A stretch of 33,475 bases of DNA from contig JAJZGX010000021.1 in the NCBI GenBank assembly GCA_021804825.1, forward strand, positions 1 to 33,475, written 5' to 3'. The notes beneath the pieces were generated by a model. That model did not search any database. It was not told where the DNA came from and worked only from the letters and a program-made list of their open reading frames with translations. Numbering within the stretch: position 1 is the first letter of the stretch; each line of letters begins with the position of its first letter. A program made the translations under genes and the position numbers. Origin of the DNA: Pseudomonadota bacterium (lineage in GTDB: Bacteria > Pseudomonadota > Alphaproteobacteria > Rhizobiales > Beijerinckiaceae). Of this stretch, positions 1-33,475 are shown one piece after another.

Positions 1-2
1 AG

Positions 3-107
3 GGCTATGTCGGCGAAGCCTGCCCGGAATGCGCCAATTTCACCATGGTGCGCAATGGCACCTGCCTGAAATGCGACACCTGCGGATCAACGACGGGGTG
101 CAGCTGA
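3..107 (+). CDS. nrdJ: Vitamin B12-dependent ribonucleotide reductase, C-terminal end (partial)
   Basis: The frame starting at base 3 is open from the window edge and ends in TGA at 105-107. It encodes the last 34 residues of a class II, adenosylcobalamin-dependent ribonucleotide reductase, which makes deoxyribonucleotides in the cytoplasm. The visible tail has paired cysteines (CPEC, then CLKCDTC) and ends in TTGCS. This is the cysteine-rich, zinc-binding C-terminus typical of the long NrdJ/NrdZ proteins, whose terminal cysteines are thought to re-reduce the active site. Everything upstream lies outside the window, so catalytic residues cannot be checked. Confidence 0.85.
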   Translation, partial: GYVGEACPECANFTMVRNGTCLKCDTCGSTTGCS

Positions 108-124
108 GGGGGAGATCCCTCAGC
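103..124 (+). terminator. Hairpin overlapping the nrdJ stop codon
   Basis: GCTGAGGG pairs perfectly with CCCTCAGC across a 6-nt loop, and the nrdJ TGA lies in the left arm. There is no T-run after it, so it is a candidate transcript-end hairpin rather than a textbook intrinsic terminator. A 12-bp palindrome (CAGCGGCCGCTG, 121-132) overlaps its right edge. Confidence 0.4.
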
Positions 125-147
125 GGCCGCTGACCTGCGCAGATGGT

Positions 148-167
148 GGTTGCTTGAAAAAGCAACC
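148..167. terminator. Perfect 8-bp hairpin with GAAA loop between convergent genes
   Basis: GGTTGCTT and AAGCAACC form a perfect stem closed by a GAAA tetraloop. It lies between the converging 3' ends of nrdJ and ada, so it may stabilise or end either transcript. No T-run follows on either side. The rest of 168-306 shows only a short direct repeat (GAGGCTCC twice, about 175-190) and no convincing gene. Confidence 0.4.
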
Positions 168-306
168 TCATGGCGAGGCTCCGAGGCTCCGACGCAAGGC
201 GGCGTTGTCGTGCTGTTGCTGCTGGCCTGGCTTGCGATTGCCATGACAAAGGTCAGGGCCTGCTGGCGCCGCATGTTTGATGTCATTGCAATAGGTTAGC
301 GGCCCC

Positions 307-1167
307 TCACATGCACTGGCCGGCTTCCCAGCCGAGCATGGCCTGTTTGCGGGTCAGGCCCCAATGGTAGCCGGTGAGCGCGCCGGTCTGGCCGAGCACA
401 CGGTGGCACGGCACGACAAAGCTGATCGGGTTGCGCCCGATGGCAGCGCCAACGGCACGGGCGGCCCTCGGGCGGGCAATCTTGCTGGCGATGCGGCCAT
501 AGGTGGTCGCCTGCCCCATCGGGATGGTGAGCAAGGTCTCCCAGACGCTGACTTCAAAATCCGTGCCGATCAGCACCACGCGCAGCGGGGTTTCGGCCTG
601 CCAGAGTTCAGGTTGGAACGCGCGGCCTGCATAGGGCGCGGTCAGATCCTGATCTTCCACCAACCGGGCCGCGGGCCAGCGCGCCTGCATATCGGCGAGG
701 CCATGCTGACGCGCGCCATCGACGAAGCCCAAGCCCGCCATGCCGCGCGCGGTTGCCACCACCAGCGCCTCGCCGAAGGGTGAGGGATGGAAACCATAGG
801 ACAGCACCAGCCCTTCTCCGCCCTTGCGAAATTCATGCGGCGACAGCGCCTCATGCGTGACAAACAGATCGTGCAGGCGCGAGGGGCCGGAAAGGCCGAG
901 TTCGAGACTGGCATCAAACAGGTTGGCGCCGTCGCGGAGCAGTTTGCGTGCATGATCAAGGGTCAGGGCCGCCAGAAAATCCTTCGGGCTAAGCCCGGCC
1001 CAGCGCCGAAACACATCGTGAAATTGCTTGGGTGTCAGGCCGACATGGGCGGCAATGGTTTCAATGTCGGGATGCGCACGCCATTTCTGGCTCATAAAGG
1101 CGATGGCATCCCGCACGCGGGAATAATCATCGTCGCCGACGTCATTCATTGTGCGGGCCAGCATCAT
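307..1167 (-). CDS. ada: Ada-type AraC regulator / methylated-DNA--protein-cysteine methyltransferase
   Basis: About 286 residues. An AraC-type helix-turn-helix domain fills roughly the first 110 residues. The rest is an O6-alkylguanine-DNA methyltransferase domain with the active-site motif PCHRV (Cys about 254). The alkyl group on guanine-O6 is transferred irreversibly to that cysteine, and the HTH suggests control of its own repair genes. The N-terminal zinc phosphotriester-repair domain of E. coli Ada is absent, as in many alphaproteobacterial versions. The longest frame begins at 1176, but its AAGG lies directly against that ATG. The ATGATGCTG at 1167 is better spaced and is shared by the second ada copy at 4076, so 1167 is preferred. 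Its 5' part (982-1132) is duplicated at 3894-4044. The first codons differ from that remnant, so this gene appears to be a mosaic of a resident body and an incoming 5' end. Confidence 0.9.
   Translation of the reverse strand: MMLARTMNDVGDDDYSRVRDAIAFMSQKWRAHPDIETIAAHVGLTPKQFHDVFRRWAGLSPKDFLAALTLDHARKLLRDGANLFDASLELGLSGPSRLHDLFVTHEALSPHEFRKGGEGLVLSYGFHPSPFGEALVVATARGMAGLGFVDGARQHGLADMQARWPAARLVEDQDLTAPYAGRAFQPELWQAETPLRVVLIGTDFEVSVWETLLTIPMGQATTYGRIASKIARPRAARAVGAAIGRNPISFVVPCHRVLGQTGALTGYHWGLTRKQAMLGWEAGQCM
982..1132. repeat. Left copy of 151-bp direct repeat (inside ada)
   Basis: Base-by-base comparison with 3894-4044 shows a single mismatch (A991 versus G3903) at a constant offset of 2,912 bp. 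Beyond 1132 the two copies remain recognisably homologous but diverge, for example around the start codon and the stretch ending near 1237 and 4143. Left of 982 there is no similarity, because the right copy begins abruptly there. Confidence 0.95.
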
Positions 1168-1422
1168 CGGAGCCATCCTTGTGGTTTTGAAGGGTCTTCA
1201 TCATGGCGCAAGTGCCAAGGCCGCGCCACCCGATTCCACCGCGCTTTGCTGCAACCCCCTTGAGCCGTTTGCCGCTCATCGCTGACTGAAACAGCGAACG
1301 ATCCGAGGCTCCTCCACATTGCGCAAATTGTCGCCCAGAACGTGCGCCACGCGCGCTGACTTCGAATTTCAGAAGCCCACCGGCACATTGTGACGTTCGC
1401 TTATCTATATAACCTATTCTCA

Positions 1423-1494
1423 TCTTTCATTTTTTTTCAGTACTATCATTTCATTTTTTTTCAGTACTATCATTTCATTTTTTTTCAGTACTAT
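1423..1494. repeat. Three tandem 24-bp T-rich repeats
   Basis: Units 1423-1446, 1447-1470 and 1471-1494. Each consists of an ATTTCA-like start, eight T residues, then CAGTACTAT. Units 2 and 3 are identical and unit 1 differs only at its first two bases. The tract lies about 190 bp upstream of the 31-codon peptide gene, in a 507-bp stretch without genes. A 24-bp period is a little over two helical turns, so repeated protein-binding sites or bent DNA are plausible. Slippage-prone repeat number is also possible. Confidence 0.9.
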
Positions 1495-1497
1495 CAC

Positions 1498-1683
1498 ATA
1501 TATCACGTTTATGCGACAGTTTATATGTCTACTGTATGATAGTTTTTTATGTTGACAGCTTTCCAACATTCCACATTTTGCATTTGACACTCGCACGTTT
1601 CTTTCTTACCGTCAGTTTGTGACTTGACGCATTCGACACTTGCAGGCCACATTGGACCATCACTGACACTTTGGAGAATTATT
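1498..1683 (+). promoter_or_regulatory. Leader region of the peptide cassette with imperfect repeats
   Basis: This AT-rich stretch contains two TTGACA boxes (1552-1557 and 1584-1589), a TATGAT box at 1535-1540, and an imperfect 15-bp direct repeat (CATTTGACACTCGCA at 1581-1595 and CATTCGACACTTGCA at 1630-1644, 13 of 15 identical). None of the boxes pairs convincingly with a partner, so the exact promoter is unresolved. It ends in a clear ribosome-binding site, GGAG at 1673-1676. Confidence 0.3.
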
Positions 1684-1779
1684 ATGCACCATCAAAAACT
1701 TAACACCATATTTGAGGGTGGAACATGGACTGGCGGGCCTCCTGGAACCATCGGCGGCGGCAAGACCTGGGGATTTTGA
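1684..1779 (+). CDS. 31-residue Gly/Trp-rich small peptide (unannotated)
   Basis: ATG at 1684, TGA at 1777-1779, with GGAG seven bases upstream of the start, which is ideal spacing. The peptide begins MHHQKLN and continues with a Gly-rich, Trp-containing part including GGTWTGGPPG and the C-terminus GGGKTWGF. TW followed by glycine or G-rich sequence occurs twice. It contains no cysteine, no membrane segment and no signal peptide. The biased composition and good ribosome-binding site argue that it is translated despite its size. Downstream on the same strand are a lipoprotein hydrolase (107 bp later) and an acyltransferase-like gene. A ribosomally made peptide that is modified, for instance acylated, by its neighbours is one reading. 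A leader or signalling peptide is another. No known family is recognised and no standard modification enzyme (radical SAM, YcaO, lanthionine synthetase) is present. Confidence 0.55.
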   Translation: MHHQKLNTIFEGGTWTGGPPGTIGGGKTWGF

Positions 1780-1886
1780 CATACGGTTGTAATTTTTAGA
1801 TTCGACTGTTATTTCAATAGTCCTGCTCTAAAGATATTGCATCAACTACATGAATTTTTCTTTTTTTCGATTCGGAGTTTGTCGTA

Positions 1887-2963
1887 TTGCGATTATTCAA
1901 GCAGGCTCCAACCTCTTCGCCGCTGACCCGGCGAGGAGGCGTTCGACACGCCAGAACTTTCCCTGGCACCAAAAGTTGCTGCCTATACGCGCGCCTCCTG
2001 GCATTTTTCTGGCTACCCCCGTTATTTGCTTTGTCTGGCTGTGCAGTTGTCGACACCGGGATGCAATTTGCCTCGGCTGCGGGGACCGTATTGGCGCATC
2101 CGTCAAAACGATTCAAATTTACGTTGCGCGATGACGAAGTGAGGGACGCTTACGAATTTGTCACTGACGACGGTCTTGGGCAGGACGGAACAATTGTGTT
2201 TCTGACTGGTAGTGGCTGTCGCAGCGACGCCTATTTGCGGGTCTGGTTCAAAAGATTGCAAGGTAGCTATCGTATTTTGGCCATGAACAAAATCGGCGTC
2301 GATCCAAGCGCAATTGGGGATCACAATTGTTCTGATGAGTATGTCCGGAATTTTCGGGTGGGACGAGAGATTGACGAGCAGGCGCAATTTGCTCGAGCGA
2401 TGTTTCAGAAATATCCTTCACGGGCCAATATTTTATTTGGAGTCTCCGAGGGCGGTTGGGTAGCGCCTTCCATCGCGGCGCAAACGCCTGCTGCAAATGA
2501 TGTCGTGTTGTTTTCCTCGGGGGATGGAAAGTATTTTGATACGATGAGTTTGCGGCATTATTCCAATGCCGCCGACAAAGCGCATTGGATGGCCCGCCTC
2601 AATGCGCTATTGACGCGAACCGACACGCAGGCTCGTGCCTTTCCACATTCCTATCCAGATTTTTCTGTCGGCTGGTTCCAGGACATGGCCGGGCTTTCAG
2701 GCTTGCAACCCATCAAGTCATTGCATGTGCGTGTGCTCATGGCACAAGGCGGCAAAGATGAAACAGTGCCCGTTGCATCTGCACATGAAGCCTGTTCAAT
2801 CCTGACCAAAACCAAGAATGATGTCAGTTATTTTTTTGAACCAAGCGGCAATCACGGAATGCAAACTCCTGACGGACAATCCGGCTCGCGCTTTTTTCAC
2901 GCCTTTCGTCAGTGGAGCATGGGTAAACCCGACGCCCATTTGTCCAAAACCTGTCCCTATTAG
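1887..2963 (+). CDS. Predicted lipoprotein with alpha/beta-hydrolase fold
   Basis: 358 residues from a TTG start that has GGAG at 1874-1877, nine bases upstream. No in-frame ATG or GTG lies before the signal sequence. The N-terminus has an unusually long basic region, then a hydrophobic stretch ending LSGC (Cys52), a lipobox, so the mature protein is probably lipid-anchored outside the inner membrane. The hydrolase triad is visible: GVSEG (Ser187), GGKDE (Asp291) and GNHG (His323). The substrate is unknown; family members include esterases, thioesterases and peptidases. The gene is AT-rich compared with its surroundings and ends two bases before the next gene, suggesting coupled translation. 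The role with the adjacent peptide and acyltransferase is inference, possibly deacylation or hydrolysis of a product. Confidence 0.75.
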   Translation: MRLFKQAPTSSPLTRRGGVRHARTFPGTKSCCLYARLLAFFWLPPLFALSGCAVVDTGMQFASAAGTVLAHPSKRFKFTLRDDEVRDAYEFVTDDGLGQDGTIVFLTGSGCRSDAYLRVWFKRLQGSYRILAMNKIGVDPSAIGDHNCSDEYVRNFRVGREIDEQAQFARAMFQKYPSRANILFGVSEGGWVAPSIAAQTPAANDVVLFSSGDGKYFDTMSLRHYSNAADKAHWMARLNALLTRTDTQARAFPHSYPDFSVGWFQDMAGLSGLQPIKSLHVRVLMAQGGKDETVPVASAHEACSILTKTKNDVSYFFEPSGNHGMQTPDGQSGSRFFHAFRQWSMGKPDAHLSKTCPY

Positions 2964-2965
2964 CC

Positions 2966-3892
2966 ATGGTCATGACACTGCAACAGCGCGATGCAATTGG
3001 CGTGTTTTGCGCTGAATTCGCTGCCAATTTCGGCTACGTAATGCGACGCAAGCTCATGGCTTTTGCTGGGCATGCAATCGGTAGTGGTCGTATGCCGCTT
3101 ACCTCATGTGATAAATTTATTTGTGATTGCGTAGGGTTCATTGAACAATCCCTCGGCGTTAATGAACAATCTGCAAAATATATATATTATCAGGCTCGAA
3201 ATCATCTCTACAGCATTACTGCTGACGCGAGATCGATAAGACAATTTTTATCGAATAGCTCGTTTACAGATCTTACTCATTTTTCATGTGTTTCCCCAAG
3301 AATGTTGTCAGAAATGCGAAAACATGAAGGGCCCATAATAATTGCAACATTTCATTGCGCTTCGTATTATTTAGCCTTAGGATATGTTTCGTCTGTACTG
3401 CTACCCGGGCGTGGTGTCGCGTTTATAAAAGCTCACCCTCCAAGTCCTTCCGAAAAACTATTGATCGAGGCTCTTAAAAAAAATGGCATTGATGCCAAAT
3501 TTGTAATCCTCACGGAAAGCAAACAATTAAACAGGCGTTTTTTCAAATCAATTAAATCAGAAAATAGAATTTTGTTTCATATGTGCGATACTTTGCCAAA
3601 TGCTGGAAGATCTCTAAAAGTTCGATGGCTTGGATCGGAACACAATATCTCCTGTGGAATTGTAGATTTGTCACTTCTTATTGATGCTCCAATATTTACC
3701 ATGTTATACCAATCTACATCTACAAGGGACATAGTTAGAATTAGCGATATGTTCTTGCCACAACAGGTTGCGCACGACCGGCATGACGTGTTGCAAAGAA
3801 TTTGCGATGCCGGCGAGGCGCAAATCCGCAGTTGCCCTGAGCAATGGCAGCTGTGGCATGACTGGAGTTATATCAATTCTACGTCTGCCTGA
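2966..3892 (+). CDS. LpxL/HtrB-like acyltransferase homologue, function unknown
   Basis: 308 residues, starting two bases after the hydrolase stop (a second ATG lies at 2972). The layout resembles the lipid A late-acyltransferase superfamily: a hydrophobic IIIATFH segment near residue 130, a basic central part, ILFHMCD and KVRWLG segments, then a hydrophobic GIVDLSLLIDAPIF segment. LpxL enzymes carry an HX4D/E catalytic motif; here His130 is followed at the fifth place by Tyr135, so the usual acid is missing or displaced. No clear N-terminal membrane anchor is seen. Either the protein is a divergent transferase acting on a different acceptor, such as a peptide, or it is not catalytic in the usual way. 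Its stop codon (3890-3892) lies one base before the right ada repeat, so the C-terminus may have been cut at the junction. The family assignment is a weak match made by eye. Confidence 0.5.
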   Translation: MVMTLQQRDAIGVFCAEFAANFGYVMRRKLMAFAGHAIGSGRMPLTSCDKFICDCVGFIEQSLGVNEQSAKYIYYQARNHLYSITADARSIRQFLSNSSFTDLTHFSCVSPRMLSEMRKHEGPIIIATFHCASYYLALGYVSSVLLPGRGVAFIKAHPPSPSEKLLIEALKKNGIDAKFVILTESKQLNRRFFKSIKSENRILFHMCDTLPNAGRSLKVRWLGSEHNISCGIVDLSLLIDAPIFTMLYQSTSTRDIVRISDMFLPQQVAHDRHDVLQRICDAGEAQIRSCPEQWQLWHDWSYINSTSA

Positions 3893-3893
3893 A

Positions 3894-4044
3894 CTTCGGG
3901 CTGAGCCCGGCCCAGCGCCGAAACACATCGTGAAATTGCTTGGGTGTCAGGCCGACATGGGCGGCAATGGTTTCAATGTCGGGATGCGCACGCCATTTCT
4001 GGCTCATAAAGGCGATGGCATCCCGCACGCGGGAATAATCATCG
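3894..4044. repeat. Right copy of 151-bp direct repeat (ada remnant)
   Basis: Near-identical copy of 982-1132 with one mismatch at 3903. Its left edge is a sharp junction: the acyltransferase stop codon ends at 3892 and ada sequence begins at 3894. Confidence 0.95.
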
Positions 4045-4076
4045 CAGGACTGCGCGTTCACGCGGGTCAGCATCAT
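3894..4076 (-). pseudogene. Truncated ada 5' end left beside the insertion
   Basis: ATG at 4076 opens a frame whose first codons read MMLTRVNAQSCDDYSRV and then match the intact Ada through the HTH region up to WAGLSP, about 60 residues. It then runs into cassette sequence and stops at 3879. It keeps the start and upstream region next to the DUF2244 gene. The methyltransferase domain and its cysteine are lost. The first dozen residues differ from the intact gene while the following 50 codons are virtually identical at DNA level, as expected if two alleles recombined inside the gene. Confidence 0.85.
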
Positions 4077-4144
4077 GGGTCTCCATCCAACCTTGTGGCG
4101 CCAGCATGGGGCAATCTGACGCCGCAGGCCACCCGATTTCGCCC

Positions 4145-4654
4145 CTAATTATAGCGGATACCGCGCCGCGCTTCATGCAGAGCCCGCGAAAAATCGCGGG
4201 CAAAATCGGCGCGTTGCGCCGGGCCGAGATCGCCCGCGACTTGCACTTCGCGCCCCCGTGAGGCGAAGGCCAGCCGCATGATGCCATAATCTTCGTGTTC
4301 AACCCGCGTCAGGCGCACCCAGGCGGGGTTGAATTGCCAGGCGCGGCGTTGGCCTTTGGCCGAAACCTTGACAAAATCCAGCGCCAACGGCGTCAGGCGC
4401 ACGTCTTCATAGGCCCGCGCCGCGATGAAATTGGCCCGGAACGCCAGATAGACCAGCAGCACATCAAGGCCCATGAAACCGATGATCGGCCAGGCGCCGA
4501 TCAGCCAGAAGGGCAAGGTCACGAACACCCCGGCGGCGGCAACGCACCACATCAAGGTGCGAAACTGCCGCGCATTGAGCGAGCGATGCGGGCGCAGCCG
4601 CACTTCAAAGAGCGGCAAGGCGCTTGTTGTGGGGTGGTCAGAAAAATCGTCCAA
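4145..4654 (-). CDS. DUF2244 family membrane protein
   Basis: 169 residues. The N-terminal third carries a basic stretch (RPHRSLNARQFRTL) and two adjacent membrane helices (about residues 35-75, including LIGAWPIIGFMGLDVLLVYLAF in that region), followed by a soluble C-terminal domain with WVRL and RGREVQVAG segments. Size and layout match the DUF2244 proteins common in alphaproteobacteria. The function is unknown; it is probably an inner-membrane protein. The gene lies just upstream of the truncated ada copy on the same strand, so the two were probably co-transcribed before the cassette arrived. Confidence 0.8.
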   Translation of the reverse strand: MDDFSDHPTTSALPLFEVRLRPHRSLNARQFRTLMWCVAAAGVFVTLPFWLIGAWPIIGFMGLDVLLVYLAFRANFIAARAYEDVRLTPLALDFVKVSAKGQRRAWQFNPAWVRLTRVEHEDYGIMRLAFASRGREVQVAGDLGPAQRADFARDFSRALHEARRGIRYN

Positions 4655-4866
4655 GCGCTTTCCTCAGATGTCAGCCAAGAGTGTGGCTTGTTTTCAAGGC
4701 CAGATCAACAGCAATACCGGGGCATTGATCGCGCGCCAATGCGGCGAAATTGCACGCCTCGCGCCTTCGGTCGGCGCGGGCCGCCCTTGACCTTCCGCCC
4801 CTTGCCGGATGACAATCACACCAAGCAAATGGTGGATGGGAGAGACCGGATCGGCTGGTGCGATGA

Positions 4867-4884
4867 GCCTCGCCAAAACGAGGC
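4867..4884 (+). other. Hairpin in the 300-bp leader of the acyl-CoA ligase gene
   Basis: GCCTCG and CGAGGC pair across a six-base CCAAAA loop, about 70 bases before the ligase start. The remaining 4655-4954 holds no gene. A nearby GGGAGAGACC segment superficially recalls a glycine riboswitch, but the conserved core is lacking. The hairpin may influence transcription or translation of the downstream gene; nothing more can be said. Confidence 0.25.
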
Positions 4885-4954
4885 AACGATTGCCATGGAG
4901 ATGGTTCCTATCTATACCAACGAGAAAATAATACACAGCGAGGAGAGAGACGCT

Positions 4955-6583
4955 ATGCAAGGATTGATGCAGGAATGGCCGCTGCTGCTCCACAAGATCA
5001 TTGATCATGCCGCCCGCCAGCACGGGTCGCGCGAGGTGGTGACACGCTCGGTGGCCGGGCCGATCACCCGCACAACCTATGGCGCCATCCGGCAGCGGAC
5101 CTTGCGGATCGCCAAGATGCTCGCCAAAAATGACATCAAGCTCGGTGACAGGGTGGCAACGCTGGCGTGGAACACGGACAGGCACCTTGAAGTCTGGTAT
5201 GGCATCTGCGGTCTCGGTGCCATCAGCCACACCATCAACCCGCGGTTGTTCCCCGAACAGATCGCCTGGATCGTCAACCACGCGGAAGACCGGCTGATGT
5301 TTCTCGACACCACCTTTGTGCCGCTGATGGAAAAGCTCGCCGCACATGTTCCGACGATCGAGCGCTATGTGGTGCTGACTGATGCGGCCAATATGCCGCA
5401 AACCAGCCTGCGCAATGCTGTTGCCTATGAGGAATGGCTGAAGGAAGCCGACGAGGATTTCGTCTGGCCGGAATTTGATGAGCGCACGGCGGCCGGTCTT
5501 TGCTACACCTCCGGCACCACCGGCAACCCGAAAGGCGTGCTGTATTCGCACCGCTCGAACACGCTGCACGCCATGACCGCGACCTCCAGCGATGGCCTGA
5601 TGATCGACTATCGCGACTCGGTGCTCCCGATCGTGCCGCTGTTTCACGCCAATGCCTGGGGCCTTGCCCATGCCGCGCCGATGCGCGGTGCCAAGCTGGT
5701 GATGCCCGGCCCCAAGCTGGATGGTGCCTCGGTTTATGAGTTGCTGGAAGCGGAAAACGTCACCATGACGGCGGGTGTGCCGACCGTGTGGATGATGCTG
5801 CTCGATCATCTGCGCCGCAATAATCTGAAATTTTCAACTTTGCAGCGGCTTGGCGTCGGCGGCTCGGCTTTCCCCGAGGCGCTGATTCGTGAATTTGAAG
5901 AAAACTACGGCGTTGATGTGCGCCACGCCTGGGGCATGACGGAGATGAGCCCGGTCGGTTCGACCGGCACCATCAAGACCACGCTCGGTGAGTTGACGCA
6001 TGATCAGACCATGGCGCTCAAGGCCAAACAGGGCTGGGCGCTCTATGGCATCGAGATGAAAATCACCGATGACGAGGGTCGCAAAAAGCCCTGGGACGGT
6101 CATGCTTTCGGGCGACTCAAGGTCAGAGGCTTTGCCACCGCCTCGGCCTATTTCCGTGGTGATGGCGGCAACATTCTTGATGATGAAGGATTTTTCGACA
6201 CAGGCGATGTCGCGACCATCGACCCCCATGGCTATATGCAAATCACTGATCGCGCCAAGGATGTCATCAAATCGGGCGGCGAGTGGATATCGTCGGTCGA
6301 TCTTGAAAACATTGCCGTCGGCCATCCTGATATTGCGGAAGCTGCGGTCATTGGCGTCGCGCATCCGAAATGGGATGAACGTCCGCTGCTGATCGTCGTG
6401 CCAAAGGAGGGCAAGGTGCCACAGCGTGAGGATGTGATCGAATTTTTGCGCGCCCGCACCGCCAAATTCTGGGTGCCCGACGATATGCAATTGATCAGCG
6501 AAATCCCGCATACGGCCACAGGCAAGATCAACAAGCTGAAGCTGCGCGAGATTTTCAAGGACTACAAGCTGCCGGAGGCGTGA
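4955..6583 (+). CDS. Medium/long-chain fatty acyl-CoA ligase (AMP-forming)
   Basis: 542 residues, of the ANL adenylating superfamily. It activates a carboxylic acid with ATP and CoA through an acyl-AMP intermediate in the cytoplasm. Visible motifs are the P-loop YTSGTTGNPKGV, the aromatic/acid motif WGMTEMSP, the hinge DRAKDVIKSGGEWIS and the C-terminal catalytic lysine in TATGKINK. The overall form (MQGLMQEWPLLLHKIIDHA start, about 540 residues) matches AlkK/DmdB-like medium-chain ligases; the exact acid cannot be told. The frame is open far upstream to 4295, but that part overlaps DUF2244 antisense. ATG 4955 follows an AGGAGAG box and yields the family length. The gene precedes acetoacetate decarboxylase on the same strand by 114 bp. 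Confidence 0.9.
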   Translation: MQGLMQEWPLLLHKIIDHAARQHGSREVVTRSVAGPITRTTYGAIRQRTLRIAKMLAKNDIKLGDRVATLAWNTDRHLEVWYGICGLGAISHTINPRLFPEQIAWIVNHAEDRLMFLDTTFVPLMEKLAAHVPTIERYVVLTDAANMPQTSLRNAVAYEEWLKEADEDFVWPEFDERTAAGLCYTSGTTGNPKGVLYSHRSNTLHAMTATSSDGLMIDYRDSVLPIVPLFHANAWGLAHAAPMRGAKLVMPGPKLDGASVYELLEAENVTMTAGVPTVWMMLLDHLRRNNLKFSTLQRLGVGGSAFPEALIREFEENYGVDVRHAWGMTEMSPVGSTGTIKTTLGELTHDQTMALKAKQGWALYGIEMKITDDEGRKKPWDGHAFGRLKVRGFATASAYFRGDGGNILDDEGFFDTGDVATIDPHGYMQITDRAKDVIKSGGEWISSVDLENIAVGHPDIAEAAVIGVAHPKWDERPLLIVVPKEGKVPQREDVIEFLRARTAKFWVPDDMQLISEIPHTATGKINKLKLREIFKDYKLPEA

Positions 6584-6697
6584 GGTGCGCCCCGGCGTGG
6601 AACCCGCGGCGCGATTGGCGCGGGCGCCACTACAGGTTGCTGCTTGCGTGCTGGGGGACTAGACTGGCTGCTCCTTCCTGAAGTGAGGTCAGCCAAG

Positions 6698-7453
6698 ATG
6701 AAGATCGACGATGTGCGGGCCAAGGCCTTTGCCATGCCGCTCACCAACCCCTCGTATCCGCCAGGCCCCTATCGTTTCTACAACCGCGAATATCTGATCA
6801 TCACCTATCGCACTGACATGGATGCGTTGCGAGCGGTGGTGCCGGAACCGCTGGAAGTGGTCGATCCGATCGTCAAATACGAGTTCATCCGCATGCCGGA
6901 TTCCACCGGCTTTGGCGATTATACCGAGACCGGGCAGGTCATTCCGGTACGGCTCAACGGTGTTGATGGCGGCTATGTGCATTCGATGTTTCTGGATGAT
7001 GATTCGCCCATCGCCGGGGGCCGCGAAATCTGGGGTTTTCCCAAAAAACTCGCCCGACCGAAGATCTCGCATGAGGGCGAATTCGTGCATGCGACGCTGC
7101 ATTATGGCGAGGCGCTGGTCGTCAATGCCACCGTTGGATACAAGCACAAGATCATCAGCGACACCGGCCCGCTGCTGAAGGCGATGCTGGCGCCGAGCTT
7201 CCTGATGAAAATCATTCCGCATGTCGATGGCAGCGTGCGCATTTGCGAATTGGTGCGCTATTACCTTGAAGACGTGCAGATCAAAGGGGCCTGGACGAGC
7301 CCGGCGGCGCTGGAATTGCACGCGCATGTCATGGCCGATGTAGCGCGCCTGCCGGTGCGCGAGGTGGTTTCAGCCGTGCACTATATCGCCGATCTGACGC
7401 TCGGCCTCGGGGAAGTCGCCTTTGATTATCTGGCACCCCCGCCTAAACCCTGA
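6698..7453 (+). CDS. adc: Acetoacetate decarboxylase
   Basis: 251 residues. It converts acetoacetate to acetone and CO2 through a Schiff base on lysine. The motif [12 protein letters not shown] places Lys116/117 one residue from Lys115/116 of the clostridial enzyme. Arg30 and Glu77 fit its Arg29 and Glu76 with the same shift, so the active site looks intact. ATG 6698 has GAGG nine bases upstream and gives the usual length; the open frame extends back to 6644 without a better start. With the preceding acyl-CoA ligase it suggests ketone or short-acid metabolism. Some family members decarboxylate other beta-keto acids, so the substrate is inferred. Confidence 0.88.
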
Positions 7454-7558
7454 GGACGCTGGCAGCGTGCATTGATGAATGCGCCCTGCCCGCCTCTGGT
7501 TGACGCACCAACCGGTGCCATCGCTGACAAAGGCACAAATATCAAGAAAGCTTCGCAA

Positions 7559-7580
7559 CATTGTGATTGGCGTCACAATG
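7559..7580. promoter_or_regulatory. Perfect palindrome of CRP/FNR type upstream of the cytochrome b operon
   Basis: CATTGTGA-N6-TCACAATG, with eight perfectly matching bases per arm. The core TGTGA-N6-TCACA is the consensus of the CRP group of the CRP/FNR superfamily. It lies 113 bp before the ATG at 7693 in a 239-bp intergenic region that has no other gene. The position suits an activator or repressor of the cytochrome b/molybdoprotein pair. The binding protein is inferred. Confidence 0.6.
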
Positions 7581-7692
7581 CGCGCCCATGCCATGTTGCC
7601 ATAGCGTTCTGACATCGCACGCTTATTCGCGGCGAAGTCGGGCGCTGTGGCGTGCTGCGCTTCATAGCAGCACATCTTCATGGGGAGTGATC

Positions 7693-8616
7693 ATGAGCGG
7701 CATTTCGAGCGACGCCCGGCTCGGCCTCGCGCCAAATCCGGCGGACGACGGCTCGACACATGTGGCGCTGGTTGCAACGCCGCAGGGCGGTGATCTCGTC
7801 AAGCGGCACCGGCTGTCAACGCGGCTGTGGCACTGGTTCAACGCTTTCACGATCTTCATCATGATCATGAGCGGCCTGATGATCTTCAATGCCCATCCCA
7901 TGCTCTATTGGGGGCAATATGGCGCGGATTACGATCATCCGTGGCTCGAGATCAACAATACAAGCACCACCGGCTATATGAAGCTCGGCAATGTGAAGTT
8001 CAACACCACAGGCGTGCTCGGCCTCTCGACCTATCCGGACGGTTCGGTCAACGACAATGCCTTTCCAAGCTGGGTGACCTTGCCGGGTGAATATGATCTC
8101 GCCAAGGCGCGTCGGTGGCATCTGACTTTCGCGTGGCTGCTGGTGCTGCCCTATGTGCTTTACATGCTCTGGAGCCTCGCAAACCGGCACATCTGGCGCG
8201 ACCTCGCCCCGGAACGCTCGGAATTGAAGCCGCGACATCTGTGGCAGGACGTCATCGACCACGCCCGCCTGCGCTTTCCCAAGGGTGCGGCCGCCCTGCA
8301 TCATAATACTTTGCAGAAATTTGCTTATCTTGGCGTGCTGTTCGGGCTGATTCCGCTGATGATCCTGACGGGTCTGACCATGTCGCCGGGAATGACCGCC
8401 GCCTGGCCATGGTTGTTGTGGCTGTTTCACGGGCGCGCCAGCGCGCGGTCGCTGCATTTCATTGGCATGAGCCTGATTGTCGGCTTCATCATCATACATC
8501 TGGCGCTGGTCATCGTGGTCGGGCCGTTCAACGAAATCCGCTCGATGATTACCGGCAATTTCCGCCTGCCGCGCGATCGCAAGGCGCCCAGCAAAGCCGA
8601 AGGAGCAAGACCATGA
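7693..8616 (+). CDS. Cytochrome b561-type membrane subunit of a molybdoenzyme
   Basis: 307 residues. A histidine-bearing RHRLSTRLWHWFNAF precedes the first helix (IFIMIMSGLMIFNAH), then a soluble loop follows. Further helices carry His in RRWHLTFAW, RSLHFIGM and IIIHLALVIVV, giving the four or so helices and haem ligands of the cytochrome b561/Ni-Fe-hydrogenase cytochrome b group. It should pass electrons between the quinone pool and a periplasmic partner. ATG 7693 follows GGGGAG. Its stop overlaps the start of the next gene (ATGA), which encodes that probable partner. An unusual long hydrophilic insertion (about residues 75-135, with several Asn and Thr) lies between the first two helices. 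Confidence 0.85.
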   Translation: MSGISSDARLGLAPNPADDGSTHVALVATPQGGDLVKRHRLSTRLWHWFNAFTIFIMIMSGLMIFNAHPMLYWGQYGADYDHPWLEINNTSTTGYMKLGNVKFNTTGVLGLSTYPDGSVNDNAFPSWVTLPGEYDLAKARRWHLTFAWLLVLPYVLYMLWSLANRHIWRDLAPERSELKPRHLWQDVIDHARLRFPKGAAALHHNTLQKFAYLGVLFGLIPLMILTGLTMSPGMTAAWPWLLWLFHGRASARSLHFIGMSLIVGFIIIHLALVIVVGPFNEIRSMITGNFRLPRDRKAPSKAEGARP

Positions 8617-9365
8617 TCAACCGTCGCAAGCTTCTTGCCGGCCTTGCCGGCAGTTCAGGACTATTGCTCAGCGGTTGTGATCGTTTTGGCTCCAGTGCCA
8701 GCGGCACCAAATTGCTCGATATGGGCGAGAAACTGACCTATCTGGTGCAGCGGGGTCTGTTTGATCGCAACGCGCTGGCTCCCGAATATACCAAGGCTGA
8801 CCTGTCGCCGATTTTCCGCACCAACGGCAACACCATGCCGAAATCGCCAGCCTATCAAGCGCTGATCGCCGACAAGTTCGCCACATGGAACCTCCAGGTT
8901 GATGGCCTAGTGGAAAAGCCGCAAAACCTGTCGCTCGCGGCCTTGCAGGCCATGCCCCAACAAACCCAGATCACGCAGCATAATTGCGTCGAGGGATGGA
9001 CGGCCATTGGCGGCTGGACTGGTGTGCGGCTGGCCGGGATTCTGGATATGGCCAAATTGACCGACGCGGCCAAATATATCGTGTTTTATTGCGCCGATGA
9101 TTTCGACGGCACGCCCTATTATGAATCCATCGACCTCGTGGATGCATTTCATCCGCAGACCATGCTGGCGCTGCAATTGAACAATCAGCCGCTGGAAGTG
9201 AAGCATGGCGCGCCGACACGGCTGCGGGTCGAGCGTCAACTTGGCTACAAACAGGCCAAATATGTCATGCATATTCAAGCGGTCGATTCCCTCGCCAAGA
9301 TTGGCGAAGGCAAAGGCGGCTACTGGGAAGATGAGATCGATTACGAATGGTATGCGGGCATTTGA
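8613..9365 (+). CDS. Tat-exported sulfite-oxidase-family molybdopterin oxidoreductase, predicted lipoprotein
   Basis: 250 residues. The N-terminus has a twin-arginine signal (NRRKLLAG) that ends in LSGC, a lipobox, so a Tat-exported, lipid-anchored protein is predicted. The molybdenum-ligand cysteine lies in QHNCVEGW, and GTPYYESIDL and KHGAPTRLRVERQLGYK match the oxidoreductase molybdopterin-binding fold of the YedY/MsrP and sulfite oxidase family. The overlapping upstream cytochrome b gene is the expected electron partner, as in YedYZ-like pairs, although that gene is a larger cytochrome b type rather than the short MsrQ. The substrate (sulfoxide, sulfite or another) cannot be decided from sequence. 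Confidence 0.85.
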   Translation: MINRRKLLAGLAGSSGLLLSGCDRFGSSASGTKLLDMGEKLTYLVQRGLFDRNALAPEYTKADLSPIFRTNGNTMPKSPAYQALIADKFATWNLQVDGLVEKPQNLSLAALQAMPQQTQITQHNCVEGWTAIGGWTGVRLAGILDMAKLTDAAKYIVFYCADDFDGTPYYESIDLVDAFHPQTMLALQLNNQPLEVKHGAPTRLRVERQLGYKQAKYVMHIQAVDSLAKIGEGKGGYWEDEIDYEWYAGI

Positions 9366-9566
9366 TTAAACGCAATGCGCGGCGCGCCTGACTGTTGTCC
9401 ATTGCTATGCTGATCGTCCGCAATGGGCCACAGACGGGGTCAAGTTTGGCACATGCTTCCCGATTCGCCCCCCGAAAACACGCGCCAGCCGAACACATGC
9501 GTCTGGCAGCGCCATCATGCCAATAAGACTCTTGTCATTTTTTGCGAGATGACATATCGCACCGTT

Positions 9567-9594
9567 GTTCGCAATGCGATCTTATGTTCGCAAT
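9567..9594. promoter_or_regulatory. Direct repeat GTTCGCAAT upstream of the IclR gene
   Basis: GTTCGCAAT occurs at 9567-9575 and 9586-9594, 19 bp apart, followed by the related TCGCAAAT at 9597-9604. IclR proteins of the PobR/PcaU type bind operators built from repeated about 10-bp elements, so this is a likely autoregulatory site 43-70 bp before the start codon. The rest of 9366-9636 shows no gene. Confidence 0.4.
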
Positions 9595-9636
9595 AGTCGC
9601 AAATTGTCGATGGATTTGTTGCATGAGAGGGAAGCC

Positions 9637-10398
9637 ATGCAAGGCCGCAATGAGACTGTGCAATCTTTCGCCAAGGGCATTGAAGTGCTGCGCTCGTTTG
9701 GAACGGGCGCTGACCGGCGTCAGACCATTACCGATGTAGCAGGACGCGCCCACATGACCCGCGCCGCGGCGCGACGGTTTCTCTATACCCTGTGCGAGCA
9801 GGGCTGGGCGCGCACCGATGGCAAGCATTTTGAACTGACGCCGGCGGTGCTGGAGGTGGGCCATACCTATTTGACGGGCATGTCGGAACTCGACAGCGTT
9901 CAGGACATCTTGCGTGATCTAACCCGCGAATTGGGCGAATCCTCCTCAGCCGCCATGCTCGATGGCACCGACATCATCTATGTCGCGCGCTCGTCGGCCA
10001 GCCACAGGATCATGGCGATCACGCTGGCGGTCGGGGCACGACTGCCAGCCCATGCCACCTCGATGGGACAGGCGCTGCTCGCGCAGCTCTCGGTCAATGA
10101 GCTTGATAATTATCTGCGTGCTGCCAAGCTCACGGGCTTCACGCCGACCACCATCACGGATCGCGATGCCCTGCGGGCGCGCCTGAAAGCGGTGCGGGCC
10201 GATGGCTATGCGCTGGTCAGCGAGGAACTGGAATTGGGCCTGCGCTCGATCTCGGTGGCGATACAAGGCAAGGGCAAGACGCGCTTTGCCATCAACCTCA
10301 GCGCTCAGGCGGCGCGGGTCAGCGCCGATACCATGGTGGGCACGTTCCTGCCGTCGCTGCAGCGGGCGGCAAGACAGGCGCAGATGGTTGTGGGGTAG
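9637..10398 (+). CDS. IclR-family regulator of the PcaR/PobR type
   Basis: 253 residues from ATG 9637, which has GAGAGGGA upstream. The frame is open to a TTG at 9565, but those codons lack a ribosome-binding site. It begins QSFAKGIEVLRSF and contains the winged helix (QTITDVAGRAHMTRAAARRFLYTL), then a ligand-binding domain with the SMGQALLA and ELELGLRSISVAI segments typical of the IclR effector domain. The opening most resembles regulators of aromatic (beta-ketoadipate) catabolism. No pca or pob gene lies within the window, so the target is unknown. It ends one base from the convergently transcribed lipoprotein gene. Confidence 0.85.
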   Translation: MQGRNETVQSFAKGIEVLRSFGTGADRRQTITDVAGRAHMTRAAARRFLYTLCEQGWARTDGKHFELTPAVLEVGHTYLTGMSELDSVQDILRDLTRELGESSSAAMLDGTDIIYVARSSASHRIMAITLAVGARLPAHATSMGQALLAQLSVNELDNYLRAAKLTGFTPTTITDRDALRARLKAVRADGYALVSEELELGLRSISVAIQGKGKTRFAINLSAQAARVSADTMVGTFLPSLQRAARQAQMVVG

Positions 10399-10399
10399 A

Positions 10400-11020
10400 T
10401 CAGCGTCTGGCGCCTGCGAGCATGATGATCTGTCGCAGTGCCTTGGCGGCCGCAACATTGAGCGCGGCGGCCATGGCGGGGCCGCCATGATCTGGCGCCG
10501 GTGCCGTGGCGCGGATGATGCGCCCGGCGATGACCCGGTCGCTCGACGTCGCCACCAGCCGCACCGACAATGAGACGATGGCAAGGCCCTGCGTGACATC
10601 GACCTCGAAGCGCCGGATATTGACCTTCAGCGTTTCATCGCTGAGCCCGGCTTGTGGGCGTGCGCCCGCGCCTGCATTTTCGAGCGCCTCGCGGATGCGG
10701 GCCTGCAACAGCCGCGGCAAGCCATCAACCCATTGACTGCCCTGCAAATAGGCGATGGTATCGGGGCCGGTGCGGATCACCAGCCTGTCGCTGTCATAGG
10801 GCTGGATCGCGATCGGTCGGCTGACATCGATGGCATGGCGCAGCGTTCTGGCCGGGAGGTCCTGCGACGTGCCGAGATCATAAATCCGTGGCGGCTCGGC
10901 ATTGGTCGCACAGCCGCTTAGCAGCGCTACGCCCGCCAAGGCCAGCGCAACGGGCACGCGGGTGCTGGTGGCCGGCCGCGCCAGCCGAATTGCGCCCCGT
11001 TGGTGTTGCTGGTCATTCAT
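10400..11020 (-). CDS. ABC-type transport auxiliary lipoprotein (PqiC-like)
   Basis: 206 residues with a signal peptide ending LLSGC (lipobox), so it should be lipid-anchored, probably in the outer membrane. The segments IYDLG, IAIQPYDSDRLVIRTGPDTIAYL and SQWVDGLPRLLQARI are characteristic of the ABC_trans_aux family. Such proteins sit at the end of MCE operons and form the outer-membrane partner of the lipid-transport bridge. This is the last gene of the four-gene mla-like operon, 51 bp after the MCE gene. Confidence 0.85.
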   Translation of the reverse strand: MNDQQHQRGAIRLARPATSTRVPVALALAGVALLSGCATNAEPPRIYDLGTSQDLPARTLRHAIDVSRPIAIQPYDSDRLVIRTGPDTIAYLQGSQWVDGLPRLLQARIREALENAGAGARPQAGLSDETLKVNIRRFEVDVTQGLAIVSLSVRLVATSSDRVIAGRIIRATAPAPDHGGPAMAAALNVAAAKALRQIIMLAGARR

Positions 11021-11071
11021 GCCTGAAACCTTGTTGCAAAAGGATGCGGTATTGCGAGGCGCGGTGCTGGA

Positions 11072-12142
11072 TCATCGCGACGGATATTCCTGCACCGAGG
11101 GCCTCGCACCAAAAATCAACTGGCTGGGATTCTTGCGCAGCGAGCGCACGGTCTTGTTGATTTCATCGAGCGTGTGGCGTCCATCTTCAGCCAGCGCCTG
11201 ATATTGGTGCAGACCTTCGCCCGAAAAGCGCTTCAGACCCACAGAAATCGAATTGGTCTCGCGGTCAAGGTCCAGCGCCAGCTTGCGAAGGGCCGTGGCG
11301 GCCGCCGAAACGCTTTCGAGCGTGCCCGCCGAGGATTTGGACCCGATCAGACCCTGGGCCGAACCGACCAGCGCGTCGAGCTTGTCCGATGTCTTGTTCA
11401 GTTTGGCGGTCAGCGCCTTAACATTGGCGACAATGGCGGTCACATCCTCGGGTTTTACCGCCTTGACGACACCATCGACATCGGTGGTGAGCTTGTCGAT
11501 CCGCGGCCCCAAGGGCGCAAGGCTTTTGCCGAGCGACGCGGTGCTTTTCAAAAACGCTCCCACCCCCGCAGAATTATCCGCCAGAGTTTTGGTGAAGATC
11601 TGGATATTGTTGATCGATTGCTGCACCGCACCGGTATTGGCCCCCAGCAGGGTATTGGCCTTGTCGAGCACGGCGGTTGATTGTTTGGAAAGCGTCTGCA
11701 CCATGGTGAGCAGGCTCTGAATTTCTGACGCCTCGGCGGTGATTTCCGGCAAGGCGCCCGGCTCTTTGGCGCGCAGCGGTGGCGCATCGGCGCTACCGCC
11801 GGAAAGTGCCACCGAAGCCACACCGGTGAGACCGGTTTGCGAAAGCTCGGCATGCGTGTCGGTTTTCACCGGCGTGCGGCCGTCAATCGAGATAATCGCC
11901 TGCACGGCGCCCGGATTGCTCCGCATGAGGCTCAGGCTTTTGACAGCGCCGACCGTGAGGCCGTTGAATGTCACTGACGCCCCCTTGCCGAGACCCGCCA
12001 CCGAGCCCTTGAAAATCACGCGATAAGCGGTCTGCGCCTGCAATTGCGTGCCACCGGCAATCCACAGCACAAAACCGAATACAGCGCCGATCACGACCAG
12101 CGTGAAGGCACCGATGATGGCATAATGCGCGCGCGTTTCCAT
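11072..12142 (-). CDS. mlaD: MlaD-family MCE substrate-binding protein
   Basis: 356 residues. A single N-terminal membrane helix (YAIIGAFTLVVIGAVFGFVL) anchors a periplasmic MCE domain. The domain has GSVAGLGKGASVTFNGLTVGAV and GLTGVASVALSGG segments. A long helical C-terminal region follows, rich in Ser, Thr, Leu and Lys. MCE proteins form hexameric rings with a central pore for phospholipids. Four bases separate its start from the upstream ATPase gene. It is larger than E. coli MlaD and resembles the longer alphaproteobacterial and plastid (TGD2-like) forms. Confidence 0.9.
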   Translation of the reverse strand: METRAHYAIIGAFTLVVIGAVFGFVLWIAGGTQLQAQTAYRVIFKGSVAGLGKGASVTFNGLTVGAVKSLSLMRSNPGAVQAIISIDGRTPVKTDTHAELSQTGLTGVASVALSGGSADAPPLRAKEPGALPEITAEASEIQSLLTMVQTLSKQSTAVLDKANTLLGANTGAVQQSINNIQIFTKTLADNSAGVGAFLKSTASLGKSLAPLGPRIDKLTTDVDGVVKAVKPEDVTAIVANVKALTAKLNKTSDKLDALVGSAQGLIGSKSSAGTLESVSAAATALRKLALDLDRETNSISVGLKRFSGEGLHQYQALAEDGRHTLDEINKTVRSLRKNPSQLIFGARPSVQEYPSR

Positions 12143-12146
12143 CGCT

Positions 12147-12974
12147 TTATCCTTTTTGCGCTACAAGCATTGACGCGGGTTCCGCAACCAGCGCGCTGAC
12201 CTGACGCGCTCGTTTGCCATGGAAATAAGCCCTCAGCCACGGATGTTCGGCGGCCAGCATCTGGGTCATGGTGCCGATGGCGATGACTTTACCATCAGCC
12301 AGCGCCGCAACACGGTCGCAAATCGCAAACAGCGAATCAAGATCATGCGTCACCATGAAAACCGTGAGGCCGAGCGATTTTTGCAAGGAGGCTATGAGGT
12401 CGTCAAATTCCGCCGCGCCGATCGGATCGAGGCCGGAGGTCGGTTCATCGAGAAACAGCAATTCGGGGTCAAGCGCCAGAGCCCGCGCCAGAGCCGCGCG
12501 CTTGATCATGCCGCCCGAGAGTTCCGAGGGGAATTTATGGGCAGCATCGGGGGGAAGGCCAACCATGGCCAGCTTCAGCATGGCAAGTTCATCCATGAGC
12601 TTTTGCGAAACACGCATATATTCCCGCATGGGCACCTGGATGTTCTGGCGCACGGTCAGGCCGGAAAACAATGCGCCCTGCTGAAACAGCACGCCCCAGC
12701 GCCGCTCCAACTGGCGATAGGCGTTGGCGTCAAGCGCGTCAATGTTGTGTCCCAGCACCTCGATCACGCCGGATCGCTTCTTGATCAGCCCGAGAATCGT
12801 GCGTGTCAGCACGGATTTGCCGGTGCCCGATCCGCCGACGAAGCCCAGCACCTCGCCCTTGCGAATATCGAGATCAAGGCCCTTGAGGATGATCCTCGTG
12901 TCGAAGCCAACGACCACATCGCGGACGCGCACGGCATATTCTGAGACTTGTTGCCTGACGTGAGGGGGTGTCAT
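12147..12974 (-). CDS. mlaF: MlaF-family ABC transporter ATPase
   Basis: 275 residues. Walker A GGSGTGKS (residues 47-54), the signature LSGGM, Walker B ELLFLDEPTSGLD and the switch histidine in VTHD are all intact. It powers the MCE lipid transporter at the cytoplasmic face of the inner membrane. The gene lies eight bases downstream of the permease gene and four bases before mlaD, so the operon is tightly packed. Confidence 0.93.
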   Translation of the reverse strand: MTPPHVRQQVSEYAVRVRDVVVGFDTRIILKGLDLDIRKGEVLGFVGGSGTGKSVLTRTILGLIKKRSGVIEVLGHNIDALDANAYRQLERRWGVLFQQGALFSGLTVRQNIQVPMREYMRVSQKLMDELAMLKLAMVGLPPDAAHKFPSELSGGMIKRAALARALALDPELLFLDEPTSGLDPIGAAEFDDLIASLQKSLGLTVFMVTHDLDSLFAICDRVAALADGKVIAIGTMTQMLAAEHPWLRAYFHGKRARQVSALVAEPASMLVAQKG

Positions 12975-12982
12975 CGCCGCGC

Positions 12983-14173
12983 CTAATAATGAATCGCGGC
13001 GAAGAATACCGCAAACAGGCCGTCGAGAAAAATCACCATGAATATGGCCTTGACCACCGAATTGGTGACCTGACGTCCCAGCGATTCGGCTGAGCCCTTG
13101 ACCGCAAATCCCTCAACCGTGGCGATCAGGCCGATGATCAGCGCCATGAAGGGTGCCTTGATCAGGCCAACCGCGAAGGTGTTCACGCCAATCGCTTCCT
13201 GCAGGCGGTTGAAATAGGCCTCTGGCGTCAGCCCGCCATAGACCATCGCCACAAACATGCCCCCAAGAATGGCGGCCTGATCGGCAATGAACGTCAACAG
13301 AGGCAGGCTGATGATCAGCGCAACCAGACGCGGAATGACCAGCACCTCGACCGGATCAAGACCCATGACTTGCAGCGCATCGATCTCCTCGCGCATTTTC
13401 ATCGAGCCGAGTTCAGCGGTGATCGCCGAGCCCGAACGGCCCGCCACCATGATCGCGGTCAGCAATACGCCCAACTCACGCAGCACCAGAATGCCGATGA
13501 GATCGACCGCATAGGCGGAAGCCCCGAAGCGTTGCAACTGGAAAATGCCCTGCTGGGCAACGATCGCCCCTACCAGAAAATTGATCAGAATGATGATCGG
13601 CACCGAGCGCAGCGCAAAATTTTCGATGTGATGCACCACCGAGATGGGGCGCAGCCGACGCGGCGCGACAAACACGCCAAGCAGGGTTGTCACGATCCGG
13701 CCAAGATATTCAAGGCCGCCGGAAATATCGCGCCCGGTTTCGGCAATGGTCTCGCCGATATCGGCCAGAAACAACAGCCAGAAAGGCTCGACGCGCGCCA
13801 GAGTTTCGGGGGCAGGCTCGCGCGCGGCATTGACGAGAAGCGATTGCTCGGCGGCATTGGCACCGCGCAGCACCACAGTGGCGGACTCGCCACCGAATTT
13901 CGATGCCAGCCGATGAATGAGGAAGGCCCCTGCCGTGTCCAGTGCCGCCAGATTTTCGAGATCAAGCGTCAGCGTCTGGCCCGATGGCACGGGCACCGCG
14001 ATATTGCGTGCGGCGCGTTCGGCACGGCGCGCCTCGGCGCTGGTCCAGGTGCCGACAAAGGCGAGAGCAAGCCCCTGCCCGCTCTCGATCAATGACACGG
14101 ATGGCGCTGGCACCGCATCCGGGCGTGGCGACGGCTCAACGGACAAACGCATGCCCACGCGTGTTGGCCGCAT
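12983..14173 (-). CDS. mlaE: MlaE-family permease with N-terminal STAS-like domain
   Basis: 396 residues. The first 150 or so form a soluble STAS-like domain (LTLDLENLAALDTAGAFLI). The rest is the MlaE permease fold with its helices and the hallmark segments LRELGVLLTAIMVAGRSGSA, EIDALQVMGLDP and KAPFMALIIGLIATVEGF. In E. coli the STAS protein is a separate subunit (MlaB); here it appears fused to the permease, as is common in alphaproteobacteria. It is the first gene of the minus-strand operon mlaE-mlaF-mlaD-lipoprotein. ATG 14173 lacks a strong ribosome-binding site; Met at 14152 is an alternative start. Confidence 0.9.
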   Translation of the reverse strand: MRPTRVGMRLSVEPSPRPDAVPAPSVSLIESGQGLALAFVGTWTSAEARRAERAARNIAVPVPSGQTLTLDLENLAALDTAGAFLIHRLASKFGGESATVVLRGANAAEQSLLVNAAREPAPETLARVEPFWLLFLADIGETIAETGRDISGGLEYLGRIVTTLLGVFVAPRRLRPISVVHHIENFALRSVPIIILINFLVGAIVAQQGIFQLQRFGASAYAVDLIGILVLRELGVLLTAIMVAGRSGSAITAELGSMKMREEIDALQVMGLDPVEVLVIPRLVALIISLPLLTFIADQAAILGGMFVAMVYGGLTPEAYFNRLQEAIGVNTFAVGLIKAPFMALIIGLIATVEGFAVKGSAESLGRQVTNSVVKAIFMVIFLDGLFAVFFAAIHY

Positions 14174-14291
14174 CGCGGAGAAAATTCCCCGTGTGCCGCA
14201 TCCCCTTTTTGCGTGTGACCATCATCCGCGCAGCCCCATCGAACCGACCTATGCCTTAGGTGAAAGGTAAGGCAAAGTCGAGGCAAGGAGC

Positions 14292-14957
14292 TCAGGCGGC
14301 GCGGTTGATCAGCGGCAAAATTTTCTGCAGGGTCTGGATGATTTCGACGTTGCGGTTCTCAAAGGCGGCAAAACGTGCCGCCAGATTGCTGGATATGCGC
14401 TCGGCAACTTCGGCGTGAAGCAGAGCTAGCGATGTGCCGACTTCAGCTTCGAGCCGTTCCAGCCTTTGTTCCAGCGATTCGATGGCTTCGCCGTGCTCCT
14501 TGTCGGAAGCCGGAGTGACAGTGTGGATGACGGAGATCGGCACGAGGGTTTTATCGCCGAGCGGGCCGGGATCCGCGCCCTCGTCGGCATAAAAGCCCTC
14601 ACCTTCCGCGAGGTTGAGGCGCTGCGCCAGACTTTGCTCGAGCAGATTGAGGCGGCGCGTCAGCGTCGTCAAATCCTTGAGAATCTCCACTTCGCTGATG
14701 CGGATGAACTCGAAGCCAACCAGCACATCGCGGTGCCAGCGCAGCCGCGCGTAACGGGTTTCATCACGCGAGGGGATCGAAATCTGAAAAAACTCGGGCA
14801 AGGCCACATTCTTGTCCAACCGCGCACGGGCACCGGTCGGGCTGAGATCAATAATCGTCAGGTCTGCTATGGCTGGGTTGTCGTCATCGAAAATTTTGGC
14901 CTTGATGGAACATGCCGTGCGATTGCCTTGTCTTTTGCCAATCCATACACTTCGCAT
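14292..14957 (-). CDS. PilZ domain protein with C-terminal coiled coil
   Basis: About 221 residues from ATG 14957, which has GGAG seven bases upstream; the longer frame to 15020 has no ribosome-binding site. The cyclic-di-GMP-binding motifs are both present: RQGNR (RxxxR) near the start and DLSPTG (D/NxSxxG) about 30 residues later. The second half is helical with heptad-like repeats (SLEQRLERLEAEV), suggesting a coiled coil for dimer or partner contact. It probably turns c-di-GMP levels into an effect on surface or motility functions. Divergent from the epimerase gene, with 84 bp between them. Confidence 0.85.
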   Translation of the reverse strand: MRSVWIGKRQGNRTACSIKAKIFDDDNPAIADLTIIDLSPTGARARLDKNVALPEFFQISIPSRDETRYARLRWHRDVLVGFEFIRISEVEILKDLTTLTRRLNLLEQSLAQRLNLAEGEGFYADEGADPGPLGDKTLVPISVIHTVTPASDKEHGEAIESLEQRLERLEAEVGTSLALLHAEVAERISSNLAARFAAFENRNVEIIQTLQKILPLINRAA

Positions 14958-15041
14958 GACTCTACTCCGGAAACGCAATTTTACGACATTGCAACTGATT
15001 TTGGGCCAGAACTCCTTCAAATCACTTAAAGCACAGGATTT

Positions 15042-16064
15042 ATGATGAGAGATTTGCCGGATATGGCCACAGAGAACCGCATGGCCATTGATCTTTCAGT
15101 TGCAATCGAACATTTCAGGCTGGCCCAGCCTTTCGTGATCGCACGCGGCGCACGCACGCACGCGACCGTCGTAACCGTTACATTGCGGCGCGGCGCGGTG
15201 TTCGGGCGCGGCGAATGCGTGCCTTATGCGCGCTACGGCGAAAGCGTCGAGGGCGTAGCCGCTGGCATCGAGGCGCAACGCGCCGCTTTGCTGCAGGGCA
15301 TGAACCGGGCTGATCTGCAACGGGCCATGCCGGCCGGGGCGGCGCGCAATGCGCTTGATTGCGCCTTGTGGGATCTCGCCGCCAAAGAGGCCGGGTGCCG
15401 CGCCTGGGACCTCGCGGGTCTGCCGGCGCCGACGCCAACCACCACCGCCTTCACGCTGTCGCTCGGCACACCTGAAGCCATGGCAGCAGAAGCAGCGCGC
15501 GAGGCGGGCCGGCCCTTGCTCAAACTCAAGCTTGGCGGGGCTGGCGATGTGGCGCGCCTGCATGCGGTGCGCGCTGCGGCGCCAAAAGCCGAACTGATTG
15601 TCGATGCCAATGAAAGCTGGAATGAGGTCGTGCTCGCGGACAATCTTGAGGCGTGCCTGGCCTGCGGCGTCACGCTGGTCGAGCAGCCCTTGCCGGCGGG
15701 CAAGGACGCGCTTCTGGCGCAACTGCCGCGCCGCATAAAACTTTGCGCCGACGAGAGCGTGCATGATCGCCATGGCCTCGCCGCATTGCGCGGGCGCTAC
15801 GACATGCTCAACGTCAAGCTCGACAAGACCGGCGGCCTCAGCGAGGCACTGGCGCTCATTGCAGCAGCGCGCGCCTTGGACTTTGGCATATTTGTCGGCT
15901 GCATGGTGGCTTCATCGCTGGGGATCGCGCCCGCCATGCTCCTGACCGGGCAGGCAGATTATGTCGATCTCGACGCGCCGCTGCTGCTGGGCGAGGATCG
16001 CACGCCGGGCATTGCGTTTGCACAATCGCTGCTGCAACCGCCCGCGGCAGCGCTTTGGGGATAG
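15042..16064 (+). CDS. Dipeptide epimerase (L-Ala-D/L-Glu epimerase type), enolase superfamily
   Basis: 340 residues. The catalytic lysine pair is visible as LLKLKLGG, the metal ligands as VDANESW, EQPL and CADES, and the second lysine as NVKLDKTGG. These match the muconate-lactonizing subgroup that epimerises dipeptides released from peptidoglycan (YcjG/YkfB type). ATG 15042 has CAGGA upstream; later in-frame ATGs at 15063 and 15081 are possible. A role in murein recycling is the usual assignment. Substrate preference in this family varies, so other dipeptides are possible. Confidence 0.88.
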   Translation: MMRDLPDMATENRMAIDLSVAIEHFRLAQPFVIARGARTHATVVTVTLRRGAVFGRGECVPYARYGESVEGVAAGIEAQRAALLQGMNRADLQRAMPAGAARNALDCALWDLAAKEAGCRAWDLAGLPAPTPTTTAFTLSLGTPEAMAAEAAREAGRPLLKLKLGGAGDVARLHAVRAAAPKAELIVDANESWNEVVLADNLEACLACGVTLVEQPLPAGKDALLAQLPRRIKLCADESVHDRHGLAALRGRYDMLNVKLDKTGGLSEALALIAAARALDFGIFVGCMVASSLGIAPAMLLTGQADYVDLDAPLLLGEDRTPGIAFAQSLLQPPAAALWG

Positions 16065-16112
16065 AGCCGGGACGCCCAAAAAACCGAGCTAGGCGATCAG
16101 ACGCTCAGCTTT

Positions 16113-16856
16113 TCAGGTGCTCTGCTGACGGTATGGCGGGGCTGGAATGTCCATATGGGCGCGCCGCAGGGCGGCTGACCAGCGCTCGCGCAGATCATGA
16201 AAATAAGGCTCGCCCGGCTCGATGCGCGTTTTGAGATCGAAAGTCAGGGCATCGCGCCGCAGCATGATGAAATCCAGCGGCATGCCAACCCCGAGGTTGG
16301 AGCGAATGGTCGAATCCATCGAAATCAGCGCCACCTTGAGCGCGTCATTGAGGTCCATGTCATAAGTCACGGCGCGATCAAGGATCGGCTTGCCGTATTT
16401 GTGCTCGCCGATTTGCAGATAGGGCGTGTCTGGCGTCGTCTCGATGAAATTCCCGGCGCGATACATCAAATAGAGTTTCATCGGCTGGTTTTTGATCTGG
16501 CCGCCAAAGAGCATGGTGAAATCCAGTGAGGTGCCGGCCTGCTCGATGGCGATTCCCTCGGACTGGTAAGTGTGGCGCACCACTTCGCCGATGAATTGGG
16601 CCGCGCGAAACATGGTCGGCTGATCAAGCAGGGTGCGTGGCCCTTCGGCGGTCTCGAAGCCTTCACGCAGCACCGCAAGGATGCTCTGGGTGAAGGCCAG
16701 ATTACCGGCGGTCGCCAGCGCGAACAGCTTTTCGCCGGGCTGCTCGAATACGTGCAGTTTGCGGAAGGTCGCGATATTGTCGAGGCCCGCGTTCGTGCGC
16801 GTGTCGGCCAGCACGACCAGGCCTTGTTGCAGGCAGATGCCGACACAATAGGTCAT
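16113..16856 (-). CDS. Anbu proteasome-like peptidase
   Basis: 247 residues of the Ntn-hydrolase fold related to HslV and the 20S proteasome. The start MTYCVGICLQQGLVVLADTRT is characteristic of Anbu. After removal of Met the N-terminal threonine becomes Thr1, and Asp17 and Lys32 follow in the expected positions. Anbu forms a self-assembling open ring or helical particle in the cytoplasm; its natural substrates are unresolved. It is the last gene of a four-gene minus-strand operon made of the classic Anbu partners, 38 bp after the transglutaminase-like gene. Confidence 0.9.
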   Translation of the reverse strand: MTYCVGICLQQGLVVLADTRTNAGLDNIATFRKLHVFEQPGEKLFALATAGNLAFTQSILAVLREGFETAEGPRTLLDQPTMFRAAQFIGEVVRHTYQSEGIAIEQAGTSLDFTMLFGGQIKNQPMKLYLMYRAGNFIETTPDTPYLQIGEHKYGKPILDRAVTYDMDLNDALKVALISMDSTIRSNLGVGMPLDFIMLRRDALTFDLKTRIEPGEPYFHDLRERWSAALRRAHMDIPAPPYRQQST

Positions 16857-16894
16857 AAGCGATCAAATACTCTTGGAGCTTGCGGGGCTGCCAC

Positions 16895-17719
16895 TCATTG
16901 GGCAGAATTGGCGATAATTTGCGAGACATGGACGGCGACGTCAAGTGTTTCCGTGCCACCGCCCGAACGCGATCCACGCACCGGCGCGGCATCATGTGCA
17001 TTGGTGCCGATCGCCACACGCACATAGCGCTCGTCGACACAAACGCCATTGGCCGGATCAAAGCCGATCCAGCCGAGGCCCTCGATGTGGGCTTCGGCCC
17101 AGGCGTGGCCCGCCGACTGCTCGGTGGTCTCATGCAGAAGATAATAGCCGCTGACATAACGGGCCGGAATATCAAGAACATGGGCGCAACTGAGAAACAC
17201 CTGCGCAAAATCCTGACAGACGCCAATGCGGTTTTCCCATGCCTGCGCGGCGCTGGTGAGCGATGAAGTTTCGCCGACCACAAAGCGCATCTGCTTCTGG
17301 ATGGCCTGCATGAGCGCGTGGAGCGTTGCCACGCTGTCGCCACCCTCGGCCGCCCGCAACCCATAGGCAAACTGCGTGATCGCCGGATTTGGATCCGTCA
17401 GTTCACTGCTCCGCAGCCAGAAACCGGGCGGGAAGGTCTCGCGTGCGCCGCTCACCTTTCCGGCGGTATCGGTCGTGTCGATGATGCCGGAAACATTGAC
17501 ATTGACCTCGCTGACCGGCCCCTCGATGAAGAATGTGCGGGTGATGTTGCCAAGCGCATCTTCACCGCCCAACAGCAAGCCGTCGGCATCGATTTCAATG
17601 CGCCAATCGCGCACAAATTGCCCATCATGGGCGCGCGGCGTCAAACGCAGCACCTGCATGGCATGGCGCACCGGCGCACCATAGTGGTACCGCGTGGTAT
17701 GGCTGAGTTTCAGGCGCAT
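16895..17719 (-). CDS. Transglutaminase-like cysteine protease of the Anbu cluster
   Basis: 274 residues from ATG 17719, which begins MRLKLSHTTRYHY as the family does. The open frame runs further back to 17938, but that part overlaps the alpha-E gene. The papain-like triad is visible: Cys in RIGVCQDFAQ, His in SAGHAWAEAH and Asp in GFDPANG. An N-terminal beta-rich region precedes the core. It starts one base after the alpha-E stop codon, so translational coupling is likely. The family is predicted to form or cleave peptide bonds together with the ATP-grasp and alpha-E proteins; the target peptide is unknown. Confidence 0.9.
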   Translation of the reverse strand: MRLKLSHTTRYHYGAPVRHAMQVLRLTPRAHDGQFVRDWRIEIDADGLLLGGEDALGNITRTFFIEGPVSEVNVNVSGIIDTTDTAGKVSGARETFPPGFWLRSSELTDPNPAITQFAYGLRAAEGGDSVATLHALMQAIQKQMRFVVGETSSLTSAAQAWENRIGVCQDFAQVFLSCAHVLDIPARYVSGYYLLHETTEQSAGHAWAEAHIEGLGWIGFDPANGVCVDERYVRVAIGTNAHDAAPVRGSRSGGGTETLDVAVHVSQIIANSAQ

Positions 17720-17720
17720 G

Positions 17721-18662
17721 TCATTGCAGATACTGGCTGGCGATGGCGCTGCCAAGCTGATTGTTGTCGTTGATGAAGCTGCCAAGAAACTCATGCAGCC
17801 CCGTTTGAAACAGCCGGTCGATGGGCGTGTTTTGCAGTTGCCCGAGCATGGCGCGCGCGAGGCGCTGGCTCTCGCCCTGCCGACCATAAAGATCGGCGAT
17901 GCGCTCCAGGAAGCGAGAGATCTCGCCATAGACAGCAATCAGCGAGCGCGGCTGTTCGGGGCGCAAAATCAGAAAATCCGCCACCAGCCACGGTTTGACG
18001 CTTTCGCGATAGACCCATTGAAACGACGTCAGCGCGGAGACCGAGCGCAGCAGCGACGTCCATTGAAAATAATCCAGCCCGCCACCCACCGCTTCGCTTT
18101 GCGGCAGAAGGACGTGATATTTCACATCGAGCAGGCGGGCGGAATTGTCGGCGCGCTCCACAAATGTGCCAAGGCGCTGAAACCAATAGGGATCGGTGCG
18201 CAGCATGGTGCGATAAGCGACGCTGTCAAAGCGCAGCGAGGTCTCCATGATCATGGCGAGGAACCGGCTCAGTTCCGGCCCGCTGATTTCGGCAAAGTCG
18301 ATGTTCTGCAGCGACAGCCAGGCGCCGTTGACCACCTCCCACATTTCTGCGGTCATCGCGCCGCGCACGGCCCGCGCATTGGCGCGGCAGGTCTGGATGC
18401 AGGCAAGAATTGAATTGGGATTGTCTGGTGAGGCGACCAGGAAATCGACCACGGATTCGCGCGTCGCCTTCTCGCGGTGTTGCTGGAACAGCGTGGCGCA
18501 ACCGGCGGTAGCCACGGCGCTTTCCCACTCGTTCATCGTGCCGGAATATTCGGTGGGCAATGTCGACATGCGCGATGCGACATCCAGCACCCGGGCAAGA
18601 TTTTCCGCCCGCTCCATATAGCGAGACAACCAGAACAAACTGTCAGCGGTGCGGCTCAACAT
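17721..18662 (-). CDS. Alpha-E domain protein (DUF403)
   Basis: 313 residues, almost wholly helical, beginning MLSRTADSLFWLSRYMERAE, the hallmark of the alpha-E family. The RY...ER and later WKxL-type and RADNSARLLD segments fit. It has no enzymatic motif and is thought to act with the adjacent ATP-grasp and transglutaminase proteins in an uncharacterised peptide-linking system. The spacings (21 bp after the ATP-grasp gene, 1 bp before the next) show a compact operon. Confidence 0.9.
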   Translation of the reverse strand: MLSRTADSLFWLSRYMERAENLARVLDVASRMSTLPTEYSGTMNEWESAVATAGCATLFQQHREKATRESVVDFLVASPDNPNSILACIQTCRANARAVRGAMTAEMWEVVNGAWLSLQNIDFAEISGPELSRFLAMIMETSLRFDSVAYRTMLRTDPYWFQRLGTFVERADNSARLLDVKYHVLLPQSEAVGGGLDYFQWTSLLRSVSALTSFQWVYRESVKPWLVADFLILRPEQPRSLIAVYGEISRFLERIADLYGRQGESQRLARAMLGQLQNTPIDRLFQTGLHEFLGSFINDNNQLGSAIASQYLQ

Positions 18663-18683
18663 GGCAGAAACTGTCTCCGATCG

Positions 18684-20123
18684 TCAAAGCGGGAATGGCT
18701 GCATGGCGGATTCATCATCGACCACCCAGGTGTCTTTGGTGCCCCCGCCTTGCGATGAATTGACCACGAGCGAGCCCGCCGTCATCGCCACGCGTGTCAA
18801 GCCGCCTGGCACAATGCGCACCTTGTCGGCGCCGCAGAGCACGAACGGGCGCAAATCGACATGGCGCGAGGCAATGCCATTGTCGAGGAAACACGGCACG
18901 GTCGAAAGCGACAGGGTTGGCTGGGCGATATAGGCGGCGGGATCGTGCTTGAGCTTGGTGGCAAAAGCTTCGAGTTCGGCGCGCGAGGCGTGCGGCCCCA
19001 CCAACATGCCGTAACCACCCGAGCCGTTGACTTCCTTCACCACCAGTTCGCTGAGATGCGCGAGCACATATTTCAGCGCGTCCTGCTCACGACAGCGCCA
19101 TGTTGGCACATTTTTGAGCAGAGGCTCCTGCCCCGAAAAGAAGCGGACGATGTCCGGCATGTAGCTGTATATGGCCTTGTCATCGGCAATGCCGGTGCCA
19201 ACGGCGTTTGAGACCGTGACATTGCCCGCCTCATAAGCCGCCATGAGACCCGGCACGCCCAGCGCCGAGTCGGGCCGGAAGGCCAGAGGATCGAGGTATT
19301 CATCATCGATCCGGCGGTAGATGACATCGACCCGTTTTGGCCCCTCGGTGGTGCGCATGAACACCACATTGCCGCGCACGAACAGATCGCGGCCCTCGAC
19401 CAGTTCGATGCCCATTTTATCGGAAAGGAAGCTGTGTTCATAATAGGCCGAATTGAGCGCGCCAGGGGTGAGAAGCACGATTTCCGGTTCTTTTGATGCT
19501 GTCGCCGGCGCCAGCGAGCGCAGCGTTGCTTTCAGCTTGTCGGGGTAGTCATCAACCGGGCGCACCCGCATTTTCGCGAAAAGCTCCGGAAACAGGCGAA
19601 ACATCACCTCGCGGTTTTCCAGCATGTAGGAGACCCCTGAAGGCGTGCGGGCATTGTCCTCCAGTACATAAAGGTCATCCTCGCCGCAGCGCACGACATC
19701 AATGCCAGCGATGTGGACATATTGCCCCGCAGCAGGTTTGATACGGGTCATTTCCGGGCGGAAGGCGGCATTGCGCAGCACCAGATCCTCGGGGACGATG
19801 CCGGCCCGGACGATCTCGCGGGCGCCGTAAACATCGGCGATGAAAGCATTGAGGGCACGCACGCGCTGTTCGAGACCGGCCTCGAGCTTTTTCCATTCTT
19901 TCATGGCAAGCAGGCGTGGAATGATGTCGAAAGGGATCAACCTCTCACCGCCCTGCTCGTCGCCATAGACCGAAAAGGTGATGCCTATCCGCCGGAACAT
20001 GGCCTCGGCCTCGGCACGCCGGTGCGCCAGTTGATCGCCCGGTGTTGCGGCCAGCCAGTCGGAGAGATCGGCATAGACCTCGCGGGTTGCACCATCGTCG
20101 CCATTCATTTCATCAAAGGCCAA
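18684..20123 (-). CDS. Circularly permuted ATP-grasp type 2 protein
   Basis: About 479 residues. TTG 20123 follows AGGGAG by six bases and yields a start AFDEMNGDDG like other members; the frame is open to a TTG at 20159 and an internal ATG lies at 20108. Segments GERLIPFDIIPRLL, LEDNARTPSGVSYMLENR, VVKEVNGSGGYGMLVGP and GGGTKDTWV belong to the DUF404/DUF407 ATP-grasp family. These enzymes are predicted to make peptide or isopeptide bonds with ATP, but the product is unknown. It is the first gene of the Anbu-associated operon. Confidence 0.9.
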   Translation of the reverse strand: MAFDEMNGDDGATREVYADLSDWLAATPGDQLAHRRAEAEAMFRRIGITFSVYGDEQGGERLIPFDIIPRLLAMKEWKKLEAGLEQRVRALNAFIADVYGAREIVRAGIVPEDLVLRNAAFRPEMTRIKPAAGQYVHIAGIDVVRCGEDDLYVLEDNARTPSGVSYMLENREVMFRLFPELFAKMRVRPVDDYPDKLKATLRSLAPATASKEPEIVLLTPGALNSAYYEHSFLSDKMGIELVEGRDLFVRGNVVFMRTTEGPKRVDVIYRRIDDEYLDPLAFRPDSALGVPGLMAAYEAGNVTVSNAVGTGIADDKAIYSYMPDIVRFFSGQEPLLKNVPTWRCREQDALKYVLAHLSELVVKEVNGSGGYGMLVGPHASRAELEAFATKLKHDPAAYIAQPTLSLSTVPCFLDNGIASRHVDLRPFVLCGADKVRIVPGGLTRVAMTAGSLVVNSSQGGGTKDTWVVDDESAMQPFPL

Positions 20124-20576
20124 GGCAAGCTCCCTACCGTTTGAAAAACTGGCAAGCAATTAGGATGCCATGATCGCCGGACATGCAGCGCGTGCGGTTC
20201 GCTGTCGGCGTGGTGATCGGCACATAGATGCCTTCGTGCCGCGGCCCCCGTGGGGATGCTGCCGAAGACCGGGAGATAAGCGCTCTGGCCTCGCAAGTTT
20301 GTTTCACTAGCGGGATACCCTTGGCGGGAGGAATGCGGGCGCAATGAATTTGCGCGCTCAAAGCGGAATGTGATGTTGCAACCTTTTACCATCGAGCGCA
20401 AGTTGCGGACATATGCGTCAGAATCGCCGGAGGATGGCCCTTTGAAACTCGCGCTGGTTATCCCGGCCACGACGCGTCCCCGTTCACGGCGCGCGCGCGA
20501 TGTGCCTTGTTGCCGTGCGGAAGGCCAAGGGCGGCACGATGCGTTGTAACGACCTCGCCTGCGCATCGGCGGCGCC
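20124..20576. other. Non-coding stretch between ATP-grasp and MFS genes
   Basis: About 450 bp between divergent genes, with no convincing reading frame. The only structure seen is an inverted repeat GCGCAA-N5-TTGCGC at 20339-20355. It should hold the promoters of both the Anbu-type operon and the MFS gene, but neither can be pinned down. Confidence 0.4.
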
Positions 20577-21734
20577 ATGAGTGACACGACGTTGAGCGCC
20601 GACCGGTTCGTGATACAAAGGGCCGGGACAGGCACGCGGTTGTTTTTCCTTGCGAACGGCTTTGCCATAGCCTGCTGGGCACCGCTGGTGCCGTTTGCCA
20701 AGGCGCGGCTTGGCATAGGTGATGGTGAACTTGGCTTGCTACTGGCGTGTATCGGGCTCGGCTCCATTGCTGCCATGGCGATTTCCGGGATTTACAGTGC
20801 CCGCAACGGGCCACATCGCGTCATGCTGGTCAGCGGCTTCGGGCTGATCGTGCTGCTGCCACCGCTCGCTTTTGCGGCATCCTCGCTCAGTCTTGGGGTG
20901 GCGCTGTTCATTTTTGGCGCGGCGCTGGGATCGCTGGACGTGGCCATGAACATGCACGGCGTTGACGTTGAACGGCAGGCACATCAGCCGCTGATGTCCG
21001 GCTTTCACGCGCAATTCAGCATTGGCGGGGTGCTCGGCGCGGCCATGATGACACTGCTGTTGTGGATGGGGGTCGGGCCATTTGCCTGCACTCTGGTTGA
21101 TTCCACGCTGATTGCCGTGCTGCTGGCTTTTGCGGCACCGCGGATCTTGCGTCAGGCGGAGGCGTCACCCGACCCGATCTTTGCGCTGCCGCATGGTTTC
21201 GTGCTGATTCTGGCGCTGCTCGCGGCGGCGATGTTTCTTGTCGAAGGCGCGGTGCTCGACTGGAGCGCCGTCCTGCTGGTGGGGCAGCATCTGGAACCGG
21301 CCACCAGAGGCGGGATCGGCTTTGCGTTTTTCTCGGTGGCAATGACGCTGGGCCGGCTGTTTGGCGACAGATTGGTGGCGGCCCTTGGTGACCGCACTGC
21401 CATGGTTGGCGGTGCCACGCTCGCCATGCTCGGCTTCATCATGGTGTTGCTGGCCCCGGCCCTGACCGTGGCGCTGGCCGGATTTGCCCTGGTCGGGCTT
21501 GGTGCCGCCAATATCGTGCCCATCCTGTTTCGCCTCGGCGGCACGCAGCGCTTCATGCCGGCGGGCCTCGCCATAGCGGCAATCTCCACCACCGGCTATG
21601 CCGGCGGGCTGGCCGGGCCGGCCGCCTTGGGTCTGGTCGCGCATTGGTTTGATCTCGCGCAGGCCTTCTGGCTGCTGGCCGGTTTGATGGCGCTGGTTGC
21701 GCTGGCGGGTCGGCGGGTGACCGCAAGGACATGA
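20577..21734 (+). CDS. MFS transporter (YbjJ-like)
   Basis: 385 residues with about 12 membrane helices. The loop-containing halves resemble the YbjJ/FucP-like branch: NGFAIACWAPLVPFAKARLG at the start, then GSLDVAMNMHGVDVERQ and GYAGGLAGPAALGLVAHW later. It should be an inner-membrane secondary transporter. The substrate is not predictable; closeness to inositol genes (iolB, iolR-type) hints at a sugar or polyol. It is convergent with the TMEM175-like gene, 28 bp apart. Confidence 0.8.
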   Translation: MSDTTLSADRFVIQRAGTGTRLFFLANGFAIACWAPLVPFAKARLGIGDGELGLLLACIGLGSIAAMAISGIYSARNGPHRVMLVSGFGLIVLLPPLAFAASSLSLGVALFIFGAALGSLDVAMNMHGVDVERQAHQPLMSGFHAQFSIGGVLGAAMMTLLLWMGVGPFACTLVDSTLIAVLLAFAAPRILRQAEASPDPIFALPHGFVLILALLAAAMFLVEGAVLDWSAVLLVGQHLEPATRGGIGFAFFSVAMTLGRLFGDRLVAALGDRTAMVGGATLAMLGFIMVLLAPALTVALAGFALVGLGAANIVPILFRLGGTQRFMPAGLAIAAISTTGYAGGLAGPAALGLVAHWFDLAQAFWLLAGLMALVALAGRRVTART

Positions 21735-21762
21735 TGCAGCCAAGGCCGGATGATTTCTTGCT

Positions 21763-22338
<576 letters not shown>

Positions 22339-22345
22339 GGCCACC

Positions 22346-23146
22346 TCACGCTTTCAGCAGCCATTCGTGGGCCGGATCATTGTGGAACTTCCAGATGCGT
22401 TTCGGCCCGGCCATGACATTGAGATAAAACAGGTCATAGCCATGCGCGACGCCGACCGGGTGATAACCACGTGGCACCAGCACCACGTCGCGATCCTCAA
22501 GCGCGATGGTTTCATCAAGCGAACGGTCATCGGTATAGACCCGTTGCACGGCATAGCCTTGCGGTGGGTTGAAGCGATGATAATAAGTCTCTTCGAGCTG
22601 GCTTTCGGCGGGCAAGGCGTCGCGATCATGCTTGTGCGGCGGATAGCTCGACCAATTACCAGAAGGCGTGATCACTTCGACCACCAGCAGGCTCTCGGCA
22701 TGCGGGCTGGTGTCGGGGAGAATGTTGGCGACAAGGCGGGTGTTGCTGCCTTTGCCCCGGGTTTCCTGGCCGACCTCACTTGGCGGGATCAGCCGAGCTG
22801 GCAGGCGCCCTTGCGCCGGGGCCGAGCACAATGCAACCTCGCAAGGCGAAGTTGCACGCAACTCGAAGTCCGATTGAGCCGGGACATAGGCCGATGAAGG
22901 TGGCCCGGCAAACGGCCCCTCGCGCCCGCCGACAGACCCGAGTAACGCGCCCTTGACGGCCACGTCCGCCGTGCCCGACAGCGGCACGAGGCAAAATTCG
23001 CGCGCACCGGTGTCCATGCGCAAAATGTCGCCCTTTGCCAGTCGGTGCACGGCGAAGCCGACATAGATCCAGCCCGCCGATTGCGGCGTGACATGATGAA
23101 TGCACCCGGTTTCGCTCCGGGGCCGCAGGTGGAGATGTGATGCCAT
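22346..23146 (-). CDS. iolB: 5-deoxy-glucuronate isomerase
   Basis: 266 residues with the bicupin form of IolB. It converts 5-deoxy-D-glucuronate to 2-deoxy-5-keto-D-gluconate in myo-inositol breakdown. Metal-ligand segments PPHKHDRDA, ETYYHRFNPPQGYAVQRVY and LVPRGYHPVG are present. GAAGAGG lies before the ATG. It follows the RpiR-type regulator gene by 35 bp. No other iol catabolic gene (iolC, iolD, iolE, iolG, iolA) occurs in the window, so the rest of the pathway must lie elsewhere or be absent. Confidence 0.92.
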   Translation of the reverse strand: MASHLHLRPRSETGCIHHVTPQSAGWIYVGFAVHRLAKGDILRMDTGAREFCLVPLSGTADVAVKGALLGSVGGREGPFAGPPSSAYVPAQSDFELRATSPCEVALCSAPAQGRLPARLIPPSEVGQETRGKGSNTRLVANILPDTSPHAESLLVVEVITPSGNWSSYPPHKHDRDALPAESQLEETYYHRFNPPQGYAVQRVYTDDRSLDETIALEDRDVVLVPRGYHPVGVAHGYDLFYLNVMAGPKRIWKFHNDPAHEWLLKA

Positions 23147-23181
23147 TGCGCTACCTCTTCAAGAGAATGATGGAAAACCTG

Positions 23182-23994
23182 TCAGGCGCGTGCCTCTGCC
23201 GTTGCGACCGCCAGGGTCATGGCCAGCGCATGCGTCGCCGCCAGCGACCGAAAGGCACCAAAATCGGCTTCGGCAATTTCCAGCCAGACATCCGCCAGCG
23301 GCGCGAGCGGTGAAAATGGACTGTCGGTGATCGCCACCACCGGCACCGAGCGCTCTTTGGCGAGGCGCGCGGTCTCCAGCGTGACCGCCGCATAGGGCGC
23401 GTAACTCACGACCATCAGCGCATCGCCGCTGCGCGCCGAATTGACCTGCTCGGGTGCCATGCCCCCGGAATTGTCGATCAGCACCGCACGCACATCAAGC
23501 TTGGAAAAGGCATAGAACAGCGCTGCCGCCATCGGATAGACCCGGCGCGCGCCCAGCAGATAAACCGTGTCGGACTTCGCCAGCAAGGCAACGGCGTTTT
23601 CGAGCGCGACCGGGTTCAGCGAGGTGCGGGCTCGCGTCAGTGAGACTTCCGCAGCCCGGGCAAAGCCATCGAACATGGTGATCGGGCCACCGGCCCCGCG
23701 CAAGGTCGCGAGCCGCTGGCGATAATCGGGAAAGCCGTGCCGCAGCCGGGTGCGATAAACCGCCTGCAAATCCGAAAACCCCGAAAACCCGATGGTTTTG
23801 GCAAAACGCACCAAAGTCGAGGGCTGCACATGTGCCGCCTCGGCGACTTCGGCAGCCGTGGCAAAGGCAAAATCCTCGGCATGGCTGAGCACGAATTCCG
23901 CGACCTGGCGCAAGCGCTTGGGCATGGCCGGGCCGCTTTCGCGCAACCGCACCTGCAATGCCTCGAATTCATGCAAACTCTGATCCATGCCCAT
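23182..23994 (-). CDS. iolR: RpiR-family regulator, probable IolR
   Basis: 270 residues. The N-terminal HTH_6 domain (PKRLRQVAEFVLSHAEDFAFATAAEVAEAAHVQPSTLVRFAKTIGF region) is followed by a SIS sugar-phosphate-binding domain (VYLLGARRVYPMAAALFYAF, VVSYAPYAAVTLE). Rhizobial IolR proteins are RpiR-type repressors of inositol catabolism. The adjacent iolB gene, and a GGAA-N6-TTCC operator just upstream, support the name. Starts at 23994 or 23988 are both possible. Confidence 0.82.
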   Translation of the reverse strand: MGMDQSLHEFEALQVRLRESGPAMPKRLRQVAEFVLSHAEDFAFATAAEVAEAAHVQPSTLVRFAKTIGFSGFSDLQAVYRTRLRHGFPDYRQRLATLRGAGGPITMFDGFARAAEVSLTRARTSLNPVALENAVALLAKSDTVYLLGARRVYPMAAALFYAFSKLDVRAVLIDNSGGMAPEQVNSARSGDALMVVSYAPYAAVTLETARLAKERSVPVVAITDSPFSPLAPLADVWLEIAEADFGAFRSLAATHALAMTLAVATAEARA

Positions 23995-24032
23995 TCAACC
24001 CCGGCTATATCGTCCCTATCATGCCCTGAATG

Positions 24033-24054
24033 AAATGGAATTGAAATTCCATTT
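24033..24054. promoter_or_regulatory. IolR-type operator palindrome
   Basis: AAATGGAAT-TGAA-ATTCCATTT is a perfect 9-bp inverted repeat and contains GGAA-N6-TTCC at 24037-24050, the motif described for rhizobial IolR. It lies 39 bp upstream of the regulator start and about 100 bp upstream of the divergent acyl-CoA dehydrogenase gene. Autoregulation is likely. Control of the dehydrogenase is possible. Confidence 0.6.
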
Positions 24055-24154
24055 TTGCGATAATCTGTTTCATAATTGCAATTTTGATGTTTGTCCTTGT
24101 CAGTGTGGCGTGGGCGGGGCAATCTTGCCGCCATAAGCAAAGGGAGATGCGGCG

Positions 24155-25384
24155 ATGGCTTCGATGGATCTGGGCATGAGTGACAAGGTGAAACCGCTGG
24201 TCGAGAAGGTTCGCCACATGATTCACAATGAAGTCATGCCGCTCGAGGGCGAATATGAAGCCGAAATCGGCAAGAACGGAGATCGCTTCAAGCCGACGGC
24301 ACGCATGATCGAAATTCTCGAAGGCCTGAAGGCCAAGGCCAAGGCGCAGAACCTGTGGAATTTCTGGCTTACCGATTCAAAACGCGGCTATGGCCTCAAC
24401 ACCGTTGAATATGCCTATCTGGCTGAAGAAATGGGCTGGTCGCACCTCGCCGCCGAGACGTTCAACTGCTCCGCGCCCGATACCGGCAACATGGAAGTGC
24501 TTGAGCGCTATGGCTCGCCAGCGCAAAAGGAGCGCTGGCTGCCTGATTTGCTGGAAGGGCGCACCCGCTCGGCCTATCTGATGACCGAGCCGCAGGTGGC
24601 TTCTTCCGATGCCACCAACATCTCGATGGAAGCGGTGCTGAAAGATGGCCAGTGGGTGCTCAATGGCGAGAAATGGTGGTCGTCAGGAGCGGGCGATCCT
24701 CGCTGTCAGCTTTATATTGTCATGGTCAAGAGCGACCCCGGCGCTGCCAAGCATCAACAGCATAGCCAGATTCTGGTGCCCGCTGCCAGCAAGGGTGTCG
24801 AGGTCTTGCGGGCGATGCAGGTGTTTGGTCAGGATGATGCGCCGCACGGCCACATGCACATACGCTTCAACAATGTCACCGTGCCCGCCGACCATGTCAT
24901 CCACGGACCAGGGCGCGGCTTTGAGATCGCGCAGGGCCGCCTCGGGCCGGGGCGCATTCACCATTGCATGCGGGCTATCGGGCAAGCCGAACGGGCGCTC
25001 GAATATCTGTGCCGACGCGCCAGCGCCCGCAGCGCCTTTGGCAAGAAACTCGCTGATCTTGGGGCCAATTACGATATCATCGCCGAATGCCGCATGGACA
25101 TAGAAATGGCGCGCCTGCTCTGCCTCAAGGCTGCCCATGCGATGGATCATCTGGGTGTCAAGGCTGCGCAACCGCTGATTTCGCAAATCAAGGTCGTTGC
25201 GCCACGCATTGCGCTGAAAATCACCGATGAGGCCATCCAGATGCACGGCGGCGCGGGCGTCAGTCAGGATTTCCCACTGGCGCGGATGTGGACGGGGCTG
25301 CGCACGCTGCGCCTCGCCGATGGCCCGGATGCGGTGCACCGGCGGCAGGTGGCGCGGGCGGAATTGAAGCGTTACGCCAATTGA
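24155..25384 (+). CDS. Acyl-CoA dehydrogenase (ACAD11-like)
   Basis: 409 residues. It oxidises acyl-CoA to enoyl-CoA with FAD, passing electrons to electron-transfer flavoprotein. Visible segments are the flavin-side AYLMTEPQVASSDAT, the WVLNGEKWWSSGA strand and the C-terminal EAIQMHGGAGVSQDFPLARMW with RTLRLADGPD. These and the length fit the larger ACAD10/11-like branch. GGGAGA lies before ATG 24155. Chain length cannot be read from the sequence. Divergent from the iolR-type gene; its stop overlaps the next start (TGATG). Confidence 0.9.
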   Translation: MASMDLGMSDKVKPLVEKVRHMIHNEVMPLEGEYEAEIGKNGDRFKPTARMIEILEGLKAKAKAQNLWNFWLTDSKRGYGLNTVEYAYLAEEMGWSHLAAETFNCSAPDTGNMEVLERYGSPAQKERWLPDLLEGRTRSAYLMTEPQVASSDATNISMEAVLKDGQWVLNGEKWWSSGAGDPRCQLYIVMVKSDPGAAKHQQHSQILVPAASKGVEVLRAMQVFGQDDAPHGHMHIRFNNVTVPADHVIHGPGRGFEIAQGRLGPGRIHHCMRAIGQAERALEYLCRRASARSAFGKKLADLGANYDIIAECRMDIEMARLLCLKAAHAMDHLGVKAAQPLISQIKVVAPRIALKITDEAIQMHGGAGVSQDFPLARMWTGLRTLRLADGPDAVHRRQVARAELKRYAN

Positions 25385-26535
25385 TGCGCGACGCGGCAGC
25401 AGCGCTGCTGGTTGCGGCGCTGTGCTTCTTGTGTGTGCCGGCATTTGCGCAAGGTCTGCGCGTGCATTTGGCTGGTGCGCCGCAGATCATGTTCACGCCC
25501 TCGCAGGGCTGTGACGGCAATGATGTGCCAGATGCTCCCACACGCGTCTTTCGTGCCGATGACGGCAGCCTCGTCATGTTTGGGCTGCATGACACCAACC
25601 GCGCCTTTCGCGGGCCTGACCTCGCCCATATGAAGCTCGATTGCGATGTAGTGCTTGCCTCGCCTGGCAATCCCGACCCCGCCGCCTATGATGACCATTC
25701 GTGGATCACTGCGCTGTTCACGCGCGATGGCCGCCATGTCAGCGCGCTGATCCATCACGAATATCATGGCAATGAACATGCGGGCGCCTGCCGCTTCACC
25801 TCGATGATGGCCTGTTGGTACAATACCATCCTTGAAGCTGCTTCGTCGGATGCGGGGCGGCACTTTCAGCATCGCGCCGATGCGGTGGTGGCCGCGGTGC
25901 CATTCCGCGCTGATCGCGATCAGGGGCGCCATCGCGGGTTTTTCAACCCCTCGAATATCGTGCCCTGGCATGGTGCCTTTTATTTCATGGCGAGCACGAC
26001 GGGCTGGCAGGGACAGCCGGGCGGTGTGTGCCTGTTCAAGAGCCGGACGCCGGAAACGTCTGGCTCTTGGCGTGCGTGGGACGGGCACGGCTTTGCCGCC
26101 GATTTCCTCGATCCCTACCGGCACAAAGTCTCGTTGACGACGCATTGCCGGGTGATTGCTCCGTTTCCCGCACCGGTGGGCGCGCTGGTGCGGCTGCGCG
26201 GCTCGCATGAATTTTTGGCAATCTTCATGGCCCGGCGCGATGATCAGATGTTCCCGGTTTCGGGCTTCTATTACGCTTCAGGGACAGACCTGCGACATTG
26301 GAGCCAGCCGCGCCTGCTGCTGGCGGGCGCAACCTATTATGATGATCCGTGCGCGGCCTCCGGCCATGTCATCGCCTATCCATCGCTGATCGATCCTCGC
26401 GCAACGTCGCGAATTTTTGCAGATAGCGGAACGTCGCCCTGGCTTTATTACACGTCAGCGACGGTCAAGGGTTGCACCATCACCGGGGCGCGCGATTTGC
26501 TGCGCCGCAGGCTGGCGGTGCAGCGCCCGCATTAG
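25384..26535 (+). CDS. Secreted protein of unknown function, possible beta-propeller
   Basis: 383 residues, starting inside the preceding stop codon (TGATG), so translation is coupled to the acyl-CoA dehydrogenase gene. A cleavable signal peptide (LLVAALCFLCVPAFA, cleavage near AFA-Q) predicts a periplasmic or secreted protein. The mature part has repeated segments such as SWITALFTRDGRHVSALIHHEYHGN, NPSNIVPWHGAFYFMAS and SGFYYASGTDLRHWSQPRLLL, which recall the blades of five-bladed GH43/GH32-like propellers. Several Cys residues (for example ACRFTSMMAC) may form disulfides. No catalytic triad can be assigned confidently; the family is not recognised. Confidence 0.6.
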   Translation: MRDAAAALLVAALCFLCVPAFAQGLRVHLAGAPQIMFTPSQGCDGNDVPDAPTRVFRADDGSLVMFGLHDTNRAFRGPDLAHMKLDCDVVLASPGNPDPAAYDDHSWITALFTRDGRHVSALIHHEYHGNEHAGACRFTSMMACWYNTILEAASSDAGRHFQHRADAVVAAVPFRADRDQGRHRGFFNPSNIVPWHGAFYFMASTTGWQGQPGGVCLFKSRTPETSGSWRAWDGHGFAADFLDPYRHKVSLTTHCRVIAPFPAPVGALVRLRGSHEFLAIFMARRDDQMFPVSGFYYASGTDLRHWSQPRLLLAGATYYDDPCAASGHVIAYPSLIDPRATSRIFADSGTSPWLYYTSATVKGCTITGARDLLRRRLAVQRPH

Positions 26536-26687
26536 GGCCTGCTGGCTTTTCGAGGTAAATTAACATTTTTTAAGCTTGGTGGTTCCGGGATTGTCGCGCC
26601 TCAGGTTAGCTTGGTAAGTTGCGTGCCTTGCGTCGTCGTTCTGCAGAAGCGTTCCTCATGAAATTTCTGCCCCGAAAGGTCGTCTCC

Positions 26688-29510
26688 ATGTCATCAATTC
26701 GCGTTGTTGCGCTTGCCCTCCTTTGTGCCAGCGCGCTGACACCTGCCCTCGCTGCTTCCGTCAAGCCGACATGGCCGCAGGACAACAGCGACATCAAACC
26801 CGATCCCGACGTGCATTTCGGCGTTCTCGCCAATGGCATGCACTACATCATCCAGCGCAATCTCACGCCGCCGGGTCAAGCGGTGGTGCGCATGCGGGTG
26901 GGCTCGGGCTCCGATGACGAGACCGACGCGCAGCGCGGCCTGGCGCATGTGCTGGAGCATATGTCGTTCAAGGGCTCGAAACATGTGCCCAAAGGCGACA
27001 TGGTGCAGATACTGGAGCGCAAGGGTCTGGCCTTCGGGGCCGATACCAATGCCCAGACCGCGTTTCGCGCCACGACCTTCGAGCTTGATGTGCCCGAAAC
27101 CAAAGGCGATACGCTCGATACCGTGCTGATGCTGATGCGCGAAACCGCGAGCGAATTGACGCTTGATCCCAAGGCGCTTGAGCCTGAACGCGGTGTGGTG
27201 CTTTCGGAAGCCCGCATGCGCGACACGCCCAGTTACCGCGCCATGACGCAGGCCCTGCGCTTTGCCATGCCCGACACGCTCTATGTAAAGCGCTTTCCGA
27301 TTGGCAAGGTTCACGTCGTGCAAACCGCGCCGGTCAGCGAGATTCGCAAATTTTACGAGGCCAATTACCGCCCCAAACGTACCACGCTGATCGTCGTCGG
27401 CGACATTGACGTCAAGAAGGTCGAAGCGCTGATTCATCAGCATTTCGACTCGTGGAAGCCGCAGGCACCAGCGCTGCCGAAGCCGGATTTCGGCACCATC
27501 AAGCCGGGCGGCACCGCGGTGAAGGTTATCAATGAGCCAGGTGCGGGAACCAGCATCGAAATCGGTTTTGCGCGCTCCTTCAAGGAGCACCGCGACACGG
27601 TCGCCAATGAAACGCGGCAGTTGCAGGAGCGTGTGGCCAGCACGATTTTCAGCAAAAGGCTGATGCAGCGCGTCAATGATCCGCAGCCGCCGTTCTTGAG
27701 CGGCTATGCTGGATCGAACACGCTTGAACAAACCGCCAGAGGTGGCCTGATCGATGTTTCGGCGACGCCGCAAGGCTGGCCGCGGGCCTTGGCGGCGGCG
27801 ACGCGGGCGTTGCGGCAGATTGTGCATTATGGCGTCACGCCCAACGAAGTGGCGCTCGCCACCCGTGATCTCGAAGTGTCGTTTCAGGCTGCCGCCGAAT
27901 CGGCATCGACGCGCACTTCGGATTCAATTGCCCAGAACATGCTGAGCAATGTCTCGCAGAATGGTGTCATCACCAGCCCGGCCGAGGATCTGAAACTGTT
28001 CGAGGCCGCCAAGGCGAAACTGACGGTCGCGGCCGTCGATCGCGCACTCAAACACATATTCAGCGGCACAGGCCCCACCGTGATTGTCACGAGCGCGCCC
28101 GTCGCCGGCCTTGATGATGCGACCCTGGCCAAGGCCTTTGCCGCCGATGAAGCCGCGCCGTTGACGCCGCCGACCGCGCATCTTGCCAAGGCCTGGCCCT
28201 ACACGTCCTTCGGTACACCCGGCAAAGTCATCAGCGACAAGCACATAGCCGACCTCGGTGTCGACGAGATCGAATTTGCCAATCACGTCCGCCTCAACGT
28301 GAAATCGACCAAGTTCCGCAAGGACCAGATTCTCGTGACCGTGGATTTTGGCCAAGGGCGTCTCGGGCTTGATCCCAAGGCGCAATCGAGCGCGTGGTTG
28401 ACCCACGCCTTTCTGGCCGGTGGGCTTGGAAAGCTCACCCCCAATCAATTGCAGGATGCCGCGACCGGGCATGTCGTGCAGACCGACTTCAACATCAGCG
28501 AAGACCATTTCCGCTTGTCGGGCAGCACGCGGACGCAGGATTTTGCTTTGGAAATGCAGATGCTGGCCGCCTACATGACCGACCCTGCCTATCGGGCCGA
28601 GGCCGTGGCGCGGTTGCAACAAGGTTACCTCAACGCCCTGCCCCAACTTGCCGCGACCATGTCCGGCGCCCTGACCAAGACGCTGGACAGTTTCATTCAT
28701 GGCGATGACCGGCGCTGGGGCTTCCCCAGCGAGGCCAATATCAAGGCGGCCTCCCCGCAACGCCTGAAGGCGATCATGGCTGAACCGCTGGCCAAAAGCC
28801 CGATTGAAATCACCATTGTCGGGGACATCAGCAAAGATGCAGCCATTGCGCAAATCGCTCAAACCTTTGGCGCCTTGCCAATGCGCGATGATCTGGCGGC
28901 CACGACGCCTGCCACGGAATCGCTGCCCAAACCCTCTGCCACACCCACAATCATCACCCATGGCGGCAAGGCCGATGAGGCAGCATCAATCGCCATCTGG
29001 CCGACGCAGGGGCTTTTCAAGAATATCCAGACCGATCGCGCCATCATGCTGGCGCGCGACATCCTGGAAAATCGCCTGCTGGCACGCCTGCGCGTCAAGG
29101 ATGGTGACACCTATTCGCCGCAGGGCACGGCCATGTTCTCGCAAAGCGTGCCGAGCTATGGCTATGTCTATGAACGGATCGACACCAAACCCCAGTTGGT
29201 ACCCAAAGTGTTTGCGGCCATCAATGAGGTGACGGCGGACATGGCCAAAAACGGCGTGACGCCGGATGAAATGGTTCGTGCCAAAGCTCCCAGCCTCGAG
29301 CAGCGCAAGCACATGTTCACCAATAATGCGTTCTGGCTCGCTGATCTCTCCGGCATTCAGGCGCATCCGCAGGAACTGGATGTGATTCGCACGCTTGCGA
29401 CCGGCATGGAGAAAATCACTGCCGCCGATGTGCAGGCCGCAACCAAGCGGTTTCTCAATCAGAAAAACATGATTTCCTTCATTGCCAAGCCGGGCAAGGC
29501 GCTGCGCTGA
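26688..29510 (+). CDS. M16-family zinc metalloprotease, exported
   Basis: 940 residues from ATG 26688, which has AAGGT eight bases upstream; the open frame reaches back to 26619. A signal peptide (VVALALLCASALTPALA) predicts a periplasmic enzyme. The inverted zinc motif HVLEH (His87, Glu90, His91) and the third ligand Glu167, 76 residues further, are intact, as is Glu174. A second M16 half follows, lacking the motif as expected. Length and export resemble PqqL-like two-domain processing or scavenging proteases. It degrades small peptides or protein fragments; the specific substrate is unknown. The stretch 26536-26687 is non-coding. Confidence 0.9.
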   Translation: MSSIRVVALALLCASALTPALAASVKPTWPQDNSDIKPDPDVHFGVLANGMHYIIQRNLTPPGQAVVRMRVGSGSDDETDAQRGLAHVLEHMSFKGSKHVPKGDMVQILERKGLAFGADTNAQTAFRATTFELDVPETKGDTLDTVLMLMRETASELTLDPKALEPERGVVLSEARMRDTPSYRAMTQALRFAMPDTLYVKRFPIGKVHVVQTAPVSEIRKFYEANYRPKRTTLIVVGDIDVKKVEALIHQHFDSWKPQAPALPKPDFGTIKPGGTAVKVINEPGAGTSIEIGFARSFKEHRDTVANETRQLQERVASTIFSKRLMQRVNDPQPPFLSGYAGSNTLEQTARGGLIDVSATPQGWPRALAAATRALRQIVHYGVTPNEVALATRDLEVSFQAAAESASTRTSDSIAQNMLSNVSQNGVITSPAEDLKLFEAAKAKLTVAAVDRALKHIFSGTGPTVIVTSAPVAGLDDATLAKAFAADEAAPLTPPTAHLAKAWPYTSFGTPGKVISDKHIADLGVDEIEFANHVRLNVKSTKFRKDQILVTVDFGQGRLGLDPKAQSSAWLTHAFLAGGLGKLTPNQLQDAATGHVVQTDFNISEDHFRLSGSTRTQDFALEMQMLAAYMTDPAYRAEAVARLQQGYLNALPQLAATMSGALTKTLDSFIHGDDRRWGFPSEANIKAASPQRLKAIMAEPLAKSPIEITIVGDISKDAAIAQIAQTFGALPMRDDLAATTPATESLPKPSATPTIITHGGKADEAASIAIWPTQGLFKNIQTDRAIMLARDILENRLLARLRVKDGDTYSPQGTAMFSQSVPSYGYVYERIDTKPQLVPKVFAAINEVTADMAKNGVTPDEMVRAKAPSLEQRKHMFTNNAFWLADLSGIQAHPQELDVIRTLATGMEKITAADVQAATKRFLNQKNMISFIAKPGKALR

Positions 29511-29516
29511 GCGGCG

Positions 29517-29532
29517 CTGGCGCACGCGCCAG
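29517..29532 (+). terminator. GC hairpin after the M16 protease gene
   Basis: CTGGCG and CGCCAG pair across a CACG loop, seven bases after the protease stop codon, with AAAGCAAAATT following. There is no long T-run, so this is only a candidate terminator. Confidence 0.35.
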
Positions 29533-29596
29533 AAAGCAAAATTGCGCGTCGCCCCTTTCATAGGTGCGGCGCATGTGGCACAAGCGCAGCGGTCAC

Positions 29597-29910
29597 GCGG
29601 ACGTGGCGAAATCGGTAGACGCAGCAGACTTTAATTGGAGTGCCCGGCGGGGAAACCCTCGGTGCAGAACCGCTCAAATTCGGGGAACGCCGTTCGCGCG
29701 GCCAATCCCGAGCCAAGCCCGCGACTTGCGGGAAGGTGTAGAGGCCAGACGGGCGGCGCCTTCGGCTCAACCAGCCATGGCGAAGGGATGGTCCAGACCA
29801 CGAACGTCAGGCCCGCTTTGCGGCGGCTGGACGGCGGCGCAAGTCGAAGTGGTACGAAAATCTGTTTCCTGTAACCAGGAGTGCGGGTTCAAGTCCCGCC
29901 GTCCGCACCA
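29597..29910 (+). tRNA. tRNA-Leu(UAA), split by a group I intron
   Basis: Exon 1 is 29597-29631 and exon 2 is 29857-29910. The acceptor GCGGACG pairs with CGTCCGC, followed by A and an encoded CCA (29908-29910). The D-arm stem is GCG/CGC. The anticodon stem GCAGA pairs with TCTGT (one G-U). Joining the exons gives a seven-base loop C-U-U-A-A-A-A with anticodon UAA, interrupted after U34. The long variable arm (about TTCCTGTAACCAGGAG) and the T-arm GCGGGTTCAAGTCCCGC are both as expected for leucine tRNA. Mature length is 89 nt. It reads UUA codons (and UUG by wobble). Confidence 0.95.
29632..29856 (+). ncRNA. Group I self-splicing intron in the tRNA-Leu(UAA) anticodon loop
   Basis: 225 nt, ending in the expected terminal G (29856). 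The insertion point, after U34, is the same as in cyanobacterial and plastid tRNA-Leu(UAA) introns. Matching core elements are visible: CAAATTCGGGGAA with its partner CCAATCCCGAGCCAAGCC (P4/core), GGGAAGGTGTAGAGG, and GACGGGCGGCGCC (P7 region with the guanosine site). A short P1 can form between exon CUU and GAG at 29638-29640. No homing endonuclease is encoded. It resembles the small group IC3 introns of bacterial tRNA genes. It is probably catalytically active because the core looks intact and the tRNA depends on its removal. Confidence 0.92.
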
Positions 29911-30130
29911 ATCGCATTGCTGGGCGCTTCAGCGATCACGCGCTTTGCGCCACGCATGAGGTGATGACGGCTGGTGGCATTCGGCCTGTCGGCGCTGAAA
30001 CCTTCATCTGGTGTTGTGTCAGGATGGATTTTTTAAGGCCATTCCCGCACGCGCATTGACAGGCGCGCCTTGGCACTTCATGCAGACGCCGCGTCGTTTT
30101 TTGACGTTTTGCCGAGGGCGTTTTCTGATT

Positions 30131-31369
30131 ATGGCCAGACTGGTGATGAAATTTGGCGGCACCTCCGTTGCCAATATCGAGCGCATCCGCAATGTGGCGC
30201 TGCATGTCAAACGCGAGGTCGATGCTGGCCACGAAGTCGCCGTGGTCGTCTCCGCCATGTCCGGCAAAACCAACGAACTGGTGGCATGGTGCCGCGAGGT
30301 CTCGCCGCTGCACGATGCGCGTGAATATGATGCTGTTGTGGCATCGGGCGAAATCGTGACGGCGGGATTGCTGGCGATGGCCCTTCAACATCTCGGTATC
30401 CAGGCGCGCTCCTGGCAGGGCTGGCAGATTCCGATTCTCACATCGGATGCCCATGGCTCGGCGCGGATCGAGAGCGTTGAGGGCGACGAGATCGTCAAGC
30501 GTTTTTCCGAGCGACAGGAAGTCGCCGTGGTCGCCGGGTTTCAGGGCCTGCATCAGGCAAGCGGGCGGGTGACGACACTGGGGCGCGGCGGCTCCGATAC
30601 CAGCGCGGTGGCGCTTGCCGCTGCGATCAAAGCAGATCGCTGCGATATTTATACCGATGTCGATGGCGTCTATACCACCGATCCGCGTGTTGTGCCTAAG
30701 GCGCGGCGCATGGACAAGATCGCCTTCGAGGAAATGCTTGAAATGGCGTCACTGGGCGCGAAAGTGTTGCAGGTGCGCTCGGTCGAAGTCGCCATGGTGC
30801 ATGGCGTCAAAACCTATGTGCGGTCGTCATTTGATCCGCCGGACAACCCCAGCCCCGGCACCCTGATCTGTCATGAGGAGGATATTGTGGAACAGCAAGT
30901 TGTCACCGGCATTGCCTTCACGCGCGATGAAGCGCAGGTGACGCTGCGGCGCGTTGCCGACAAGCCCGGCGTCGCTGCGGCGATTTTCGTGCCGCTGGCC
31001 GAAGCCAATATCAATGTCGACATGATCATTCAGGTGGTGTCGGACGATACAACCACGACGGATCTGACCTTCACCGTGCCGGCGGCAGATTATGAAAAAG
31101 CCCGCCAGGTGATGGAGAAGGCGCAACCGGTGATCGGCTATACCAACCTGCAGGGCGCCACCGATCTCGTCAAAGTGTCGGCCATCGGCATTGGCATGCG
31201 CAGCCACGCCGGCGTTGCGGCGCGGGCCTTCAAGGCTCTGGCGGAAAAAGGCATCAACATTCGGGCCATCACCACCTCTGAAATCAAATTCTCGGTGCTG
31301 ATCGACGCCGCTTATACGGAACTTGCCGTGCGCACGCTGCATATGCTCTATGGGCTGGACAAGGTCTGA
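30131..31369 (+). CDS. lysC: Aspartate kinase
   Basis: 412 residues. It phosphorylates aspartate, the first step to lysine, threonine, methionine and diaminopimelate. The amino-acid kinase domain starts with VMKFGGTSV and includes VVSAMSGKTNELV, GRGGSDTSAVALA and YTDVDGVYTTDPR. Two ACT domains in the C-terminal third (VADKPGVAAAIF and GMRSHAGVAARAF) indicate feedback regulation. ATG 30131 has a weak GAGGG box about 15 bases upstream; the open frame begins at 30011. The preceding 220 bp after the tRNA contain no gene and no recognisable riboswitch. Confidence 0.95.
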   Translation: MARLVMKFGGTSVANIERIRNVALHVKREVDAGHEVAVVVSAMSGKTNELVAWCREVSPLHDAREYDAVVASGEIVTAGLLAMALQHLGIQARSWQGWQIPILTSDAHGSARIESVEGDEIVKRFSERQEVAVVAGFQGLHQASGRVTTLGRGGSDTSAVALAAAIKADRCDIYTDVDGVYTTDPRVVPKARRMDKIAFEEMLEMASLGAKVLQVRSVEVAMVHGVKTYVRSSFDPPDNPSPGTLICHEEDIVEQQVVTGIAFTRDEAQVTLRRVADKPGVAAAIFVPLAEANINVDMIIQVVSDDTTTTDLTFTVPAADYEKARQVMEKAQPVIGYTNLQGATDLVKVSAIGIGMRSHAGVAARAFKALAEKGINIRAITTSEIKFSVLIDAAYTELAVRTLHMLYGLDKV

Positions 31370-31391
31370 CGCCCTACTTCAAGGCCCGCAG

Positions 31392-31428
31392 CCCCTGTCG
31401 CAAAACTGTAGTTTTGGGCATGCAGGGG
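31392..31428 (+). terminator. Nested hairpin after lysC
   Basis: An outer stem CCCCTG/CAGGGG encloses an inner stem AAAACT/AGTTTT with a two-base loop. It lies 22 bp after the lysC stop in a 116-bp gap before the next gene. A terminator or attenuator-like element is possible; the inner arm is too AT-rich to be strong alone. Confidence 0.4.
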
Positions 31429-31485
31429 ATGCGCTGGCAGCGGGTGGATGAGCTATGGCATGCCGCTTGAGGGGGAGTTCGTGAC

Positions 31486-32352
31486 ATGGTGAGGCTGGGG
31501 TTGATCACCGCGGCACTGGCGGCAGCCATTCTGCAACCCTGTCTTGCTGATGACGATACGTCACCGTCACAAACAGCCGACAAGAGCGGCTACACGCTGT
31601 TCAACCCTACGCCGAAGGCTTTGCTGCGCGAATTTGCGCCGCATCGCCCCGGCAAGGCCAATAGCGCGACCACGCTCGATGCCGGGCAGATCCAGTTTGA
31701 AACCGACATTTTCAACACCACCATGGATCCGCTGAATGCTGTGCATCCCAGCACGCGGGCGATGACGATCGGCGCGCCGATCCTCTACCTCGGCCTGACG
31801 AATTTCATAGAACTTGGCGTCGGCACCAATCTGTTCAATTTCCAGTCGCAGTTTGATGGCACGACCACCACGAAGGCCCATGGTTTTGGCGACAGTTCCG
31901 TGGCGCTCGGCATCAATCTGTTCGGCAATGAGGGCGGCCCGGCGCTGGGACTGGTGCCATCAATCAAAATCCCGACGGCGAGAGGGCCGCTGGGCAATGG
32001 CTATGCCGAATATGCCCTGGCCGTGCCTTTTGCCTTCGATATTCCGGGCAAGGGCCAGGCGGAACTGGAGGCGGATTTCGGCTATGTCCGCAATGATGCC
32101 AATACTGGTTACACCAACAGCTATGGCTTTGTGACCAATGTCTCCTACCCGACGCCGATCAAGAACCTCGGCGTCGGTATCGAGCTTGCGGGCAATCTGC
32201 CGATGGACACCCGGCAGTTCACCCTCAGTCTCGATCCGTTCGTCACCTATCTGCTCGCCAAGGACCTGCAAATAGACCTTGGTGCCTATCTTGGCCTGAA
32301 CAAATATACCCCGCGCACCATCATTTACACGGGCTTTGCGCGTCGGTTTTAG
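31486..32352 (+). CDS. Outer-membrane beta-barrel-like protein
   Basis: 288 residues with a signal peptide (LGLITAALAAAILQPCLA), GGGGGAG before the ATG, and a C-terminus ending in Phe (TGFARRF), a common outer-membrane insertion signal. The mature part shows alternating aromatic and polar strands (GAPILYLGLTNFIELGVGTNLFNF, LVPSIKIPTARGPLGNG, YAEYALAVPFAFDI). It resembles the Phenol_MetA_deg/transporter-like barrel family. Function is unknown; a passive channel for small molecules is plausible. Its stop overlaps the stop of the convergent MBL-fold gene by four bases. Confidence 0.7.
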   Translation: MVRLGLITAALAAAILQPCLADDDTSPSQTADKSGYTLFNPTPKALLREFAPHRPGKANSATTLDAGQIQFETDIFNTTMDPLNAVHPSTRAMTIGAPILYLGLTNFIELGVGTNLFNFQSQFDGTTTTKAHGFGDSSVALGINLFGNEGGPALGLVPSIKIPTARGPLGNGYAEYALAVPFAFDIPGKGQAELEADFGYVRNDANTGYTNSYGFVTNVSYPTPIKNLGVGIELAGNLPMDTRQFTLSLDPFVTYLLAKDLQIDLGAYLGLNKYTPRTIIYTGFARRF

Positions 32353-33395
32353 GCAGGTAGCGCCGCGCGGCATGTGCCATCGGGGGCGATGATCCAGATG
32401 AGACGTTGCTGGCGGATCATGAAATTGACATGGCCCTGCGCCTCGCTGAACGCAAAACTCATCTGATGGGGATCAAGCGCCCGGGTGAACAGCAGCGGCA
32501 CGATGTCGGCGACCGATTGCGGGCCGTTGGCGCAGGCTTGGGCGATCAGATCGCAGCGTGCCTCATGATGGGCGATCAGTTCGGCGCAACGCTGGTGCAG
32601 GCCTGTGAAAGGCAGGTTGTGCCCCGGCAGCACCAGCACATCGGCGGGCAGGCCCTGGATCAACCCGGCCAGCGAGCGCAGATAGAGCCCCAGAGGATCG
32701 CCGTCGGGATCAACCGCCCAAACGCCGATATTGGGCGAGATTTTCGCCAGAACCTGATCGGCACATAAAAACAGCCTTTCGGCGGCGCAATAGAGCATGG
32801 CCTGCTCGGGGGCATGGCCATCGCCCGTGTGCACCTCGAACCGGCGCTGGCCGATCGTCAGAACCTCACCTGCTACCAGACGCCGGAAGGTCGGAGGCAG
32901 CGGCGCGACCATATGCAGATAGCTGTGGCCTTGCGTCGTGACCAGCCGCACCGCATCCTCGCTCATGCCGTGACGGCGATAAAAATCGGCATAGACCGGC
33001 ATGTCCATGGCGCCCGGCGACAGCGAAATGTTGAGACAACCAAGATAGCAGGTCTGGGTCGTCACCAGCGGCATGGCGTAGGTTTCGCACAGCCACCCGG
33101 CCAGACCAATGTGATCAGGATGGAAGTGCGACACGATCAATTGCGTCAGACGCCTCCCCCGCAGCGGCCCCGTCACCAGCGCCTGCCAGGCGTCCCGGGT
33201 CGCGGCATTGGCAATGCCGGTGTCGAGAACGGCATAACCATCGCCGTCCTCGATGAGGTAGATGTTGACATGATCCAGCCGAAACGGCAGCGCCAGCCGC
33301 GCCCAGAGCAAGCCTGGGGCGACCGTGACCACTTCGCCCGGCCGGGGCGGATCGGGAAAAGGGAAATTCAGGCTCGAAGGTTTTTCAGAGGTCAT
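32349..33395 (-). CDS. MBL-fold metallo-hydrolase
   Basis: 348 residues from ATG 33395 (MTSEKPSSLNF). The open frame reaches a TTG at 33467 near the window edge, so a longer N-terminus is possible; neither start has a good ribosome-binding site. The metallo-beta-lactamase motifs are present: SHFHPDHIGL (HxHxDH), GDGHAPEQ, FLCADQVL and LPGHNLPF. A helical C-terminal domain (AELIAHHEARCDLI) follows, as in thioesterase or glyoxalase II-like members. The substrate is unknown. Confidence 0.85.
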   Translation of the reverse strand: MTSEKPSSLNFPFPDPPRPGEVVTVAPGLLWARLALPFRLDHVNIYLIEDGDGYAVLDTGIANAATRDAWQALVTGPLRGRRLTQLIVSHFHPDHIGLAGWLCETYAMPLVTTQTCYLGCLNISLSPGAMDMPVYADFYRRHGMSEDAVRLVTTQGHSYLHMVAPLPPTFRRLVAGEVLTIGQRRFEVHTGDGHAPEQAMLYCAAERLFLCADQVLAKISPNIGVWAVDPDGDPLGLYLRSLAGLIQGLPADVLVLPGHNLPFTGLHQRCAELIAHHEARCDLIAQACANGPQSVADIVPLLFTRALDPHQMSFAFSEAQGHVNFMIRQQRLIWIIAPDGTCRAALPA

Positions 33396-33475
33396 CAAAA
33401 AGCGGCTGCATAAGTCACAGGTGGCAGGAGATGAGCCATCTTTGAGCGTGAAACGCCGGCATCGCAACCTTCTTT

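Follow-up and report, generated by a model that had tools for sequence, protein, structure and literature searches.

Organization of the ada locus and its insert

The window analysed here is a single contig of 33,475 bp from an assembly of 2.78 Mb in 163 contigs (G000). Its opening DNA matches nrdJ, the class II ribonucleotide reductase gene, of G002 (a genome of the same genus) at the 3' end of that gene; a minus-strand ada-like gene comes next (Table 1). The ada-like product contains an AraC-type HTH domain (PF12833, HTH_18; 9.5e-16) and an O6-alkylguanine methyltransferase domain (PF01035; 2.7e-31). When the protein was examined as a bifunctional Ada, the N-terminal Ada Zn-binding domain was not among its Pfam matches, and its NCBIfam Ada score was 138.6 bits against a cut-off of 345.

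A sequence-only reading of this DNA had described a 151-bp segment of ada recurring with a unit length of 2,912 bp. Indeed, the two copies are identical at 150 of 151 positions, with one mismatch, and are spaced 2,912 bp apart. The block matches the whole 2.78-Mb assembly at two places, and a 28-nt probe taken from it occurs twice in the window and in none of 100 shuffles. As that reading had proposed, the left copy lies inside a complete ORF of 289 aa, and the right copy belongs to a truncated ORF (3879-4076, minus strand) that ends after 65 aa, 61 codons of which are ada. The claim of differing start regions also stands, since the start of the intact ada equals that of the right copy at only 52 of 100 sites, a stretch that is diverged yet still homologous (local score 65 against a shuffle maximum of 51, n=500). 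The claim that homology continues beyond the block on both sides holds on the start side and fails on the other, where the right copy ends at 3893 and abuts the stop codon (3890-3892) of an acyltransferase-like ORF.

The DNA between the copies is AT-rich, as had been noted, with a GC content of 46.1% (1244-3893) compared with 60.6% at 4045-33475. It carries genes that the earlier reading had not mentioned, namely those for a putative small peptide, a lipoprotein-like hydrolase and a distant LpxL-like protein, and we refer to it as the cassette. On the start side of the ada remnant lies a gene for an AMP-binding enzyme together with the DUF2244 gene. In agreement with the earlier reading, no integrase was found among the Pfam domains of the two long cassette ORFs; an integrase-borne element was considered and rejected, as these ORFs contain no integrase or transposase domain and the insert ends carry no inverted repeat. 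At 1100-4200, promoter-like sites numbered 7 against 4.5 in shuffles (sd 1.7), and terminator-like sites numbered 2 against 3.5 (sd 1.9). No Rfam family was found in window positions 1-7000. Table 1 includes comparisons with G002 and with G003, another species of the genus whose assembly is 73% complete and consists of 510 contigs.

Table 1 Features of the ada locus in the window.
Feature	Position	Strand	Basis
Intact ada-like gene (left copy) with cassette-type start	307..1176	-	ORF and Pfam
Left block copy, codons 15-65 of the intact ada	982..1132	-	Repeat comparison
Cassette-type ada start and upstream region	1133..1243	-	73.6% identity to G003 left start, 52% to right copy
Tandem array of a 24-nt unit in three exact copies (TTTCATTTTTTTTCAGTACTATCA), within AT-rich DNA upstream of the peptide	1425..1496	.	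Sequence
Putative 31-aa Gly-rich peptide with EGG (double-glycine-like) motif	1684..1779	+	Similar peptide in G003
Lipoprotein-like alpha/beta-hydrolase, TTG start	1887..2963	+	PF00326, 5.9e-6, over cut-off
Distant LpxL-like (Lip_A_acyltrans) protein	2966..3892	+	PF03279, E 0.06, below cut-off
Right block copy within the truncated ada remnant	3894..4044	-	Repeat comparison
Native-type ada start and intergenic region	4045..4145	-	78.4% identity to empty-site genome G002
DUF2244 gene, usual neighbour of ada	4145..4654	-	Pfam and named loci

Genes carried by the cassette

The hydrolase contains an LSGC sequence, which we take to be a lipobox, and GVSEGG, presumably its nucleophile motif. Matches to the hydrolase were found in 4 of 199 family genomes, our own included, with only G003 close, where the orthologue lies in pieces; in the order sample, 11 of 297 genomes, again including our own, gave matches. 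There was no match among viral contigs, and plasmids gave three distant ones (26.6-30.5% identity). A PDB sequence search with window protein P0002 returned one match at 0.067. In addition, an RNA hairpin is predicted in the first hydrolase codons (window 1912-1939), with a predicted counterpart in G003 (L006 2960-2987); their z values are -3.2 and -3.9, respectively, and the stems differ by one-sided changes that keep the pairing.

The acyltransferase-like gene was found neither at the G003 locus nor elsewhere in the G003 assembly. GC3 is 37% in this gene and 53% in the hydrolase gene, compared with 73.5-75.1% in ada, DUF2244 and the AMP-binding gene. This difference between the two long cassette genes hints that the acyltransferase-like gene perhaps has a history separate from that of the rest of the cassette.

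The putative peptide, encoded by the frame MHHQKLNTIFEGGTWTGGPPGTIGGGKTWGF inside a listed ORF, has a counterpart in G003. Over 24 comparable codons, 7 changed synonymously and 4 nonsynonymously, and the differences at the three codon positions number 2, 3 and 8 (p 0.035). This pattern weakly favours a real peptide, its start in G003 being an in-frame TTG that is ambiguous. The frame in the window is open from an upstream TTG (1624-1779), resembling the in-frame TTG in G003 (L006 2731), and the ATG region of the window is absent from G003. When E values up to 10 were allowed, the peptide had at least one match in 33 of 99 family genomes; the best were G000 itself (8.3e-18) and G003 (0.0083), followed by one at 0.0225, and we take the matches beyond these two genomes as chance. 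The sequence before the GG motif is short, KLNTIFEGG in the window and KLNIIFEGG in G003, unlike MKKLDTKELQQIVGG of G113, a more distant genome discussed below. Allowing up to 3 mismatches, the 24-nt repeat upstream of the peptide had no further match in the assembly.

In lipid A acyltransferases (LpxL/HtrB), HX4D/E is the catalytic motif. The acyltransferase-like protein of the window has HCASYY instead, and it reached 13.0 bits for PF03279, below the cut-off of 22.3. Matches to it were found in 3 of 199 family genomes and 2 of 297 genomes in the order sample, our own included in both, and none on plasmids or phages. PADLOC matched neither this protein nor the hydrolase. A PDB sequence search with window protein P0003 found nothing at E up to 1, the predicted structure of P0003 was poor (mean pLDDT 37), and a scan of the genome contigs with P0003 revealed no relative.

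In three outside genomes carrying relatives of this protein (G187, G113 and G402), the gene order is acyltransferase, HlyD and exporter. The relatives in G187 and G402 exceed the PF03279 cut-off and that in G113 gives no match; HX4D/E is likewise absent from G187 (HMGAYV) and G113 (HTGFFA). A scan of the G187 exporter detected a C39 domain, and to this exporter the G113 and G402 exporters are 49-52% identical, that region included. Double-glycine peptides lie alongside the operon in two of the three (G113 and G187), and none was found within the listed stretch of the G402 locus. Those in G113 and G187 are small and Cys/Lys-rich (L150 5415-6096 and L149 4387-4536, respectively). An alignment search at class level (E up to 1e-6) found acyltransferase relatives in 7 of 385 genomes including our own. 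The other six were tried as an extension of the operon pattern and rejected, with an exporter match at three of six loci (24-31%) and HlyD at none. Among the titles and abstract openings covered by our literature search, none concerned LpxL-like proteins together with double-glycine peptides.

The cassette resembles these operons, with LpxL-like, HlyD and C39-peptidase ABC exporter genes, in that it pairs a small peptide bearing a GG motif with a nearby, related acyltransferase-like protein. It differs in that the window protein is only ~17-21% identical to theirs, the cassette has no exporter and the genome has no C39 match (no PF03412 match in G000, in a search whose control was positive in 8 of 14 genomes). 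The only C39-peptidase domain found among the four genus genomes is in G002 (G002:C17:83119-83478, L172), a species without the cassette. One could imagine the cassette as a minimal, exporter-less system, in which a secreted Gly-rich peptide would be trimmed by the hydrolase and modified by the LpxL-like protein, the latter belonging to a subfamily without HX4D/E that elsewhere may act on double-glycine peptides; such a cassette would be kept at the ada start and lost or regained by homologous recombination between ada and its remnant. We regard this proposal as improbable, since the low identity, the missing exporter and C39 domain and the absence of HX4D/E count against a role like that of the exporter operons.

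The locus in related genomes

A search of the genus covered four genomes, this one included. The earlier reading had suggested looking for relatives with a single ada and no cassette, and G002 provides such an empty site, with the gene order nrdJ, ada, DUF2244 and AMP-binding. This supports the claim of an insertion between DUF2244 and ada that duplicated the 5' end of ada and changed the start of the intact gene. In G001, an ada at 68% protein identity adjoins DUF2244-like DNA, and neither long cassette ORF has a match. Among the best 80 of 580 named ada loci, 75 have a DUF2244 match, with a gap to ada of <300 bp in 70 and of 634-1,171 bp in 5, and none of the 80 has a match to the hydrolase or the acyltransferase-like protein.

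G003 carries an older version of the arrangement. On its contig C223 lie an ada whose start is cassette-type, the peptide region, interrupted by a 10-N gap, and the first part of the hydrolase gene. Contig C478 contains the end of the hydrolase gene, a decayed ada remnant of 78 bp, DUF2244 and the AMP-binding gene, and the two contigs presumably form a single locus. The right remnant in G003 has an internal deletion, and the two copies there agree at 64 of 78 sites. Beyond ada in G003 (L006 1-1310, C223), a repeat-rich helix-hairpin-helix-type protein is encoded instead of nrdJ, so that synteny is broken at that point. The cassette is thus carried by two genomes, that of the window and G003. 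The sequence-only reading had favoured a recent Campbell-type integration; G003, a relative with the same arrangement and diverged repeats, carries a worn version of it, an outcome that the earlier reading had itself named as evidence against recent integration, which is not supported. Nor was the start region freshly imported into this genome alone, as the cassette-type left start is common to G003 (73.6%).

The start and intergenic regions of the same side resemble each other across species (left to left, window and G003, 81/110, 73.6%; right to native, window and G002, 76/97, 78.4%), compared with 50-57% between left and right in four cross comparisons. Within the block, the left and right window copies match the G003 left copy at 130 and 131 of 151 sites, and the window copies match G002 at 120 and 121 of 150. 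The block thus groups by genome, next to starts of old lineages that group by side.

The hydrolase gene allowed the age of the cassette to be estimated. Between the window and G003, dS over the C-terminal 95 codons of the hydrolase is 0.51, and the flanking genes give widely spread values of 0.58 (AMP-binding), 0.78 (DUF2244) and 0.96 (ada body). Since the hydrolase value is near those of the flanking genes, the cassette appears to be about as old as the species split. Recombination between the two copies would leave a whole ada with a native start, so G002 may represent either a loss of the cassette or a site that was never filled.

Origin of the duplicated ada start

We favour an old insertion, shared with the ancestor of G003, whose flanking repeat was later refreshed by gene conversion, and assign it a probability of about 0.64. 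In the common ancestor, a low-GC cassette with the small peptide and the lipoprotein-like hydrolase would have come to lie between DUF2244 and ada and to be flanked by a second copy of a ~250-bp stretch reaching from the DUF2244 stop into ada (the 61 codons of the remnant). The acyltransferase-like gene may have been present early and lost in G003, or added later in the window lineage. The full-length ada would have taken the copy beside the cassette, hence its cassette-type start, and the copy beside DUF2244 would have been left as a dead 5' fragment that retains the native start. Later, in the window lineage, gene conversion probably replaced 151 bp of this remnant, with the intact gene as the most likely donor.

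The informative sites of the window ada point in this direction. In the block, 8 are shared with G002 and 16 with G003, and in the rest of the gene 86 and 29 (Fisher p 1.9e-4). As the block sites are G003-like, both window blocks look cassette-type, which suggests that the intact gene converted the remnant. The near-identity of the block would be better explained by later gene conversion than by recent integration. At coding positions 181-360 the counts are 8 (G002) and 10 (G003), and the lean towards G002 becomes clear only after ~360. This G002-like signal begins beyond the reach of the remnant, so that the repeat alone does not explain the ada mosaic. The presence of the cassette in only two genomes, the incomplete and fragmented G003 assembly with its locus split over two contigs, the missing nrdJ next to ada there and the wide spread of flanking dS values also weigh against our account.

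The mosaic is where a recent re-acquisition finds its footing. Homologous recombination would have brought the cassette of a G003-like donor into an empty ada of the window lineage, carried on linear DNA or on a circle that had been excised at the repeats (Campbell type), with the identical block marking the exchange. G002, the nearest genome in the flanks, is indeed empty, and the block and start of the window ada are G003-like, with no clear lean up to coding position ~360 and a G002-like remainder. With three species compared, conversion and recent re-acquisition by homologous exchange give the same signal. A loss of the cassette from G002 through recombination between the repeats, with retention of the native start there, would however account for much of the mosaic as well, and the dS of the cassette to G003 is similar to that of the flanking genes, so that no sampled donor is close. 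We consider this course of events unlikely, though it is the main rival of an old insertion.

Local duplication is less probable still. Here, the DUF2244-ada spacer and the 5' end of ada would have been duplicated, with the cassette captured at the break and no donor ada involved, and the left start would have diverged later. The homology spanning from about the DUF2244 stop into ada fits such an event, as do the two long ORFs free of integrase and transposase domains and the insert ends free of inverted repeats. The left and right starts, however, differ by ~48% and same-side starts by 22-26%, a larger divergence than one would expect if the duplication only slightly predated the species split. 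A second copy made by an assembly chimera of strain variants, conceivable for one contig of 163 with a repeat of short-read size and an acyltransferase-remnant junction seen in its exact form only here, is very improbable, because the left junction and a right junction of hydrolase, remnant and DUF2244 are present in G003, which was assembled separately, and the start of the remnant resembles that of G002.

For the old insertion that we prefer, one-sided recombination, a circle and duplication with capture are possible routes. The likeliest first step would be homology-facilitated illegitimate recombination (HFIR). Here, homologous recombination on one side and an illegitimate junction at the far end would need no circle to give ada a donor-like start, keep it whole and truncate the native copy to a remnant; a Campbell integration, which does involve a circle, would produce an identical arrangement. 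Some integrative elements insert at the 5' end of a gene, which then uses a start provided by the element. The locus is similar in that the host gene is whole with an element-borne start and a truncated start remains on the far side; it differs in having no integrase domain or short att core and a repeat of ~250 bp that includes the 151-bp homogenised block.

HFIR has been proposed to explain how orphan immunity arrays arose in Vibrio T6SS clusters (PMC5361080; PMC3240628). Both cases combine a single homologous anchor with a single non-homologous junction, and in both a remnant of the old gene has been displaced. In contrast to the Vibrio case, the window has a repair gene as its anchor, and the event is an old one whose first step is deduced from anatomy alone. 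Gene conversion and concerted evolution of bacterial paralogues (PMC6053082, PMC8022953) leave copies within a genome more alike than orthologues in other species. Correspondingly, the window contains a bounded tract more alike within the genome than between orthologues, as conversion would produce, but the tract is only 151 bp long and pairs a gene with its own remnant.

Near-identical flanking repeats would by themselves suggest a fresh integration, whereas the relative of the window genome indicates an old insertion with a refreshed repeat. The case also draws attention to a small peptide gene, and to the occurrence of LpxL-like proteins in C39-exporter operons elsewhere in the order.
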